Below are positions 1 to 64,000 of a stretch of DNA of 64,000 nt, one piece after another. The notes under the pieces were generated by a model. That model did no database searches and was not told where the DNA came from. It saw nothing but the letters and a program-made list of their open reading frames with translations. A program made the translations under genes and the position numbers. Position 1 is the first letter of the stretch; every line of letters begins with the position of its first letter. The DNA is from Antrihabitans auranticaus (GTDB taxonomy: Bacteria; Actinomycetota; Actinomycetes; Mycobacteriales; Mycobacteriaceae): positions 1,355,531 to 1,419,530 of the forward strand of contig NZ_JAEMNW010000001.1 in the NCBI RefSeq assembly GCF_016481275.1, written 5' to 3'.

Positions 1-190
1 GTGCCTGAACTGCGGGAATGTAGAGCAGGGTCGCAAAGAAGAGCAGACCGCAGACGCGCGTGAGTTCCCGATGCCGAGGCTGATTGTGATCCACCATGCG
101 CGCGATCCACACGGCGCCGAGCGCAGTGGGAACGCCGAGCGCGATGAGGTCGACGAGGACTTGCGCGCCGCCATACCGGTCAGTTGACAC
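1..190 (-). CDS. Partial small membrane protein, unrecognised
   Basis: Only the N-terminal part is in the window; the frame is open from a GTG start at 190 to base 1 (about 63 residues). GTGAGG lies a few bases before the GTG on the minus strand. Two hydrophobic stretches are visible, roughly residues 12-29 and 48-63 (the second contains LLFFATLLYIP), separated by a basic loop. It begins 31 bases after the stop of the helix-turn-helix gene at 222-560 on the same strand, so the two are probably one transcript. No family was recognised; a two-gene regulator plus membrane protein unit is inferred. Confidence 0.6.
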   Translation of the reverse strand, partial: MSTDRYGGAQVLVDLIALGVPTALGAVWIARMVDHNQPRHRELTRVCGLLFFATLLYIPAVQA

Positions 191-221
191 GAAGCCTCAC
201 ACTACTGGCGGGCTTCCGTCG

Positions 222-560
222 TCACAGACCGAGATCCCGCGCACTCCGGTCGACGTCGATATCGTCACGATCCCGCGTGACGGCGCGCTTCAGCCGCTTC
301 GCAAGTCCACGTTCACGACCGGCTTCCGGGGGCATTGCAAGCTCCCACATGGGTAGTCCGAACACCGCGGCAATTGCGGAGGTCTGCTCGACGTCCAGCA
401 CGGAGTCACCGTTGAAGATCTTGCTCAGCGTCGTTTCCGGCACGCCGGCGAGCCTGGCGAGTTCGCTTTGCTTCATGTTGCCGGCACGCGCCATCTCTGC
501 GCGGATATGTTCCACGATGGCAGCCTGTTCGCGACCTGCCAGTCGCTTCCCGCTCGGCAT
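222..560 (-). CDS. XRE-family helix-turn-helix regulator
   Basis: A 112-residue protein with a Cro/C1-type helix-turn-helix at about residues 30-72: QSELARLAGVPETTLSKIF is a typical recognition unit and is followed by a GDSVLDVEQTSAIAAVFGL-type helix. The C-terminal 35 residues are charged and probably unstructured. Such proteins bind short DNA operators as dimers. It lies just upstream of the partial membrane protein on the same strand and is divergent from the LuxR-type gene at 757. The ligand or target genes cannot be read from the sequence. Family assignment is firm, role unknown. Confidence 0.85.
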   Translation of the reverse strand: MPSGKRLAGREQAAIVEHIRAEMARAGNMKQSELARLAGVPETTLSKIFNGDSVLDVEQTSAIAAVFGLPMWELAMPPEAGRERGLAKRLKRAVTRDRDDIDVDRSARDLGL

Positions 561-607
561 GCACTGATCTTACGCATCGGAAGCCGTTCAGCTTATTACC
601 CAGAAGA

Positions 608-619
608 CATATCCATATG
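608..619. promoter_or_regulatory. Small inverted repeat between divergent regulators
   Basis: CATAT-CC-ATATG is a 5-base inverted repeat with a 2-base spacer. It sits in the roughly 200-base gap between the XRE gene (start 560) and the LuxR-type gene (start 757), in an AT-richer patch than its surroundings. It could be an operator for either regulator or part of a promoter. This is weak evidence based only on position and symmetry. Confidence 0.3.
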
Positions 620-756
620 GAAAGATGAAGAGCGGTGTACCGCGTGGACGTTCGAGGTCGGCTCTTCGAGGGGTAGTTGCCGACCGAGAACTGCGGTTCC
701 CCAGCGGGGATTGCATGCAGGACGCCCGCATTCGGCTCATAGTTTGGAGAACCCCG

Positions 757-1026
757 GTGACTGCCACATTCCATGACGCCGCTTCGACCGAACAGCACGC
801 GCACCCCAATTTGTCGCCGCGCGAAATCGAAGTGTTGCTGGGCTGGCTTCGCACCGACTCCAAAGTTGCCGTCGCGGACTCGATGTATCTGTCCGTCGGC
901 ACGGTCAACACCCATCTGACCCGGATTCGCGCCAAGTACGCCATGGTGGGCCGCGCCGCGCCGACCAAGGCCGCGTTGGTCGCGCGAGCCCTGCAGGATC
1001 GGCTGATCACGATCGACGAACTCTAG
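757..1026 (+). CDS. Stand-alone LuxR-type HTH protein
   Basis: An 89-residue protein made almost only of a LuxR/GerE DNA-binding domain: LSPREIEVLLGWL at 19-31, the recognition helix region YLSVGTVNTHLTRIRAKY at 44-61 and a closing helix TKAALVARALQDRL at 70-83. There is no receiver or sensor domain. The frame stays open further upstream to 625, but the GTG at 757 is preferred because GGAGA lies 7 bases before it and the family domain begins soon after. Single-domain proteins of this kind are common in nocardioform actinobacteria. It converges on the lipoprotein gene downstream. Target genes unknown. Confidence 0.75.
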   Translation: MTATFHDAASTEQHAHPNLSPREIEVLLGWLRTDSKVAVADSMYLSVGTVNTHLTRIRAKYAMVGRAAPTKAALVARALQDRLITIDEL

Positions 1027-1032
1027 GATCCT

Positions 1033-1968
1033 TCAGTTCGGCGTGCCGGTTTCCGAGGGACACACGGGATCGGGCCCCGACGGCGGCGCCATGTCGTTGA
1101 GCGTGTTTTGCAGTTCCTCGTGGGTTTGCGCCTCGGTCTTCGCCTCGGCGGACCCGTCCGACGGCGATTCGACGATGTCGGCAGTCGTAGCCACAGCTAC
1201 CTGTTGGTGGTCGTAGTCGATCTGCGCCTGCACGTCCTTCTTCAACTGCTCGACCTGCGAATCGACCGAATCGGGAAATTCGATGGCGTCGATTTCGTCG
1301 AGATAGGTCTCCAGTCCGCCGATTTCGATCTCGTTGGCTGCGATTGCGGCGTCGAGATCTCCCGAAGCGAGCGCGTCCCTGAACGGCTGTCCGGCCTCGG
1401 CGCTCGCACTCGCGGACTTGCTTCGTGCGAGTCCCAGCTGATGTGCGGCGACGAGCGCCGGCGCTGACGGGTGCCCGAGGCTCGCCTGAAGTTCATCGTT
1501 GGCGACGGTGTTCTCCCAGTCAGCGACGAAAATCTCCCACACGACAATCGTGGCCTCGTTGGCATCTGTCGCAGCTGCCATATCGTCGAGGCTGTTCAGC
1601 TCATCGGTATTTGTCCGGTACAGCCGTTCGGCCGCTTCGCGGCTGCCGTCGGGGAAGTCGATCGCGCGCACCTTCTCGTCCCACGCCGCGATGATCTTCC
1701 GGTATTCGGCGGCCGCCGCGCGTTGCCCCGCAACGTCGTTCGCGATGTGGGCAGCATCAAGATCGCCGAATGCGCTCGTGCAGTCGAATACCTTCGCGGC
1801 CTCGCGCAGTGCGGTGTAATCGGCCTCCGAGTCGGACGTGTCCGGGTCCGACGAGGCCTCGTCGTCCTTCGTTCCGCAACCCGCCAGCGTTGCGGCCGCG
1901 AGCCCCAGGCAGGCCAGACCGGTGAGGGCCCGGCCAAGAAAGCTGTGTTGTTTCGCCGACGACGGCAC
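1033..1968 (-). CDS. Lipoprotein with internally repeated domain
   Basis: A 311-residue predicted lipoprotein. A GTG start at 1968 is chosen because GGAGG lies 5 bases upstream; a TTG at 1995 is in frame but has no ribosome site. The signal peptide ends in the lipobox LAGC (Cys31), so the mature protein should be lipid-anchored on the outer face of the membrane. The mature part is acidic and helical and contains two similar segments, one ending KVRAIDFPDGS and one ending EIDAIEFPDSV, which suggests an internal duplication of a four-helix-like unit. No family was recognised. It converges on the LuxR-type gene. Confidence 0.8.
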   Translation of the reverse strand: MPSSAKQHSFLGRALTGLACLGLAAATLAGCGTKDDEASSDPDTSDSEADYTALREAAKVFDCTSAFGDLDAAHIANDVAGQRAAAAEYRKIIAAWDEKVRAIDFPDGSREAAERLYRTNTDELNSLDDMAAATDANEATIVVWEIFVADWENTVANDELQASLGHPSAPALVAAHQLGLARSKSASASAEAGQPFRDALASGDLDAAIAANEIEIGGLETYLDEIDAIEFPDSVDSQVEQLKKDVQAQIDYDHQQVAVATTADIVESPSDGSAEAKTEAQTHEELQNTLNDMAPPSGPDPVCPSETGTPN

Positions 1969-2066
1969 GTTGACCTCCACGGGGGTGAGTGGCAATCCGA
2001 CCCCCGCGAGTGAATGTTCCAGAAATATAGCCCCAGAAGTGTCCGTGCGGACGAGATTTATGGTGT

Positions 2067-2570
2067 TCAGAAACCCAGACCCGGCGGGATGCAGACAGCT
2101 CCCAGGCAGGTCGGCGCGTTCACGACGACCGGTACCGGCGCGGCCGTAGGCGTCCAGCCATCACCAGCGCTGCGCGACGGCGTTTCCGTGCCCCACCGCA
2201 CCTCCGCGCCGTTCTCGACGGCGGAGCATGTCCAATAGACCTGATAATTGCCGTTGAACATCGGGAACGTTGTGCTCACCCATTCCCTGGTTTCGCCCGG
2301 TTGAATATCCACCGGGCCCCAAAAATTCTGGGGAGTCCCGTTGTGCGGGTAGTTCGGCTCTTTGAACAGAAACACACCGCAGACCGTAAGCGGTGCCGAG
2401 TAACTGTTCGTCACTCGGATCGTGACGGTCTTGTTCACTGCCCACGCCGAAACGCTCACCGCATCGGGGGCCGCAGGATTGGGTGGTGCCGCCGCGGCGG
2501 GAGCAATCACGCCGAGCAGTAGCAACGCCGCGCCGACTGCCGACCAGAGCACTCGCTGCATGGGGTTCAT
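2067..2570 (-). CDS. Secreted hypothetical protein
   Basis: A 167-residue protein with a Sec signal peptide (MNPMQRVLWS then a hydrophobic stretch ending APAAAA near residue 27). The ATG at 2570 is chosen because GGGAGG stands 9 bases before it; two ATGs further upstream are in frame but less well placed. The mature part is beta-rich, with four cysteines (in VCGVFLF, WTCSAVE, TCLGAVC) able to form two disulfides, which suggests an immunoglobulin-like secreted domain. Such small exported proteins are common in Rhodococcus and mycobacteria. Function unknown. Confidence 0.7.
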   Translation of the reverse strand: MNPMQRVLWSAVGAALLLLGVIAPAAAAPPNPAAPDAVSVSAWAVNKTVTIRVTNSYSAPLTVCGVFLFKEPNYPHNGTPQNFWGPVDIQPGETREWVSTTFPMFNGNYQVYWTCSAVENGAEVRWGTETPSRSAGDGWTPTAAPVPVVVNAPTCLGAVCIPPGLGF

Positions 2571-2613
2571 CGAGAACCACCTCCCGCTCATCATTCTGAT
2601 TCGGTAGTGCCCG

Positions 2614-3054
2614 CTAGGGGCCGCTTTCGAACTCCAGGTGGTGACGAATCTCCTCCGCGGCCGCCTCGAGGTGACGGGTGAGGATGCCGCGGCCCAGAAA
2701 TTCGGTCAGCCGCGCGAGTAGCAGGCCCGACAGGTCGTAGGTCACCGACATCGTCAGTACGCTGCCGTCGTCAGCGGGTTCGACTACTGCCTCGAACGTG
2801 TGCTCGGTTCCCCGTGTCGTCCGCCAGCACAGGCGATACGGGTCCGGTCGCGTCACGAGAACGCGGCCGCCGATCTGGATCGCGCCGACATCGAGGAAGA
2901 CGTCCCAGCCCTCGCCGCCGCCTTCGGGACCCACGCACTTCCATCTGCCGACGCCGGAGATCAGCGGCAGCGATTCGTGCGGGTCGGTGACGAACGCCGC
3001 GACCTCATCGGTGGGTCGGCGGATTTTCCGCGAGACCGTTGCGCTTTCGCTCAT
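2614..3054 (-). CDS. SRPBCC-family (polyketide cyclase-like) protein
   Basis: A 146-residue protein with the pattern of the START/SRPBCC lipid-binding fold: an N-terminal strand with VSRKIRRPTDEVAAFVTDPH, a central region with DVGAIQIGGRVLVTRPDPYRL and a long C-terminal helix ARLTEFLGRGILTRHLEAAA. These proteins bind hydrophobic ligands or act as cyclases. The ATG at 3054 overlaps the end of the acyltransferase gene and the protein fits the family from this start. The tight coupling with the acyltransferase suggests a shared lipid substrate, but this is inference. Confidence 0.7.
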   Translation of the reverse strand: MSESATVSRKIRRPTDEVAAFVTDPHESLPLISGVGRWKCVGPEGGGEGWDVFLDVGAIQIGGRVLVTRPDPYRLCWRTTRGTEHTFEAVVEPADDGSVLTMSVTYDLSGLLLARLTEFLGRGILTRHLEAAAEEIRHHLEFESGP

Positions 3055-3058
3055 GCGC

Positions 3059-3886
3059 TCACCCGACCAACGGCAGAACAGTTTTCGATGCAAGCCTCGA
3101 GAGGCCGGTCTGCATGACGCTCGTAACGTACTCGTACGCGGCATCCCAATCGGGTTCGTCGCCGAAACGCTCGTGCAGATCGATCGGTTTCAGTACCTGA
3201 ATCCGGATCTTCGCCGGTAGTGGGATGTGGGGTAGGTCGCCGGGCAGCAGACCCCACGGCACGCTGATGCTCAGCGGCACGCTCTTGATCCGCAACAACT
3301 TGTCGAAACGCAACAATTGCGCCATCCGTCGTCCGTCGTTGAGGACGTAGAAGGTGTCTTGACCACCGGTTGCGACGACCGGCACGATCTTCACGCCGGC
3401 AGTGTGCGCAAGCTTGAGGAAGCCCTGTCTACCGTCGAACACGATCTTGTTTCGGTCGCGCGAGGGACGAAGGGCTTCGACGTCGCCGCCCGGGTAGACC
3501 AGTGCCGAAGCGCCCTGCTCGAAGATGGCTGCCGCGACGTCGGGATCAGCAGGCACGACACCCATCTTGCGGCTCAGCGAGCCAAGGATCGGCATCCGCG
3601 TCACCACCTCGTGGGCGAGCGCATAGAGGGGGCGTCCAGTCACCGTGAAGTAAGTGTTGTACGCCAGTACGAAAACGAAGGTGTCAGGAATGTTTGCCCC
3701 ACCGCTGTGATTGCCGACGAACAGAACCGGTTCATCCGGGACGTTCCGGAAGCCGTCCACCTCGGCGCGAAACCACAGGGTTGCCGCCAGCCACAGCCGC
3801 GGCAGCATCGTTCTGATGAACTGCGGGTCGCGACCGGCGAGTTCGGGCCGCTCTGAATCCGTCGATAAGTCAGCTGACACACACAT
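3059..3886 (-). CDS. Lysophospholipid acyltransferase-like protein
   Basis: A 275-residue PlsC-like acyltransferase. The catalytic block is FVGNHSGGANIPD (His60, Asp68), a variant of the His-x4-Asp box seen in actinobacterial members, and the substrate-binding block is ALVYPGGDVEALR at about 128-140. The family transfers acyl chains from acyl-CoA or acyl-ACP to glycerol phosphates or other lipid acceptors at the membrane. It is followed at once by the SRPBCC gene on the same strand. The exact acceptor is unknown; a glycerolipid or glycolipid is most likely. Confidence 0.75.
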   Translation of the reverse strand: MCVSADLSTDSERPELAGRDPQFIRTMLPRLWLAATLWFRAEVDGFRNVPDEPVLFVGNHSGGANIPDTFVFVLAYNTYFTVTGRPLYALAHEVVTRMPILGSLSRKMGVVPADPDVAAAIFEQGASALVYPGGDVEALRPSRDRNKIVFDGRQGFLKLAHTAGVKIVPVVATGGQDTFYVLNDGRRMAQLLRFDKLLRIKSVPLSISVPWGLLPGDLPHIPLPAKIRIQVLKPIDLHERFGDEPDWDAAYEYVTSVMQTGLSRLASKTVLPLVG

Positions 3887-3990
3887 CGTCTACCCCACTC
3901 CGACCTTCGCTACGCAAACGAAGCAGCCGAGTCCGGTTCTATTGCTACCGTTGGTGTTGCTCTCGTGCATGGACCGAATGTGGAGGCGTC

Positions 3991-4788
3991 TTGCGAACCA
4001 TCGTTCGCGTGTTGCTTGTCGTGCTGGCAATCGCTTGCGGCGCAGCACTATTGCCGCCAGCGGCGATCGGTGCACCGAGCGCTGATATCGACGACGTCAC
4101 CGCACGAGAAATCGACGACCTCGTCGCGCTGCGCGCCGCCGCCGGAGCCGTGAGCAAGGGCGAATCGATCGAGATTGTCTCTGCGAATTTCCTGGGCACG
4201 CCGTACGGCGCTGACATGCTCGTCGGCTCGGCGACGCAACCCGAGCAGCTCGTCGTCGATTTTCGACGGGTCGATTGCTTCACCTATCTCGACTACGTCG
4301 AGGCGTTGACCCGGTCGACGGATCGCGAGCAGTTCGTGGCCAACCTCATCGCGACGCGATACCGCAACGGCCAAGTCGATTTCCTCCAGCGCAGACACTT
4401 CTTCAGCGACTGGTCGCCCGACCTCGCAACCGACATAACCGCATCGCTGAGTCCTGCCGCAGTGCCGGTCGCCAAACAGCTGAATGCAAAAGCCGACGGC
4501 GGAACCATTCTTCCCGGTCTACCGGTCGTCGATCGCACCATCACCTACATTCCCAGCGCCGCGGTGGACCAGGCTGTGATCGGCCAATTGCGGACCGGCG
4601 ACTACATCGGCGCCTACGCCGACCTCCCGGGCCTGGACGTCACCCACGTCGGGATCTTCGTCATGACACCCAGCGGCCCTATGTTCCGCAATGCTTCCTC
4701 GCTCGCGGAGAACTCCGCCGTGGTCGACTCCCCGTTCGCCGACTATGTGCAGTCGACACCCGGAATCGTCGTCTACCGACCGCAATAA
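3991..4788 (+). CDS. DUF1460 family protein, likely cell-wall peptidase or amidase
   Basis: A 265-residue secreted protein. The start is TTG at 3991, supported by GGAGG 4 bases upstream and by the signal peptide that follows (cleavage near IGA-PS, residue 28). The mature part shows the DUF1460 signature: NFLGTPYGADMLVGS, then VDCFTYLDYVEAL with Cys96, then RYRNGQVDF and a His in DVTHVGIFV (His219). The Cys-His pair resembles NlpC/P60-like papain-fold hydrolases, and members are linked to muropeptide amide-bond cleavage. It likely acts outside the membrane on peptidoglycan. It precedes the PaaK-like gene by 21 bases. Confidence 0.8.
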   Translation: MRTIVRVLLVVLAIACGAALLPPAAIGAPSADIDDVTAREIDDLVALRAAAGAVSKGESIEIVSANFLGTPYGADMLVGSATQPEQLVVDFRRVDCFTYLDYVEALTRSTDREQFVANLIATRYRNGQVDFLQRRHFFSDWSPDLATDITASLSPAAVPVAKQLNAKADGGTILPGLPVVDRTITYIPSAAVDQAVIGQLRTGDYIGAYADLPGLDVTHVGIFVMTPSGPMFRNASSLAENSAVVDSPFADYVQSTPGIVVYRPQ

Positions 4789-4809
4789 CACCTGTCACGA
4801 AGGGGTGCC

Positions 4810-6171
4810 ATGTCCCGATCGGCATATGAGCGCATGCGCTCCGCTCATCTGAACCAGGTGCAGGCCGCGCTCGACGACCACGTTGGACGCCTGGACTGGT
4901 CCCGCGAGCAGATCGAGCACTTCCGCAACGCACGGCTGCGCGCGCTGCTCGGTTACGCACGTGAACGGTCGCCGTTCCATGCCGAGCGACTACGCGACCT
5001 CGATCCAGCGACAGCTTCGGTCGCAGACCTGGGGTTGCTGCCAATGATGACGAAGCAAGACGCACAAGAGAATTGGGACTCCATCGTCACCGTAGGCGGC
5101 CTGAACCGGGCCCGCGCAGAGCAGACTCTGGCGGGGCAGACGTGGTTCTCCTACACGTCCGGCGATGAGCAGATCTTCAGCTCGGGCGGGTCCAGCGGCG
5201 TGCGGGGCGTCTACGTGTGGGGCTGGGAGTTCTTCGTCTCGGCCGCGTGCCTCGCATGGCGAATGCAAGCGCGCGAAGAAATGCGCAGGACGACTGGTCC
5301 GACGCGCCTCGCGGTTCTTTCGGCAGGGGAGCCCCCGCATGCCAGCACTCCCCTGTTCGATGTCCCGACGGCGCCCGGGATGGAAACGGTCGTGATCCCG
5401 GTCGGCGCGCCGTTCGACGAGGTGCTCGCAGCCGTTGCCGCAGCCCGGCCGACGCATCTCGTCGGCTACGCATCGGTGATCGGCAGGCTTGCGCGCGCGG
5501 CAACGCGCGGCGAGTTGGCAATTTCGCCGGTGCGCGTCAGTACCAACTCGGAGCCGCTTCTCGACGAAGACCGCCACGCGATCCAGGAGGCGTGGGCTGC
5601 ACCCGTGCACAACCTGTGGGGTTCGACCGAGATCGGTGTGCAGGCCGTCGGCTGCGCGCTGGGCGAGGGCCTGCATATTGCCGAAGACGAGGTTGTCCTC
5701 GAGCGGGTCGACGAGAACGGCATTCCGGTCGCGCCGGACGCACCCGCGGTACGAACGCTCGCGACCGGTCTGGCGAACCGGACCTTCCCGTTCATCCGCT
5801 ACGACCTCGGCGACCAGGTCACGCTGCTCCCCGAGCCGTGCCCGTGTGGAAGCGCATTCGCGCGGGTGGCCGACATCGGTGGCCGACGCGACGATGATTT
5901 CCGCTACGGGCCGGTCACCGTGCCTGCCAGCGCCTTCCGCTACGTCCTGGGCACGGATCCGCACGTGTCCGAATACCAGGTCACGCAGACCGCGGCCGGT
6001 GCCGACATTCTCGCGGTCGGCGATCCCGATCCGGTCGCGCTGGCGGCAGCGGTGATTGCTGCGCTCCGTGTCCAGGGGCTGGCAGATGCGTCTGTGCGGA
6101 TCCAGATCGTCGACCGCCTACAGCGACTCTCCGGGAGCGGGAAGCTGCGCCGATTCATTCCCCTACGCTGA
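4810..6171 (+). CDS. Phenylacetate-CoA ligase-like AMP-binding enzyme
   Basis: A 453-residue member of the PaaK-like branch of adenylate-forming enzymes, which activate aryl or fatty acids to acyl-AMP and then acyl-CoA. The phosphate-binding loop is SSGGSSGVRGV at about 124-134. NLWGSTEIGVQAVGC is the A5-type motif, and FIRYDLGDQV the A7/A8 motif that contacts ribose. A CPCGS motif follows, as in PaaK homologues. AAGGAGTGC-like spacing is not perfect, but AAGGGG precedes the ATG. The C-terminal subdomain (RLQRLSGSGKLRRFI) carries the expected Lys. Substrate unknown; the hydroxylase downstream suggests a lipid or aromatic acid pathway. Confidence 0.75.
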   Translation: MSRSAYERMRSAHLNQVQAALDDHVGRLDWSREQIEHFRNARLRALLGYARERSPFHAERLRDLDPATASVADLGLLPMMTKQDAQENWDSIVTVGGLNRARAEQTLAGQTWFSYTSGDEQIFSSGGSSGVRGVYVWGWEFFVSAACLAWRMQAREEMRRTTGPTRLAVLSAGEPPHASTPLFDVPTAPGMETVVIPVGAPFDEVLAAVAAARPTHLVGYASVIGRLARAATRGELAISPVRVSTNSEPLLDEDRHAIQEAWAAPVHNLWGSTEIGVQAVGCALGEGLHIAEDEVVLERVDENGIPVAPDAPAVRTLATGLANRTFPFIRYDLGDQVTLLPEPCPCGSAFARVADIGGRRDDDFRYGPVTVPASAFRYVLGTDPHVSEYQVTQTAAGADILAVGDPDPVALAAAVIAALRVQGLADASVRIQIVDRLQRLSGSGKLRRFIPLR

Positions 6172-6183
6172 CTTGACCGACCA

Positions 6184-6216
6184 GTTGACCGATTGGTAAG
6201 TTACCGATCGGTCAAC
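6184..6216. promoter_or_regulatory. 33-base near-perfect palindrome, probable TetR operator
   Basis: The left arm GTTGACCGATTGGTAA (6184-6199) and the right arm TTACCGATCGGTCAAC (6201-6216) match as an inverted repeat at 15 of 16 positions around a single G. The palindrome ends 12 bases before the ATG of the hydroxylase gene, next to its ribosome site. A related copy of TTGACC lies just upstream (TTGACCGACC from about 6174). The obvious binding protein is the TetR regulator encoded at 7103 in the same operon, so autorepression is inferred. Confidence 0.75.
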
Positions 6217-6228
6217 GAGGAGGCAACA

Positions 6229-7155
6229 ATGCTGTCGATTGTCTGGGAACAGGTGCAGAACCCGATTCTGTACGCACTTCCCTTCTTCGGCGTGTTCATC
6301 GCCATCGAGGTTGTGCTACTCCGCGTGGCAGGCGAGCACGAGACGCGCGGAGGCTACTCCGCAGTCGATACGCGCACGAGCCTCACGATGGGGATGGGTG
6401 CGCTTGTCTTCATGACGCTGTTCAAATTCCTCACGATGGTGCTTTTCGTCATCATGTGGACCTATCTGGCACCGTGGCACATTCCGTCGAACACCTGGTG
6501 GAGTTGGCTGCTGTTGTTCGTGGTCGTCGACTTCACGTGGTACTGCAATCACCGCTTCTCACATCGGGTCCGGATCGGTTGGGCTGCACATCAGGCGCAC
6601 CATTCGAGTCAGTACTTCAACCTCGGCACAGCGTTGCGGCAAAAGTGGAATCCCTGGTCCGAGGCGATCTTCTGGCTACCGCTACCCCTTCTCGGGTTCA
6701 CACCGTGGACCATCTACGTCGCGTTCGGTTTCAACCTGATCTATCAGTTCTTCAGCCATACCGAGACCATCGGACAGCTGCCGCGCCCCATCGAATTCGT
6801 GTTCAACACCCCGTCACACCACCGTGTTCACCACGGCAGCGACCCGGAGTACCTCGACCGGAACTACGGGGGGATCTTGATCGTCTGGGACCGCATGTTC
6901 GGCACCTTCCAACGCGAACTGCACACTCCGACTTACGGATTGACCACCCCGGTCGACACCCACAACGTGTTCAAGCTGCAGTATCACGAGTACGGGAAAA
7001 TTATCGCCGACGTCCGCCGAGCCGACCGCTGGCGCGACAAGATCGGATACATCGTCTGCCCGCCGGGTTGGGCTCCCCGCCAGGCACCTGCACAATGCGA
7101 GGGTGCCGGAAACGAGAGCGGTGGGTTCGAAAGGTGTGCCACGCGCACAGCGTGA
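6229..7155 (+). CDS. Sterol desaturase / fatty acid hydroxylase family di-iron enzyme
   Basis: A 308-residue integral membrane oxygenase. The three histidine boxes of the family are present: HRFSH (108-112), HQAHH (121-125) and HHRVHH (197-202), which bind two irons that activate O2. Three or four hydrophobic segments surround them. The ATG at 6229 is chosen because GAGGAGG lies 5 bases upstream. Members hydroxylate or desaturate sterols, fatty acids or carotenoids. The end of the gene overlaps the TetR gene by about 50 bases, and a strong palindrome covers its promoter region, so expression is probably induced by substrate. Confidence 0.85.
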   Translation: MLSIVWEQVQNPILYALPFFGVFIAIEVVLLRVAGEHETRGGYSAVDTRTSLTMGMGALVFMTLFKFLTMVLFVIMWTYLAPWHIPSNTWWSWLLLFVVVDFTWYCNHRFSHRVRIGWAAHQAHHSSQYFNLGTALRQKWNPWSEAIFWLPLPLLGFTPWTIYVAFGFNLIYQFFSHTETIGQLPRPIEFVFNTPSHHRVHHGSDPEYLDRNYGGILIVWDRMFGTFQRELHTPTYGLTTPVDTHNVFKLQYHEYGKIIADVRRADRWRDKIGYIVCPPGWAPRQAPAQCEGAGNESGGFERCATRTA

Positions 7156-7717
7156 GCAACAGATCCTCGACGCGGCAACCGCCGAGTTCGGTCGGTACGG
7201 CTATGCGGGCGCTGCCCTTTCCGCTGTCGCAACCGCGGCCGGCGTGTCGAAACAGTTGGTGCTCAGCTACTTCGGTTCCAAAGACGGTCTTTTCATCGCG
7301 TGCGTGAAGAGGGCAGGCGACAACCTGGTCGACCCGATCGAGCGGGTGTTGTCCGCCGGCGACTCCCCAATTCGGACCGCCGCGAATACGCTTGCCGCAA
7401 TCTTCGACGCACTCGAACCCCGCCCGAACGACTGGAACGTGATCAACGATCGCACGCCACCGGCCGGCGGTCCGGCGCATGAGGCCGCCCGACAGGTCCG
7501 GCTGACCATCGCAGGGCAGGCTGCCCGCGGTGTATCGGGACTGGCAGAGCCCGCGAGCTTCACCGACCCGGACGACATCTCGGTCCTCACCGACCTCTGG
7601 ATGAGCGCCGTGACCGCGCTGGTGCGCTGGTGGTTGCGCCATCCCGAACAGACAGCGGCGCAGATGAACGAACGAAGCGGGCGAATCCTGGCCGTCCTCA
7701 GCGGCATCGCACCGTAG
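7103..7717 (+). CDS. TetR-family repressor of the hydroxylase operon
   Basis: A 204-residue regulator. The N-terminal TetR DNA-binding domain reads REQQILDAATAEFGRYGYAGAALSAVATAAGVSKQLVLSYFGSK (split here only for reading: helix-turn-helix about residues 36-60). The rest is a variable ligand-binding domain. GTG at 7103 is the longest start; GTG at 7121 is also possible. The gene overlaps the 3' end of the hydroxylase gene in another frame, so the two are translationally linked. The 33-base palindrome at 6184-6216 is its likely operator. The ligand may be a hydrophobic substrate of the hydroxylase. Confidence 0.85.
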   Translation: MPETRAVGSKGVPRAQREQQILDAATAEFGRYGYAGAALSAVATAAGVSKQLVLSYFGSKDGLFIACVKRAGDNLVDPIERVLSAGDSPIRTAANTLAAIFDALEPRPNDWNVINDRTPPAGGPAHEAARQVRLTIAGQAARGVSGLAEPASFTDPDDISVLTDLWMSAVTALVRWWLRHPEQTAAQMNERSGRILAVLSGIAP

Positions 7718-7750
7718 CGTTCGGGGCGGTGGTCGTGCGACAGTTTCCCG

Positions 7751-9250
7751 ATGGTGGGACGCGTCGCGGTAATCGGAGCCGGGCCCGGCGGGCTGGTTGT
7801 TGCACGCTGGCTGTTGTCACAGGGCTTCGAGCCGACCATCTTCGAGCAGACTTCCCGCCTCGGCGGTCAGTGGAGTGGACTGCCCGGCCATAGTGGCGTG
7901 TGGCCTTCCATGCATACGAACACGAGCCGCGTACTGACCGCGTTCAGCGACCTCGATCCACTCGATGACGCCGTATTCCCCTCCAGCAGAAGCATTCTCG
8001 ACTACCTCGAGAATTACGCCCAGCTGTTCGGCCTAGTCCCGCGCATCAGGTTCGGCACCTCGGTCGAGCACATCGGACGGGACGCGACCGGCTGGGTGGT
8101 GAGCCACGCGGACGGCGACGAGTCGTTCGAGCGAGTGGTGGTCGCGACCGGCAGGTTTCAGGCCCCCGCAATCCCCGCGGTTCCCGGGCTCGACACGTTC
8201 GCCGGATCGGCAGGTGCGACGAGCACGTATCACTATCGTGATTCCGCGCAGTACCGGAACCAGCGCGTGCTTGTCGCAGGTTGTGCGGTCAGTGCACTCG
8301 AGATCGCCGCCGACCTCGCCCAGCAGGGCGCTGCACGCGTCGTCGTCACGCAGCGGCGGCAGCGGTATGTCCTGCCGAAGTTCGCCGCTGGGGTTCCGTC
8401 CGATCACCGAATATTCACGCGCTACGGCACACTCGCCACCGAGCAGCTCCCCGCACCGGAAGTCGACCGCCAGCTGCGAGAAATCGTCGTCGAGGCCGGT
8501 GGCAGCCCCGAGCAATACGGCGCTCCGACGCCCGATCCGTCGCTCTTCAAAGCAGGCGTCACGCTCAACCAGCAGTATCTGCCGCTCGTGGCGGAGGGCC
8601 GAATCTCGGTGCGGCCCTGGATGACATCGGTCTCCGGCACGACTGTCGCCTTCGCCGACGGACATGCCGAGGATTTCGACGCGATTATGTTCGGCACCGG
8701 ATTCGAGCTTCGCCTGCCCTTCTTGAGCAACGAAGTCCAGGCAATCCTCGATCTCGACGCTGTGCACCTCGACGCCGACCGGTACACCTTCCATCCGGAC
8801 CTTCCCGGCCTCGCGTTCATGGGCATGTGGGACCAGTCCGGTGGCTACTTCGTTCCCATGGAACTGCAGGCCCGCTGGATCGCCTACACGTGGGGCGGCA
8901 CGATCCCCGCAACGAATCCCGCCGACCGAAAGTTGGCTATCGATGTGTACCGCTCGCGGCGCGGCATGCCACAGAAGACGCGAATGAACCTGGCGGCCTT
9001 GACCTTCGCTCGTGCAGCGGGGGTGGAGCCGCACCTCGACAGTTGGCCGGAGTTACGCCGCGGCCTGCTGTTCGGACCGTTGGCGCCGAGCAGCTTTCGC
9101 CTCGAAGGTCCCGACGCTCTACCCGACGCCCCGGCCCGATTCGCCCGCGACGCTGCAGCTTTCGGAGCGATAACGTCCAACGACTTCACCGCGCGCGAGG
9201 CGCGTTACTGGTCACTTCTGTCTGCCGCGCACACAATGCACGCAATCTAG
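7751..9250 (+). CDS. Flavin-containing monooxygenase
   Basis: A 499-residue class B flavoprotein. It starts with the FAD-binding fingerprint GAGPGG (9-14) in a beta-alpha-beta unit, followed by RLGGQWSGL and the family stretch VWPSMHTNTSRVLTAFSD. The second nucleotide motif, for NADPH, is degenerate (VLVAGCAVSALEIA instead of GxSxSA). Members insert oxygen into N, S or carbonyl carbon atoms. It lies 33 bases after the TetR gene on the same strand, so it may belong to the same operon as the hydroxylase. Substrate unknown. Confidence 0.8.
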   Translation: MVGRVAVIGAGPGGLVVARWLLSQGFEPTIFEQTSRLGGQWSGLPGHSGVWPSMHTNTSRVLTAFSDLDPLDDAVFPSSRSILDYLENYAQLFGLVPRIRFGTSVEHIGRDATGWVVSHADGDESFERVVVATGRFQAPAIPAVPGLDTFAGSAGATSTYHYRDSAQYRNQRVLVAGCAVSALEIAADLAQQGAARVVVTQRRQRYVLPKFAAGVPSDHRIFTRYGTLATEQLPAPEVDRQLREIVVEAGGSPEQYGAPTPDPSLFKAGVTLNQQYLPLVAEGRISVRPWMTSVSGTTVAFADGHAEDFDAIMFGTGFELRLPFLSNEVQAILDLDAVHLDADRYTFHPDLPGLAFMGMWDQSGGYFVPMELQARWIAYTWGGTIPATNPADRKLAIDVYRSRRGMPQKTRMNLAALTFARAAGVEPHLDSWPELRRGLLFGPLAPSSFRLEGPDALPDAPARFARDAAAFGAITSNDFTAREARYWSLLSAAHTMHAI

Positions 9251-9283
9251 GAAATCGGGTGCAGGGCCGGTTGTGTGGTGGGT

Positions 9284-10147
9284 ATGGAACTGGAGACGAC
9301 CCCCGTGCGTCGACCGATCGACGCCGGAATGGCCCGATCGTGGCTGTTGGTTAACGCCGCGCGCGCCGAACTGTTCGATCCCGCACAGGCTTCCGAGGCC
9401 GACCAGATCGTCCTCGACGTCGAGGACGCGGTGGATCCGGTACTCAAGCCCGCCGCGCGCGATGCCGTCGCAGCCTGGCTGCAACACAACTCTGCCTGGG
9501 TACGTATCAACAGCTGCGAGACTCCCTTCTGGTCCGACGATGTCGACCGGCTGCGGGGAGCACCCGGCCTCGCCGGAGTCATGCTCGCCAAAGCTGAGTC
9601 CGCACAACAGATCACCGATACCTTCGATCGACTCGGCGGCGCCACACCCGTCATGGCTCTCGTGGAGTCGGCGCTCGGAATCGAGGAAGCATCGAGCATC
9701 GCCCGCGCCCGCGGTGCCTTCCGACTGGCGTTCGGCAGTGGCGACTACCGCCGCGATACCGGCACCAGCGCCGACCCCATCGCGATGGCATATCCCCGCT
9801 CACGTCTCGTCGTCGCCAGCCGGATCGGCAACCTGCCCGGCCCTATCGACGGACCGACCGTGGGCGACCTCGGGTCGATCCTGCGCGAACAGTCGACGAT
9901 GTCGGTGGGTCTCGGTCTCACGGGCAAGCTGTGCCTCGACACTGCCCAGGCGCCCGTCGTCAACGAAACCATGAGCCCGACCTTCTCCGACGTCGAGTGG
10001 GCCAACGAATTCCTCGCGGATTTCGCCGCGCGCGGCAGTGTGATCCGCGACGGTAGCGACCCGCCCCGGATCAGCCGGGCGCGGAAGATCACGCAGTTGG
10101 CAACCGCATTCGCGGTGCTACAGACGTCAGGGGCACCCGCGGTATAA
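9284..10147 (+). CDS. HpcH/HpaI aldolase, citrate lyase beta-like (CitE)
   Basis: A protein of about 287 residues with the CitE-like TIM-barrel pattern: QIVLDVEDAVDP near the N-terminus (acidic metal ligands), a WVRIN strand, then VMALVESALGIEEA and RLAFGSGDYRRDTG. Members cleave or form C-C bonds in malyl- or citramalyl-type CoA esters, or hydrolyse them, using Mg2+. The ATG at 9284 is taken; a GTG at 9275 is also in frame. It follows the monooxygenase by about 33 bases. Its presence with a ligase and oxygenases suggests an acyl-CoA breakdown route. Confidence 0.75.
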   Translation: MELETTPVRRPIDAGMARSWLLVNAARAELFDPAQASEADQIVLDVEDAVDPVLKPAARDAVAAWLQHNSAWVRINSCETPFWSDDVDRLRGAPGLAGVMLAKAESAQQITDTFDRLGGATPVMALVESALGIEEASSIARARGAFRLAFGSGDYRRDTGTSADPIAMAYPRSRLVVASRIGNLPGPIDGPTVGDLGSILREQSTMSVGLGLTGKLCLDTAQAPVVNETMSPTFSDVEWANEFLADFAARGSVIRDGSDPPRISRARKITQLATAFAVLQTSGAPAV

Positions 10148-10158
10148 GTTGACGCAGC

Positions 10159-10467
10159 ATGACAATCGAACGCGTCACGACAGACAATCTGACAGTGGGT
10201 CACATCGGCAAGTACCTTGCGATCCTCTCGCAATTCCGGATCGGCGACAGCGTCACCGAATCTCTCGTCGCGGGCCTGCTCATCAATGTCGAACACCGAT
10301 ACGGCGAGGCCCTCGAACACGAAACTCTGCTGACGATCGCGATCACACCCAAGGACACGTTCACGTCCACGTTCGTAGACCGCGGGGAGATCGTGCTCGG
10401 TGACGAGATTCTGGAGGTCATCACCGTCGACTTCGGGATCGACTCGAGCAGCGACAAATCCGACTAG
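10159..10467 (+). CDS. Small conserved-looking hypothetical protein
   Basis: A 102-residue, acidic protein without signal peptide or membrane segment. Its middle alternates strand-like stretches (DSVTESLVAGLLINVEHRYG, then LTIAITPKDTFTSTF), and the C-terminus is rich in Asp and Ser. It starts 11 bases after the lyase gene and is probably co-transcribed. No family was recognised. Confidence 0.6.
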   Translation: MTIERVTTDNLTVGHIGKYLAILSQFRIGDSVTESLVAGLLINVEHRYGEALEHETLLTIAITPKDTFTSTFVDRGEIVLGDEILEVITVDFGIDSSSDKSD

Positions 10468-10570
10468 ATCATCTTTCGCCGAAATCGGCGCTGAACTACT
10501 CTGCACGTGCCACACTGCGAATAAAGTGCTGGTCAGTTCCACACCGGAGTTTCTTGCATCGGAGATCGCC

Positions 10571-11869
10571 ATGCTCGCAGCGTTGAATCGCACCAAAATC
10601 ACCGTAATCTCCTGTGTGACAGCAACGATCGCAGCGTGCGGTTTGCTGATCGGCGCCGGCCCTGCAACTGCCGCACCACCCGGGTTAGGCGCGGTGCCGC
10701 AGTGTGCGTGGGAATTCATGTCCAACAATCAAGTTCTCAACATCGCGTTCCCCGACACGAACGCGACGTACTGGGTGCTGCCGTACGCCCTCGCACCGGG
10801 CGACAGCATTCAGTTGTCCGGCACGTACCCATACGCGCGGTACATGTCGCTCAACACCTACGGAACCGACTTCAATACGATCGATACGTTGCGCGACAAC
10901 CAGATTCGTCCCGATGCGGGTAGCAGCAATCCCTTCGTCGACGCGGCCGCGGCTTCGTTCGCACCACCGCAACGCCAGTGGCATGCGACCGTCGTCAGCG
11001 GAGCGGCCGATCACGAGCGCAATCAGATTCAAGGACTGCCATCGGGTGTCGACCCCCAGACCGTGCCGCTCGGCTTCCTCATCATCCGGGTCTACGTGCC
11101 CGACAACCCGAGCTCGGCTCCAGGAGGCGTGCCGTTACCGGCCGTCACACTCACGCACGCCAACGGCGCATCGGTGCCACTGCAGACATGCAACACGGTA
11201 TTCAACCCGGCGACGATGCCCGATGGACCGGGCAAGATGGTGCTGCAAGCGCTGTTCGATCGAGTCGTCGCGGGTGCGGCTTCCGGTGCGTTCCCGGGCA
11301 ATGTTCCCGAAGCGGTCTTCGTCAATCCGGCCAGCACCTCAGGTCTGTTCCCGAACGGCGACAACAAGTACATCGGTGCCGGATTGACGTACCGCCCGCA
11401 GCGAATTCTTGTGGTCCAGGGTCGGGCACCAAGTTTCCCCGACACCCGTTCCGGCCAGACGGTCGCCGGCTCCGACACGCAGGTCCGTTACTGGTCGATG
11501 TGCCAGAACGATCAGGTTTCGCCATATCCGGTGGTGACCTGCGCCGCAGACTTCCAGACCGGCGTAAACGGCCAGGGTGACTACACCTACGTTGTGGCCG
11601 CCGCCGGCGACGTCCCGGCGCGCGCAGCGACCGACCCGAGCGTCACGGTGCTCGACTGGGGGTCGACCTCGGTGCCGAAGAAGGTGCTGTTCATGCGGTA
11701 CATGCTCCCGTCTGCGGCGTTCTATCCGAATTCGATTCAGTTTTCCCAGAACACCGGTTCCGATCCGGCGTCGACGATGGGGCCCTACTACCCACGCTCG
11801 GTCTACTGCAATACGGCTACCTTCGAGGCCGGCGGCGCACAGGCCTGCTTCGACAACCCGGCGGGCTGA
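10571..11869 (+). CDS. Secreted hypothetical protein (about 430 residues)
   Basis: A 432-residue exported protein. The ATG at 10571 has GGAG 7 bases upstream and is followed by a Sec signal peptide ending PATAAPP (about residue 35); the frame is open further upstream but without a signal. The mature part begins with QCAWEFMSNNQVLNIAFPD and contains ARYMSLNTYGTDF, a strand-turn arrangement reminiscent of DUF1254/DUF1214-type beta proteins, and several cysteines near the end (MCQ, TCAAD, YCN, ACF). No enzyme motif was seen. Related large exported proteins are typical of Rhodococcus-like genomes, but the exact family is not certain. Confidence 0.7.
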   Translation: MLAALNRTKITVISCVTATIAACGLLIGAGPATAAPPGLGAVPQCAWEFMSNNQVLNIAFPDTNATYWVLPYALAPGDSIQLSGTYPYARYMSLNTYGTDFNTIDTLRDNQIRPDAGSSNPFVDAAAASFAPPQRQWHATVVSGAADHERNQIQGLPSGVDPQTVPLGFLIIRVYVPDNPSSAPGGVPLPAVTLTHANGASVPLQTCNTVFNPATMPDGPGKMVLQALFDRVVAGAASGAFPGNVPEAVFVNPASTSGLFPNGDNKYIGAGLTYRPQRILVVQGRAPSFPDTRSGQTVAGSDTQVRYWSMCQNDQVSPYPVVTCAADFQTGVNGQGDYTYVVAAAGDVPARAATDPSVTVLDWGSTSVPKKVLFMRYMLPSAAFYPNSIQFSQNTGSDPASTMGPYYPRSVYCNTATFEAGGAQACFDNPAG

Positions 11870-11888
11870 CGTCGGCTAGGGTTCGCCC

Positions 11889-12362
11889 GTGGGCTTACTT
11901 ACTCCTCTGGCTGTTCGAATCGGCGCCATATCCTGGATGCCGAAAGCACTTCCCCTGATCGAGAAGACCGACCGACGCCTGCAGCAGGTCAGTCGCGGAC
12001 GCGTCAGCATCCTGGACATTGCCGGGCTGCCGAACATGATGCTGAGCGTGCCCGGCCGCAAGACGGGTGTCCCGCGGACCACGCCGCTACTGTGCGTTCC
12101 GCACCATGGGGAATGGCTGGTTGCGGGGTCGTACTTCGGCGACGAGAAGATGCCGGTCTGGGTTCACAACCTGCGCGCCAGTGACGGCGCGTCGATCGTC
12201 TTCGAGCGCGAGAAGATCGACGTGAAATGGCGGGAAGTGCAGGGCCCCGAACGCGAAACCCTCTGGGAAGTACTGGTTTCCGTGTGGCCGAACTTCGATC
12301 TGTACAAAACCCGAACGAAGCGGGTCATTCCTGTCTTCGTACTTTCTCGAACAACGCCGTAG
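11889..12362 (+). CDS. Deazaflavin (F420)-dependent nitroreductase-like protein
   Basis: A 157-residue protein of the Ddn/DUF385 family (split beta-barrel). Diagnostic parts are LSVPGRKTGVPRTTPLLCV, GEWLVAGSYFGDEKMPVWVHNLRA and the C-terminal KTRTKRVIPVFVLSR. Members bind coenzyme F420H2 and reduce nitro compounds, quinones or aflatoxin-like enones; some may use FMN. GTG at 11889 is the start. It is convergent with the StyA-like gene, and a strong hairpin lies between the two. F420 use points to an actinobacterium. Confidence 0.85.
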   Translation: MGLLTPLAVRIGAISWMPKALPLIEKTDRRLQQVSRGRVSILDIAGLPNMMLSVPGRKTGVPRTTPLLCVPHHGEWLVAGSYFGDEKMPVWVHNLRASDGASIVFEREKIDVKWREVQGPERETLWEVLVSVWPNFDLYKTRTKRVIPVFVLSRTTP

Positions 12363-12367
12363 AAGAG

Positions 12368-12400
12368 CCAGCACCGCGACCCACAGGGCCGCGGTGCTGG
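12368..12400. terminator. Bidirectional hairpin terminator
   Basis: CCAGCACCGCG (12368-12378) and CGCGGTGCTGG (12390-12400) form a perfect 11-base-pair stem with an 11-base loop. It lies in the 53-base gap between two convergent genes. No U-run follows, as is usual for intrinsic terminators in high-GC actinobacteria. Confidence 0.8.
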
Positions 12401-12415
12401 ATCGGAAAGCCAGGC

Positions 12416-13795
12416 TCAGACGAGCGCCGGCGCGAACGTCGACCGCTCGAATCGGCCCGCCGGCGCGAAGCGCGCCAGCAACGCGGCGGGGTCTTCGCCG
12501 GTGACCTGCGCGATGTACGCGCCCGCTGCTTCGACGGAGTCGACGCCCAGGAACGGCTGTGGCCGATGCAGCAGACCGACCAGCGCAGAGGCAAACCGCG
12601 GATCGACCGCAGCCGTCGCGAAGAACTGTCCGCCGATGTCGGCGAACTCGGGATCGCTCAGGAACAACCGGGTGACCTTGTTCGCTGCGTCGGACCGCGC
12701 GGCAAGGAACGCCGAGTACTGCCCCGTCAACCATTCTTCGTCGAACGCACCATCGTGCACCGCCGCGGCGGCGACGAGTCGCTGCGCCTGGATCAGGCCG
12801 CTCTGCGCGCCCTGGCCGGCGATCGGGTCGTATGCGACGGACGTATCACCGAGTGAGCCGACGACATGACCGCTCGCGGTCCGGCCGACACCTGCACGAA
12901 CGACCGGGCGGACAGCACCCTTCAGCCACGAATGCGGGTCCTCGCCGATGACCTCTGTGGCGAGCACCTCGGGCAGATCCCAGTCGATGTAGTCGCGGTA
13001 GAGGTCCTTGACGATGCCGAGCGCGGATTCGGCAGAATCGGCTGCGGCGAAACGACTTTCCCAGTCACTGCCCGGCCGCGCCCAGCCGAGGAACGCCCAG
13101 CTCGGGCCGGCGTCCTTGTGCAGGTACGGGCCCCACCAGCCTTCACCCTGCTCGGCGAGGATAGAGAAACCACTGTGCGCGCCACCCGCAGGGCTGCGGT
13201 GGGCGAAGACGCCCTCGTCGAAGCCGAGTCCGGTGACCGTGACGGTCAGCAACTTTCGCTGCGGCGCGTCGTACACCGACCGAACCGGATCGATGGCGAA
13301 CAGATCCGACAGGCCGCCACGACCGGTCGCGACGAGGGTCAAAGCGTTAGCGGCCGCGATCCGGTCGAGCGTCTCGGGTGTGACCTGCTCGACGACGAAC
13401 TTGCCGCCACGCTCCTGGAATGCTGTCAGCCGCTCATCGGCCTTGAGCCGGGTATCGACCGCGACGCCCACATACCCGTCGAAGTTGCCGTCGAACGCGA
13501 TGAGCTCTGCATTCTCGGCACCGGCGATTCGGACGCTCAGCCCGGAGTGCCGGGGTGCACGGGACGTATAAGGATCGAGGCCAAGGGCAACCTCGGCCTG
13601 CTGCGTCTCGCCGAACTCCAGCGCGGTGCCAGTGGCGGGAACGTCGTTGCGCAACGACCGCTGGTCACGGTCGCTGTAGATGGTGACGTCGAAACCGGCG
13701 TCGAGCAGGCCCAGAGCAGCGGTCACTCCGGTCTGGCCAGCGCCGATGATTGCAGCGGTCCGGGTGGATGGGGACGTGGAATTCTGTGTGGTCAT
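12416..13795 (-). CDS. StyA-like styrene/indole monooxygenase
   Basis: A 459-residue flavoprotein of the two-component group E (StyA-like) type. It begins with an FAD fingerprint IIGAGQTG (16-23). It also has ALTLVATGRGGLSDLF, and the C-terminal helix regions GDTSVAYDPIAGQGAQSGL typical of the PHBH-fold flavin site. StyA enzymes epoxidise styrene or oxidise indole and sulfides, using FADH2 supplied by a StyB reductase. No StyB-like reductase is adjacent. ATG at 13795 is chosen; a GTG at 13843 is also in frame. It is divergent from the GAF-domain gene. Confidence 0.75.
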   Translation of the reverse strand: MTTQNSTSPSTRTAAIIGAGQTGVTAALGLLDAGFDVTIYSDRDQRSLRNDVPATGTALEFGETQQAEVALGLDPYTSRAPRHSGLSVRIAGAENAELIAFDGNFDGYVGVAVDTRLKADERLTAFQERGGKFVVEQVTPETLDRIAAANALTLVATGRGGLSDLFAIDPVRSVYDAPQRKLLTVTVTGLGFDEGVFAHRSPAGGAHSGFSILAEQGEGWWGPYLHKDAGPSWAFLGWARPGSDWESRFAAADSAESALGIVKDLYRDYIDWDLPEVLATEVIGEDPHSWLKGAVRPVVRAGVGRTASGHVVGSLGDTSVAYDPIAGQGAQSGLIQAQRLVAAAAVHDGAFDEEWLTGQYSAFLAARSDAANKVTRLFLSDPEFADIGGQFFATAAVDPRFASALVGLLHRPQPFLGVDSVEAAGAYIAQVTGEDPAALLARFAPAGRFERSTFAPALV

Positions 13796-13891
13796 GATCG
13801 AATTCTTGCTTCGCCGTGCATGTTTCAGCAGGGTTGCGATCACCGCGAATCGATTCCATTATCGCGATTGCCGACCGCCTACGATTGCACT

Positions 13892-14383
13892 ATGTCGTTC
13901 ACTGTCACGGAACTCCACGGCGACCGGGCTGAACAATATCGCCAGCTCGCCGACCAGGCCGAAGCATTGGTGACAGGAGAGACCGACCGAATTGCCAACG
14001 CGGCCAATATATCTGCGCTGATCTACCATGCGTTGACCGAGGTGAACTGGGTGGGCTTCTACTTCTTCGACGGCCACGAGTTGGTCGTCGGACCGTTCCA
14101 GGGCAAGCCTGCATGCGTTCGAATCGCGCTCGGCAAGGGCGTGTGCGGCACCGCTGCGGCGACCCAACAGACTCAACTCGTCCCGGACGTGCACGCATTC
14201 GCGGGGCACATCGCCTGCGACGCGGAGACTCGATCGGAAATCGTCGTGCCGCTTGTGCTCGGTGGCGAACTCGTCGGCGTGCTCGACCTCGACAGCCCTG
14301 CACCTGACCGATTCGACGAGGCGGATCGACACGGCCTCGAAGCGATCGCCGAGGTGTTCCTGCGAACCCTCGGCGATCGCTGA
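13892..14383 (+). CDS. msrC: Free methionine-(R)-sulfoxide reductase (GAF domain)
   Basis: A 163-residue GAF-domain enzyme that reduces free Met-R-sulfoxide in the cytoplasm. The three family cysteines are present: Cys75 (GKPACVRIALG), Cys85 (GKGVCGTAA) and Cys109 (HIACDAETRSEIVVPL), spaced as in E. coli MsrC/YebR. NWVGFYFFDGHELVVGPFQG is the typical N-terminal block. The true start is the ATG at 13892; the frame is open far upstream only because it runs antisense to the StyA-like gene. It is a housekeeping oxidative-stress repair enzyme with no clear link to its neighbours. Confidence 0.9.
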   Translation: MSFTVTELHGDRAEQYRQLADQAEALVTGETDRIANAANISALIYHALTEVNWVGFYFFDGHELVVGPFQGKPACVRIALGKGVCGTAAATQQTQLVPDVHAFAGHIACDAETRSEIVVPLVLGGELVGVLDLDSPAPDRFDEADRHGLEAIAEVFLRTLGDR

Positions 14384-14388
14384 GCAAC

Positions 14389-15813
14389 TCACGCCGTGAG
14401 CGCGCTCGCCCGCACCTCGGAATCCGGCAGAGCCGTCGAGCCTGGTGCCCCGAGTCGATAGTTCGCACCGCGGTGCTCGTCCGGCAGGCGATCACCCGCA
14501 CCGAGCAGCTTGTTGCGCAGAGTTCCCGGAGCGTAATCGCGCGCGTACACACCACGCTCGGTGAGCACCGGAACGATGTGCGTCACAATATCTTCGAACG
14601 TTCCTGGGGTGATCGCGTACGCGAGGTTGAAGCCATCGAGGTCGGTCGCATCGACCCAGTCCTGCAGTTCGTCGGCGACGGTCACGCCGGATCCGACGAA
14701 CACCGGACCCATCCCACCGATTCCGGCCCAGCGGCCGATATCCCGGACGGTCCACTCGCGACCGTCGTCATCGAATTCCTGGAATGCGGCGACCGCCGAC
14801 TGGATTGCGTTGCTCTCGACCTGACCGATCGGATCGTCCAGGTCGTAGCGGGAAAGATCGATGCCCATCCAGCCAGACATGAAGACAAGGCCGCCTTCGA
14901 TGCTTGCGTAGGACAGATACTCCTCGTGCTTGAGTCGGGCGGCCTCGTCGGTCGCGTCGGTGACGATCGTGGCCAAGGCATAGATCCGCGCCGAATACCG
15001 GTCCCGCCCTGCTGCTTGCAGTGCGTCCCGGATTCGCGAGACAGTCTGCGCGAGAATCCGTTTGGACGGACCCGCCACGAAGATCGCCTCGGCATTCTCG
15101 GCCGCGAATTTCACGCCACGAGTCGACGCGCCGGCCTGGTAGATAGTCGGGGTGCGCTGCGGTGACGGCTCGGAAAGGTGAACACCGGGAACGGTGAAAT
15201 GCGTTCCGCGATGGCCGATGTGGTGCACCTTGGCCGGGTCTACATAGACGCCGCTCGCCGCATCGCGGACTACGGCGTCGTCCTCCCACGACCCTTCCCA
15301 CAGCTTGTAGAGCACCTCGAGATACTCGTCCGCGTGGTCGTAACGCGTATCGTGGTCGAGTTGGTCGTCGGCACCGAAATTTCTTGCTGCCGAGGGCAAA
15401 TAGCCCGTCACCACGTTCCAGCCGATCCGGCCCTTCGTCAAATGATCGAGGGTGGACAACCGCCGGGCGAATGGATACGGATGCTCGAATCCGGTCCCCG
15501 TCGTGATACCGAAACCGAGGTGTTCCGTCACTGCCGCCATAGCCGACACGAGCAACAGCGGATCGGCGACCGGAATCTGCGCGCCCTGGCGTAGTGCGGC
15601 GACATCGTCGCCGCCGTAGACGTCGTACGTGCCGAGCACGTCCGCGATGAAGATCCCGTCGAATCGGCCCTGTTCCAACAGCTTTGCGAGCTCGGTCCAG
15701 TAATCGAGATCCTTGTAGCGGTGCGATTGGTCGTCGGGGTGTCGCCACAGTCCGGGTGACTGATGCGCGACGCAGTTCATGTCGAACGCGTTGAACCTGA
15801 TTTGCCTGGTCAT
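14389..15813 (-). CDS. NtaA/SnaA/DszA-family FMNH2-dependent monooxygenase
   Basis: A 474-residue luciferase-like (group C) monooxygenase. Typical parts are RFNAFDMNCVAHQSPGLWRHP at the start, FDGIFIADVLGTYDVYGG, FEHPYPFARRLSTLDHLTKGRIGWNVVTGY and SPQRTPTIYQAGAS. Relatives split nitrilotriacetate, dibenzothiophene sulfone or other S- or N-heterocycles with reduced FMN from a separate reductase. ATG 15813 overlaps the stop of the upstream DszC-like gene (ATGA), so they are one operon. The pair resembles organosulfur-scavenging enzymes. Substrate not determinable here. Confidence 0.85.
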   Translation of the reverse strand: MTRQIRFNAFDMNCVAHQSPGLWRHPDDQSHRYKDLDYWTELAKLLEQGRFDGIFIADVLGTYDVYGGDDVAALRQGAQIPVADPLLLVSAMAAVTEHLGFGITTGTGFEHPYPFARRLSTLDHLTKGRIGWNVVTGYLPSAARNFGADDQLDHDTRYDHADEYLEVLYKLWEGSWEDDAVVRDAASGVYVDPAKVHHIGHRGTHFTVPGVHLSEPSPQRTPTIYQAGASTRGVKFAAENAEAIFVAGPSKRILAQTVSRIRDALQAAGRDRYSARIYALATIVTDATDEAARLKHEEYLSYASIEGGLVFMSGWMGIDLSRYDLDDPIGQVESNAIQSAVAAFQEFDDDGREWTVRDIGRWAGIGGMGPVFVGSGVTVADELQDWVDATDLDGFNLAYAITPGTFEDIVTHIVPVLTERGVYARDYAPGTLRNKLLGAGDRLPDEHRGANYRLGAPGSTALPDSEVRASALTA

Positions 15814-17030
15814 CGAGCGGCGTCCTGTGACTTGCGTTCGCCCGCGCTCCACGCGAACGGCAAGTCCGTTCCGTTCAGCAGGTGGTCACCGATCGACCGC
15901 GCCTTGAAGATCGCTGGGTTGTGCACCGAGATCGTTCGAGCGTTGCGCCAGTGCCGATCGAGTTGGTGGCGCTCCGCAACGATCGACGCGCCACCGAGTT
16001 CGAACAGTTGCGTGGTCGCAGCGAGGACGGTGTCGATCACACCGAGCTGGGCCTGACCGGCCGCCAATTCTGCTGCGATGAGCAGCTTCTCGTCCGTTGC
16101 ACCCTGCGCGAGCACCTCGTCGAGGACATCGGCTACCGCGAGCACGCTCGCCCGCGCCGCGAACGCTGCCGCGGATAGCCGGCCGATGACCTGCTGCACC
16201 AGCGGATCCTCGCGTGGCAGGTCGGCCGCGGCGTGGGTGTAGGTGCGGGTGCGCGCCGAAACCCATTCTCGTGCGTCACGCTCGGCACGTTTCGCGATTC
16301 CTGCGAGCACCGCGAGCTGGAAGAGCTGCAGATACGACGTCGCATAGGTTGCACCGGGACCGCCGTAGCCCGGCCCGAGAATCCGGTCTTCGGAAACGGC
16401 GACGTTGGTGAATTCGGTTGTCCCACTTGCGGTCAACCGCTGCCCGAAGCCATCCCAGTCGTCGTGCTGGCGCACGCCTTCGGCATTCGCGTCGACCAGG
16501 ATGCCGAGCCGCTCGCCGTCGCGGTCGGCGGCAACCAGGATGTGGTCGGCGTACAGCGAGCCCGTGCTGTAGTACTTGACGCCGTTGAGCGCCCACGCGT
16601 CGCCCGCCGCTGTCAGAGTGGTGCGGTACCGATCCACGGCACCGACACCGGGTTCGGTAATCGCATTGCCGACGAGTGCGCCGTCGCTGACTGCGCGCAA
16701 CCAGTTCTCGCGCGCGGGTCCGAGCTCGGCAAGCAACTGGTCTTCGACGAACACGAAGTGCACACGAAGCGCCTGCGGGAGATTCGACTCGGCGGCTGCC
16801 AGATCGATCAGGAGCCGGAAGAGCTGACGGACGCTGACGCCGTAGCCGCCGTGCTCGACCGGTACGCGAAGTGCTCCGAATTTCGCCTCTTTCAGCCAGC
16901 TGACCTCGTCGTACGGCAGCCTGCGGTCGGTCTCCCGCTCCACGGCGCCTGCAGCGATTCGCTCGAAGATCGGTGCGAAGATCTCGTCCAGCTCGGTATC
17001 GGAAACATACTTCGGGGCAGTCGATGTCAT
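15810..17030 (-). CDS. DszC/SfnB-like flavin monooxygenase (acyl-CoA dehydrogenase fold)
   Basis: A 406-residue protein with the acyl-CoA dehydrogenase fold (TEPGVGAVDRYRTTLTAAGD, WALNGVKYYSTGSLYADHIL) but the C-terminal pattern of DszC/SfnB oxygenases: QLFELGGASIVAERHQLDRHWRNARTISVHNP. These proteins use FMNH2 and O2 on sulfur compounds rather than oxidising acyl-CoA. ATG at 17030 (MTSTAPKYVSD) is chosen over an upstream in-frame start. It is directly upstream of, and overlaps, the DszA-like gene, which supports a two-step desulfurisation-type function. Confidence 0.8.
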   Translation of the reverse strand: MTSTAPKYVSDTELDEIFAPIFERIAAGAVERETDRRLPYDEVSWLKEAKFGALRVPVEHGGYGVSVRQLFRLLIDLAAAESNLPQALRVHFVFVEDQLLAELGPARENWLRAVSDGALVGNAITEPGVGAVDRYRTTLTAAGDAWALNGVKYYSTGSLYADHILVAADRDGERLGILVDANAEGVRQHDDWDGFGQRLTASGTTEFTNVAVSEDRILGPGYGGPGATYATSYLQLFQLAVLAGIAKRAERDAREWVSARTRTYTHAAADLPREDPLVQQVIGRLSAAAFAARASVLAVADVLDEVLAQGATDEKLLIAAELAAGQAQLGVIDTVLAATTQLFELGGASIVAERHQLDRHWRNARTISVHNPAIFKARSIGDHLLNGTDLPFAWSAGERKSQDAAR

Positions 17031-17105
17031 ATTCGGAATCGTTGCCCAATCCGCGGGACGATCCACCAGTTGCACGCAGCGCGATTGAAATGCTGACGCA
17101 GACCG

Positions 17106-17531
17106 CTAGCCGGCCAATGGCCAAGTTTCGGGCGCTGCTACGGCATCGCTCGGCCGAATACCGAAGACCGGGAACGCCCCGCCGACGGGAGACGGCTGAA
17201 ACTGCACGCGCACTGGTCGATCCGAGTGGGGCGGCACTTCACCCTCGATCGTCGAATAGACCCACGGGCCGTCGTCGAGCTGGACTATCGCCTTCGTCGA
17301 CGGCAGCAATTCACCGTGCGGCCCGTGTGGATAGCGGTGCGTCACCTTCCACGACACGATCGATCCGGTGCCGGAGGACGGCACCCACTCGAGGTCGAAG
17401 CCTTGGCAGAACGAACACGCCACGGTCAGCGGCGCGAGCAGTTTGTTGCAGGTCCCGCACCGCCTGATCAGCAACGTCGGCGCGCCGGTCGCCGTCGTGC
17501 TTGCCAACTGTTCAGTGTTGTGTTGATTCAT
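17106..17531 (-). CDS. DUF35 OB-fold protein with zinc ribbon
   Basis: A 141-residue protein with an N-terminal rubredoxin-like zinc ribbon (CGTCNKLL and CSFC, two CxxC pairs at about 25-41) followed by an OB-fold (GTGSIVSWKVTHRYPHG, DDGPWVYSTIEG). DUF35 proteins are partners of thiolases or CoA-ester enzymes, including steroid side-chain aldolases. The start has GAGG upstream. It lies upstream of the DszC-like gene on the same strand and is divergent from an acyl-CoA dehydrogenase and CoA-transferase, so a CoA-thioester role is plausible. Confidence 0.8.
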   Translation of the reverse strand: MNQHNTEQLASTTATGAPTLLIRRCGTCNKLLAPLTVACSFCQGFDLEWVPSSGTGSIVSWKVTHRYPHGPHGELLPSTKAIVQLDDGPWVYSTIEGEVPPHSDRPVRVQFQPSPVGGAFPVFGIRPSDAVAAPETWPLAG

Positions 17532-17740
17532 CGGAACCTCGACTGATTGTTGCTGGTGGGCTGCATTCAGCCTGCGCGCCGCCCCCCGGGGAGCAACACC
17601 GTCGAACTACGTAGACGCATACCTATTTCTGCCGCGAGCCAGCACATCACACGGTGGGGAGGCGATCACCATTGCCAAGAAGGCAACTGCAGAACTACAA
17701 GCATTGGACTGATCTTCATCCATACGGCGATAGTGGACCC

Positions 17741-18919
17741 ATGCAAAACCTCAATCCCGAGGTACCCGAGGACGTCTTCGCCGAGGTGCTCAGGCAGATC
17801 AACCACTTCGTGCGGACCCGCGTCGTCCCTCGTGAGCTGGAAATCATGAGCACCGACGCAATCCCATCGGACCTGCGCAAACAGGCCGCCGACATGGGAT
17901 TGTTCGGTTACGCGATTCCCCAGGAGTGGGGTGGGCTCGGACTCGACCTCGTCCAGGACGTCGAGGTCGCCATGGAACTCGGCTACACGTCGCTGTCGCT
18001 GCGCTCGATGTTCGGCACGAACAACGGCATCGCGGGCCAGGTGCTCGTCGGGTTCGGAACCGACGAGCAGAAGGCCCACTGGCTCCCCCGCATCGCATCA
18101 GGTGAGGTCGTCGCGTCCTTCGCGCTCACCGAAGACGGCGCCGGCTCGAACCCCGCTGGGCTGCGGACCACTGCCAAAGCCGAGGGTGACGGCTGGATCA
18201 TCGACGGCAGCAAACGCTTCATCACCAACGCCACCGAGGCCGGGTTGTTCGTTGTGTTTGCCCGCACCGACCCGAAGCCGGCGGCCGGAAACGGCATCGC
18301 AGTGTTCCTGGTCCCGGCCGATCTGCCGGGGCTCGAGGTCGGCACGAAGGACGCGAAGATGGGGCAGGAAGGTTCGCGGACAGCCGATGTCAGCTTCGAC
18401 CAGGTCCGGGTCGGTCCGGAGGCGCTGGTCGGCGGGTCCGGTGACGTGGGCTACCGCGCCGCCATGACATCACTGGCTCGCGGCCGCATCCACATTGCAG
18501 CGCTGTCGGTCGGGCAGGCGCAGCGCGCATTGGACGAGTCGGTCGCGTACGCGGCCAGCGCGACACAGGGCGGTGTGGCGATCGGAGATTTCCAGCTGGT
18601 CCAGGCCATGATCGCGGATCAGCAGACGGGCGTCATGGCCGGTCGCGCACTCGCGCGGGAAGCGGCGAGAGCGTGGGTCGACGGCACGGATCGGCGAATC
18701 GCGCCGTCAGCAGCCAAATTGTTCTGCACCGAAATGGTCGGCAAGGTTGCCGACCTCGCCGTGCAGATCCACGGCGGCACCGGCTACATGCGGGAAGTGC
18801 CGGTCGAGCGGATCTACCGCGATGTCCGTCTGCTGCGTTTGTACGAAGGCACGAGCGAGATCCAGCGCCTCATCATCGGCGGTGGTCTCGTGCGAGCCGA
18901 GAAAAAGAAGGCGCTGTGA
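17741..18919 (+). CDS. Acyl-CoA dehydrogenase
   Basis: A 392-residue FAD enzyme that forms a 2,3-enoyl-CoA. Key parts: FALTEDGAGSNPAGLRTTA and GWIIDGSKRFITNA for FAD and substrate, QIHGGTGYMREVPVERIYRDVRLLRLYEGTSEIQRLIIG at the C-terminus (read in blocks), with the catalytic Glu in YEGTSE. ATG at 17741 begins a protein of standard family length; the frame is open further upstream without support. Its TGA overlaps the GTG of the CoA-transferase gene, so the two are translated together in one pathway, for example for a branched or aromatic acid. Confidence 0.9.
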   Translation: MQNLNPEVPEDVFAEVLRQINHFVRTRVVPRELEIMSTDAIPSDLRKQAADMGLFGYAIPQEWGGLGLDLVQDVEVAMELGYTSLSLRSMFGTNNGIAGQVLVGFGTDEQKAHWLPRIASGEVVASFALTEDGAGSNPAGLRTTAKAEGDGWIIDGSKRFITNATEAGLFVVFARTDPKPAAGNGIAVFLVPADLPGLEVGTKDAKMGQEGSRTADVSFDQVRVGPEALVGGSGDVGYRAAMTSLARGRIHIAALSVGQAQRALDESVAYAASATQGGVAIGDFQLVQAMIADQQTGVMAGRALAREAARAWVDGTDRRIAPSAAKLFCTEMVGKVADLAVQIHGGTGYMREVPVERIYRDVRLLRLYEGTSEIQRLIIGGGLVRAEKKKAL

Positions 18920-20127
18920 CGCAGCCGCTCGACGGAGTCACCGTAGTCTCGATCGAGCAAGCCGTGGCCGCTCCCCTCGCCACTCGGAATCTGGCCGACC
19001 TCGGTGCGCGCGTGATCAAGGTCGAACGCGTCGACGGCGGCGACTTCGCGCGCGACTACGACCATGTGGTGCACGGCACCGGGGCACATTTCGTCTGGCT
19101 CAACCGCGGGAAAGAATCGCTCGCAATCGATGTGAAATCGATCGAGGGCCGTGCCGCGGTGCGGCGCCTCGTCGACCGTGCCGATGTATTCGTACAGAAC
19201 CTCGCCCCCGGTGCGGCGCAGCGCCTCGGCCTCGGAGCCGACGAACTCCGGGAACACCACCCGGAGCTGGTCGTCGTGAATCTCTCCGGCTACGGGACGG
19301 GCGGGCCGATGACCGACCGCAAGGCCTACGACATGCTGATTCAGGCAGAAGCCGGCCTTGTGTCGATCACCGGCACGCCCGAGACTGCCGTCAAGACCGG
19401 AATTCCGACCGCCGATATCGCCTCCGGAATGTACTGTGCGCAAGCAGTTCTCGCGGCTTTGCTGCGTCGGTGCCGGACCGGTGAAGGCGCTTCGATCGAC
19501 GTGTCGATGCTGGACGCGACCGTCGAATGGCTGGGTCACGCGATGTACACCCAGATGTATACGGGCAGCCAACCGCCGCGAATGGGATTGAGCCACATCT
19601 CGATTGCCCCGTACGACGCCTTCCCGACCCGCGACGGCGAGGTGCTCATCGGCGTGCAGAACGACAGCGGCTGGCGCGCCCTCGTCACCGAGGTACTCGA
19701 TGCTCCCGCACTTGCCGACGACCCTCGATTTGTAACGAATGTGCAACGAGTACGCCATCGCAGCGAATGTGATGCGCTTGTGGCACAACAGACTTCGCAG
19801 TGGAACACCTCAGAGCTCGATGCCCGGCTCGCCGCAGCCGGCATACCCGCCGCGCAGATCAAACAGCTCGATCAGGTCGTCGATCACCCACAGCTTCGCG
19901 CCCGCAAGCGGTGGCGAACGATCGCAACCGAACACGCGCAGGTCGACGCGCTACTCCCGCCGATCACGTTTGCCGACACCGAGGCAGCCATGGGGGACGT
20001 CCCCGCACTCGGCCAGCACACGCTTGCGCTACTTATCGAATCCGGACTGGATACGACAGCAGCGAACGAACTGATCCAGCGAAGCATCGCGGTCCAGGCC
20101 GAGCGCTTCCAAAAACGGCATATTTGA
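18916..20127 (+). CDS. CaiB/BaiF family (class III) CoA-transferase
   Basis: A 403-residue class III CoA-transferase. Typical parts are QPLDGVTVVSIEQAVAAPLATRNLADLGARVIKVER at the N-terminus (in blocks), NLAPGAAQRLGLGADELRE, and TDRKAYDMLIQAEAGLVSITG, where the Asp of AYDMLIQA matches the catalytic aspartate. It moves CoA from one acid to another. The GTG start at 18916 overlaps the stop of the acyl-CoA dehydrogenase gene, so it probably activates the acid that this dehydrogenase then oxidises. It converges on trpS with a 7-base gap. Confidence 0.9.
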   Translation: MTQPLDGVTVVSIEQAVAAPLATRNLADLGARVIKVERVDGGDFARDYDHVVHGTGAHFVWLNRGKESLAIDVKSIEGRAAVRRLVDRADVFVQNLAPGAAQRLGLGADELREHHPELVVVNLSGYGTGGPMTDRKAYDMLIQAEAGLVSITGTPETAVKTGIPTADIASGMYCAQAVLAALLRRCRTGEGASIDVSMLDATVEWLGHAMYTQMYTGSQPPRMGLSHISIAPYDAFPTRDGEVLIGVQNDSGWRALVTEVLDAPALADDPRFVTNVQRVRHRSECDALVAQQTSQWNTSELDARLAAAGIPAAQIKQLDQVVDHPQLRARKRWRTIATEHAQVDALLPPITFADTEAAMGDVPALGQHTLALLIESGLDTTAANELIQRSIAVQAERFQKRHI

Positions 20128-20134
20128 CCGCGCG

Positions 20135-21178
20135 TCAGAGGTATTCGGTTCCCATCGCCGCGTGGACCTCGCCTAGTGTGCGTGCGGCGATTTCGTTCGC
20201 ACGGAAGTTGCCGTCTCGCAGGACTTCGCGAACGTAGTCCGGAGCACTCGCGAGTTCGGCACGCAGCAAACGATGGGGCGCGAGAAAGTCGTTGACCGCA
20301 TCGGTGGTGAGCTTCTTCAGCGCGCCTGCGCCTGCAGCGCCGATACCGGCCGCCAGTCGATCTTCGTCGATCCCGGAACACAGCGCGGCAGTAGTCAACA
20401 GCGCGGACACCCCCGGCCGCTTTTCGGGATCGAACGTGATCGTCCGCTGTGAATCGGTCGGAGTTCTGCGGATCGCGGCGGCTGTCTCGTCGGCGGTCAT
20501 CGACAGGCCGATCGCATTTCCGTAGCTCTTGGACATCTTCCTGCCATCGAGTCCGGGGACCTCGGGACTGGCAGTCAGCAGTGCCTGTGGCTCAGGGAAG
20601 ACGTCGCCGTACCGCTCGTTGAAGCGGCGGGCAATCGTCCTGGTCAGTTCGATGTGGGGGAGGTTGTCCTTCCCGACAGGTACGAGGTTGCCTTTGCAAA
20701 AGAGGATGTCCGCGGCCTGGTGCACCGGATACGTCAGCAATAGCCCGCTCAGCGCGCGGCCCGATGCAGCCAGTTCCGCTTTGACCGTGGGTTTCCGATG
20801 CAGTTCGGCCTCGGTCACGAGGCTGAGGAACGGGAGCAGTAGTTGGTTCAGGGCGGGGACCGACGAGTGGGTGAAGATCGTCGCCTTGTTCGGATCGATG
20901 CCCGCGGCCAGATAATCCAGCACCGCACCGTAGACGTTCCGGCGGACCGCACCGATGGCATCGCGATCGGTGATCACCTGGTAGTCCGCGAGGACGATCA
21001 CAGTGTCGACGCCGAGGTTGTGCAGTCGCACGCGTTCGGCAACGGTACCGAAGTAGTGACCCAGATGCAGTGGGCCCGTTGGACGTTCGCCAGTGAGGAT
21101 TCGGTAGCGGTGCGGGCGCGCGCTTACATCGGAGCGCAGGCTCTCGCTGCGAGCGAGGGTGGCAGAGAAGGAATTCAT
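20135..21178 (-). CDS. trpS: Tryptophanyl-tRNA synthetase
   Basis: A 347-residue class I aminoacyl-tRNA synthetase that charges tRNA-Trp. The HIGH-type signature is GPLHLGH (35-41), the KMSKS loop is exact at 214-218 (GRKMSKSYGN), and VPVGKDNLPHIELTR is the conserved dimer/Trp-site region. Length is normal. The ATG at 21178 has AGGAG (complement of 21184-21188) 5 bases before it. Upstream lies a short open frame with tandem Trp codons and alternative hairpins, one of which can hide this ribosome site, so Trp-dependent attenuation is likely. Whether this is the housekeeping or an auxiliary copy cannot be told. Confidence 0.95.
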   Translation of the reverse strand: MNSFSATLARSESLRSDVSARPHRYRILTGERPTGPLHLGHYFGTVAERVRLHNLGVDTVIVLADYQVITDRDAIGAVRRNVYGAVLDYLAAGIDPNKATIFTHSSVPALNQLLLPFLSLVTEAELHRKPTVKAELAASGRALSGLLLTYPVHQAADILFCKGNLVPVGKDNLPHIELTRTIARRFNERYGDVFPEPQALLTASPEVPGLDGRKMSKSYGNAIGLSMTADETAAAIRRTPTDSQRTITFDPEKRPGVSALLTTAALCSGIDEDRLAAGIGAAGAGALKKLTTDAVNDFLAPHRLLRAELASAPDYVREVLRDGNFRANEIAARTLGEVHAAMGTEYL

Positions 21179-21183
21179 GACAG

Positions 21184-21274
21184 CTCCTGAGTGGTCGAGG
21201 GGCTGCACGAACCGCGTTCACTCAGGATGACACCGCAGGCTGCGTACAGCCCGCGGACATGGTTAGACGGGCTG
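21184..21274 (-). promoter_or_regulatory. trpS attenuator-like leader structures
   Basis: On the minus strand three stems are possible between the leader peptide and trpS. Stem A pairs the complement of 21268-21274 with 21247-21253 (CAGCCCG with CGGGCTG). Stem B pairs 21247-21254 with 21235-21242 (8 pairs, one G-U, tetraloop TACG). A and B share a strand and exclude each other. Stem C pairs 21219-21226 with 21186-21193 (CCTGAGTG with CACTCAGG) and covers part of the AGGAG ribosome site at 21184-21188. The first strand of stem A lies in the peptide codons just after Trp-Trp, where a stalled ribosome would mask it. Confidence 0.65.
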
Positions 21275-21307
21275 CCGGAGCAGCCACCATGCCTGTCGGA
21301 TGTTCAT
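21263..21307 (-). CDS. Leader peptide with tandem Trp codons
   Basis: A 14-codon open frame, MNIRQAWWLLRQPV, starts with ATG at 21307 and ends with TAA at 21263-21265, 84 bases before trpS. Two adjacent TGG codons (21287-21289 and 21284-21286) are striking because Trp is rare. This is the classic layout of a ribosome-mediated attenuator. A Shine-Dalgarno is weak (GGGTG next to the ATG). Regulation of an auxiliary trpS by such a leader is known from Streptomyces coelicolor; here it is inferred from sequence. Confidence 0.7.
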   Translation of the reverse strand: MNIRQAWWLLRQPV

Positions 21308-21329
21308 CACCCGGCAAGGATAGCAACGC

Positions 21330-21980
21330 CTAGTCGGATCGGTCAGGTCCCGAGCCATAGACGATCAGCCAGATCGCGCGGCCGAGGGCATGTGCGAGTT
21401 GGTCGTCGCCGATCGGCGCGTCGCTCATGAAACCCACGGAGATCGACCGCTCGACCATCGAGGTGAGCACGATCGCCGTTGCGAGAACATCGAGGTTCGC
21501 ATCGATAGTGCCTGCCCGTTGTTCTGCTTCCAGTCGCGCACACACCACGGCCATGAAGCCTTCTACGCGAGCACGCCAGTATCGTCCGACGTCGCGGTCG
21601 TATGCGGACACCTCGTTGAGCGCAACGAGCACCCAGCGATGTTCGCGAAAGCCCGCGATCATGCGTTGCATCGCAGCGACGACGCTGACCTGCGCATCGG
21701 CGTGGTCCGCGCGCCACCATTCCTCGGCGGCACCGAACAGATCCTCGGTCGCAAGATCCGCCATGCGAATCAGCAGCTGACTCTTGTCGGGAAAGTATCG
21801 GTAGAACGTCGATCGGGCGACGTTCGCGGCCTTGGCAATACGTTGCACGGCCAGTTCGGTGAACGGCGTTCCGTCGGCCAGCAAGTCTTCGAGCACGACC
21901 AGGACCCGTTGCTCGAAGTCGTCCCGCAGATCGTCGACCCGCTGCTGGCGAACCTTCGGCGGCCGCGTCAACGACGGCAT
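21330..21980 (-). CDS. TetR-family regulator
   Basis: A 216-residue TetR protein: FEQRVLVVLEDLLADGTPFTELAVQRIAKAANVARSTFYRYFPDKSQLL in blocks gives the DNA-binding domain with the helix-turn-helix at about residues 44-66. The C-terminal domain contains EWWRADHADAQVSVVAAMQRMI and FREHRWVLVALNEVSAYD. It is divergent from the FAD-oxidoreductase gene at 22121, with a perfect 7-3-7 palindrome between them, so it likely controls that operon and itself. The ligand is unknown. Confidence 0.85.
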   Translation of the reverse strand: MPSLTRPPKVRQQRVDDLRDDFEQRVLVVLEDLLADGTPFTELAVQRIAKAANVARSTFYRYFPDKSQLLIRMADLATEDLFGAAEEWWRADHADAQVSVVAAMQRMIAGFREHRWVLVALNEVSAYDRDVGRYWRARVEGFMAVVCARLEAEQRAGTIDANLDVLATAIVLTSMVERSISVGFMSDAPIGDDQLAHALGRAIWLIVYGSGPDRSD

Positions 21981-22082
21981 CAGCTGCTCGCCGTTTCACT
22001 CATGTAAGTCATTCTGCCTTCCACACTCGAAAACCGAGCCCGACCGCTGTTGACATTCCGCCAACGCCGCGCCACGATCCTA

Positions 22083-22099
22083 TCGGACACTATGTCCGA
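22083..22099. promoter_or_regulatory. Palindrome, probable TetR operator
   Basis: TCGGACA-CTA-TGTCCGA is a perfect 7-base inverted repeat with a 3-base centre. It lies 22 bases upstream of the ATG of the FAD-oxidoreductase and within the divergent control region shared with the TetR gene (start 21980). Position and symmetry make it the likely operator of that regulator. Confidence 0.65.
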
Positions 22100-22120
22100 A
22101 GCATACTGACTCGGAGACAC

Positions 22121-23521
22121 ATGGCATCCGGCAACGAGGGCGAACACGCCGACGCAATCGTCGTCGGCGCGCGCTGCGCAGGTTCCGCGACAGCGGTCGC
22201 GCTCGCGCGCGCTGGTCGGCGCGTGGTCGTCTTGGACAGCGCTCGCTTCCCGTCCGACACCTTGTCCACACATCTGTTGTGGACGTCGGGACTCGCCGAA
22301 CTCCAGGAGTTGGGCGCCCTCGACCGTGTCCTGGCGAACGGCGCACCGCGGTTGCGCACCGCGCTCGCAGCCGGGTCGGGGCACACGATCACGGCACGGT
22401 TCCCGGCGCTCGACGGCATCGACTACGCATTGTGCGTGCGACGAACGGGACTCGACGCGGCACTTGTCGACACGGCCCGCCAAGCCGGCGCAGACGTCCG
22501 CGAGGGCTGCCGTGTCGACCAGGTCGTCTGGAACGCCGGCCGCGTAGCCGGCGTCTCATATACCGATTCGGTTGGCGCTCAACGGGAATTGCGTGCATCA
22601 CTTGTAGTGGGAGCGGATGGCAGACGTAGCACGATCGCGCGCCTCGTCGGTGTCGCAGAGCCGTACCGCAGCACACCGAGTGGACGCGAATGCTATTTCG
22701 CATATTGGGAAGACAGCAGGCACGAGTGGCGCGATATCGCAGCCCAATGGCGCGTCGGTTCGCTGCTGGGAACAGCATTCCCCTGCGACGACGGCCTCGT
22801 CCTGTGCCTCGTGCAACCGCCCCCGGACTCGACCACACAGCACCGACCGGGGCGGTCCCTCGCGATCTATCGCGAGTCCATCGCCGGTTTGCCCGAACTT
22901 TCGGCACGGTTGGACGGCTGCCGAATGGTCGGCAAGGTTCGGGCGGCGACCAATCTCGCCTCCTACTTTCGACGGTCTTCGGGACCCGGCTGGGCACTGC
23001 CGGGCGACTCGGGACACTTCAAGGATCCTGTTACTGCACAGGGCATTCGGGATGCACTCCGTTACGGCCGACTACTCGGCGAAGCCACCGCACATGCGCT
23101 CGACGACCCCGAGGCACTCGACGCTGCCACCCACCGGTGGGAGCGCGCACGCGAACGCGACTGCCTCGAGGTCTACCAGTGGACCAACCGCCTCGCCCGT
23201 GGCGAGTCGATGAGCCCCCTCGAAATCGAGTTGTACCGTGGCGCGCAGCGAGACGGCGCCCTCGCCCGAGCGACGCTCGAAGTCTTCTGCCGCACACGCA
23301 AACCCAGTCGCATTGCGAGCCCCGCAACGTTGGCAGCGCGCGCGTTACTGCACGCGCCCGGCAGTCGTCTCAGCGTGCTCGCGAACCTCGGCGTCGAGCT
23401 GGCGCAGGCGGCGTCGCAGTTGTTCGAACGCCTTCGTTCACGGCTTTCAAGTCTGCCCGAGTTACCTGCCCCACCGACGTTCACTCACAACGAGGAGATC
23501 GCACATGATCACACCGCATAA
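22121..23521 (+). CDS. FAD-dependent oxidoreductase, geranylgeranyl reductase-like
   Basis: A 466-residue flavoprotein of the PHBH/geranylgeranyl-reductase fold. The N-terminal site ADAIVVGARCAGSATAVALARAGRRVVVLD is a variant of the FAD fingerprint. LVVGADGRRSTIARLVG is the DG motif, and WALPGDSGHFKDPVTAQGIRDALRYGRLLGEA the GD motif for the ribityl chain (shown in parts). Members hydroxylate aromatic rings, halogenate, or reduce prenyl chains. Its end overlaps the next gene by 17 bases, so the two are co-translated. It is the first gene after the palindrome at 22083 and probably TetR-controlled. Substrate unknown. Confidence 0.75.
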   Translation: MASGNEGEHADAIVVGARCAGSATAVALARAGRRVVVLDSARFPSDTLSTHLLWTSGLAELQELGALDRVLANGAPRLRTALAAGSGHTITARFPALDGIDYALCVRRTGLDAALVDTARQAGADVREGCRVDQVVWNAGRVAGVSYTDSVGAQRELRASLVVGADGRRSTIARLVGVAEPYRSTPSGRECYFAYWEDSRHEWRDIAAQWRVGSLLGTAFPCDDGLVLCLVQPPPDSTTQHRPGRSLAIYRESIAGLPELSARLDGCRMVGKVRAATNLASYFRRSSGPGWALPGDSGHFKDPVTAQGIRDALRYGRLLGEATAHALDDPEALDAATHRWERARERDCLEVYQWTNRLARGESMSPLEIELYRGAQRDGALARATLEVFCRTRKPSRIASPATLAARALLHAPGSRLSVLANLGVELAQAASQLFERLRSRLSSLPELPAPPTFTHNEEIAHDHTA

Positions 23522-25307
23522 CGGCGCGCCGCGAATGGGCATCGACCGCCGCCGCGTCTTACGCGGCGCTCTCCTCACCGGCGCGGCAGCGGCTGCCGCC
23601 ATCGCGCTACCTGCGACGACCCACGCGACGCCGGCACCGCGGCGATCGCCCGGCCGGACTGCGGAAAGGAACGTCGCAATCTTCGGCGGCGGAATGTCGG
23701 GATTGTCGGCCGCGCACGAGTTGATCGAACGCGGCTACGCCGTGACGGTCTACGAGCCGGCATACCTGGGTGGAAAGGCGCGCAGCCTGGGAGTTGCCGG
23801 CACCGGAACGGGCGGCCGCCGCGACCTACCCGGAGAGCACGGGTTTCGCTTCTTTCCCGGCTGCTACCAACATGTTCCGGACACAATGAGTCGAATCCCG
23901 TTTCCCGGTAATGGGAACGGGGTCGAAGACAACCTCGTCGAAGTGGAATCGGCCATCCTCGGACTCCGCGACCAACCACCGGTTTTCGCACCGATCGGGC
24001 TACGCGGCCTGACCCAGCTGACGCCCGAGTTGCTTCAAGCAGCAATCATTTCGTCGTTCGGTCTGATCCCGCAGCTGCCGCCGCTCGAACTCGCGTTCTT
24101 CGCAAAACAGATGACAATGTGGTTCACCAGTTGCACCGAACGGCGCTTCGGACAGTTCGAGTACCTCTCCTGGGAGAACATGCTCCAGGCCAACGGCAAG
24201 TCTCCGGCTTACCGCGAGTATCTCGTCAGCGCGCTCACCCGAATCACCGTCGCGGCCAAACCGCACCTTGCATCGGCCCGGACCATCGGCACAATCGGCG
24301 AAGGACTCGTCCTCGCCGGCACCGGCCTCTTTCCCGCATATCGCGGCGGTACCGACCGAATCCTCAACGGCCCCACAAACGATGTGTGGATCGACCCCTG
24401 GGTGAGCTATCTACGCTCCCGCGGTGTGGAATTCGTCATGGGTGCGCGCGCATCACGGCTGGGGCTGCGTGACGGCAGGATCGAAAACGTCACCGTCACC
24501 GACGCAAACGGTGCGTCCAGCACCGTGGCAGCCGACTGGTACGTGTGTGCGATGCCGGTCGACAAGGCAGTTCCGTTGCTGAGCAACGACATCCTCGACG
24601 CCGATCCGCACCTCGCAGGAATGCGCGAATTGGTGATGGATTGGATGGTGGGAATCCAGTTCTTCCTCAAGCGATCCACCGACATTCCGGAAGGCCATAT
24701 CGCGGCAATGGGATCGCCGTGGGCCATCACGGCGCTGCGCCAGGCGCCGATGTGGACGGGTGACTTCGCCTCCCGCTACGGGGACGGCACTGTGCGGGAG
24801 TGCCTGTCGGTCGACATCTCGGATTGGGATTCACCGGGGCTCCTCTTCGGCAAACCGGCCAAGCAATGCACGAAAGACGAAGTGATGCAGGAATGCTGGG
24901 CACAGCTGAAGCGCTGGCTGAACACGTCGACGAACTGGTTGCGCGACGAAGACATCCACTCGTGGCACCTCGACCCCGGCGTCACCTGGTCGGACGGTAC
25001 GACCCATAACGAAACACCATTGCTCGTCAACACGATCGGTTCCTACGACAACCGACCGACCGCACACAGCGCAATACCGAACCTCTTTTTCGGCGGTGAT
25101 CACGTCCGCAACAACATCGACCTGGCGACGATGGAGGGCGCCAACGAATCGGGCCGGTCTGTTGCCAACGCGATCCTCGACGCAGCGGGTGACTCTGCGC
25201 CGCGGGCAGCAATCTTCCCCATGGTGGCGCCGGCGGAGTTCGAACCGTTCAAGCGGATCGACAGCGACCGCTACCGCGCCGGGTTGCCGCACGTGCTGGA
25301 CATCTGA
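23505..25307 (+). CDS. Tat-exported FAD amine-oxidase/phytoene-desaturase-like protein
   Basis: A 600-residue flavoprotein with a twin-arginine signal (DRRRVLRGALLTGAAAAAAI) ending near ATPAPRR, so it should be exported folded with FAD. The FAD fingerprint NVAIFGGGMSGLSAAHELI follows at about 55-73, then YEPAYLGGKARS. The C-terminal flavin motif is LFFGGDHVRNNIDLATMEGANESGR. The overall pattern resembles hydroxysqualene or carotenoid desaturase-like oxidoreductases. ATG at 23505 has GAGGAG upstream and overlaps the preceding gene. It may act with that oxidoreductase on a lipid or isoprenoid outside the cell membrane. Confidence 0.75.
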   Translation: MITPHNGAPRMGIDRRRVLRGALLTGAAAAAAIALPATTHATPAPRRSPGRTAERNVAIFGGGMSGLSAAHELIERGYAVTVYEPAYLGGKARSLGVAGTGTGGRRDLPGEHGFRFFPGCYQHVPDTMSRIPFPGNGNGVEDNLVEVESAILGLRDQPPVFAPIGLRGLTQLTPELLQAAIISSFGLIPQLPPLELAFFAKQMTMWFTSCTERRFGQFEYLSWENMLQANGKSPAYREYLVSALTRITVAAKPHLASARTIGTIGEGLVLAGTGLFPAYRGGTDRILNGPTNDVWIDPWVSYLRSRGVEFVMGARASRLGLRDGRIENVTVTDANGASSTVAADWYVCAMPVDKAVPLLSNDILDADPHLAGMRELVMDWMVGIQFFLKRSTDIPEGHIAAMGSPWAITALRQAPMWTGDFASRYGDGTVRECLSVDISDWDSPGLLFGKPAKQCTKDEVMQECWAQLKRWLNTSTNWLRDEDIHSWHLDPGVTWSDGTTHNETPLLVNTIGSYDNRPTAHSAIPNLFFGGDHVRNNIDLATMEGANESGRSVANAILDAAGDSAPRAAIFPMVAPAEFEPFKRIDSDRYRAGLPHVLDI

Positions 25308-25333
25308 AGTCGGCCACGTGTGCTTCTCGTAAT

Positions 25334-25345
25334 CCTTAGCTAAGG
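25334..25345. promoter_or_regulatory. Perfect 12-base palindrome before the reductase
   Basis: CCTTAGCTAAGG is self-complementary and lies about 30 bases before the first start codon of the carboxylic acid reductase locus, in the 67-base gap after the Tat oxidoreductase gene. The region TAATCCTTAGCTAAGGTAA has the feel of a DtxR/IdeR-type iron box but matches the consensus poorly. It may be a regulator site or a promoter element. Confidence 0.4.
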
Positions 25346-25374
25346 TAACGCACTACTGGACAAAGGAGTCTCGT

Positions 25375-25437
25375 ATGCGCGTTCTCTTCGGCCGATGGTT
25401 GCGCCTCGATGCCGCGGCGGTTCGTCGTGGCCGATGA
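25375..25437 (+). CDS. Possible upstream peptide overlapping the reductase start
   Basis: An ATG at 25375 stands 7 bases after an excellent ribosome site (AAAGGAG, 25361-25367). It opens a 20-codon frame ([10 protein letters not shown], then a basic tail) that ends with TGA at 25435-25437, inside the start region of the carboxylic acid reductase, in another frame. The reductase ATG itself (25409) has no clear ribosome site, so the peptide may serve to deliver ribosomes by translational coupling. Alternatively it is only the best-looking start near a misplaced gene start. Confidence 0.45.
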
Positions 25438-28400
25438 ACCCCGGCAAACCGGTGCACCCCGGACAACTCTGTCGAAGCGCGTCTCCGACCTGTACGCCGC
25501 TCACCAGGAGCTTCGCGACGCCCGCCCGATCCCCGCGGTAGGTGCCGAGCTACGCGCACCCGGAGTTCGCCTCGCCCAGGTCGTCACGACCGTCATGGAA
25601 CGCTACGCGGATCGCCCTGCCGTCGGGCAGCGCGCATTCGAGTTGGTCCAGGATGCCGACGGCCATCGAACTCGGCACCTTCTGCCCACATTTGCGACCG
25701 TCACCTACCGCGAGTTGTGGTCGCGAGTAGGAGCGGTTGCGTCGGCGCTGCATCACGATCCCGAACATGCCCTGCGTGCAGGCGATTTCGTTGCCACCCT
25801 CGGCTTCATCAGCATCGACTACGCCACTATCGACCTGGCGTGCGTCCACCTCGGCGCGGTTGCCGTGCCGCTCCAGGCAGGCGCGTCCGTCATGCAGCTC
25901 TCGGCGATCATCGCCGAGACGGCGCCCCACACCCTCGCCGTGAGCGCCGAAAGCATCGACACTGCAATAAATCTCGCACTCTCGGGCAATCCCCCGCGCC
26001 GGTTGCTGGTGTTCGACTACCACCCCGATGACGACAGCCATCGTGCAGCATTCGAAGCCGCTCGCGTTCGACTTGTGGACGCGGCAGTGCTCGTCGAAAC
26101 GCTGGACGAAGTTCTCGAACGCGGGCGCGAGTTGCCGTCGGCTCCGCTTTTCGTTCCCGAGGCCGACGACGACCCCCTTGCCCTGCTGATCTATACCTCC
26201 GGCAGCACAGGAACGCCGAAGGGCGCCATGTACACGGACAGTCTGGTCAAGGCGGTGTGGCTGTCGCAGCCAGAAGTCGCCGCCATCAACCTCAATTACA
26301 TGCCGTTGAGCCACATCGCGGGACGTATCACGCTGCAGGGAGTCCTCGCTCGCGGTGGCACCGCGTACTTCACTGCGAAAAGCGACATGTCGACACTTTT
26401 CGAAGACATCGCGCTCACGCGACCGACCGAATTGTTCTTCGTTCCCCGTGTATGCGACATGATCTTTCAGCGCTACCAGAGCGAGATGGACCGACGATCG
26501 ATGCCAGGTGTGGACCTCGACGCTCTCGATTCCGCAGTGAAAGCTGAACTGCGCGAGCATTTTCTCGGCGGTCGCTTCATGTCGGTCGTCGTCGGGAGTG
26601 CGCCGCTGGCGGCAGAAATGAAGACTTTCGTCGAATCGATCATCGAACTGGAACTCCACGACGGATACGGGTCGACCGAAGCCGGCGGCGCAGTTGTGAT
26701 CGACACGATCGTCCGTCGGCCACCAGTGCTCGATTACAAGCTCGTCGACGTACCCGAACTCGGTTATTTCGGTACAGACAAACCGTATTCGCGGGGCGAA
26801 CTGCTGCTGAAGACCACCACGATGATTCCCGGCTACTACAAGCGGCCCGACGTCAATGCCGAGGTCTTCGACACCGACGGCTTCTACCGGACGGGCGACG
26901 TCGTCGCGGAAATAGGGCCCGATCGCTTGGTCTATGTCGACCGTCGCAACAACGTGCTGAAGCTGTCCCAAGGCGAATTCGTGACTGTCGCGAAGGTGGA
27001 GGCCGCGTTCGCGAGCAGCCCACTGCTGGAACAGATTTTCGTCTACGGCAGTAGCGAGCGTGCCTACCTGCTCGCCGTCATCGTGCCGACCGCCGAAGCA
27101 CTCACGCGTGCGGATCTCGAAGGCGCGCTGCGTGAGTCATTGCATCGGATCGCCAAGGATGCCGACCTCAACTCGTACGAGATCCCGCGCGATTTTCTCA
27201 TCGAGACGGAGCCGTTCACCACCGCAAACGGTCTCCTGTCCGAGATCGGTAAGCTGCTGCGGCCCAAGCTGATCGAACGCTACAACGACCGGCTGCAGCA
27301 GCTTTACGCCGACTTGGCCGCAGCAGAGGTCAACAGCCTTGTCGCATTGCGCCACGAGGCCGCGGCGTTGCCCGTGCTCGAGACGATCAGCCGCGCGGTC
27401 ACTGCACTGCTGGGCTGTGCACCGAGCGAACTGCGACCAGACGCGCATTTTGCGGACCTCGGTGGGGATTCCCTATCGGCACTCTCTTTCTCGAATATTC
27501 TGACCGAGATCTTCGACATCACCGTACCGGTCGGAGTGATCGTCAGTCCTGCAAACGGGTTGCAAGACCTTGCGGATTACATTGCCGCAGAGCGAAATTC
27601 CGGTTCGCTTCGGCCGACCTACACGTCAGTGCACGGTTCGCGTGAGCGTGCACTTGCCGCCGAATTGTCGCTGGACAAGTTCATCGACGCCCGAACCCTC
27701 AACGCCGCAAAGAATCTGCCACACGGAGACGGGCGCATTCGCACTGTTCTGCTCACCGGCGCGAACGGCTACCTCGGCCGCTTCCTGTGCCTGGAGTGGC
27801 TCGAGCGAATGGAGCGCGACGGCGGCACGCTGATCTGCATCGTGCGCGGCAGGAATGTGGACGCAGCTCGAGAGCGACTCGACGAAGTATTCGACTCCGG
27901 CGATCCCGCACTGCTCGCCCGCTATTGGGACCTCGCGTCGCGACATCTAGAACTCTTGGCCGGCGACATCGGCGAGGCGAACCTCGGACTCGACGACGAA
28001 ACGTGGAATCGGTTGGCGCAGACAGTCGACCTCATCGTGCACCCCGCCGCCCTCGTGAACCACGTGCTGCCCTACGACCAACTCTTCGGCCCCAATGTTG
28101 TTGGTACTGCCGAAATTATCCGGTTGGCAATCACTACCCGTCTGAAGCCGACCACCTACCTGTCGACTGTGGCAGTGGCCGCGCAGATAGCGCCCTCGGC
28201 CTTCGAAGAGGACGGTGACGTCCGCGAAATGAGCGCGACGCGAACCGTCGGCGACGGTTACGCGAACGGCTATGGGAACAGCAAGTGGGCCGGCGAGGTG
28301 CTGCTGCGAGAGGCACACGATCTGTGCGGCCTCCCCGTCTCGGTTTTCCGATCGGACATGATCCTGGCGCACAGTCGATTCGACGGCCAACTCAACGTGC

Positions 28401-28930
28401 CCGACATGTTTACACGACTCGTACTCAGCGTCGCAGCGACCGGCATTGCGCCGCTCTCGTTCTACCGAACCGACGAGAAGGGCAACCGGCAGCGCGCGCA
28501 TTACGACGGCTTACCGGCCGACTTCGTTGCGGTTGCAGTCACCACACTCGGGGCGGAGGCGACCTCCTGTTTTCAGACCTTCGACGTCGTCAATCCACAC
28601 GACGACGGAATTTCGCTGGACAAGTTCGTCGAATGGCTCATCGACGCCGGACACAACATCCAGCGTATCGATGACTACAGCGACTGGTTCAGCCGTTTCG
28701 AGACGGCGTTGCGGGCGCTACCCGAGAAGCAACGCCAGGCATCCGTACTGCCACTACTGCACGCGTATCGTCGTCCCGCTCTGCCGATTCGTGGTTCCGC
28801 ACTGCCGGCCAAGGGATTCCGCGCCGCAGTGCAGACAGCGAGCACCGAGACCTTCGATGACATTCCACACCTGACCGCGCCACTGATTCGAAAGTACGTG
28901 GCCGACCTGCGCTCGCACGGACTGCTGTAA
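25409..28930 (+). CDS. car: Carboxylic acid reductase
   Basis: A 1173-residue multidomain enzyme that reduces carboxylic acids to aldehydes with ATP and NADPH. Domain order: adenylation domain (about 1-640; P-loop [13 protein letters not shown] near 261), a phosphopantetheine carrier (LGGDSLSAL, Ser near 686) and a short-chain-dehydrogenase-like reductase domain ([12 protein letters not shown] near 780, catalytic YGNSK near 954). It needs 4'-phosphopantetheinylation. Length and order match Nocardia and mycobacterial CARs. ATG at 25409 is the longest start; GTG at 25427 is also possible. It follows two oxidoreductases on the same strand. Confidence 0.95.
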
Positions 28931-28943
28931 TTGCGTGGTGCGC

Positions 28944-30350
28944 ATGTCTCGGAACAGAATCGGAGCAGTCGTCGTGAGCGCATGCGCTCTGGTTATGGCG
29001 CCTTTGCCTGCCAGGGCCGAATCTACCTGGGGCCCAACGCCGCCGCACAATCCATACGTGGGGCAGCCCGGCACCTCAACGATGCACGGTGACGCCGAGT
29101 CCTCGGACACGTCACCGTTCGCCGGACCCGGCACGGGAGACATTGCGATACATGGCTACCCGCTCGCGGCGGCATGCCCGACAATCCTGCAGGGCAGCGA
29201 CGGTCTCGTTCTTGCGCTGTGCACGGCGATACTCGGGCAGGTCCCGACCGTCTACCTGATCGGCCCTTCAGGACCACCACTCGCCGAACTGAGGCTGGCC
29301 AAGGGCAGCCTGCTCGGCGGGGTGTACGCCTACGTCGACAACAACGATCGGCTGGTTGCGCTCGACGGGAATCGGCAGCTGATTCGCGTCGGCCACGAAC
29401 GGGATCGGTCGGGTGCGTGGCGCCTCGGCATCGACGAGTCGATCGACCTGACGGGTGTCATTTCCAGCGACGACGGCGCAACCGGCCTCGTCCCGGATTG
29501 GGAGGGCAACGTGTGGTTCGCCACCGGGAAGGGGCGTGTCGGGGTCGTCGGACCGACAGGCGTTACAGCAGCTACGCAGCTGCCGGAAGGCGAACTGGTT
29601 GCGAACAGTATCTCATCGGCGCCGGGTGGCAGGGTCGCCGTCGCCACGACACACGCCCTCTACGAGCTGGCCACGGACGACACGGGAATGCCGCGCATCC
29701 TCTGGCGTGCAGCGTATGACCGCGGTTCGGCGCGCAAACCCGGCCAACTGAGTTGGGGCACCGGTTCCACACCGACCTACTTCGGCCCAGCCACGGGTGC
29801 CGACTATCTGACCATCGTCGACAACGCGGACGGCCAGGTGCACCTGCTCGTATATCGCTCGGGCAGTGGTGAATTGGTGTGCTCACAGCCAGTGCTCACC
29901 CAGGGAGGTGCGGGCAGCGAGAACTCGCCGATCGGAATAGGCCGATCGGTCGTCGTCGCTAGCACGTACGGCTACCCGTATCCAGCGGTGCCCGACGGTG
30001 CCGGCCCGGCACAGCCCGCGTCGGCTCCGTTCGTCGGAGGAATGACCCGCGTCGACGTAGCCGAGGCTGGCTGTCACACCGTGTGGGACAACCGAATTCG
30101 CAGCTCCGCGGTGCCGCGCCTCTCGACTGCCGACGGCAACATCTACACCGTCTCCCGCGTCGGCGCTGACACCACAACCCCGCTCGACGGCTACACGTTC
30201 ACGGTTGTCGATCCCGAAACAGGGAGTGTGTTGTCCGACCGACCGCTACCCGCGACCATCGTCAACGATCCGCTACAGACCGCGCCGCTCATAACCCGCG
30301 ACGGTCAGTTACTGCAGGGCACGATCACTGGGATCCTGCGGATCAGCTAG
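28944..30350 (+). CDS. Secreted beta-propeller-like protein
   Basis: A 468-residue exported protein. ATG at 28944 (in-frame GTGs at 28935 and 28938) is followed by a signal peptide ending PLPARAES. The mature part holds repeated short strand units with Asp/Gly turns (NNDRLVALDGNRQLIRV, PDWEGNVWFATGKGRVGVV, GGRVAVATTHALYELA, ADGNIYTVSRVG), as expected for a PQQ- or WD-like propeller. No catalytic residues are evident. It starts 13 bases after the reductase gene and may be in the same transcript. Function unknown. Confidence 0.7.
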   Translation: MSRNRIGAVVVSACALVMAPLPARAESTWGPTPPHNPYVGQPGTSTMHGDAESSDTSPFAGPGTGDIAIHGYPLAAACPTILQGSDGLVLALCTAILGQVPTVYLIGPSGPPLAELRLAKGSLLGGVYAYVDNNDRLVALDGNRQLIRVGHERDRSGAWRLGIDESIDLTGVISSDDGATGLVPDWEGNVWFATGKGRVGVVGPTGVTAATQLPEGELVANSISSAPGGRVAVATTHALYELATDDTGMPRILWRAAYDRGSARKPGQLSWGTGSTPTYFGPATGADYLTIVDNADGQVHLLVYRSGSGELVCSQPVLTQGGAGSENSPIGIGRSVVVASTYGYPYPAVPDGAGPAQPASAPFVGGMTRVDVAEAGCHTVWDNRIRSSAVPRLSTADGNIYTVSRVGADTTTPLDGYTFTVVDPETGSVLSDRPLPATIVNDPLQTAPLITRDGQLLQGTITGILRIS

Positions 30351-30557
30351 CTTCCTGTAACCCACACCGAGCCCCTACCGCCTCCAGAACCCCACGCGCC
30401 ACAGCGTCGACCATGTACGGACATTTGCGGGTAGACTGGGCACTCCAGGACGGTGCAACTTTCCCTTCGTGGCGATCACAGATGTCGGCTGACACCGGCT
30501 CACTCGCCGCGCATTGATTGCCGCTCGGCGTCACCATTAGTAAGGGGTCTAGCCCAT
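30351..30557. other. Gap with a short echo of the DUF2252 C-terminus
   Basis: No convincing gene is seen in these 207 bases. On the minus strand, bases about 30360-30420 read CPYMVDAVARGVLEAVG, sharing MVDAVARG with the C-terminal tail of the DUF2252 protein 350 bases away (LMVDAVARGELP). This could be a decayed fragment of a duplicate or chance. Confidence 0.3.
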
Positions 30558-30719
30558 ATGTCCAATCTCGACATGTCCGAACTCGACGAACCGACACTCA
30601 GCGAGCACCAGCTCGACACCTTCCGCCAAGCCCAAAGGCTTGTCGCCGGGCACTCGATCGATGCCCCCGACTGCCGGATTCTGCTCGCGATGCTCGGCAT
30701 TCCCGAGAACGCGGTATAG
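30558..30719 (+). CDS. Small acidic hypothetical protein (53 residues)
   Basis: A 53-residue protein starting with ATG at 30558 (MSNLDMSELDEPTLSEHQLD). It is acidic at the front, with one probable helix (HQLDTFRQAQRLVAG) and a C-terminal ILLAMLGIPENAV. No signal peptide or known motif. The frame extends upstream but the longer form is Arg-rich and implausible. It is convergent with the DUF2252 gene (7-base gap). Translation is likely but unproven. Confidence 0.5.
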   Translation: MSNLDMSELDEPTLSEHQLDTFRQAQRLVAGHSIDAPDCRILLAMLGIPENAV

Positions 30720-30726
30720 GCCTCAG

Positions 30727-32181
30727 CTAGTCCGGGGACTCACACGGCAGTTCCCCGCGCGCGACCGCATCGACCATCAAGCCATGGTCGATCTCCGTTT
30801 GGTCGGCGTACGCGCGAGAAAAGCGGCACAGCGCAACCTCGAGTTTGTCGGATTTCCCCACGTATCCGGCGATCATCGAGGCACCGCTCGTGCGAGCGTG
30901 ACCCTTTGCGAGTAGCCGACCACAGATTCCGGCATAGTCGGTGAGAGCCGACGGTGTCAGGTGATCGATCGCGATTGTGCCTTTCATATTCCGGAACTGC
31001 CGCACGTAATACTGGCGGCCTTCGACCGTGGTCCACCCGAGCAGCGGATCGCTGACGGTCTGCAGTGCCTGCTGATACTCGACGACGCGCCTGCCCTGAT
31101 GGTCGTGCCATGCGGAGTCGCCGTGCACGAAAGGGGCGACCACCGAGCGCCGGGCCTGCTTGAGCTGCAGGAAGACGACGTCGTCCGGGCTGCTGCCTTC
31201 GCACAGTGCGACATACGCCCGCAACCCGACGCTGCCGACTCCGACGACCTTGTGTGCAACATCGACAAGCGTGTACCCGCTGAGCACGCGCCGCCAGTGG
31301 CTCGGCAACGTGCCGAGATAGTCGTCGAGGCCCTCGGCAAGATGGTCGGCTTCGGCGTCCGGTAACCGCGAGATAAGTGGCGGCTCCGTCACGATTCGCC
31401 GGCGCCCCTCGGCCTCCTCTGTGAACCTGGGCAGCGCACGATCGCTGACCCGCCGCTGCGCCCGTTCCGCCGAACGCTCGATCTCCTTGCGCAGTAACTC
31501 ATCCGACGCCGTCGTCTGCAAGCGGCCGCGATCGAGTCGCTCGAAAGATCTTGCAAGCAGAGGCTGCTCGGCCAGCCAACGAATATGCTTGCGGTACATG
31601 GCAACACACGACTCGACAGCATCGGCACATTGCTCTTCCGTGGCCGAGTTCTGCCGTCCCGCAATCCAAATACTTGCCGTGAGCCGACGAACGTCCCACT
31701 CCCAGCCGCCGGGATGTGCTTCGTCGAAATCGTTCAGGTCGAGCACAAGATCGCGTTCCGGCGACGCGTAGAAGCCGAAGTTTCCCAGGTGTGCGTCGCC
31801 GCAGATCACTGGCCGGATGCCGGTGGCAGGCAGTAGCGAGAGGTCGTAGGCCATGACGATCGCCGACCCGCGCAGAAACCCATATGGCGAGGCCACCATT
31901 CGACCCACCCGAACCGGAATCAGCGAATCGATTCGGCCCCGGTGCGATTCGTTGACGAGGGCGATGACATACGGGCGATCTCGATCGGTTCGCCATTCGC
32001 CGAGTGACGATCTCGGCGTCTCCCCGCGCATCTTCCTGCCCAGCGAATAACGCTCCTCCCGCGGCATCGCCTGCCGCCGCAAAGACGCATAGTCTGTGCC
32101 GTCGGCCGTCGGGACTACGACATGGTGACCGGCGCCGCCACTGTCACTCGAACGAGCTTCCGGTTTCTGTTCGGCGTCCAT
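30727..32181 (-). CDS. DUF2252 family protein
   Basis: A 484-residue cytoplasmic protein of the DUF2252 family. Signature blocks are RGSAIVMAYDLSLLPATGIRPVICGDAHLGNFGFYASPERDLVLDLNDFDE, here with GDAHLGNFG and DLNDFDEAHPG, which resemble the catalytic and metal-binding loops of aminoglycoside phosphotransferase-like kinases. VFLQLKQARRSV contains a likely ATP-site Lys. Members are uncharacterised, possibly small-molecule kinases. It is followed on the same strand by nothing in frame and preceded by the NHL kinase gene upstream of it, 47 bases away. Family firm, substrate unknown. Confidence 0.85.
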   Translation of the reverse strand: MDAEQKPEARSSDSGGAGHHVVVPTADGTDYASLRRQAMPREERYSLGRKMRGETPRSSLGEWRTDRDRPYVIALVNESHRGRIDSLIPVRVGRMVASPYGFLRGSAIVMAYDLSLLPATGIRPVICGDAHLGNFGFYASPERDLVLDLNDFDEAHPGGWEWDVRRLTASIWIAGRQNSATEEQCADAVESCVAMYRKHIRWLAEQPLLARSFERLDRGRLQTTASDELLRKEIERSAERAQRRVSDRALPRFTEEAEGRRRIVTEPPLISRLPDAEADHLAEGLDDYLGTLPSHWRRVLSGYTLVDVAHKVVGVGSVGLRAYVALCEGSSPDDVVFLQLKQARRSVVAPFVHGDSAWHDHQGRRVVEYQQALQTVSDPLLGWTTVEGRQYYVRQFRNMKGTIAIDHLTPSALTDYAGICGRLLAKGHARTSGASMIAGYVGKSDKLEVALCRFSRAYADQTEIDHGLMVDAVARGELPCESPD

Positions 32182-32228
32182 ATGCCAATAGTGCGCGCCT
32201 ACTCCGCATTGTTCGCGCTGTTTGCGCG

Positions 32229-34127
32229 TCAGCCTGCCGACAGTTCGAGGATTTGGTTGGTCTCGGTGAGGTTGACGACGTACACGCTTCCGTTCGAGCC
32301 GACTGCCACATCGCGCGGATATTGCAGGCCGTCGAATGGCAGCACGACCTGATCGGACGATCCCGTAGCAAGCTTGACCACCCGGTTGTTCCCGTTGTCG
32401 GCCACGAATACATCGCCTGCATCGTTCAGAGCAATACCGACGGGGTAGCTGAGTCCGCGAAACGGCAGCGTGACCGCAGTGTCCGATCCTGCTGCGAGTT
32501 CGAGAACGCGGCTGTTCCCGCTGTCGGCGACGAAGACATCGCCGGCCTCGTTCACCGCCACACCCGTTGGATCCACGAGGTCGTCGAACGGCAGCACAAC
32601 CTGTTGCCCAACGCCGTTGGCGAGCATCAGGACTCGTGAATTCTGCGCGTCCGTGACGTAGACGTTCCCGGACGAGTCGACCGCGATGTCGACGACCAGA
32701 CTGACGCCGGTGAAGGGTACGACTCGCAGGTCTACACCATTGCTCCGCAACACTTTGCCCGACAGGTACTCGATGACGTAGACCTCTCCGGAGCCGCGGA
32801 CCGCTACCCCGGTCGGCCCCTCGAGATCAGCGGAGAACGGCACGACTTCCTGCGTCGCAGACCCCGCCGGCAACTTCAGCACGCGGCCGTCGGCCGAATC
32901 GATCGTGTAGACGTCGCCCGTGGCACTGACGGCCAATCCGCTGAGACTCGCAGGGGTGAACGGGAGCACGCGCTGTACCTGCGCGGCATCGATCGCTGTC
33001 GCAGTGGTCGTTCCGGTCGCGGTCGACTTTCGAGCCGAGTCGCTGGGCCACAGGACGAACGCCAGGATCCCCACGAGCACGAGTGCCACGGCAACGGCGA
33101 CTATCGCCGCGGTATGCCGACTCGGTGGCGGCGGCATCCCGGGATTGTGTCCAGGCGTGAACTGTTGTGGTGCAGCCCAACCCGGACTGGGCGGGTACCC
33201 ACCTGCCGCCACGTAGGTCTGCGGCTGGGCGACCCTCGGCGGCTCGACGGTGCGCACAACCGTCGGCTGCGGCGGGCGCGCCTGCAGCGCTCGGCGCGCT
33301 CCCGCGGCCAACTCTCCACAGCTGGGGTAACGCCCTTCGCGGTTCTTTGCCAATGCTCGCCCGATGACGGCGTCGAACGCAGGTGAAATCCCCGGACGGA
33401 CCGCACTCGGACGTGGGATCGGTTGACTGAGGTGGCCGTGCATGATCGTGGCGGCTGCCGGACCTGGATAGGGCGGTACCCCGGTCAACAAGTGAAACAG
33501 CGTGCAGCCCAACGAGTACACGTCCGCGCGATGGTCGAGTGGCAGGCCCTGAATCTGTTCAGGCGATGCATAGACGAGAGTCGCGACGAGCATTCCGGAC
33601 TTTGTGAGATGAGCGGTGTCGTCGATTGCTTTCGCGATCCCGAAATCGGCGAGCAACACCCACTCGGACGCGCCCGGATGAGCCGCGTCCGCCAGCAGAA
33701 TGTTCGCGGGCTTCACGTCTCGGTGCAGGACTCCGACCGAATGCGCATAGTCGAGCGCCCGACCCGTTTCGGTGATGATGTGGATCACGCGACCCGGCGG
33801 CAAGGGACCGTCTCGGAGGAGTTTCGAAGCGTCCGTACCGGATACGTACTGCATCGCAATCCACAGTTGGTCGCCCAGGCGGCCACGGTCGTAGACGGGC
33901 ACGATGTTCGGATGCTGAAGTCTGGCGGCGTGCTCGGCTTCCTGCTCGAAGCGCGAGCGGACGTAGTCGTCTGCGGTGAGACTGCGATGCAGCAGCTTGA
34001 GTGCGACCTTGCGCGGCAGGTTGGGATGGTTGGCGAGGTAGACGCCGCCCATCCCGCCGACACCGAGGACGGCCTCGATCGTGTACCCGGCGAACGAGTC
34101 GCCAGGTCCGAGGTCAGCTCCGCTCAT
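32229..34127 (-). CDS. Receptor-like Ser/Thr protein kinase with NHL propeller (PknD-like)
   Basis: A 632-residue membrane kinase. Cytoplasmic kinase domain about 14-280: glycine loop LGVGGMGGVY, Lys44 in VALKLLH, HRDVKPANILL with Asp137, DFG at 161-163 and ASPEQ. A Pro-rich linker follows, then one membrane helix (339-360), then an outer sensor of about six NHL repeats (DIAVDSSGNVYVTDAQNSRVLML, GVAVNEAGDVFVADSGNSRVLEL and similar). This layout matches mycobacterial PknD. It senses an unknown outside signal and phosphorylates cytoplasmic targets. ATG 34127 gives the expected N-terminus; the frame is open further upstream without domain support. Confidence 0.9.
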   Translation of the reverse strand: MSGADLGPGDSFAGYTIEAVLGVGGMGGVYLANHPNLPRKVALKLLHRSLTADDYVRSRFEQEAEHAARLQHPNIVPVYDRGRLGDQLWIAMQYVSGTDASKLLRDGPLPPGRVIHIITETGRALDYAHSVGVLHRDVKPANILLADAAHPGASEWVLLADFGIAKAIDDTAHLTKSGMLVATLVYASPEQIQGLPLDHRADVYSLGCTLFHLLTGVPPYPGPAAATIMHGHLSQPIPRPSAVRPGISPAFDAVIGRALAKNREGRYPSCGELAAGARRALQARPPQPTVVRTVEPPRVAQPQTYVAAGGYPPSPGWAAPQQFTPGHNPGMPPPPSRHTAAIVAVAVALVLVGILAFVLWPSDSARKSTATGTTTATAIDAAQVQRVLPFTPASLSGLAVSATGDVYTIDSADGRVLKLPAGSATQEVVPFSADLEGPTGVAVRGSGEVYVIEYLSGKVLRSNGVDLRVVPFTGVSLVVDIAVDSSGNVYVTDAQNSRVLMLANGVGQQVVLPFDDLVDPTGVAVNEAGDVFVADSGNSRVLELAAGSDTAVTLPFRGLSYPVGIALNDAGDVFVADNGNNRVVKLATGSSDQVVLPFDGLQYPRDVAVGSNGSVYVVNLTETNQILELSAG

Positions 34128-34188
34128 CGGTAAACCCGTCTTCCCGCGATAACGCGAGAATACGACCAACTGACCGTGCGCGTGGCTG

Positions 34189-34659
34189 CTACGGCAGTCG
34201 AGCCGGTTCGTAGGCTCCGATTGCTGCGACCTTCGCCGCCGACGCGGAAGACTCGTCGAACCGATAGCCGAGCCACTCTGTGACCAAGCGCCGAGCGAGT
34301 TCGATTCCGACGACTCGCTGGCCGAGGCACAGTACCTGTGCGTCGTTGCTGAGGATCGCACGCTCGACGGAGAAGCTGTCGTGCGCGGTCACGGCCCGAA
34401 CACCCGGCACTTTGTTCGCGCTGATCGCCACTCCCAGACCGGTTCCGCAAACGAGTAGCGCCCGGTCGGCAGTGCCATCAGCAACCATGCGGGCGGCAGT
34501 TACCGCGACGTGCGGATACGCGGTGTGTTCGTCCGGACCGACACCGACGTCGACAACGGTCGCGACCCTCGAATCTGCTTCGAGGTCGCGGCGGAGCGCG
34601 TCTTTGTATTGCAGGCCGGCATCGTCGCAGCCGACCACAATTCGCAATCGATCACTCAT
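34189..34659 (-). CDS. RpiB/LacAB-family sugar-phosphate isomerase
   Basis: A 156-residue isomerase of the RpiB family. [15 protein letters not shown] is the N-terminal phosphate/ring-opening region (Asp-Asp), and [24 protein letters not shown] carries the catalytic Cys-Gly-Thr-Gly block. It interconverts aldose and ketose phosphates. In M. smegmatis an RpiB homologue (DerI) isomerises D-erythrulose-4-phosphate to D-erythrose-4-phosphate, which fits the kinase next door. ATG 34659 overlaps the stop of the DhaK-DhaL gene, so it is the last gene of that operon. Confidence 0.85.
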
Positions 34660-36392
34660 TTCGTAACGCTCCGTTCGGTTTCGAAAAGTTCGGCGACAGT
34701 GCCGACGCACATCGCAAGGGATACCGCGCCGGCATCGGGGGCGCCGAGACTCTTCTCGGCGAGCGGACGAGCGCGGCCTATCTTCGGCCGCAGGGCGGCG
34801 GTTGCGGCAGCGGAGTCGTGGGCAACGTCAACGGCCGCTGCCCATGCCGCCCGCCAACTCTGTCCAGCGCTGACGGCAGATTCGACCGATTCGACGAACG
34901 GCAACAGCGAGTCGAGCATCGTTTTGTCGCCAGGCTTGGCGCCACCCAATTGGACCAGTGCGTCGTAGCCTGCCCGCAGCGCCGCAGCCACCGTCGCGTC
35001 GTCGGGTATGCCGTGGTCGCCGAGTGTGCGGCCGATCGCGCCGAGGGCAGCACCCCAGAGCACGCCCGAGGTGCCACCTGCCTGGTCGGCCCATGCCGCG
35101 CCGGCGGCGCCGAGCACAGCGGAAATCCCACTATGGCGTTGCACGGCATCCGCTGCGGCCGAGGCGGCTGCGGCTGAGCCGCGGACCATCCCGCGACCGT
35201 GGTCGCCGTCGCCTGCGATGGCGTCGATGCGCCCGAGCCTGTCCTCTGCACCGGCCATCGTGCGGTTGATCGCTGCGATGGCGTCGGCCGCGAACCGGCC
35301 GCAGAGCCGCGACGCGTCGTCGGAGACCACGACGGCCACAGAATCCAGTTCGATTGTGGTGCTGACTGTTTCACGACGAACTCCAGCAACCGGTGCCGCG
35401 CTGCCTTTGCGATATGCAGGCGTATCCGCCGGTGCGGTCCACAGGCGTTCGAGTTCTTCGTCGAGCCAGGTGATCGTCAACGAACACCCTGCCATGTCAA
35501 GGCTCGTCACCAGCTCACCGACTTCCGGCTCGATGACGACGTAGCCCGCTGCCGCCAGCAAAGAAGAAACGGTCTTCCACACCACGAACAGTTCCTCGTA
35601 CTTCGTGCGGCCGAGCCCGTTGAGAATTGCGGCGACACGGTTACCCGCGCCGACCGGACGTTCGGCGAGCACGCCGCGGACGAGTACCTCGGCAAGTTCC
35701 CGGGCAGTGGGCAACGGGTGACTCGCAACTCCGGGTTCGCCATGGATCCCGAGACCGAGGCCCATCGTGGCCGGCTCGACCGCGAAAAGCGGCGACCTCG
35801 CTCCCGGCATAGTGCAGCCCTCGAATGCGACACCGAGTGTGCGCGTGGCGTCGTTCGTCACACGTGCGATCCGCTCGACCTCGTCGAGGGCGTGGCCCTC
35901 TTCGGCTGCCGCACTCGCACAACGGAACACGGTAAAGTCCCCGGCAATTCCGCGCCGCTTTCCGATGTCTTCGATCGACGCGCTGGCGATGTCGTCCGTG
36001 ACAGCCACGAAGCGAGTGTCGATGCCTTCGGATCGCAGTTGAGCTACGGCCAATCCGAAGTTCATGACGTCACCCGCGTAGTTGCCAGTGAGAAAGAGAA
36101 CCCCGGCTGTGCCGTGTGCGGCGCGGGCAACCGATGCGGCTTGTTGGGCCGACGGGGACGTGAAGATATTGCCGACAACAGCTCCGTCGGCGAAACCTCG
36201 GCCTACGACTCCGCAGAACGCGGGGTAGTGCCCGGACCCACCCCCGACCACGACCGCGACCTTCCCCTCGGGCGTCTTCGTAGCGCGGACAACGCCGCCG
36301 GGTACACCGACGACATAGCGTGCGTTCGCGTCGAGAAAACCCTCGAGCATGTCCTCGGTGAAAGTTGCGGGATCGTTGAACAGTCGAGTCAT
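34656..36392 (-). CDS. DhaK-DhaL fusion kinase (erythrulose/dihydroxyacetone type)
   Basis: A 578-residue ATP-dependent ketose kinase. The DhaK half shows GGGSGH (50-55) and GIHGEPG with His217, which binds the carbonyl of the substrate covalently. The DhaL half has [11 protein letters not shown] for Mg-ATP and [12 protein letters not shown]. The one-chain form uses ATP rather than phosphoenolpyruvate. In mycobacteria such proteins phosphorylate L-erythrulose (LerK) or D-erythrulose (DerK). Neighbours (RpiB-like, SDR, TIM-barrel isomerase, transketolase) support a tetrulose over dihydroxyacetone, though both remain possible. Confidence 0.85.
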
Positions 36393-36435
36393 GATGTGCC
36401 TCTGGAGTATTCGGTGGACTGCGGGCGAATGCCCG

Positions 36436-37209
36436 TCAGTGCATGTGGCTTCCGCCGTTGATGTCGAAGGTCGCGCCCGTGAGGTACGCGGCATCGGCAC
36501 TGGACAGGAACGTGATGACGGCAGCGACCTCATCGGTCGTCGCTGTGCGGCCCACCGGGATGTCACGAGCCAGGGCTGCCTCGCTTTCCGGGGTCGCGCC
36601 GACGCGGATGTTGGTGTCGACCGCGCCAGGAGTGACGGCGTTGACGGTCACGCCGCTGGTGCCGAGTTCGCGTGCGAGCGCCTTTGTGAAGCCGAGAATC
36701 GCAGCCTTCGCCGAGGAGTACGGCACCTTGCCGAAAACGCCGCCGCCGCGTTGTGCTGACACCGACGACATGTTGACGATGCGACCCCACCCGGCCTCGA
36801 GCATTCCCGGTAGGAATGCCTTAGTGACGAGGTAGGTACCGGTTGCATTCACGGCCATGACCTTGTTCCAGATGTCGAGCGTGGTCTCGAGGAACGGCAC
36901 AGGTGACGTGATACCCGCGATGTTGGCGAGTGCGCCGACGACCGGCAGGTTGCCTGCGGCGACCTCGGCAGTGACCGCGGCATGTGCAGCGGCAACGGAA
37001 TCCTCGGCTGTCACATCGATTTCGTAGCCGAATGCGGGTACCGCGAACTCGTTGCCTATCTCTGCGGCGACCTTTGCCGACTTTTCCCCGTCGAGATCGA
37101 GAACGACGACCGCCCAGCCTTCTTGGGCATAGCGCCGGGCGACGCCGATGCCGATTCCGCGATCCGACGTTGCGCCGGTGATCACTGCGGTGCGCTGAAT
37201 TGTGCTCAT
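36436..37209 (-). CDS. Short-chain dehydrogenase/reductase
   Basis: A 257-residue classical SDR with NAD(P) motif VITGATSDRGIGIG, NIAG (ANIAGITSPV), catalytic Ser in NMSSVSAQ, and Tyr-x3-Lys in PYSSAKAA. The C-terminus GATFDINGGSHMH ends as in polyol or 3-oxoacyl reductases. In this operon it would oxidise a sugar alcohol such as erythritol or threitol to the ketose, or a related step. It lies between the kinase gene (43 bases) and the TIM-barrel isomerase gene (30 bases) on the same strand. Confidence 0.85.
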   Translation of the reverse strand: MSTIQRTAVITGATSDRGIGIGVARRYAQEGWAVVVLDLDGEKSAKVAAEIGNEFAVPAFGYEIDVTAEDSVAAAHAAVTAEVAAGNLPVVGALANIAGITSPVPFLETTLDIWNKVMAVNATGTYLVTKAFLPGMLEAGWGRIVNMSSVSAQRGGGVFGKVPYSSAKAAILGFTKALARELGTSGVTVNAVTPGAVDTNIRVGATPESEAALARDIPVGRTATTDEVAAVITFLSSADAAYLTGATFDINGGSHMH

Positions 37210-37239
37210 TGTTTCTTCCTGCTTTCGTGGGTGTGCGGG

Positions 37240-38064
37240 TCAGATGAGTGCCGAAACGAGTTGTCCGGCTTCACGTGTTGCTGCTGGACGGCCCTCGTGG
37301 GTCACGTCGCGGGTCTCGAGTTCGAGGGAGAAGTGGCCGCGGTAACCGTGCCGCGTCAGTGCGTCGATTCCGGCCGCGAAATCGGCATCACCCTTGCCGA
37401 TGCTCAAGTTGATGTTGCCGGGGACAGCGTCCCGCAGATGTACGTGCTCGATCCGATTTGCGAAACGTTCGACGAACGCGACGGGATCGGCGCCCGAGGC
37501 CACGATGTGGCTGAAATCCATCACGACGCCCACACGGGAGGCGGTCAACCGCTCACTCAAAGCCGTTGCGCGCTCGATGTTGCAGCAGAGACGGTGTAGG
37601 TGCAGAGTCTCTGCCCACAGTTGAATACCGCGTTCGTTCGCCCTTTCGGCCGCGGTCGAAAGTTCGTTCGCGATCCGGTCGAGGTCGGCGTCGAGCGACT
37701 GGATCGGCGTGTGGTCGATCGCCCCACAGGGCAGAACAAGGGCTTGCGCACCGATCGCTTCGGCAAGCTCCAACAGCATCGCGAGGTGCTCTCCGCGCGC
37801 CCGCCGGCCCTGCGCGTCGAGTTCGACGTTGAGGTCGCCGATATCGCCGTTGATCGATCGGGCGGCTAGGCCCGACCGCGCGACTGTGATCGCGACAGCA
37901 GCGACAGCTGCGCGATCGAGAACGTAGGGAACGTGGTCGCAGACACCCGGTAGTGCACCGAGATCGATCTCGGCAAAGCCGAGCGAGCTGATCGTCCGTA
38001 GGGCCTCGCCGAGTGGCTGGTGCCGAAAACTGATGGTGGAACACCCCAGTCGGTGGTGGAACAT
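37240..38064 (-). CDS. TIM-barrel sugar-phosphate isomerase/epimerase (AP endonuclease 2-like)
   Basis: A 274-residue xylose-isomerase-like barrel. Metal-site features are GIQLWAETLHLHRLC (Glu), RVGVVMDFSHIVASG (Asp, His), EHVHLRDAVPG (His) and HFSLELE (Glu). In tetritol pathways a protein of this type (LerI) converts L-erythrulose-1-phosphate to D-erythrulose-4-phosphate; in apiose routes related barrels isomerise the free sugar. It is the first gene of the minus-strand operon, divergent from the transporter gene, with palindromes in between. Confidence 0.8.
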   Translation of the reverse strand: MFHHRLGCSTISFRHQPLGEALRTISSLGFAEIDLGALPGVCDHVPYVLDRAAVAAVAITVARSGLAARSINGDIGDLNVELDAQGRRARGEHLAMLLELAEAIGAQALVLPCGAIDHTPIQSLDADLDRIANELSTAAERANERGIQLWAETLHLHRLCCNIERATALSERLTASRVGVVMDFSHIVASGADPVAFVERFANRIEHVHLRDAVPGNINLSIGKGDADFAAGIDALTRHGYRGHFSLELETRDVTHEGRPAATREAGQLVSALI

Positions 38065-38115
38065 CGTCGCTCATCCCTTGCTCGGTGCGTATGTGATGGT
38101 GAGCACACTAGCTGA

Positions 38116-38135
38116 GTTGACTGTTAACAGTCAAC
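38116..38135. promoter_or_regulatory. Perfect 20-base palindrome, probable GntR operator 1
   Basis: GTTGACTGTT followed by AACAGTCAAC is fully self-complementary over 20 bases. It lies 52 bases upstream of the isomerase ATG (38064) in the divergent control region. It shares GTTGAC/GTCAAC with the two sites at 38159 and 38203 and the site before the GntR gene at 41617. Confidence 0.75.
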
Positions 38136-38158
38136 GGGCAACTTACCTGCTGTTCATT

Positions 38159-38171
38159 GTTGACAGTCAAC
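38159..38171. promoter_or_regulatory. GntR operator 2 (GTTGAC-A-GTCAAC)
   Basis: A perfect 6-1-6 inverted repeat between the divergent isomerase and transporter genes. Its TTGACA also resembles a -35 box for the rightward promoter, so binding here could block RNA polymerase directly. Confidence 0.7.
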
Positions 38172-38202
38172 TGTGGCTTGGTTCACACTATTTCTCGTCA
38201 CA

Positions 38203-38219
38203 CTGTTGACGGTCAACAG
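38203..38219. promoter_or_regulatory. GntR operator 3 (CTGTTGAC-G-GTCAACAG)
   Basis: A perfect 8-1-8 inverted repeat, 35 bases before the transporter ATG. Together with the sites at 38116 and 38159 it makes a three-site control region for both arms of the sugar operon pair. Confidence 0.75.
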
Positions 38220-38254
38220 TCAGTCACTATTCTTGTTTTGAAGGGATGAGCACT

Positions 38255-39601
38255 ATGAGCGCTGAAGCTCTGCAGATGCGCGGTCCGGTCCACGGGACTC
38301 CGGACGCGAAAAGGGTTGCTGTCGGCTCCGGCGTCGGTGCCGTCATCGAGACCTACGACTTCATCGGTTTCGGTACTGCCGCTGCGCTGTACTTCGGAAC
38401 AGCATTCTTTCCGGGCGCAAGCCCGGTGGCGGGCACGCTTGCCGCGTTCGCCACGCTCGGCGTCGGATTCGCCGCCCGCCCGCTGGGCGGCATTCTCGGC
38501 GGTCACCTCGGCGACAAGGTCGGCCGCAAGCCGGTTCTGGTCGCCTCCCTGATCGTGATGGGGTTGGCAACGTTCCTCATCGGTGTACTACCCACTTATG
38601 CCCAGGCCGGCATCATCGCCCCGATCCTGTTGGTCGTCGTTCGCATCGTCCAAGGCCTCGCCTTCGGCGCCGAATGGGGCGGCGCAATCCTCATGAGTTA
38701 CGAACACGCACCCTGGAAAGAAAAGGGCCGCTACACCGGCGTCGTCCAGGCCGGCTTCCCGGTCGGCCTACTGCTCGCAAACCTCGTATTCCTCGGCAGC
38801 GTGCATCTCGGCGGCGACTGGGCGTGGCGCGTGCCGTTCCTCGCGAGCATCTTGCTCGTCGTCGTCGGACTCATCATTCGGGCGAGAGTTCCCGAGTCAC
38901 CCGTATTCGAGAACGTCAAAGAGAGCGGCGATATCGTCGCATCGCCGATCAAAGAGGTCATCCGTGACGACTGGCGAAATATCCTGCGCGGCATAGGCTT
39001 GCGTATTGCCGAGACCGCCGGTTACGCCGTGTCGATCACCTACATGATCTCCTACCTGCACAACACCAAGCTGGCGACCAAGACCGAAACGCTTGTGGCA
39101 CTCTGCATTGCCAGCGCAATCGGCATCTTCGCGACCATGGCGTGGGCGCGGCTCACGGACAAGATCGGCCGACGCACCGTCTACCTGTATTCCACCGCGT
39201 TCGCTGTCGCATTCGGTATTCCGATGTTCCTTCTGGTGAATACCGGCCTTGCCGTACTCATCGTCGCCACGATCGTCCTCGCCTATGCCGTGTGCCAGAA
39301 CTCGCTTGCCGGCGCACAGGGCGCCTGGTTCCCGGAACTCTTCCCGGCAAAGACCCGTGCCTCCGGTGCGTCGTTGGCGTACCAGATCTCCGCAATGGTC
39401 TCCGGCTTCACGCCCTTCGTCACGACGCTGCTCTATGTCTCTTTCGGCTGGATCGGACCCGCCCTGCTGTTCACCTTCTACGCCGCGATCGGCTTGTGGG
39501 CGGCTGTACTGACCAGGGAAACCTGGGGACCGCGCGAACGCCGACTCGCCGACGAAGCAGCCTCGGCCGAGTCATACGCCGACACCAAAGTTGCCGCCTG
39601 A
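38255..39601 (+). CDS. MFS transporter, metabolite:H+ symporter (MHS) type
   Basis: A 448-residue inner-membrane transporter with about 12 hydrophobic helices. The start region GAVIETYDFIGFGTAAALYFG, LGVGFAARPLGGILGGHLGDKVGRKPVL (loop 2-3 motif) and VQGLAFGAEWGGAIL are hallmarks of the MHS branch (ShiA, ProP, KgtP). It probably imports the substrate of this cluster with protons. ATG at 38255 has AAGGG 9 bases before it; ATG at 38246 is also in frame. It is the first gene of the rightward operon and lies next to three palindromic operators. Confidence 0.9.
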   Translation: MSAEALQMRGPVHGTPDAKRVAVGSGVGAVIETYDFIGFGTAAALYFGTAFFPGASPVAGTLAAFATLGVGFAARPLGGILGGHLGDKVGRKPVLVASLIVMGLATFLIGVLPTYAQAGIIAPILLVVVRIVQGLAFGAEWGGAILMSYEHAPWKEKGRYTGVVQAGFPVGLLLANLVFLGSVHLGGDWAWRVPFLASILLVVVGLIIRARVPESPVFENVKESGDIVASPIKEVIRDDWRNILRGIGLRIAETAGYAVSITYMISYLHNTKLATKTETLVALCIASAIGIFATMAWARLTDKIGRRTVYLYSTAFAVAFGIPMFLLVNTGLAVLIVATIVLAYAVCQNSLAGAQGAWFPELFPAKTRASGASLAYQISAMVSGFTPFVTTLLYVSFGWIGPALLFTFYAAIGLWAAVLTRETWGPRERRLADEAASAESYADTKVAA

Positions 39602-39646
39602 ATCCGCTGTTTCGTAACAGCTTCGAATCAAAACCTTAGGACGATC

Positions 39647-40531
39647 ATGACTGTATCGACACGCGACCTCGAGTCGCTGCGCACCGATCGGCGCGAACGC
39701 GTCGAAGCGGCTGCCTATCGAATGCGCCACTACGCACTGAACATGGGCGAAGCACAGGGGCAGGGCTACGTAGGGCAAGCGCTCGGCGCTGCCGACCTCC
39801 TCGCAGCGGTGTACGCCGACCAGCTGACCTACCGCCCCGAGGATCCCCACTGGAACGGGCGGGACCGGTTCCTCCTCTCGACCGGCCACTATGCAATCGG
39901 CCTGTACGCCGCGCTCGCCGAAGCGGGCATCATCCCGGTCGACGAACTCGATACCTACGGCTCCGACGAGTCCCGCCTGCCGATGTCCGGCATGGCGAGC
40001 TATACGCCTGGCATGGAGATCTCGGGCGGATCGCTCGGCCACGGCCTCACGGTCGCCGTAGGAATGGCAATTGGCCTGCGACACCAGAATTCGAGCTCGC
40101 GCGTCTTCAACTTCCTCTCCGACGGCGAGCTCGACGAGGGGTCGACGTGGGAGGCAGCGATGGGGGCGAGCCACCACAACCTCGGCAACCTGACCGCCAT
40201 GGTCGACATCAACGCGCTCCAAGCCGACGGGAACACCGCCTCGGTACTGCGCACGGAACCGGTGGCCGACAAGTGGGCAGCATGTGGCTGGTTCGTTCGG
40301 CGGGTCGACGGAAACGATGTCGGGGCGCTGCTCGATGCGTTCGATGCTATTGCAGCACAGGCGAAACCGGTCGGCCAGCCGTCGGTGATCCTGGCCGATA
40401 CTCGCGTGGGACGAGGCGCGTCGCTGCTCGAGAACCGCGAGAAAGCGCACTTCATGCGCATCGATGAGCACGAATGGCAAGTCTGCCGCGACCAATTGAC
40501 CGCAGGGTACGAAGGAAAGAGCAAACGATGA
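39647..40531 (+). CDS. Transketolase N-terminal subunit
   Basis: A 294-residue thiamine-diphosphate-binding half of a split transketolase. LGAADLLAAVYADQL and GRDRFLLSTGHYAIGLYAAL open it. FLSDGELDEGSTWEAAMGASHHNLGNLTAMVDIN is the GDG-type cofactor motif (read in parts). With the next gene it forms one full enzyme that moves a two-carbon ketol unit. Split transketolases occur in apiose and other dedicated sugar operons. Its stop overlaps the ATG of the C-terminal subunit (ATGA), ensuring equal production. Here it likely joins erythrose-4-phosphate or a related product to central metabolism. Confidence 0.9.
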   Translation: MTVSTRDLESLRTDRRERVEAAAYRMRHYALNMGEAQGQGYVGQALGAADLLAAVYADQLTYRPEDPHWNGRDRFLLSTGHYAIGLYAALAEAGIIPVDELDTYGSDESRLPMSGMASYTPGMEISGGSLGHGLTVAVGMAIGLRHQNSSSRVFNFLSDGELDEGSTWEAAMGASHHNLGNLTAMVDINALQADGNTASVLRTEPVADKWAACGWFVRRVDGNDVGALLDAFDAIAAQAKPVGQPSVILADTRVGRGASLLENREKAHFMRIDEHEWQVCRDQLTAGYEGKSKR

Positions 40532-41520
40532 GCACCGTTACGAAACCCCGCCTGCGCACGTCCGCAATGATCGCCTCGTTCGCCGACGAGGGGCAGAAGA
40601 CGACGCCGGCGCCGTTCGGCCACGCGCTTGTCGCGGCAGCCCAGCAGGACAAGCGAATCGTCGGACTGACCGCCGACCTCGGCAAGTACACCGACATGCA
40701 TATCTTCGCAGAGGCGTTCCCCGACAGGTTCTTTCAGATGGGTATGGCCGAGCAGCTGCTGTTCGGCGCAGCGGCAGGAATGGCCGAGACGGGACTCATT
40801 CCCTTCGCGTCCACGTACTCGGTGTTCGCGGCGCGCCGAGCCTACGACTTTCTCTGCCTCGATATTGCTGAGCCGAATCTCAACGTCAACATCGTCGGCG
40901 GATTGCCCGGTCTCACAACCGGATACGGGCCATCCCACCAAGCGACCGAGGACATCGCGATCTTCCGTGGCATGCCGAACCTGACGATCGTCGACCCGTG
41001 CGATTCCGTCGATATCGAACAGGCCGTACCGCAGCTCGCAGCCAGCGAGGGCCCGACCTACCTTCGCCTGCTGCGCGGCAAGGTGCCGACAGTGCTCGAC
41101 GAGTACGACTACACCTTCGAACTCGGCAAAGCGAAGGTACTTCGTACGGGCGCCGACGTCGTGTTCGTCTCCAGCGGACTGATGACGATGCGCGCGCTGC
41201 AGGCTGCCGAAGCCCTTGCTGCCCACCACGTCGACGCCGCAGTCGTTCACACACCCACGATTAAGCCCTTCGACGCGACAACCGTTCTGGGCGAGGTCGA
41301 CTCGGGCCGGCTGGTAGTTACGTGCGAGAACCACACGATCGTCGGCGGACTGTTCGAGACGGTTGCCTCCGCCGCTGTCCGAGCGGGAGTATCCGCGAAG
41401 ATCGTGCCGGTCGGATTGCCGGACGAGTTCCTCGCCGCAGGCGCACTTCCGACGCTCCACGAGCGTTACGGCCTGTCGACGTCGCGCATCGTTGCGACAA
41501 CGCTCGAAAACCTCGCATGA
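40528..41520 (+). CDS. Transketolase C-terminal subunit
   Basis: A 330-residue partner of the preceding gene, carrying the pyrimidine-binding and C-terminal domains. The segment MGMAEQLLFGAAAGMAETGLIPFASTYSVFAARRAYD holds the catalytic Glu of the cofactor site (MAEQ), and GLTTGYGPSHQATEDIAIFRGMPNLTIV is a family block (both read in parts). ATG 40528 overlaps the previous stop. A hairpin after the gene (41584-41598) may end the transcript before the GntR promoter. Which sugar phosphates it uses cannot be told from sequence. Confidence 0.9.
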   Translation: MSTVTKPRLRTSAMIASFADEGQKTTPAPFGHALVAAAQQDKRIVGLTADLGKYTDMHIFAEAFPDRFFQMGMAEQLLFGAAAGMAETGLIPFASTYSVFAARRAYDFLCLDIAEPNLNVNIVGGLPGLTTGYGPSHQATEDIAIFRGMPNLTIVDPCDSVDIEQAVPQLAASEGPTYLRLLRGKVPTVLDEYDYTFELGKAKVLRTGADVVFVSSGLMTMRALQAAEALAAHHVDAAVVHTPTIKPFDATTVLGEVDSGRLVVTCENHTIVGGLFETVASAAVRAGVSAKIVPVGLPDEFLAAGALPTLHERYGLSTSRIVATTLENLA

Positions 41521-41583
41521 AAGCAGTAGGCGCTCCGCGCCCGTGCGCGCTTGGCGAGGCTGTGGACTCGCTAACCGCGCGCA

Positions 41584-41598
41584 GGGTGCGGAGCACCC
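41584..41598 (+). terminator. Possible hairpin terminator after the transketolase genes
   Basis: GGGTGC-GGA-GCACCC is a perfect 6-base-pair stem with a 3-base loop, followed by TTCCT. It lies between the transketolase C-subunit gene and the GntR gene, just before the GntR palindrome. Confidence 0.5.
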
Positions 41599-41616
41599 TT
41601 CCTAGCGTACGATCAA

Positions 41617-41641
41617 CTGTTGACAGACCAGCTGTCAACAG
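41617..41641. promoter_or_regulatory. GntR operator 4, at the regulator's own promoter
   Basis: CTGTTGACAG (41617-41626) and CTGTCAACAG (41632-41641) are perfect 10-base inverted repeats with a 5-base spacer, 25 bases before the GntR ATG. The half-sites match those at 38116-38219, which links the regulator to the sugar operons and to its own control. Confidence 0.8.
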
Positions 41642-41666
41642 TCGGTCGACGGGACGAGGAGCATTC

Positions 41667-42335
41667 ATGGCGCAGGATCCGGGTTCACTGCTGCGGTTGG
41701 AAAAAACCAGCCTGCGCCGCCAGGCCTTGGTCGCGCTTCGACGTGCGATCACAACTGGCGAACTGCAGCCTGGAACGCACCTGGTGGAAACCGAACTGTC
41801 CGACGCGTTGCAGATCAGCCGCGGCACCTTGCGCGAGGCACTCCGTCAACTCCAGCAGGAGGGCCTCGTCTCCGAGGGCGATCGGGGACGACTGGTCGTA
41901 CGCCACCTTGATACGAAGGAGATCCGCGACATCTTCCAGGTACGAGCGGCGTTGGAATCTCTTGCGGCGCGCGAACTTTGCGCACAACACGACCGTGCCG
42001 AAGTCACGACGGCGTTGCGGAACTCCGTCGATCGCATGGTCGCGTGCGAAGCCGCCGACCTCGACGAGCGCATCGAGGCCGACCTCGACTTCCATCGCAC
42101 CATGTGCCGTCTCACGGGCAACGACACGCTGCTGCATTCGTGGTCGTCGTTGGAGGGCAGCATCCGGATGTCGATCATGTTTGCCGGTGTCGAGCGCGCC
42201 GTTCGCAACATGGACGCCGCGAGACATTTCGAGATCGTCGACGCGATCGAGTCCGGCGAGGCAGACAGAGCCGCAGCGACGGTCGTCGAGCACATGGCCG
42301 GTGCCGCCGACGTACTCGTTTCCGGCGCGGCCTGA
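41667..42335 (+). CDS. GntR-family (FCD domain) regulator of the sugar operons
   Basis: A 222-residue FadR-like regulator. The winged helix reads LVALRRAITTGELQPGTHLVE, then LSDALQISRGTLREALRQLQQEGLV at about 45-69. The FCD ligand domain shows DLDFHRTMCRLTGN (Asp, His) and HFEIVDAIESGEADRAA (His), the usual metal and effector ligands. ATG 41667 has GAGGAG upstream. Palindromes in front of this gene and of the divergent sugar operons share half-sites, so it is the likely repressor, with a sugar phosphate or the substrate as inducer. Confidence 0.9.
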   Translation: MAQDPGSLLRLEKTSLRRQALVALRRAITTGELQPGTHLVETELSDALQISRGTLREALRQLQQEGLVSEGDRGRLVVRHLDTKEIRDIFQVRAALESLAARELCAQHDRAEVTTALRNSVDRMVACEAADLDERIEADLDFHRTMCRLTGNDTLLHSWSSLEGSIRMSIMFAGVERAVRNMDAARHFEIVDAIESGEADRAAATVVEHMAGAADVLVSGAA

Positions 42336-42348
42336 GCGTAGCGACGTC

Positions 42349-43740
42349 GTGCTGCGGCCCGATCGCACTGCCGGACTCACAACCGCGGCACAGCACGCGC
42401 ATTCGTTTCTCGAGTCTCTCGATGAGCGGCCGGTAACGGCACGGGTGGATGCGAGTGCCGTCCGCGCGGCGCTCGGCGGACCGGTGCCCGTGCGTGGCGA
42501 AGACCCTGGTGCGGTCATCGACGCGCTGGCCGCAGGCGCCGAACCCGGCCTGGTCGCCAGCGCCGGGCCGCGCCATTTCGGCTTCGTGATCGGAGGCGCT
42601 CTGCCCGCGGCGTTGGCTGCCGACTGGCTGGTCTCGGCATGGGACCAGTGCGCAGCCTTCCACTCCCTCGCCCCCGCGGCCGCCGCGATCGAGGAGATCA
42701 CCTCCGCATGGACGCTCGACCTCCTCGGCCTGCCTGCGGACGCGAGCGTCGGCTTCGTGACCGGTGGGCAGGGCGCGAATACGACGTGTCTCGCCGCAGC
42801 CCGGCATGCAGTGCTCGCCCGGGCAGGTTGGGACGTCGGAAAATACGGACTCAATGGTGCACCGCCAGTTCGCATCCTGTGCGGTGAGCACGCGCACGCC
42901 ACCATCTACACAGCCCTACGGCTGCTCGGGCTCGGCGCCGAAACCGCAATTCGAATTCCCGCTGACGATCAGGGCCGGATGAATCCCGAGGCGCTGCGCG
43001 ACGCGCTCGCCGACGCCGACGCCGACGCCGACGGACCGACTATCGTCTGCGCGCAAGCGGGAAACGTCGCCACCGGTTCGTTCGACGCCTTCGATCCGAT
43101 TGCCGAAGCGTGCGCGCAACACAACGCGTGGCTGCACATCGACGGAGCGTTCGGCCTGTGGGCTGCAGCAGCCCCGGCTACCCGGCACCTCACGCACGGT
43201 GTCGAACGGGCCGACTCCTGGGCGATCGACGCCCACAAGTGGCTCAATGTGCCCTACGACGGTGCGATGGCCATCGTTGCCGACCCGGACGCGCACGTCG
43301 CCGCAATGAGCCTCGCCGGTCCGTATCTCGTGGTTGATCCTGGTCAGCGCGACAACACCAACTACGTTCCCGAAAGTTCCCGCCGTGCCCGCGCGGTTCC
43401 CGTCTACGCGGCGATCCGTTCACTCGGCCGAGCCGGAATCGCCGAATTGATCGAACGCAACTGCGCCCAGGCCCGGCGGATAGCCGAGCGGCTGGCGACG
43501 ATTCGCGACGCAGACATCATCAACGACGTCGTCCTCAACCAAGTCCTGCTGCGACTGCCCGGCGGCGACGATGCCAACCGCGCCGCGGTGGCCGCTATCC
43601 AGCAGGACGCGACGTGCTGGTTGGGTGGCACAACCTGGAACGGCGAATACGTTCTGCGCGTGTCTATTTCGAACTGGGCAACGACCGACGACGATATCGA
43701 CCGCTCGGCAGCGGCAATCGAGCGCGCTATTCGACAGTGA
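42349..43740 (+). CDS. PLP-dependent group II decarboxylase-like protein
   Basis: About 463 residues of fold type I PLP enzyme, of the glutamate/aromatic/diaminobutyrate decarboxylase group. SVGFVTGGQGANTTCLAAARHAVL binds phosphate, CAQAGNVATGSFDAF and AWLHIDGAFGLWA hold the cofactor Asp, and SWAIDAHKWLNVPYDGAM has the Schiff-base Lys (DAHKW). GTG at 42349 is the chosen start, 13 bases after the GntR gene; no good ribosome site is visible. Its end overlaps the convergent DUF1445 gene by 14 bases. Products would be amines or aldehydes. Substrate unknown. Confidence 0.8.
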   Translation: MLRPDRTAGLTTAAQHAHSFLESLDERPVTARVDASAVRAALGGPVPVRGEDPGAVIDALAAGAEPGLVASAGPRHFGFVIGGALPAALAADWLVSAWDQCAAFHSLAPAAAAIEEITSAWTLDLLGLPADASVGFVTGGQGANTTCLAAARHAVLARAGWDVGKYGLNGAPPVRILCGEHAHATIYTALRLLGLGAETAIRIPADDQGRMNPEALRDALADADADADGPTIVCAQAGNVATGSFDAFDPIAEACAQHNAWLHIDGAFGLWAAAAPATRHLTHGVERADSWAIDAHKWLNVPYDGAMAIVADPDAHVAAMSLAGPYLVVDPGQRDNTNYVPESSRRARAVPVYAAIRSLGRAGIAELIERNCAQARRIAERLATIRDADIINDVVLNQVLLRLPGGDDANRAAVAAIQQDATCWLGGTTWNGEYVLRVSISNWATTDDDIDRSAAAIERAIRQ

Positions 43741-44515
43741 GCGTCGTGACGAACATGTGTCCCGTTGCGTGCGTGATCATCAGTTCTGTCTTGGCTTCCA
43801 TCGCGACCTGCTGAGGCGTGACGCCGCACGCCCAGAAGACCGGCACGTCATCGGGTTCCATCGTCACGGGGTCGCCCCAGTCCGGCTTGTCCAGGTCGGG
43901 AATGCCCAAAGCCGCCGGTGAACCGATGTGCACCGGTCCGCCGTGAACCTCGGGGTGCGCCTCGGTGATGGTGACTGCTTCGACGACCCGATCCGGCGGC
44001 ATCGGCCGCATCGACACGACAAGCTTGCCTGCAAACTGGCCGGCCGGCACGCAATCCCGATTCGACACGTAGACAGGGCCGTTGACCTTCTGATCGATGT
44101 GGCGAACGGGCAAGCCTGCGTCGAGTAGCAGGTGCTCGAACGAGAAGCTGCAACCAAGAAGAAATGCGACGAGGTCCTCGCGCCACAGATCGACGATGTC
44201 GGTCCGCTCGTCGGTCAGTTCCCCATTGCGGTAGACGCGGTAACGAGGCAGGTCCGTGCGTAGATCCGCCCCCGGCGCAATGAGTTTCGGTTCCGGGTCG
44301 CCCAGATCGGTCACTTCGAGGATCGGGCAGGGTTTCGGATTGCGCTGGCAGAATCGAAAGAAGTCGAACGCGTCCTTCGCCGGCAGGATTGCCAGATTCG
44401 CTTGCACGTAGCCGTGGCAGATTCCGGAGGTCGGACGGTTCCAGGCATTGTTCCGGTTGGCGTGCCATGCCTGTTGCGGGCTCGCGTCACGCATCGTGTC
44501 CAGAGTCGATGTCAT
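43727..44515 (-). CDS. DUF1445 protein, N-half of D-glutamate cyclase type
   Basis: A 262-residue putative hydro-lyase of the DUF1445 family: GYVQANLAILPAKDAFDFFRFCQRNPKPCPILEV at the N-terminus (in parts), LLGCSFSFEHLLLDAGLPVRHI, and FWACGVTPQQVAMEA, ITHATGHMFVT at the end. In the human mitochondrial enzyme DGLUCY, a DUF1445 domain is fused to a DUF4392 domain and the protein converts D-glutamate to 5-oxo-D-proline. The partner domain is encoded by the next upstream gene with an ATGA overlap, so the two probably form one enzyme. A role in D-amino-acid use is inferred. Confidence 0.8.
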   Translation of the reverse strand: MTSTLDTMRDASPQQAWHANRNNAWNRPTSGICHGYVQANLAILPAKDAFDFFRFCQRNPKPCPILEVTDLGDPEPKLIAPGADLRTDLPRYRVYRNGELTDERTDIVDLWREDLVAFLLGCSFSFEHLLLDAGLPVRHIDQKVNGPVYVSNRDCVPAGQFAGKLVVSMRPMPPDRVVEAVTITEAHPEVHGGPVHIGSPAALGIPDLDKPDWGDPVTMEPDDVPVFWACGVTPQQVAMEAKTELMITHATGHMFVTTLTVE

Positions 44516-45504
44516 TGTGTATGTGCTTCTTTCACGAGGTCCTTCGCAACCCAGGGTGCGCCGAGCAGCGCTTGGTGCACGATGCCTGCCATGATTTCCG
44601 CGGTGGCGGCCACGAAGCGAGTCGGGATGCCGTCGTCACCACGGAAAGCGACGTCGTCGACACCGCCGCTGCGCAATCCGGCGTCGAGGCCGACCTCGGT
44701 CCACCGGCGGATCTGCTCACCGTCCAGGACAAGATCGCCTCTCGCCGCGCAGATCGCCAGCGCCGCAACAAGTGTGTAGCACCCGAAGTTCGAGACCGAC
44801 GCCGGGAACAAGTAGTCGACGAGCGTGGCAGCAAAGAATCCACCGGCGACGGATACGCCCGCGGGCGTCAACGGCTCGGCCTGTTCACGGATGTTGCCGA
44901 AGCCGATCTCGTTGCCGTTGTCGCCGATTCCGATCGTCAAGGCACCGGAGTCTGCGCCGGCCTGAACATAGTCGTCACCGTACGGGTCGCCAACGTCCAC
45001 GAGCGTGCCCCACACGAGATGTCTTGTGCCACGCGAGTTTCTGCCCAGCTTCTCGACGGCGACGACGATGTCGAAGCCCGCACCGAAACGTCGCGCAGAC
45101 TCCGTATCGGGCAGATCTGCGCGGCGCAGAGTGACCGCTGGGAGGTCAGCGGCGTCCATGATCGATTGGATCGGCGCCATCGCCTCCGCATCCACGATGA
45201 TCGTTACGTCGAAGCCGAGCAACGTCAGCGCGCGGGCGAGCGCAATCGATCCGATCGGTCCGTCGATCTCGCCGCACGGAAACCGTACGGCGTCGACGAG
45301 TCCGGTCACGATGAGCACCTTCCCCTTTTCCCGACCGAGGATCGCCTGCGCGATTTGATACGACAGCGGCGGCGCTGCGGAATCGCGAACCAGGTTGTAG
45401 AACGGCGCAACCACGCCGGCGGGACTCGTCGGCGGCCGCATCTCCGTGATTGCGAATCGATCCAGGCTTTCGAATGCCGGATGCGATTCCGGTTTGGCGA
45501 CCAT
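44512..45504 (-). CDS. DUF4392 protein, C-half of D-glutamate cyclase type
   Basis: A 330-residue protein of the DUF4392 family: VLIVTGLVDAVRFPCGEIDGPIGSIALARAL (in parts), VTIIVDAEA, GAGFDIVVAVEKLGRN, TIGIGDNGNEIGFGN. It corresponds to the C-terminal domain of D-glutamate cyclase. ATG 45504 has GGAAGGAAG 6 bases upstream. Stop and start overlap with the DUF1445 gene. A GATATAC-type operator lies 34 bases upstream, shared in sequence with the FAH operon and the NCS1/GntR locus at 55 kb, so it may be controlled by the GntR at 54426-55148. Confidence 0.85.
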   Translation of the reverse strand: MVAKPESHPAFESLDRFAITEMRPPTSPAGVVAPFYNLVRDSAAPPLSYQIAQAILGREKGKVLIVTGLVDAVRFPCGEIDGPIGSIALARALTLLGFDVTIIVDAEAMAPIQSIMDAADLPAVTLRRADLPDTESARRFGAGFDIVVAVEKLGRNSRGTRHLVWGTLVDVGDPYGDDYVQAGADSGALTIGIGDNGNEIGFGNIREQAEPLTPAGVSVAGGFFAATLVDYLFPASVSNFGCYTLVAALAICAARGDLVLDGEQIRRWTEVGLDAGLRSGGVDDVAFRGDDGIPTRFVAATAEIMAGIVHQALLGAPWVAKDLVKEAHTQ

Positions 45505-45537
45505 GGCAGCTTCCTTCCGATCCCGTTGCTCGTTCAC

Positions 45538-45552
45538 GATATACCGTATCTC
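45538..45552. promoter_or_regulatory. GATATAC-type operator, D-glutamate cyclase genes
   Basis: GATATACCGTATCTC is an imperfect 7-1-7 inverted repeat (one mismatch) 34 bases before the DUF4392 ATG. The core GATATAC recurs at 45759, 55158, 55246 and 55359 upstream of other genes of this region. Confidence 0.65.
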
Positions 45553-45657
45553 ACTATGGCGGAAGGTAGCAAACCGAGCCGTCCGAGCAGCGGCCTATCG
45601 GCAGACCTCCTACGCTCCCCATCCTCGCTGGTAACCTGTTGCTCCGCACTACTTTTC

Positions 45658-45701
45658 GGGATGCGCACCGGATATATGACCCTAAAGCCGGTGCGTATCC
45701 C
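45658..45701. repeat. 14-base inverted repeat in the divergent gap
   Basis: GGGATGCGCACCGG (45658-45671) and CCGGTGCGTATCCC (45688-45701) pair at 13 of 14 positions, and the remaining pair is G-U if read as RNA on one strand. The 16-base spacer contains ATATATGACC. It sits between the divergent DUF4392 gene and the FAH operon, in a 322-base gap with no gene. It may be a double operator or a transcript hairpin. Confidence 0.6.
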
Positions 45702-45758
45702 TAAACGGGGCGCGGCGGGAGAGGCGCAAGTTTTGAGCTGTCGGTTGTCCAACAACGA

Positions 45759-45771
45759 GATATCGTATATC
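45759..45771. promoter_or_regulatory. GATATAC-type operator before the FAH operon
   Basis: GATAT-CGT-ATATC is a perfect 5-3-5 inverted repeat, 55 bases before the FAH hydrolase ATG. Read on the other strand it contains GATATACG, the core found at 45538, 55158, 55246 and 55359. Confidence 0.65.
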
Positions 45772-45826
45772 GTCAATTCTAGCTAGACAGGTCAGCTCGA
45801 TCAGAATCGATTACAGGAGAAACGCA

Positions 45827-46681
45827 ATGCGCTTGGCGACCGTGAAAGTCGACAACACCAGACGAGCGGTCTTCGTCGACCCGAAGCGCGGGGTGCTGTT
45901 CGCCGACTCGGTTCTGCCGAACTTCGACGGCGACGTGCGCGACCTGGTCGAACTCGATGCGGACGATGATGTGCTCGCCCTAGCCGCACGGGCCCATGAC
46001 GACCTCTTCGTCCCTGTCGACGAGATGCTGTTCACGGCGCCCTATCTGCGCCCTCGCAAGATCTGGGGAATCGGGCTCAACTACCGCGACCACGCAGGAG
46101 ACCTGTCCGAATCGGTACCCGACGAGCCGGCGTCTTTCATCAAAGGCGACCACACGATTGTCGGCCAGGACGAACCGATCGAACTGCCGCCGACCACGTT
46201 GAGCAACAGGGTGACCGCCGAGGCCGAGATCGGGCTGATCATCGGTCGCACCTGTCGCAACGTGTCCGAAGAAGATGCCCTTGATTACGTCTGGGGAGTG
46301 ACGACCATCCTCGACCAGACAGCGGAGGACATCCTGCGCAGAAATCCTCGTTTTCTCACGCGCGCCAAGAACTTTCCAAACTTCTTCTGTTTCGGGCCCG
46401 AGCTGGTGCCGATGGCAGAAGTGCGGGACACGTTTCCCGAACTCGGCGCCATCGAGGTCTCTACAGTGCGCAACGACGACGAGATTCGCTCGAACACGGT
46501 CTCCAACATGACCTTCTCTCCCCGGCATCTCGTCAGCTTCCACAGCCAGGTGATGCCGCTGTTCCCGGGCGACATCATTTCGACCGGCACACCCGGCGCG
46601 CTCGTCGTCGCCGACGGTGACCGCATCGAATGCCGGATTCCCGGAATCGGCATACTGCGCAACACGATCAAGCAGGGCTGA
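45827..46681 (+). CDS. Fumarylacetoacetate hydrolase (FAH) family protein
   Basis: A 284-residue FAH-fold enzyme, usually hydrolysing or decarboxylating 2-oxo acids with Mg2+. KIWGIGLNYRDHAGD is the conserved entry, VTAEAEIGLIIGRTC holds the acidic metal ligands, and VMPLFPGDIISTGTPGAL the C-terminal motif. It starts an operon with a PLP dehydratase-like gene (5 bases later), RidA and an SDR. ATG 45827 has AGGAG upstream. It may act on a 2-oxo acid released downstream of the PLP enzyme. Confidence 0.9.
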   Translation: MRLATVKVDNTRRAVFVDPKRGVLFADSVLPNFDGDVRDLVELDADDDVLALAARAHDDLFVPVDEMLFTAPYLRPRKIWGIGLNYRDHAGDLSESVPDEPASFIKGDHTIVGQDEPIELPPTTLSNRVTAEAEIGLIIGRTCRNVSEEDALDYVWGVTTILDQTAEDILRRNPRFLTRAKNFPNFFCFGPELVPMAEVRDTFPELGAIEVSTVRNDDEIRSNTVSNMTFSPRHLVSFHSQVMPLFPGDIISTGTPGALVVADGDRIECRIPGIGILRNTIKQG

Positions 46682-46686
46682 GTTCG

Positions 46687-47976
46687 ATGAATCGCGATGC
46701 CTTGGCCGACTTGCTATCCGAGACAATCGATGCCACGTACAAGGGCGTGCCGCTCGGTGCAACCGTCCGTCTCGATGAGGTCGGCAACCAAAGCTGGAAC
46801 GTCGCGCGAGGCGATCTCGCGCTACCGGTGACGACGTTGCGACGTAACGCAATCGACCACAACCTCGACACGATGGCGCAGTATTGCGTACGCCACGGCG
46901 CGTTGTTCGCTCCGCACGGAAAAACGACAATGTCACCACAATTGTTCGAACGCCAACTTGCGGCGGGCGCCTGGGCAATGACCGCCGCAACGCCCTCACA
47001 GGTGGCGATCATGCGGAAGTACGGCGTCACCCGAATCATCATGGCGAACGAATTGTCCGATGCGCACTCCGTCCGCTGGATCGCAGGTGAGCTGACCGCG
47101 AATCCGGACTTCGACTTCTACTGCCTTGTAGACGATCCCGAAACCGTCTCCTACATCGACGACATCATCGCAGCGACCGGTGCCGATCTCAGTCTGAATG
47201 TGTTGTTGGAGATGGGCATCGACGGCGGACGCGGCGGTATCCGGACCGAGAAGGATGCAATCGCTGTAGCCGATGCTGTCTCGGCAGCGCGGCACCTCAC
47301 CTTGCGCGGTGTCGAAACCTACGAAGGCCTCGTGACGTCCGGCGGCTCGGCGACCGATCTTGCCGCAATCGACGTGTTGTTCGACCGGGTCCGGCGCCTC
47401 GTCGATCTTTTGGAAGAACGAGACTTGTTCGGCGCCGGTGACGTGATCGTCACAGCCGGCGGCAGTTCGTATTTCGACCGCGTCGTCGCCAAGCTGGCGG
47501 CTTGGCCGAATGCGAAACAACCTGTCCGACTGGTACTTCGCAGCGGCTGCTACCTCAGCCACGACCTCGGCAAGTATCACTCGCTGTCACCACTCGACGG
47601 CCGTCGCGCGGAGCACGAGACGCTGCACCTCGAGAACGCCCTCGAAGCCTGGGGCAGCGTATTATCCTGCCCGGAACCAGATTTGGTGATCGTCGGTAGC
47701 GGCAAGCGGGACGTGCCGTACGACGCCGGCCTCCCGACCGCCCTACGCGTGCACCATCGGGATGGATCGGTCACCGAACTCGGCAGCACCACCGAGGTTT
47801 TCAAGGTGATGGATCAGCACGCCTTTCTGCGCGTCAACGTCGAATCGGCGATCCGGCCGGGTGACATCGTCGTATTCGGTCTCTCACATCCGTGTACGGC
47901 ATTCGACAAGAGCCGATTCATTCCGGTGATCGACGACGACTACACGGTCGTCGACGCGATCCGGACCTTCTTCTGA
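46687..47976 (+). CDS. D-serine dehydratase/D-threonine aldolase-like PLP enzyme
   Basis: A 429-residue fold type III (alanine-racemase-like) PLP enzyme. The cofactor Lys is in FAPHGKTTMSPQLF. RGVETYEGLVTSG, TAGGSSYFDRV and VLRSGCYLSHDLGKYHSL are barrel motifs. VFGLSHPCTAFDKSR supplies the His and Cys zinc ligands typical of DSD1-like D-serine dehydratases. Such enzymes dehydrate D-serine or D-threonine, or D-3-hydroxyaspartate, to 2-oxo acid plus ammonia through an enamine. The RidA gene next to it fits that chemistry. ATG 46687 is 5 bases after the FAH gene. Confidence 0.8.
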   Translation: MNRDALADLLSETIDATYKGVPLGATVRLDEVGNQSWNVARGDLALPVTTLRRNAIDHNLDTMAQYCVRHGALFAPHGKTTMSPQLFERQLAAGAWAMTAATPSQVAIMRKYGVTRIIMANELSDAHSVRWIAGELTANPDFDFYCLVDDPETVSYIDDIIAATGADLSLNVLLEMGIDGGRGGIRTEKDAIAVADAVSAARHLTLRGVETYEGLVTSGGSATDLAAIDVLFDRVRRLVDLLEERDLFGAGDVIVTAGGSSYFDRVVAKLAAWPNAKQPVRLVLRSGCYLSHDLGKYHSLSPLDGRRAEHETLHLENALEAWGSVLSCPEPDLVIVGSGKRDVPYDAGLPTALRVHHRDGSVTELGSTTEVFKVMDQHAFLRVNVESAIRPGDIVVFGLSHPCTAFDKSRFIPVIDDDYTVVDAIRTFF

Positions 47977-47992
47977 CCCGAAAGCTCATTCA

Positions 47993-48334
47993 ATGAACAG
48001 ACCCTATTCGCCGAGCGTCCGTCGCGGCAATCTCGTCTTCACCGCGGGCCAGTGCGGCTACCACCTCGACAAGACCCTGGCTGAAGGTTTCCAGGCGCAG
48101 ACGAGGCTTGCGCTCGAAAATCTGGGCGGCGCTCTCGCGCTGAGCGGCGCAACCTTCGCCGATGTCGTGTCGGTCAACGTGTTTCTCGCCAGCGGTGACG
48201 ACTTCGAGGCGATGAACGCCGTCTACACCGAATTTTTTGCCGAGCCGTTTCCTGCCCGGACCACGGTCACAGTGGGCTTGCGCCCAGGTGTCCTGTTCGA
48301 GGTCAATGCGCAGGCCGTCGTCTCGGATCAGTAA
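47993..48334 (+). CDS. RidA-family enamine/imine deaminase
   Basis: A 113-residue RidA (YjgF) protein: RRGNLVFTAGQCGYHLD, ALENLGGALALSGATFADVVSVNVFLASGDDF, and PARTTVTVGLRPGVLFEVNAQAVV, with the active-site Arg in PARTTV and Glu in FEVNAQ. RidA proteins hydrolyse reactive 2-aminoacrylate or related enamines made by PLP dehydratases. Its place 16 bases after such a gene supports a dedicated partner role. It is slightly shorter than the 125-130 residues of housekeeping RidA. Confidence 0.9.
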   Translation: MNRPYSPSVRRGNLVFTAGQCGYHLDKTLAEGFQAQTRLALENLGGALALSGATFADVVSVNVFLASGDDFEAMNAVYTEFFAEPFPARTTVTVGLRPGVLFEVNAQAVVSDQ

Positions 48335-48364
48335 GCAAGCAACTAACTCTCATCGGAGGAACCA

Positions 48365-49141
48365 ATGGATCTGGGCATCAGGAACAAGGTCGCGCTCGTG
48401 CTCGGTGGTGGAGGCGGGCTAGGTCGCGCGATCGCGACAACGTTGAGCGCCGAGGGCGCCGCAGTCGCGATCTCGGACAAGAACGAAGATGCACTCGAGG
48501 AAACGACCGCCCAACTACAGAACGCATCCCTTGCGCTCAAATGGGACCTCGCCGATCTCGATGCCGTATCCGGTCACATCACGACCATCGAGGACACTCT
48601 CGGCCCGGTCGACATACTCGTGAACATCACCGGCGGACCGCCGCCGACGCCGGTATCCGGGCAGGACGTCGCACTCTGGGGCGAGCATTTCCGGTCGATG
48701 GTGCTGTCGGTCATTGCCATCTCCGATCGGGTGCTGCCCGGCATGAAGGAGCGCGGCTGGGGCCGACTCGTCACGAGTGCATCGTCCGGCGTGATTACGC
48801 CCATTCCGAACCTCGGATTGTCGAATGCGTTGCGCTCCGCCCTCGTCGGCTGGTCCAAGACCCTGTCCCAAGAGGTCGGCCGGCATGGGATCACGTCGAA
48901 CGTCATCGTTCCAGGCCGCATCGCGACGAAGCGAATCACCTTTCTCGACGAGGCGAAGGCCAAACGCGAGAACCGTCCAGTTGCCGACGTGACTGCTGAC
49001 AGCGTCAGCTCCATCTCGGTTGGCCGCTACGGCGACCCGCAGGAGTACGCCGATGCCGTTGCCTTCCTGGCGAGCACGAGGGCCGCGTACATCACGGGTT
49101 CCGTGTTGCGCGTCGACGGCGGGTTGATCGCGAGCGTCTGA
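48365..49141 (+). CDS. Atypical SDR (BKR-like, without Tyr-x3-Lys)
   Basis: A 258-residue SDR with a normal nucleotide site (VALVLGGGGGLGRAIATTL) and NITGG, but the active-site segment reads SASSGVITPIPNLGLSNALR: the positions of the usual Tyr and Lys are Ser/Asn and Arg. A family of such BKR-like proteins exists, and they may use another mechanism or act as non-catalytic partners. GRYGDPQEYADAVAFLASTRAAYITGSVLRVDGG is the normal C-terminal block. AGGAGG-like GGAGGA precedes the ATG. It ends the FAH operon and converges on the GntR gene at 1-base distance. Confidence 0.8.
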   Translation: MDLGIRNKVALVLGGGGGLGRAIATTLSAEGAAVAISDKNEDALEETTAQLQNASLALKWDLADLDAVSGHITTIEDTLGPVDILVNITGGPPPTPVSGQDVALWGEHFRSMVLSVIAISDRVLPGMKERGWGRLVTSASSGVITPIPNLGLSNALRSALVGWSKTLSQEVGRHGITSNVIVPGRIATKRITFLDEAKAKRENRPVADVTADSVSSISVGRYGDPQEYADAVAFLASTRAAYITGSVLRVDGGLIASV

Positions 49142-49142
49142 G

Positions 49143-49835
49143 CTAGATCCGCGAAGCTCGCGCCTCGGCGCGCATGGCGTCGAGTACGCGAGCCTCGGAA
49201 TCGTCGATGTAGGACAACAACGCCCGCGCAGCGAGCTCACGCTTTCCGCCCAGCAGGAGGTCGGCGATTTCGCGATCCCGCGGGATCCACAAGGTCTGGA
49301 ATTCGGTATCGATCGGCAACGCCCAGAACGCGATTCGCAGCTGCGCAAGTTGCTCATCGAAGAACCGGGACATGCTCGGCGACTCGAGCAATCCGACGAT
49401 GGCGGTGTGCACGCCAAGGCTCGCGGTCGCAGCCTGCGCCCATTCGTCGCGCGCCAGATGCTCCTCGGCCTCGACAACCGCTCGCTCTACCGCGAGGAGG
49501 CGCTGCTCGTGTGCACGTGAACTGTTCTGTACTGCTGAGCATTCCAACGTCCGCCGGACCCGGTAGATGTCTCGCACCTCATCGATATCGAGTCGGCGCA
49601 CGGCAGCACCGCTGTGCAATCGAAGTACGACGAGGCCCTGAGCCGCCAACAGCCGCAGCGCTTCTCGAGCGGTATTGCGCGACACCTCGAACCGTTGCGC
49701 CAACTCTGCGTCCTTGATTCGAGCGTCCGCACCGAGTGCGCCCGCGAGTACTTCGCGGCGGAGAGTCTCGGCTACCCGCTCAGCGCTGAACGCGACCGTC
49801 GGCGCCGCGCTGTGTGAGTCGACAATGCTGGACAC
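49143..49835 (-). CDS. GntR-family (FCD domain) regulator
   Basis: A 230-residue FadR-like regulator. The winged helix contains IKDAELAQRFEVSRNTAREALRLLAAQGLVVL (in parts) at about 39-70. The C-terminal FCD domain is visible (DIYRVRRTLECSAVQ, LGVHTAIVGLLESPS). It is divergent from the aldehyde dehydrogenase operon, and the gap holds three copies of TTCGTAGGAC, which makes it the likely regulator of that operon. It differs from the GntR genes at 41667 and 54426, so the region holds three GntR systems. Confidence 0.85.
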   Translation of the reverse strand: MSSIVDSHSAAPTVAFSAERVAETLRREVLAGALGADARIKDAELAQRFEVSRNTAREALRLLAAQGLVVLRLHSGAAVRRLDIDEVRDIYRVRRTLECSAVQNSSRAHEQRLLAVERAVVEAEEHLARDEWAQAATASLGVHTAIVGLLESPSMSRFFDEQLAQLRIAFWALPIDTEFQTLWIPRDREIADLLLGGKRELAARALLSYIDDSEARVLDAMRAEARASRI

Positions 49836-49888
49836 AGGTTCACACTAGCAGCGCTCCCAGCTCAATTGTTCAACATCGATTCACGCTC

Positions 49889-50038
49889 TTTCGTAGGACA
49901 ATCTTTCGGACTAATCCGACAGACCAGCCCTTATATCGGAATTTAGTGCGGTTACAGTCTAGTTTTCGTAGGACAATCCTGTATCGTAATGGGTGGTTCG
50001 GCAGATCGACGCAGCTCACCGACCAAAGTTCGTAGGAC
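49889..50038. repeat. Three direct repeats of TTCGTAGGAC, probable operators
   Basis: TTTCGTAGGACAATC occurs exactly at 49889-49903 and 49964-49978, and TTCGTAGGAC again at 50029-50038. The first two are 75 bases apart, about seven helical turns. A palindrome TCGGA-CTAA-TCCGA lies at 49906-49919, next to the first copy. All are in the 228-base gap between the divergent GntR and aldehyde dehydrogenase genes. Confidence 0.7.
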
Positions 50039-50063
50039 GAAAAGCAGATCTGATCGGAGCGGC

Positions 50064-51494
50064 ATGACCAGAACCATCCAGAACGTGATCGACGGCAAGT
50101 CGGTCGATGCCGCATCGGGCAGAACGACCGACCTGATCGACCCCTGTACTGGTGAGTTGTTCGGCACAGCAGCGCTGTCGAGTGACCTCGACGTCGATGC
50201 GGCCTACGAATCGGCGGCTGCGGCGTTCGAACTGTGGAAAACCGTGAGCCCGCGGGAGCGCCAGGCCTTGTTGTTGCAGATCGCCGACGCAGTCGAAGCC
50301 GCAGCCGAGGAGTTGATCGCCGCCGAAAGTCAGAACACCGGGAAGCCGATCGCTCTGCTGCGAGCCGACGAACTGCCGGATGCGGTCGATCAGATCCGGT
50401 TCTTCGCCGGTGCGAGCCGGGTCCTCGAGGGCTTGAGTGCCGGCGAGTACACATCCGGCCATACCTCCTACATTCGCCGGGAACCGATCGGAGTGATCGG
50501 CCAGGTCGCGCCGTGGAACTACCCACTGCTCGAGGCGGTCGGCAAGTTCGCTCCAGCTATCGCGGCCGGAAACACTGTCGTTCTCAAACCCAGTGATACA
50601 ACGCCTGTTTCGACCGTGCTACTGGCCTCCATCGCAGCCGAGTTTCTCCCGCCGGGTGTTCTGAACGTCGTCTGCGGCGATCGCGACACAGGTCGAGCCG
50701 TCGTCTCGCATCCGACCGCGCAGATGGTTGCCATCACCGGATCGGTCCGGGCAGGATTCGAGGTTGCCCGTACCGCCGCCGACGACGCGAAGCGTGCGCA
50801 CCTCGAACTCGGCGGCAAGTCACCGGTCATCGTGTTCGCCGACGCCGATCTGGATTCGGCTGCCACGACGATCGCAGAAGCCGGCTACTACAACGCCGGC
50901 CAGGACTGCACCGCGGCTACCCGGGTGCTCGTGGCGGAGTCCGTCGCGGACGACTTCGCCGCTCGCCTCGCCGAGCGCGCCAGAGAAACAAAGGTCGGGT
51001 CCCCGACCGATCCCGACGTCTTCTGCGGGCCACTCAACAACGCAAACCAACTGGCGCAGGTCAGCGGGTTCGTCGAGCGAACTCCAGGGCACGCGGCGGT
51101 TCTCGCCGGCGGTACCCAGCTCGGGACACGCGGATACTTCTGGGCGCCAACGGTTATCGCAGGACTCCGACAGGACGACGAGATGAGCCAGAACGAAATC
51201 TTCGGCCCTGTCATCACCATCCAGACATTCAGCGACGAAGCAGACGCCGTGCGCAGCGCCAACGATGTCCGCTTCGGCCTCGCTTCATCCGTGTGGACCA
51301 CCGACAACTCGACTGCGATGCGCGTTTCCAGCCGACTCGACTTCGGCACGGTGTGGGTGAACTGCCACACCGTCAACGTGTCCGAGATGCCGCACGGTGG
51401 ATTCAAGCACTCGGGTTACGGCAAGAACCTATCCATGTACGCGCTGGACGACTACACCCGTATCAAGCACGTCATGCACAACATCGCGCCGTAG
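50064..51494 (+). CDS. Aldehyde dehydrogenase
   Basis: A 476-residue NAD(P)-dependent aldehyde dehydrogenase. GQVAPWNYPLLEAVGKFAPAIAAGNTVVLKPSD (in parts) binds the nucleotide, AHLELGGKSPVIVFADADLDSA has the general-base Glu, and YYNAGQDCTAATRVLV the catalytic Cys. It resembles betaine- and aminobutyraldehyde dehydrogenases (EMPHGGFKHSGYGKNLSMYALDDYTRIKHV at the end). ATG 50064 has GGAG upstream. It is first in an operon with a GMC oxidoreductase, so it could oxidise the aldehyde made by that enzyme. Confidence 0.9.
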   Translation: MTRTIQNVIDGKSVDAASGRTTDLIDPCTGELFGTAALSSDLDVDAAYESAAAAFELWKTVSPRERQALLLQIADAVEAAAEELIAAESQNTGKPIALLRADELPDAVDQIRFFAGASRVLEGLSAGEYTSGHTSYIRREPIGVIGQVAPWNYPLLEAVGKFAPAIAAGNTVVLKPSDTTPVSTVLLASIAAEFLPPGVLNVVCGDRDTGRAVVSHPTAQMVAITGSVRAGFEVARTAADDAKRAHLELGGKSPVIVFADADLDSAATTIAEAGYYNAGQDCTAATRVLVAESVADDFAARLAERARETKVGSPTDPDVFCGPLNNANQLAQVSGFVERTPGHAAVLAGGTQLGTRGYFWAPTVIAGLRQDDEMSQNEIFGPVITIQTFSDEADAVRSANDVRFGLASSVWTTDNSTAMRVSSRLDFGTVWVNCHTVNVSEMPHGGFKHSGYGKNLSMYALDDYTRIKHVMHNIAP

Positions 51495-51523
51495 CCGTGC
51501 CCCTCGGTGCGAAGAGAGAAGCA

Positions 51524-53149
51524 ATGATGGACGACAACACAGCGGACGCCGACGCCGTAGTGATCGGATCGGGACCGTCTGGTGCGATCATGACCTACAC
51601 CCTGGCGGAAGCCGGGTTCAAGGTTGTATGCCTGGAGCAAGGCGATTGGGTCAACCCAAGCGACTACCCGGGTAACAAGCCGGAATGGGAACTGCTCATT
51701 CAAAAGCAATGGGCGCACGACCCGAACGTGCGTCAATTCGCTTCCGACTACCCGCTCGACGTCTCAGCCTCGGCGATAGCGCCGTCGATGTTCAACGGTG
51801 TCGGCGGCTCTACCGTCTACTACGGCGCCGAGTGGCCGCGGTTGCTACCGTCGGACTTTCACGTTCGAACCCTCGACGGCGTAGCCGACGACTGGCCCAT
51901 CACCTACGCCGAGCTTGCGCCCGACTACGACGAGATCGACGCGTTCATGGGGGTATCCGGACTTGGCGGTGACCCCGCGTACCCGGACGGGCTCGACTAT
52001 CCCCTGCCGCCCATGCCGATCGGCAAAGGCGGAATGCGCGCCGCAGCCGGAATGAACAAACTCGGCTGGCACTGGTGGCCCGGTACGAACGCCATCCCGA
52101 GCCAGAAGTTCAAGGCCATGTCGGCGTGCGCGCGCTGGGGTGTGTGCGAGTGGGGTTGTCCGGAAAGCGCGAAAGCCTCCGCTGACATCGCCTGGTGGCC
52201 ACACGCATTGAAGTCCGGCGCCACTCTGGTGACCGGCGCGCGCGTGCGGCGCATCGAGACCCGCTCCGATGGCAGGGCTGACGCAGTGCTGTGGCTCGAC
52301 CGCCACGGCGTCGAACATCGCCAGCGTGCCAACGCGGTCGTGGTGTGCGCCAACGGTGTCGGCACGCCACGATTATTGCTGCTGTCCGACTCCACCGCAC
52401 ACCCCGACGGGCTCGGCAACTCATCAGGCCTGGTCGGCAAAAACCTTATGCTGCACCCGAACCCCGGCGTAACCGGCTATTACGACGACGACCTCGACAG
52501 CTGGAAGGGCCCGTCCGGCCAGAACATTCACTCGATGGAGTTCTATGACACGCGCCCAGAGCACGACTTCGTCCGCGGGATCAAGATGATGACCTTGCCG
52601 ACACCTGGACCGCTGAATGCCATCGAAACTCGGCGCGAAGCATCGACATTCGACGAATTGTGGGGGCCGGCGATCCATCACGCCGCGCGCTCGCATGCCC
52701 GCGGCATCATCTGGGCAGCGAACACGGAAGACCTGCCGGAAGAACACAATCGGGTCACCCTCGATCCGAAACTCGTCGACAACCACGGCATCCCCGCACC
52801 GAAGGTGAGCTACACGATCGCCGACAACACCTGGAAACTGATCAAGTTCGCCGTGGACCGGATGGAGGAGGTGCACGCCGCCTCCGGTGCTGCCGAGACG
52901 TTCCCGGTCGAGGTCATGCCGGACCTCCCGGGGCACCTCCTGGGTACGGCACGGATGGGCAACGACCCTGCCACATCGGTCGTCGACTCCTACGGTCGAA
53001 TGCACGACTCCCCTAACGTTTTTGTCGCCGACGGAAGCGTTTTCGTCACAAGCGGCTCGGCGAATCCGACCGCGACCATCTCAGCGCTGGCGTTGCGGAT
53101 CGCCAAGAACCTGGTCCGCACCGCCAAGGACGGAACGGTCGTCCGATGA
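51524..53149 (+). CDS. GMC-family oxidoreductase
   Basis: A 541-residue glucose-methanol-choline oxidoreductase. FAD site AVVIGSGPSGAIMTYTLAEAG near the N-terminus, NGVGGSTVYYGAEWPR, CEWGCPESAKASADIAWWPHAL, and the C-terminal GHLLGTARMGNDPATSVVDSYGRMHDSPNVFVADGSV and NPTATISALALRIA (in parts). No signal peptide is seen. Relatives oxidise alcohols and sugars, and those with a gluconate-dehydrogenase subunit 3-like partner pass electrons to the membrane chain. Its stop overlaps the start of that partner gene (ATGA). It probably makes the aldehyde for the preceding dehydrogenase. Confidence 0.9.
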   Translation: MMDDNTADADAVVIGSGPSGAIMTYTLAEAGFKVVCLEQGDWVNPSDYPGNKPEWELLIQKQWAHDPNVRQFASDYPLDVSASAIAPSMFNGVGGSTVYYGAEWPRLLPSDFHVRTLDGVADDWPITYAELAPDYDEIDAFMGVSGLGGDPAYPDGLDYPLPPMPIGKGGMRAAAGMNKLGWHWWPGTNAIPSQKFKAMSACARWGVCEWGCPESAKASADIAWWPHALKSGATLVTGARVRRIETRSDGRADAVLWLDRHGVEHRQRANAVVVCANGVGTPRLLLLSDSTAHPDGLGNSSGLVGKNLMLHPNPGVTGYYDDDLDSWKGPSGQNIHSMEFYDTRPEHDFVRGIKMMTLPTPGPLNAIETRREASTFDELWGPAIHHAARSHARGIIWAANTEDLPEEHNRVTLDPKLVDNHGIPAPKVSYTIADNTWKLIKFAVDRMEEVHAASGAAETFPVEVMPDLPGHLLGTARMGNDPATSVVDSYGRMHDSPNVFVADGSVFVTSGSANPTATISALALRIAKNLVRTAKDGTVVR

Positions 53150-53625
53150 GCGAACGTCTTTCGGTCCCAGAGCCGTTCCGAATTCCGCGACCGCTCACCG
53201 CCGCTGAAGTCGACACCCTTCATGCGATTGCCGACGTGCTCGTCCCGGCGGCCGGTGACGACCCCGCAGCAACGTCGGACCCCGATTTCGACGCCGCACT
53301 GAAGACCGCACTCAACGCACGATCGGATGCCTTCGACGCGATAACCGCTGTGCTGGAGGAACTTCACGGGTCCGATGCGGCAAAAGTCGAGCAGAGCCTG
53401 CGCACGATGCACGCAGAACGGTCCGAAGTTTTCCAGGCTCTGTCGGCAGTTGTCGCCGGCGCGTGGCTGCTGAGTCCGCAGGTGACCAAGCGAATCGGCT
53501 ACCCCGGACAGGGCCGATTCCCGGCAGCGTTCGACGATGCTGCGAACGAACTGTCCTCCGGCATCCTCGATCCCGTGCTCGAACGCGGATCCGTCTTCAC
53601 ACCAGCACCCCGGGAGAAATCATGA
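53146..53625 (+). CDS. Small GMC partner, gluconate 2-dehydrogenase subunit 3-like
   Basis: A 159-residue protein: RPLTAAEVDTLHAIADVLVPAAGDDPAATSDPDFDAALKTAL (in parts), with an IADVLVPA pattern as in subunit 3 of gluconate 2-dehydrogenase, then a helical middle and RIGYPGQGRFP. Unlike classic members it has no Tat signal. It overlaps the GMC gene upstream and the DUF1989 gene downstream, so all three are made together. It probably helps the GMC subunit fold or transfer electrons. Family assignment moderate. Confidence 0.6.
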   Translation: MSERLSVPEPFRIPRPLTAAEVDTLHAIADVLVPAAGDDPAATSDPDFDAALKTALNARSDAFDAITAVLEELHGSDAAKVEQSLRTMHAERSEVFQALSAVVAGAWLLSPQVTKRIGYPGQGRFPAAFDDAANELSSGILDPVLERGSVFTPAPREKS

Positions 53626-54464
53626 GCAGCGCAACCGACGCCGCATACCAGGCCACCGCGGGTGGCGCACTCGACGTCGACAAAGGCCTCTACAAAGCGA
53701 TCGCCGAGAGCGACCGCGAGCTGGTCGATTCGTTCGTCATTCCGATTCGCAGTGGCCGGGCCTGGGAGGTACCGGCAGGCCACCTGTGCAGGATCGTCGA
53801 AGCCGAAGGTCCGCAGGTGGCTGATCTCAACATCTGGAATCGGCACAACCCACGAGAACGTATGTGGGCAGCCAAGACTCGCCAGCTCCAGGCGGCGCAT
53901 GTGACCACCTACGACCGACTGTGGTCCAACCTTCCCTATCTGCGCCCGCTCGTCACGATTACCGGAGATTCGTTGGGCGACTATGGAATCGACTCCGATG
54001 GCGGCCGCGTGCATGACCTCCTCGGCAGTCGGTGCGACCCGTATACCAACCAGCTCCTCGCCGGCGAGCAGTTCGACTTTCACTGCCACTCGAATCTGAC
54101 GCGCGCTGTAATGCCCTACGGCTTGACGGAATTCGATGTGCACGACGTGCTCAACGTTTTTCAGGTCACCGGTTTGAACGACGAAGACAAGTACTACAAC
54201 AAGGCCTGCCCGGCGCAGAAGGGCGACTATTTCGAGTTTCTCGCCGAGATCGATCTGCTGTGCGCGCTGTCCACCTGCCCGGGCGGCGACCTTTCGATCC
54301 GGCAGTGGGGCCCCGATGCCGGCGACCCACTGGAGACGTGCAGACCGATCGGCGTCGAAATCTACCGCCCTGATGCACGGGTGCTGGCCGAGTGGTCAGC
54401 TCCGCAACCGGCCCCGTACGCAGGGCTACATGGGCTGAAGATCCCCACGTGGGGCCAGTCCTGA
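53622..54464 (+). CDS. DUF1989 (urea carboxylase-associated) protein
   Basis: A 280-residue DUF1989 protein: RSGRAWEVPAGHLCRIVEAEGPQVADLNIWN, then RERMWAAKTRQLQAAHVTTYDRLWSNLPYLRPLVTITGD (in parts), HDLLGSRCDPYTN, FHCHSNLTRAV and CALSTCPGGD. The His and Cys clusters suggest a metal site. The family travels with urea carboxylases, aminomethyltransferases and nitrogen-compound operons but has no firm activity. GGGAG precedes ATG 53622. Its end overlaps the convergent GntR gene by 39 bases. Confidence 0.85.
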   Translation: MSSATDAAYQATAGGALDVDKGLYKAIAESDRELVDSFVIPIRSGRAWEVPAGHLCRIVEAEGPQVADLNIWNRHNPRERMWAAKTRQLQAAHVTTYDRLWSNLPYLRPLVTITGDSLGDYGIDSDGGRVHDLLGSRCDPYTNQLLAGEQFDFHCHSNLTRAVMPYGLTEFDVHDVLNVFQVTGLNDEDKYYNKACPAQKGDYFEFLAEIDLLCALSTCPGGDLSIRQWGPDAGDPLETCRPIGVEIYRPDARVLAEWSAPQPAPYAGLHGLKIPTWGQS

Positions 54465-55148
54465 CGAACTGACTCCCTTGTTCGCCGCTGGACGCGAACT
54501 CAACACCAGGGACATGACATGCAGCACATGGGCAGACATGGCATCCGCCGCAGCGTCGGCGTTGCCCGCTTGGATCGCCTGGGCGACCCCAACATGTTCG
54601 TGCGCACAGGAAATCGAATCGCCGGACGGTGCCACGTCTCGCTCGCGCAGCGCCGACGTGAGGACCAGCGCATCCTCGATCGAGCGCTGCAGTATGTCGT
54701 TTCGCGTCGCCGTGGAGACAGCGGTGTGAAACTCCCGGTCGAGCCGGCGGAAACCGGCAGGATCAGCGTCCTCGGCACGAGCCAGCGACTGCTCCGCGAG
54801 ACCGAAGATGCGCTCGATCTCCTCAGCGGACGCCCGGTTCGCCGCGTAACGGGCAGACACGCTCTCGATCCCGGCGCGGTACTCGTACGCGTCTCGGATC
54901 GCCTTCACGGATGGTCGAATCACTTGCAGCCCACGCTGGGTCGGCTCCACCAGACCGATATGGCGCAGCCGCAGCAACGCCTCTCGCACCGGCGTCTTGC
55001 TGACATCGAGCTGCGCAGCGACCGATGCTTCGCTGATCCGACTGCCCGGCGGGATCGTCGCATTCACGATGCTGTCGCGAATGGCCTCGAACACCATGGA
55101 CGTCAAATTGTCGGGACGAGTGGCGAGCGGCTGCAACTGGGACGTCAT
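54426..55148 (-). CDS. GntR-family (FCD domain) regulator, candidate GATATAC binder
   Basis: A 240-residue regulator: MVFEAIRDSIVNATIPPGSRISEASVAAQLDVSKTPVREALLRLRHIGLVE (in parts) is the winged helix, with VSKTPVREALLRL as recognition helix. The FCD domain has DREFHTAVSTATRND and HEHVGVAQAIQAGNADAAADAM, with Asp/His metal ligands. A GATATAC-type site lies 10 to 23 bases upstream of its ATG and others precede the NCS1 gene and the 45.5 kb operons, so it probably controls them all and itself. The ATG at 55148 is chosen over an in-frame start at 55214. Confidence 0.85.
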   Translation of the reverse strand: MTSQLQPLATRPDNLTSMVFEAIRDSIVNATIPPGSRISEASVAAQLDVSKTPVREALLRLRHIGLVEPTQRGLQVIRPSVKAIRDAYEYRAGIESVSARYAANRASAEEIERIFGLAEQSLARAEDADPAGFRRLDREFHTAVSTATRNDILQRSIEDALVLTSALRERDVAPSGDSISCAHEHVGVAQAIQAGNADAAADAMSAHVLHVMSLVLSSRPAANKGVSSSGLAPRGDLQPM

Positions 55149-55497
55149 TGGCCAAGCATATCCCGTATATCGCGGGCCATGCCAGAGTCTGAGCCGCGCT
55201 TCGCCTCCAGACATGCTGCCCCCGAAATACTAGACACCACACCTCGATATACGAGCGCGTCGCGACGATCAAACCGCGTTGAACTGGCATTACTTGGACA
55301 TTTTGCTCCGAACGAGCGGGAAAGTTCACGCAAAACCTTGACTCTCCCCCATCATGGCGTACCGTATATCATGGCTGAAGGCGTGAGCTGCATCACGGCA
55401 AGCGATCCCCGCCTCCGACCAGAACCCCCGCGACGGTGCCGCCCTCTGACGTGCGGCACGCGGGATTCCCAGCCGAGATCTCGACAAAGGACATCGC
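55149..55497. promoter_or_regulatory. Divergent control region with three GATATAC sites and a leader hairpin
   Basis: No gene is seen in these 349 bases. Sites sharing GATATAC (or its complement GTATATC) are at 55158-55171, 55246-55252 and 55359-55370. The last overlaps a possible promoter: TTGACT at 55338-55343, TACCGT 16 bases later. GTGCCGC (55436-55442) and GCGGCAC (55453-55459) form a 7-base-pair hairpin in the transporter leader. CAAAGG before the GTG at 55498 is its ribosome site. Confidence 0.65.
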
Positions 55498-56970
55498 GTG
55501 ACCACTAACGAACTTGCAGCAGGGACAGATCCTTTGCATCGACCCGATGGCGGCGAATCCGCGCTGGACAAGGCCGAAGGATTGATCGAGAAGCACTCGA
55601 TCGACTACATCCCCGAGCACGAACGCCACGGCACCGCCTGGAAACAGGGCCCCTTCTGGTTTCTGGCGAACTTCAGCTTTTTCAGCATCGCACTCGGCTT
55701 CATCGGCGCAGCTCAAGGCCTGACCCTGGGTTGGACCGTCCTCGGTGGCGCGCTTGGAGCGCTGTTCGGCTCGTTGGCAATGGCTTTCCACGCCACCCAG
55801 GGACCGATCCTCGGGTTGCCCCAGATGATTCAATCTCGCGCCCAGTTCGGCTATTTCGGGGTTCTCATCCCCGTCGTCGCAACGGTGTTCACGTTCATCG
55901 GCTTCAGCGTCCTGCAAACCAATGTCCTACAGACCGGGTTCAGCAACCTCTACGGCTGGAATCCGGTACTGATAGCCGTGTTGGTCTCCGCCGGCGCCGC
56001 GATCCTGTCGATCTTCGGCCACGATTGGCTCCACATCGCCTTCCGTGCACTGTTCTGGCTGTCGATCCCGTTCTATCTGATCCTCACCGCAGCGATGATG
56101 ACCGGACATCTCGGCGGCACCGCCCCGGCAGACGGCGGCTTCAAGGCCTCGGCCTTCATGGCCGTCTTCGCAACCGCGGCGAGCTACAACATCACCCTTG
56201 CCCCCGATATCGCAAATTTCACCCGGTATCTACCGACGACGACGAAATCGTCGCACCTGGTTCTCGCTGTCGTTGCCGGCACCTGCACCGCCCTGGTCTG
56301 GCTGATGGCGATGGGCGCGTGGCTCGCCACCCGCACCGGAGCGACAGATGCGCTTGTCGCACTGAGTGATTCGGGCAACTATGTCTTCGCCAACCTCGGC
56401 ACTGTCCTCGCGATTCTCTCGGCGCTCGCCCTCGTCGCAACGATCGGAATCAACACCTACAGCGCAATGCTCTCTGTCGCGACGATCGTGGACTGCATCC
56501 GTCCGACCACGCCGACCCGAGCCATGAAGTCCATCACCAGCATCGCAATCGTTGTTGTTTCGCTGCTGATTTCGATCAACCTCGGCACCGACCAGCTCAC
56601 CAAGATCAATGATCTGATGGTCATCCTCCTGTACGTCCTCGTACCGTGGAGTGCCGTCAACCTCGTCGACTTCTTCTTCGTCCGCAAGGGCCACTATGCG
56701 ATCACCGATATCTTCAAACGTGATGGCATCTATGGACTTTGGTCGTGGCGTGGACTGTCCGCATACTTCATCGGCTTGCTGGTCCAGATCCCCTTCGCCG
56801 TCCTGAGCTTCTACAAGGGCCCCATCGCGGAGGCGCTCGACGGAGTCGACATCGCCTTCATCGTCGGCATGATCGTGCCGGGTCTGCTGTACCTCTGGTT
56901 CTGCCGCGGCTACAACATCGCCGAAGAGGTCCCCGCGATCGTCCACAGCGACGAAGTCCTCGAAGACTGA
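55498..56970 (+). CDS. NCS1-family nucleobase/hydantoin:cation symporter
   Basis: A 490-residue membrane transporter with about 12 helices. The N-terminal ERHGTAWKQGPFWFLANFSFF, the TM1-3 region with LPQMIQSRAQFGYFG, and SYNITLAPDIANFTRYLP are NCS1 signatures (cytosine, purine, allantoin or hydantoin-type importers). It begins with GTG at 55498. GATATAC operators lie upstream. A thioesterase pseudogene and a DUF3263 gene follow, a layout repeated with the second NCS1 gene at 58953. The true substrate is unknown; a nitrogen heterocycle or small cyclic amide would fit the region. Confidence 0.9.
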   Translation: MTTNELAAGTDPLHRPDGGESALDKAEGLIEKHSIDYIPEHERHGTAWKQGPFWFLANFSFFSIALGFIGAAQGLTLGWTVLGGALGALFGSLAMAFHATQGPILGLPQMIQSRAQFGYFGVLIPVVATVFTFIGFSVLQTNVLQTGFSNLYGWNPVLIAVLVSAGAAILSIFGHDWLHIAFRALFWLSIPFYLILTAAMMTGHLGGTAPADGGFKASAFMAVFATAASYNITLAPDIANFTRYLPTTTKSSHLVLAVVAGTCTALVWLMAMGAWLATRTGATDALVALSDSGNYVFANLGTVLAILSALALVATIGINTYSAMLSVATIVDCIRPTTPTRAMKSITSIAIVVVSLLISINLGTDQLTKINDLMVILLYVLVPWSAVNLVDFFFVRKGHYAITDIFKRDGIYGLWSWRGLSAYFIGLLVQIPFAVLSFYKGPIAEALDGVDIAFIVGMIVPGLLYLWFCRGYNIAEEVPAIVHSDEVLED

Positions 56971-57008
56971 AGCAGGGCGTTCGGCTCGATTCGAGGAGTC
57001 ATTCACCC

Positions 57009-57983
57009 GTGCACACGAGAACCACCGATCCCGGCACGCAGTCCACCGCTTTCTGGTCAAACCGGCCGACGCCGGCCCACTCGGGGCGGTCGACGGCGGC
57101 ACGCTCCTCGAATGGATCGACAAGGTCGGATACGCCTGTGCCGCCCGCTGGAGTGGGCGGTATTGCGTCACCGCCTACGTCGGCAATATTCATCTCACCC
57201 GCCCGATTGCAGTTGGCGAGCTCGTCGAACTCGATGCCCGGATCGTTCACACGGGCCGCACGAGCATGCACATCCTCGTCACGGTGCGCTCCAACGAACC
57301 CACGGTTCGTGAACCGAGCGCGGCGTCGCAGTGCCTGATCGTCTTCGTCGCCGTCGACTCGGACAGTAAGCCGGTACCGGTTCCGGCGTGGACACCCCAC
57401 ACTCCAGCGGAGCTGCAACGGGCTCGGCAAGCACAAGCCCGGATCCGGATACGCGCCGAAATCGAAGCCGCGATGATCGGCACGCGGTACACGACAGCAG
57501 GCACCGCGCCGACCACGACGCTCGCATTTCTGGCCGCACCGTCGGATATCAACTGGAGTGGAAAGGTGCACGGCGGCAAGACCATGCGGTGGATCGACGA
57601 GGCCGCCTACGCATGCGCAGCGCGTTGGACGGGCAGTCGGGTCCTCGCGTCCTACATCGCCGGAATTCGCTTCTACCGGCCACTTCTCATCGGGCAGGCG
57701 ATCGAAGTGACCGCCCGGCTCTTACACACCGGACCGCACAGCATGCATCTCAGCGTGCATGTCGACGGGACCGACCCACACACACACACATGACATGCGG
57801 TTGGCCGCACATGGGCTGACTGTTTTCGTCGCTCCCGACGCCGACGGCGCGCCCGTGGCGATACCGCCGTGGTACCCGCGTTCGAACGAAGACCGCGCTC
57901 TCGACGACCATGCCAAGCATCTCATCGAGTTGCGCACCCGCGTAGAAAGCTTCACCCCCATCGAGCACACGGACTCCTCATGA
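57009..57983 (+). pseudogene. Acyl-CoA thioesterase (double hot-dog), broken by two frameshifts
   Basis: GTG at 57009 has GAGGAG 10 bases before it, but the hot-dog domain lies in another frame: from about 57033 the codons read RHAVHRFLVKPADAGPLG, GTLLEWIDKVGYACAARW and so on, with no start codon of their own. One missing base in the CCC at 57030-57032 would join them. The second domain (SGKVHGGKTMRWIDEAAYACAARW) ends at a stop at 57791 directly after a (CA)7 run. One more CA unit would join it to DMRLAAHGLTVFVAPDADG, a normal family ending, up to 57983. So the gene is likely inactive, unless these are sequence errors or slippage sites. Confidence 0.75.
57777..57790. repeat. (CA)7 dinucleotide repeat inside the thioesterase
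   Basis: Seven CA units run from 57777 to 57790 and the frame stops at TGA right after it. With eight units the thioesterase frame would continue to 57983. Short dinucleotide runs like this are prone to slip during replication, so this could switch the C-terminal part on and off. Confidence 0.8.
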
Positions 57984-58216
57984 TGGATCGATTCGACCGC
58001 GAAATCCTCGAGTTCCTACTGGCCTGGGCACCGTACGGCGGGCCACCTGCCGAAGAGGTCCTCGCCGAATTCGGTCTGAGCGCAGACCAATTGGACGAGC
58101 GACTGCACCGGATCGTGTCGACGCAACGAACGAGTCGGCTCAGTGCGGACGAGCGGCAACTCGCCCTGCGCGCGGCAAACCTCGAACTGGCGCTGGAGAT
58201 CGCCCGCCGCGCGTGA
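57980..58216 (+). CDS. DUF3263 family protein, copy 1
   Basis: A 78-residue protein: MMDRFDREILEFLLAWAPYGGPP, EEVLAEFGLSADQLDERL, then a conserved-looking C-terminal helix LSADERQLALRAANLELALE. DUF3263 proteins are small actinobacterial proteins of unknown function, possibly DNA-binding by their helical pattern. ATG 57980 overlaps the stop of the thioesterase frame. A close paralogue is at 61371-61607; both close an NCS1 module. It is convergent with the XRE-cupin gene, ending 1 base before it. Confidence 0.85.
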   Translation: MMDRFDREILEFLLAWAPYGGPPAEEVLAEFGLSADQLDERLHRIVSTQRTSRLSADERQLALRAANLELALEIARRA

Positions 58217-58801
58217 TCAGCGCGAACCACTCCACGGCGCCGGGACGAAGGTCCACAACACCTCTGCGGGCGTAGATCCGGCGTTTCGCCAGTTGTGCGG
58301 CTCGCGCCCCGAGAAGGTCAGCGTGTCACCGGCATCGAGGGTTTCGGTGCGTCCGGTGAATTGCATCGTGACCGTTCCACTGACGACATGGAGCACTTCG
58401 ACCTCACAGTTGATCGTGTAGAGATTCTCGCCGCCGTTTGCGCCGGGCGCCAAATGCGAGCGCAGCATCTGAACCTTCGACTGGGCCCGGGGAGTGATCA
58501 TCAGGTCCTGGACGCCGCGGCCACCCATGTTGATCGCGGGCGCTTTCGCGAGGCGGACGACCTCGGTGTCGGCGTCCTCGAAGAGTGACCCGACCGGTAG
58601 CGAAAGCACCTCACACAAGGTCACCAGCGTGGCAACGCTCGGCGAGGTTTCGTCACGCTCGACGCGACTGAGAAATCCCCTGGTCAACCCGGTCGCCGCG
58701 GCAACCTGTTCGATCGTCAGCCCCTGCGTTTTCCGGCACGCGCGCAGGCGGGCACCGACGCGGACGGGCCGGTCGGACGGGGTTGGGTGGAGCGCTTTCA
58801 T
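58217..58801 (-). CDS. XRE-cupin regulator
   Basis: A 194-residue regulator with an N-terminal helix-turn-helix (RVGARLRACRKTQGLTIEQVAAATGLTRGFLSRVERDETSPSVATLVTLCEVL, in parts, about 15-66) and a C-terminal cupin domain (NCEVEVLHVVSGTVTMQFTGRTETLDAGDTLTFSGREPHNWRNAG, in parts) that usually senses a small metabolite. ATG 58801 has GAGGA upstream. It is divergent from the second NCS1 gene, and two AAAGTTGTC repeats lie between them, so it likely controls NCS1-nitrilase expression. Confidence 0.9.
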   Translation of the reverse strand: MKALHPTPSDRPVRVGARLRACRKTQGLTIEQVAAATGLTRGFLSRVERDETSPSVATLVTLCEVLSLPVGSLFEDADTEVVRLAKAPAINMGGRGVQDLMITPRAQSKVQMLRSHLAPGANGGENLYTINCEVEVLHVVSGTVTMQFTGRTETLDAGDTLTFSGREPHNWRNAGSTPAEVLWTFVPAPWSGSR

Positions 58802-58873
58802 CGGGTCCTCACGTCGCTGGATCGGGCACACAGACGAGCCTTGACACGCTCGGTGTCCGGGGTCACACTACCC

Positions 58874-58910
58874 AGGACACAAAGTTGTCCTACAGACATT
58901 GAAAGTTGTC
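58874..58910. promoter_or_regulatory. Repeat sites before the second NCS1 gene
   Basis: AGGACA (58874-58879) and TGTCCT (58886-58891) form an inverted repeat. AAAGTTGTC occurs at 58881-58889 and 58902-58910, 21 bases apart (two helical turns). They lie between the divergent XRE-cupin and NCS1 genes and are candidate binding sites for that regulator. GTAGGACAA, read on the other strand here, also occurs in the repeats at 49889 and 49964. Confidence 0.6.
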
Positions 58911-58952
58911 TATCAGTAACTTTCCGAATGTCGAGAGACGAGGTTCCGGCGC

Positions 58953-60401
58953 ATGTCCTCTGCAACGACCCCACCAGCACGCGAAAGCGCGATCGAACAA
59001 CATTCGATCGACTACGTGCCCAGCTCGGAACGCCACGGCAAGGTGTGGCATCAAGGTCCGTTCTGGTTCACCGGCAACTTCGTGCTCCCGACTATGGTCG
59101 CCGGATTCGTCGGCGCATCGATGGGCCTGAGCATCGGCTACAGCGTGCTCGCGATCGTCCTCGGCGTCGTATTCGGCACGTTCTTCATGGCGTTTCACGC
59201 CAATCAGGGCCCCCGAATGGGCCTGCCGCAGATGATTCAGTCGCGCGCCCAATTCGGCAGCCGCGGTACGGCAGTGCCCTTCGCCGCAACGGTTTTCGTC
59301 TACGTCGGCTTCCTCGTCTTCGACACTGTCCTCGGCGCCCAGGGCATCGGACTGTTCCTGCCCGGCGGGAAGCTACTGTGGTACCCGCTGCTCATCGCGG
59401 TATCGATAGTCATCGCAGTGGTCGGGCACGACCTGCTCCACTTCGTCCAGCGCTGGCTGACCTACCTGCTCATCGCCGTATTCGCAGTGCTCACCGTCGT
59501 GGCCATCGTGCACTTCTCGACCAACCCGGTGGCGCTCGACGCTCCCGCTGCGACCGCGGGTTGGGATACCACGGCATTCCTCGTGCAGTTCTCCCTTGCC
59601 GCCGGTTACAACATCAGCTACTCGGTATACGTCTCCGATTACACTCGCTACCTCCCCGCCGATGCGTCCGCCCGCAAACTGATCACCGCGGTCTATGCCG
59701 GTGCGACGTTCTCCGCGGTCTGGCTGATGTCTCTCGGCGCGATTCTCGCGACCTACCTACCCGGCCCCGACCCCATCCTCGCACTGCGTGAAGTCGGCGA
59801 CCTGTTGTTCCCAGGCTTCGGCTCGATCGTCGTCATCACCTCGGTGCTAGCGCTGATCTCGATCATGGGCGTGAACGCATACGGTGCGATGCTCACCGGA
59901 GCGAGCGCCATCGACGGCTTCCGCAAGGTGAAACCTACTGTGCGACTGCGCATCATCGGTCTCGTCCTGGTCGGCCTGGCGGCACTGGTCGTTGCCCTGT
60001 TGATCCCCGACGACTACATCAACAGCTTCAACAACTTCGTCTTGCTCATGCTGTACTTCCTCGTGCCCTGGACGGCCGTCAACCTGGTCGACTTCTATCT
60101 CGTGCGGCGCGGCAAGTACGCGATCGCGGAAATCCTCGACCCGGACGGCATCTACGGCCACTGGGCCTGGCCTGGTGTCGCCGCATACGCCCTCGGATTC
60201 CTCGCGATGATTCCCTTCTTCTCGACAACGTTCTACGTCGGGCCTGCGGCCGAAGCGTTTGGCGGAGCGGACTTCTCGTTCGTGGTCGGCTTGGCCGTCG
60301 CGAGTCTGGCCTACGTGCTCTTCGCACGTAATCTCGACCGCAATCGAGAGGCGGCAGCGCGCATCGAGAGCGCAGCCGTGCTCGAAGGAGCGACCGGATG
60401 A
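58953..60401 (+). CDS. NCS1-family symporter, second copy
   Basis: A 482-residue membrane importer, clearly related to the one at 55498: ERHGKVWHQGPFWFTGNF, LPQMIQSRAQFGSRG, GYNISYSVYVSDYTRYLP and NNFVLLMLYFLVPWTAVNLVDFYLVRRGKYAI (in parts). About 12 helices. Its stop overlaps the ATG of the nitrilase gene by ATGA, so the transported compound is probably the nitrilase substrate or a nitrile or amide relative. It is divergent from the XRE-cupin regulator. Confidence 0.9.
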   Translation: MSSATTPPARESAIEQHSIDYVPSSERHGKVWHQGPFWFTGNFVLPTMVAGFVGASMGLSIGYSVLAIVLGVVFGTFFMAFHANQGPRMGLPQMIQSRAQFGSRGTAVPFAATVFVYVGFLVFDTVLGAQGIGLFLPGGKLLWYPLLIAVSIVIAVVGHDLLHFVQRWLTYLLIAVFAVLTVVAIVHFSTNPVALDAPAATAGWDTTAFLVQFSLAAGYNISYSVYVSDYTRYLPADASARKLITAVYAGATFSAVWLMSLGAILATYLPGPDPILALREVGDLLFPGFGSIVVITSVLALISIMGVNAYGAMLTGASAIDGFRKVKPTVRLRIIGLVLVGLAALVVALLIPDDYINSFNNFVLLMLYFLVPWTAVNLVDFYLVRRGKYAIAEILDPDGIYGHWAWPGVAAYALGFLAMIPFFSTTFYVGPAAEAFGGADFSFVVGLAVASLAYVLFARNLDRNREAAARIESAAVLEGATG

Positions 60402-61363
60402 CGCAGACGACTGTCGCTATCGTCCAGCACCCGCCTGCCCTTCTCGACCTGCAGGAGTCGGTGCGTCGCGCCGTCGGGCACATCACCGAGGCAGCGCACG
60501 CAGGCGCGAACCTGGTCGTCTTCCCGGAAACGTGGCTGACGTGCTACCCAGCATGGGTATTCGGCCTTGCAGGCTGGCGAGACACCGAGGCGCAGCACTG
60601 GCACGCCCGCCTGCTCGAACAGAGCCCCACGCTCGACCACGTCGGTGGCGACGACGACCTTGACCCGATCCGCAAGGCGGCCGCCGAGTGCGGCACGACC
60701 GTTGTTCTCGGACTCAACGAGCGTGCAGGCAAGGCGTCCGGAACGCTGTACAACTCCCTCGTCACCATCGGCTCCGACGGCAGCACGCTGAATCTGCATC
60801 GCAAGCTGACACCGACGCATACCGAGAGGATCGTGTGGGCGGCAGGCGACGGCGCGGGTCTACGCGTCGTGGACACGCCATCCGGCCGCATCGGGTCCTT
60901 GATTTGCTGGGAACACTTCAATCCCCTTGCCCGCCAAGCACTCCACGCGCAGAACGAAGAGATCCATATCGCCGCCTGGCCGGATATGCCGGAGAGTCAC
61001 CGGATCGCGGCACGGTCCTACGCGCTGGAGGGACGCTGCTTCGTCTTGTCGGCGGGCCAGATCGTCTCGACCGACGATCTTCCCGCCGACCTCCTCGACG
61101 CCTACCGCGCAGGTGTCGGGCCCGAGGCACCGCAGGCCGGTTTGCTGTTCGACGGCGGGTCGAGCATCGTCGGTCCGGACGGGACCTGGGTCGTCGAGCC
61201 GGTCTTCGGCGAAGCCCGGACAGTCATCGCGACGCTGGATATCGCACGGCGGTACGAGGAGACGCTGGACCTCGACGTCGCAGGTCATTACGCACGCGCC
61301 GACGTTTTCCAGCTCTCGGTCGACCGGAGCCGTCGCGACAGCGGCGTCACCTTCATGGATTGA
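60398..61363 (+). CDS. Nitrilase-type carbon-nitrogen hydrolase
   Basis: A 321-residue enzyme with the nitrilase catalytic triad: Glu44 (VFPETWLTCYPAW), Lys135 (NLHRKLTPTHTERIVW) and Cys169 (SLICWEHFNPLAR). The CWE block and HTERIVW favour true nitrilases or cyanide/nitrile hydrolases over amidases. The C-terminus (VAGHYARADVFQLSVDR) is typical. It converts a nitrile to acid and ammonia in the cytoplasm. It is co-translated with the NCS1 transporter and followed 7 bases later by a DUF3263 gene, giving a compact uptake-and-hydrolysis unit. Confidence 0.9.
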   Translation: MTQTTVAIVQHPPALLDLQESVRRAVGHITEAAHAGANLVVFPETWLTCYPAWVFGLAGWRDTEAQHWHARLLEQSPTLDHVGGDDDLDPIRKAAAECGTTVVLGLNERAGKASGTLYNSLVTIGSDGSTLNLHRKLTPTHTERIVWAAGDGAGLRVVDTPSGRIGSLICWEHFNPLARQALHAQNEEIHIAAWPDMPESHRIAARSYALEGRCFVLSAGQIVSTDDLPADLLDAYRAGVGPEAPQAGLLFDGGSSIVGPDGTWVVEPVFGEARTVIATLDIARRYEETLDLDVAGHYARADVFQLSVDRSRRDSGVTFMD

Positions 61364-61370
61364 CGGTCCG

Positions 61371-61607
61371 ATGAATCGATTCGACCGCCAAATCCTCGAA
61401 TTCCTGCTCGCGTGGGCGCCCTACGGCGGACCGCCTGAAGAGGACGTCCTCACCGAATTCGGCATGAGCGCAGACCAATTGGACAAGCGGCGGCACCAGA
61501 TCGTGTCGACACAGCGGACAGGCGAGCTCAACGACGACGAACGACAACTCGCACTGCGTGCCGCAAATCTGGACTATCGGCAACCGGCGAACAACGGAAC
61601 TGCCTAG
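61371..61607 (+). CDS. DUF3263 family protein, copy 2
   Basis: A 78-residue paralogue of the protein at 57980: MNRFDRQILEFLLAWAPYGGPP, EEDVLTEFGMSADQLDK, then NDDERQLALRAANLDY. Differences lie mainly at the two ends; the DNA of the middle part is also very similar. It is the last gene of the NCS1-nitrilase unit, as its partner is the last of the NCS1-thioesterase unit. Function unknown; a regulatory or partner role for the transport unit is inferred. Its end overlaps the convergent ROK gene by 4 bases. Confidence 0.85.
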   Translation: MNRFDRQILEFLLAWAPYGGPPEEDVLTEFGMSADQLDKRRHQIVSTQRTGELNDDERQLALRAANLDYRQPANNGTA

Positions 61608-62803
61608 CCTGCTGTCGGTCGCGCCGCCGGTGGAGTGCTGTGCGTGGCGATTGTCTGATCCACGTTGTCGACGCCCAACAGCCGATCGGCAGTGATCAAC
61701 GCGAGTCCGGTGACGCCGGCGAGCTCGCCGAGGTCGCTGCGGCGCAGCTGGAGATTCCGGGTCGCCAGTGGCAGTGCACGCTGAAAGATCTTCTCGCGTA
61801 TGCCCGAAAGCAAAATCTCGTCGCAGGCGGCAAGCTGCCCGCTGATCACGATGGTGGCGGGGTTCAAGATGCTGACCAGGCTCGCGATAGCTTCCCCGAT
61901 CACGCGCCCGGCGTTCCGCACCGACCGGACCGCATCCATCTGGCCCTGCTGGACCAGCGTGGCGACTTCCGCGACGGACGTGACATCGACACCGGCCGCA
62001 GACAGATCTCGAATGAGCGCCCAACCGCCCGCATACGCCTCGACGCAACCGACGTTGCCGCACCGGCATGGCAGCGGTGCCAGTTGATCCGCCGCGGTGG
62101 CGAGGATGTGCCCGATATCCCCGGCGGCCCCCTCGTTGCCGCGAATGATCTGCCCGTTGAACACCAGACCTGAGCCGATGCCCGTGCCGATCTTGAGGGC
62201 AATGAGGTTGTCGGTCCCGGTCTGCCGCGACTCGGCGACCGCTCGCGAGTTCGTGTCGTTCTCGACGATCGCGGGGCCGGGATAGCGCTTGCTGAACCAA
62301 CCGGCGATATCGAAGCCGTCCCAGCCGGTCATTATCGGCGGATTCACGACACGCCCCGATGCGAACTCCACGGGCCCCGGCACACCGACACCGACACCCC
62401 AGATTTCGTCGTCGTCGTACAGAAGCCGGGCAAACGCAGTTTCCACCAGGCCGAGGACCCGATCCGGACCGTCCCACACGTCGACGCTGTGATTCTGGTG
62501 CCGTAGCGGGGTGCCACTGAGATCGCATACGGACGCGACGAACCCGGACGCTCCAATATCGACGCACGGCAACACCGCGCGCTCCGAGTGGAATGCGAAC
62601 CGGGTAGAAGGTCGGCCCCCGGTGGATTCGCCGCCGTCGACCGCATTGATCAGCCGCGCGTCCAGCAGTGCTGCAAGCCGCTGATTGACCGTCGAACGAG
62701 ACAATCCCGACCGTTCGATGACCTCGATCCGGCTCAGCTCCCCCAAATCACGGAAGAGACCCAGCACGTCACCCACGTGGGATGCGGTCTCGGGTGGTCT
62801 CAT
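61604..62803 (-). CDS. ROK-family transcriptional regulator
   Basis: A 399-residue NagC/XylR-type protein. N-terminal winged helix: RIEVIERSGLSRSTVNQRLAALLDARLI. Then the ROK sugar-kinase-like fold with GVGVPGPVEFASGRVVNPP, GWDGFDIAGWF and LKIGTGIGSGLVFNGQIIRGNEGAAGDIGH (in parts), and the zinc motif CRCGNVGCVEAYAGG. It represses sugar genes and is released by a sugar. ATG 62803 has GGAGA upstream. It is divergent from the sugar-binding protein gene, which it probably controls. Confidence 0.9.
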   Translation of the reverse strand: MRPPETASHVGDVLGLFRDLGELSRIEVIERSGLSRSTVNQRLAALLDARLINAVDGGESTGGRPSTRFAFHSERAVLPCVDIGASGFVASVCDLSGTPLRHQNHSVDVWDGPDRVLGLVETAFARLLYDDDEIWGVGVGVPGPVEFASGRVVNPPIMTGWDGFDIAGWFSKRYPGPAIVENDTNSRAVAESRQTGTDNLIALKIGTGIGSGLVFNGQIIRGNEGAAGDIGHILATAADQLAPLPCRCGNVGCVEAYAGGWALIRDLSAAGVDVTSVAEVATLVQQGQMDAVRSVRNAGRVIGEAIASLVSILNPATIVISGQLAACDEILLSGIREKIFQRALPLATRNLQLRRSDLGELAGVTGLALITADRLLGVDNVDQTIATHSTPPAARPTAG

Positions 62804-62879
62804 CTCGGTCTCCGATCGAACGTGTGGGGCGATGTCCTACGACGGTAGTTTACATGCAACAGCAGTAAAAGAATGCACA

Positions 62880-62904
62880 CTTTTGTATTGCAATCACACA
62901 AAAG
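62880..62904. promoter_or_regulatory. Inverted repeat, candidate ROK operator
   Basis: CTTTTGT (62880-62886) and ACAAAAG (62898-62904) form an inverted repeat with an 11-base AT-rich spacer. It lies between the divergent ROK and binding-protein genes. AT-rich inverted repeats of this kind are usual for NagC/XylR-type regulators. The -10 region of one promoter may be inside it. Confidence 0.55.
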
Positions 62905-62961
62905 GTGCGTTAGTTTCGAGAAGCACCACGCGGTAGTGTTCTGAGCCACAAGGGGTACGAC

Positions 62962-64000
62962 ATGATCGACAGCACGACGTCCACGAAGCCTTGGCGGCGC
63001 CGCGCACAGGTTGCAGTTCCAGTGCTGACGTTGGCGGTCGCCCTCGTCGGATGTTCGCGCGGCGACACGACGGACGACGGCACAGTGCAGGTAGCGGCCA
63101 TCGTCAAAGGTTTGGACAACCCGTTCTTCCAAGCAATGGAGGACGGTCTGATCTCGTCGGCAGAAGAGTCCGGGACCGACGTGACGGTGCAGGCCGCGGC
63201 CGATATCTCCGACACGGTCGGTCAGGCGGACAAGCTCACGGCCCTGGGCGTGCAGGACTACAACTGCTACGTGGTGAATCCGATCAGCGGCACCAACCTG
63301 GTCCAGACCCTCACGCTGATGGCTTCACCCGACAAGCCCGTGGTCAACATCGACAGCCCGCTCGACCCGGAGGCGATCGAGGTCGCCGACCTCGACGTCG
63401 CCACGTACATCGGCACGGACAACAAGGCCGCCGGCGGCAAAGCCGGTGCCTTCATCGTCTCGGAGGCGGGTCCGAACGCCGAGGTTGCCGTCGTCGGCGG
63501 CATTGCCGGTGACGTGACGAGCGCCGCCCGGATCGACGGGTTCAAGGCTGCCGTCGCCGGTCAGGTCGACATAGTCCAAGAGGTAGCCGCGGACTGGAAG
63601 CGCGAAGTCGCACTTACCAAAGCAACCGACATCCTCGCGGCGAACCCGAACGTCAAGGCGTTCTTCGCGGCGAACGACGACATGGGCCTCGGCATCGTCA
63701 AAGCGGTCGAAAATGCCGGGCTCACAGGCAAAGTCGTCGTGGTGAGCGTCGATGGCAACAAAGATGCGCTCGAGTCCGTCGCCGGCGGCGGGTTGAGCGC
63801 AACCGTTGCCCAGTACCCGTACACGATCGGGGCACTCGGCCTGCAGGCATGCGAAGCGGCGGCCGCCGGCATTCAACTGCCCGACACCATCGAATCGCCG
63901 ACCGCCCTGGTCACCCGTGACGACGCGGAAAGCGCCATCGCACAGTTCCCGCGCCCGTTCGAGGCCTTCGACAACCCCCTCGAAACGCTGCTGGCGAGCA
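62962..64000 (+). CDS. Sugar ABC transporter substrate-binding lipoprotein (partial)
   Basis: At least 346 residues; the end lies outside the window. The lipobox is ALVGC after a hydrophobic stretch, so it is anchored outside the membrane. The rest is a type I (RbsB-like) periplasmic-binding fold: VAAIVKGLDNPFFQAMEDGL, YVVNPISGTNLVQTL, VVNIDSPLD, KAFFAANDDMGLGIVKAVENAGL, VVSVDGNKDALESVAAGGLSATVAQYPY (in parts). It should deliver a sugar or polyol to an ABC importer whose other genes follow. ATG 62962 follows AAGGGG. The divergent ROK regulator supports a sugar substrate. Confidence 0.9.
   Translation, partial: MIDSTTSTKPWRRRAQVAVPVLTLAVALVGCSRGDTTDDGTVQVAAIVKGLDNPFFQAMEDGLISSAEESGTDVTVQAAADISDTVGQADKLTALGVQDYNCYVVNPISGTNLVQTLTLMASPDKPVVNIDSPLDPEAIEVADLDVATYIGTDNKAAGGKAGAFIVSEAGPNAEVAVVGGIAGDVTSAARIDGFKAAVAGQVDIVQEVAADWKREVALTKATDILAANPNVKAFFAANDDMGLGIVKAVENAGLTGKVVVVSVDGNKDALESVAGGGLSATVAQYPYTIGALGLQACEAAAAGIQLPDTIESPTALVTRDDAESAIAQFPRPFEAFDNPLETLLAS

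Follow-up and report, generated by a model that had tools for sequence, protein, structure and literature searches.

How the second tryptophanyl-tRNA synthetase gene of Antrihabitans auranticaus is controlled is the question raised by a short stretch upstream of it, within the 64,000 nt of DNA analysed here (the window). The gene (trpS, 20135–21178, minus strand) starts with ATG and encodes a tryptophan--tRNA ligase of 347 aa that matches TIGR00233 with 237 bits (cut-off 176.75 bits). The genome has another trpS besides the window copy, with 35% identity between the two. Of the solved structures, 1yi8 and 2a4m match the window enzyme best; 2a4m bears the name 'TrpRS II' (Deinococcus). Copies at 70–80% identity were found in nine further genomes, and at 56% in one, among 301 family genomes drawn from a larger group, and each of three other genomes of the genus gave a single trpS match. 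A second genomic copy, the few family genomes that carry it, and genus mates with one trpS indicate that the window trpS is an accessory, patchily distributed gene.

The original prediction started from a short frame with two neighbouring Trp codons upstream of trpS, read as ATG to TAA (21307–21263). The frame is present, as are the tandem Trp codons (TGG TGG, 21284–21289, minus strand), but its start is probably the GTG at 21310–21308, one codon upstream of the ATG at 21307, since relatives keep GTG or ATG in the column of codon 1 while codon 2 varies. So read, the leader ORF (21263–21310, minus strand) codes for 15 aa (VMNIRQAWWLLRQPV as coded), with the codons GTG ATG AAC ATC CGA CAG GCA TGG TGG CTG CTC CGG CAG CCC GTC TAA.

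A −10 element (TATCCT, 21317–21322, minus strand) lies 6 nt 5′ of the leader GTG, and 18 nt 5′ of the −10 the window sequence reads CTGACC (21341–21346, minus strand), a −35-like motif of the form nTGACn. When 75 window-type sequences were aligned, TAnnnT was found 6–7 nt before the leader start in all 73 rows that had enough sequence to be informative; L096, with a spacing of 9 nt, was counted to the second ATG. In S. lividans TAnnnT lies on average 6.3 nt from the start of the transcript, and the same source gives nTGACn as the weak −35 of Streptomyces and TTGACn for leaderless genes (PMC8079986). With a −10 at leaderless spacing in every informative row, the leader ORF is probably leaderless, its transcript starting at its start codon. 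A gene in the same orientation, coding for a TetR-type regulator with an EthR-like C-terminal domain (21330–21980, minus strand), stops 19 nt short of the leader, and CTGACC falls within its 3′ coding end.

Conservation among relatives, the check that had been proposed for this leader, came out in its favour. All nine family relatives at 70–80% identity have a WW or WWW leader; upstream of the relative at 56% (L012) a leader with tandem Trp was not found. Among 80 named actinobacterial loci (the best 80 of 250 relatives), 67 have a tandem-Trp leader, the automatic search for WW frames having given 68, of which that of L046 was false. In five Nocardia loci (L041, L044, L046, L047 and L048) the leader aligns and the stems are kept, and the Trp codons are partly Arg, as if Trp sensing were being lost or relaxed. 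The leader of L074 reads W-T-W, and that of L073 shows WWW, its start missing at a contig end. No leader element was seen upstream of the trpS relatives of L045 and L056, and a Trp leader was not found for the related enzymes of Bifidobacteriaceae (L105, L108, L109 and L111) and Collinsella (L126).

In all, 75 sequences make up the window-type set: 72 distinct loci, two records from plasmids, and the window itself; some of them are near-identical. At least two Trp codons are present in 72 of these leaders, in tandem in 69, and a single Trp in three. Tandem Trp arises in 0.6% of shuffled leaders, so the Trp-Trp leader is more than chance; a chance frame was ruled out by the conservation.

Downstream of the Trp codons, five strands of the RNA (all minus strand) can be laid out: strand 1 (GGCUGC, 21280–21285), strand 2 (GCAGCC, 21270–21275), strand 3 (GCGGGCUGUAC, 21244–21254), strand 4 (GCAGCCUGC, 21235–21243) and strand 5 (GUGCAGCCC, 21200–21208). 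Strand 2 starts 14–21 nt after the first Trp codon (17 nt in 49 of 75 sequences). Three stems, two of them exclusive, had been predicted, and they are borne out as 1:2, the 3:4 hairpin (GCGGGCUG-UAC-GCAGCCUGC in the window) and a stem over AGGAG at 21188–21184. The prediction had the leader and the stems, and missed the GTG start, the probable leaderless promoter and strand 5. Strand 2 is the partner of 1 or of 3. Strand 3 (conserved as GGGCUGYAC) is the hub of the element, with three conserved partners, strands 2, 4 and 5, its last letters forming the loop of 3:4; strand 5, a copy beside the ribosome site, either pairs with 3 or folds over the Shine-Dalgarno (SD) sequence. The pairings 1:2, 2:3, 3:4 and 3:5 share strands, and those with a strand in common exclude each other. 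The segment 21170–21310 of the window folds with an MFE of −65 kcal/mol, compared with −49.1 ± 3.9 kcal/mol for shuffled versions (z −4.05; 1 of 200 shuffles was as stable).

The pairings were scored in an alignment (A2) of 62 sequences: the window plus 61 distinct loci, the other 11 of the 72 having been excluded by hand as near copies or for odd spacing. Pairs were found in 99.7% of cells for 1:2, 97.8% for 3:4 and 91.0% for 2:3, in which the pair 49:72 is unpaired in most rows. Leader and stems together very likely constitute a genuine, conserved Trp attenuator.

The pairing of strand 3 with strand 5 is conserved to a similar degree. Pairs are present in 98.6% of the 558 cells of A2, compared with 26–50% when the strands are slid, and all nine are formed in 56 of the 62 rows. 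None of 500 shuffles reached the observed number of cells paired, the cells with double changes (14) or the covariation score. Double-sided changes occur in only two of the nine 3:5 pairs, a number attained by 194 of the 500 shuffles, and a tree-based test of 3:5 and 3:4 changes by independent contrasts was underpowered, with too few independent changes. Measured against shuffled downstream sequence, 3:5 reached p ≤ 0.05 in 66 and p ≤ 0.01 in 54 of the 75 window-type sequences. Thirteen members lie outside A2 (the 11 excluded, with L128 and L129), and eight of them form all nine pairs; four Brevibacterium among the thirteen form eight, and L057 seven (for the best nine letters downstream). The pairing takes in the loop letters YAC of 3:4, which are dispensable for the 3:4 stem.

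That part of the trpS ribosome site would be covered by a stem was also part of the original prediction, and agrees with the folds found. The SD sequence (AGGAG, 21184–21188, minus strand) lies within the 5:6 hairpin, with five of six SD letters paired in the window. In MFE folds from strand 5 to the start codon, it is buried (at least three of six letters paired) in 58 of the 62 A2 rows. Matched anti-SD/SD duplexes have a mean of −8.1 kcal/mol, compared with −7.2 ± 0.23 kcal/mol when permuted, and 0 of 200 permutations were as low. In the window type the SD has a median openness of 0.18, compared with 0.35 when the sequence 5′ of it is shuffled; openness is below the shuffle mean in 62 of the 75 sequences and reaches p ≤ 0.05 singly in only 10. 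Outside A2, with folds judged by eye, the SD is covered in seven of the 13 members. In L057 and five Brevibacterium it is, again by eye, uncovered or covered only by a weak stem. The five Brevibacterium loci L069, L071, L075, L098 and L104 have a divergent layout, a longer hairpin of their own following strand 5 and leaving the SD outside.

For comparison, relatives of the Streptomyces-type enzyme (E ≤ 1e-75) are found in 46 of 394 class genomes, and 30 listed loci were taken, together with eight of 151 plasmid records. The sequences fall into group A, the window type (n = 75); group B, the Streptomyces type (n = 15: two Streptomyces, two Embleya and 11 others); group C (n = 11); group D (n = 2); and group E (n = 1, Nonomuraea). 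Seven loci were left out of the groups (L126, L133, L143, L146, L147, L148 and L151); in six of them a leaderless Trp leader was not found, and L146 has a WW frame and was not classed. A U-run, counted in groups A, B and C as at least four U within 14 nt after the 3:4 hairpin core, follows 3:4 in one of 75 sequences of group A (L057), in 13 of 15 of group B and in none of the 11 of group C. With fixed hairpin cores, 3:5 reaches p ≤ 0.05 in 66/75 (A), 3/15 (B), 11/11 (C), 0/2 (D) and 1/1 (E). Median SD openness is 0.18, 0.69 and 0.25 in A, B and C, respectively, and the SD is more buried than in shuffles at p ≤ 0.05 in 10/75, 2/15 and 1/11. The U-run separates the groups clearly; SD burial and 3:5 distinguish them as groups, not row by row. 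A leader of this kind is thus found in the Streptomyces-type relatives too, accompanied in most of them by a U-run, in keeping with the Streptomyces comparison first drawn for this locus.

Group C is a separate clade with other letters (GGCCGCCGCG with CGCGGUGGCC) and an unchanged plan, in which all 11 sequences bury the SD more deeply than their shuffles do on average. As the plan is kept with different letters, group C is the best evidence that 3:5 is selected. Within group A, L057 (Glutamicibacter) is alone in having six U after 3:4, and its SD is uncovered; it may use termination instead.

Taken together, the sequence comparisons point to a Trp-responsive, ribosome-mediated attenuator of the accessory tryptophanyl-tRNA synthetase whose main output is translation initiation, a reading to which we give a probability of roughly two in three. 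Its parts differ in strength. It is very likely that the leader senses Trp; control of the SD is probably the main output, as had been raised as a possibility and as the buried SD of most A2 rows and the U-run after 3:4 in a single window-type sequence suggest; and 3:5 may well be the ON fold. The lack of SD burial in Brevibacterium left out of A2, and the presence of 3:5 in three of the 15 Streptomyces-type relatives, slightly lower our confidence in the translational model.

The proposed switch would operate as follows. With charged tRNA-Trp, the ribosome would reach the stop codon and cover strands 1 and 2 (or 1:2 would reform); strand 3 would then pair with 4 at once, and the leftover strand 5 would close the SD (OFF). 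When tRNA-Trp is uncharged, because Trp is short or the main TrpRS is inhibited, a ribosome stalled at the Trp codons would cover strand 1 and expose strand 2, so that 2:3 arises and delays 3:4. Newly transcribed strand 5 could then enter via the loop letters of strand 3 that 2:3 leaves free, giving 3:5, and the SD would emerge without a partner, allowing trpS to be translated (ON). Such a switch would be kinetic: the OFF fold (3:4 with 5:6) is lowest in energy, and timing during transcription would decide.

The energies, calculated for the part of the transcript that a stalled ribosome leaves free, have medians of −11.1 (2:3), −18.8 (3:4), −14.0 (3:5) and −9.8 kcal/mol (5:6). Formation of 3:5 excludes the anti-SD strand, but folds of lower energy exist: 3:4 exceeds 3:5 in stability in 60 of the 62 sequences, and only in three does 3:5 by itself outdo 2:3 combined with 5:6, so the ON state would rest on kinetics. 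Median path costs are 8.0 kcal/mol from 2:3 to 3:5, 11.0 from 2:3 to 3:4 and 21.2 from 3:4 to 3:5, and leaving 2:3 is cheaper toward 3:5 than toward 3:4 in 55 of 62. From these path energies, found by a search without pseudoknots that leaves uncosted the toehold route of strand 4 at the 5′ side of strand 3, it appears that 3:4, once formed, would stay, and that 2:3 would yield more readily to 3:5 than to 3:4.

Classical transcription attenuation would use the same strands differently, with 3:4 as a terminator (intrinsic without U, or Rho-assisted), 2:3 as the antiterminator and the SD fold as secondary. The stall geometry fits such a contest between 2:3 and 3:4, given the 17 nt spacing of strand 2 seen in most of the window type; the Streptomyces-type relatives share the plan, mostly with a U-run; S. 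coelicolor trpRS1 is said to be transcriptional; and L057, a member of group A, combines six U after the hairpin with an absence of SD burial. However, 74 of the 75 window-type sequences, the window included, have no stretch of four or more U in the 14 nt that follow the 3:4 core; for the window, the original prediction had likewise seen no strong U-run terminator. Transcription attenuation would also leave unexplained both the conservation of strand 5, which pairs with the 3:4 loop, and the burial of the SD, and we consider it rather unlikely for the window.

Translation could also be controlled through a cascade like that of ermA, in which 2:3 followed by 4:5 would be the ON state and the 3:5 match a by-product of strand 5 resembling strand 4. 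Strands 2, 4 and 5 do look alike, and the logic of ermA (1:2/3:4/5:6 versus 2:3/4:5) would accommodate them. Judged by eye, however, strands 4 and 5 share letters and are complementary only in short CG/GC matches, 3:5 includes 3:4 loop letters that the 3:4 stem does not need, and group C keeps 3:5 with other letters, all of which make the cascade improbable. A third alternative treats the leader ORF as incidental and ascribes control to a bound factor, which could be TrpRS, a tRNA (as in a T-box) or the TetR-type protein encoded next to the leader. It would draw on the position of the TetR-type gene on the same strand just before the leader. Against it stand the in-frame tandem Trp codons of 69/75 sequences and the Rfam scan of the window, in which no family, T-box included, reached the gathering score; the T-box was ruled out on this ground, and a bound factor in general appears very improbable.

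Returning to control of translation as the preferred reading for the window type, the groups can be placed on a tree of the enzymes (123 rows, quick method; L088 was dropped, its reading ending after 25 residues, and L083 carries the label 'none' only because another row has an identical leader stretch). Group A and four unlabelled rows form one clade (support 94), of which Bifidobacteriaceae and Collinsella are the sister (98). Groups B, C, D and E come together with L133 (83); C is one clade (99), its union with D is weak (48), and the deepest forks are weakly supported. Placed on this tree, the contrasts between groups in U-run, SD and 3:5 make it seem that the attenuator output changed at least once in the enzyme family. 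Tentatively, and with rather less confidence than in the switch itself, it is possible that these elements form one family of leaderless Trp attenuators, in which three partners compete for a single strand and the topology selects among them (2:3 blocks 4 and admits 5), with differing outputs: most Streptomyces-type relatives would terminate transcription, and the other elements would hide the SD.

The spread of the element beyond the locus was followed with a covariance model (R1). Within its own genome the one real hit is the window locus (E 1.8e-22); judging by sequence and ORFs, the hit ranked second (E 0.05) seems to be a chance match, and the remaining weak hits have E values of 1.69 and 5.21. 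The three other genomes of the genus gave no R1 site. At the level of the class, sites were found in six of 394 genomes, two of which (L119 and L120, E 1e-3) look like chance. In the family of one of the genomes with a site (G498), 16 of 398 genomes have a site, and 14 of the 16 sites precede trpS, the other two being L118 and L176. The element of G498 itself (L118, 1501–2104) is complete, with the leader MRNDRANWWRLQ, and precedes a gene for a GNAT acetyltransferase, not trpS; the only trpS of that genome lies at another site. This acetyltransferase (E ≤ 1e-30) recurs in six of 59 further genomes of the genus, and the 210 nt upstream of it hold a complete element in none of the six, although L182 shows a stretch resembling AWRWLR in that position. 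L176 (G1037) is a remnant, in which the leader and 1:2 are intact, the rest is unrecognisable and a trpS frame was not seen.

Plasmids of Rhodococcus and Microbacterium bear trpS relatives, and the leader is present in both of those read (L128 and L129). In plasmid B of Microbacterium sp. No. 7 (L129), the element and trpS directly adjoin an IS21 transposase pair, and plasmid H4 of the same strain has a trpS match with identity equal to that of the plasmid B copy.

Several known systems resemble the element. The trp attenuator of E. coli has tandem Trp codons and the logic of 1:2, 2:3 and 3:4, both of which recur here; the window element differs in lacking a U-run terminator, in possessing a fifth strand and a fold over the SD, and in being probably leaderless. 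In translational attenuators of the erm type, a leader ribosome stalls and refolding frees the SD, as is proposed for the window; in them the stall is drug-induced, whereas uncharged tRNA is proposed here, with 3:5, not 2:3 or 4:5, as the ON fold. In Streptomyces, Vecchione and Sello are said to have described ribosome-mediated transcription attenuation of S. coelicolor trpRS1 in 2010. The trpRS1/trpS2 attenuators resemble the window element in their short Trp leader before trpS and in alternatives of the 1:2 and 3:4 type; the Streptomyces-type relatives examined here differ from it in a U-run in most, a mostly open SD and 3:5 in few. Relatives of the window enzyme with 56–61% identity to it are carried by Streptomyces sp. 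Mut1, Streptomyces sp. BHT-5-2 and two Embleya, and lie in a neighbouring clade of the tree.

Classical attenuators upstream of trpS are predicted for some Streptomyces in PMC1262725, which names trpS2 of S. avermitilis. For S. lividans, PMC8079986 describes a trpL2 before trpS that is leaderless, as the window leader probably is, with two hairpins and no U stretch, suggesting that U-runs are not universal in Streptomyces. Mycobacteria have attenuators with leaderless polycysteine short ORFs (Canestrari 2020, cited in PMC13236596), which are likewise leaderless and rich in the sensed residue but differ in using Cys instead of Trp and in serving other genes; according to PMC13236596, the cysteine genes are cited as under translation attenuation. 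A literature search covering few subscription papers brought up no description of a trpS attenuator that senses Trp and hides the SD, a weak negative.

In Streptomyces, a spare TrpRS of this kind provides resistance to the TrpRS inhibitor indolmycin, as stated in two papers (PMC9437257, PMC6804068). This suggests that the switch could keep a mobile spare TrpRS silent until the main enzyme fails, and the plasmid copies with their leader suggest that it travels alongside the gene. If the proposal is true, one sensor, the leaderless Trp leader, would serve two outputs in one gene family, and the change between transcriptional and translational attenuation would be traceable, offering a natural comparison of both.
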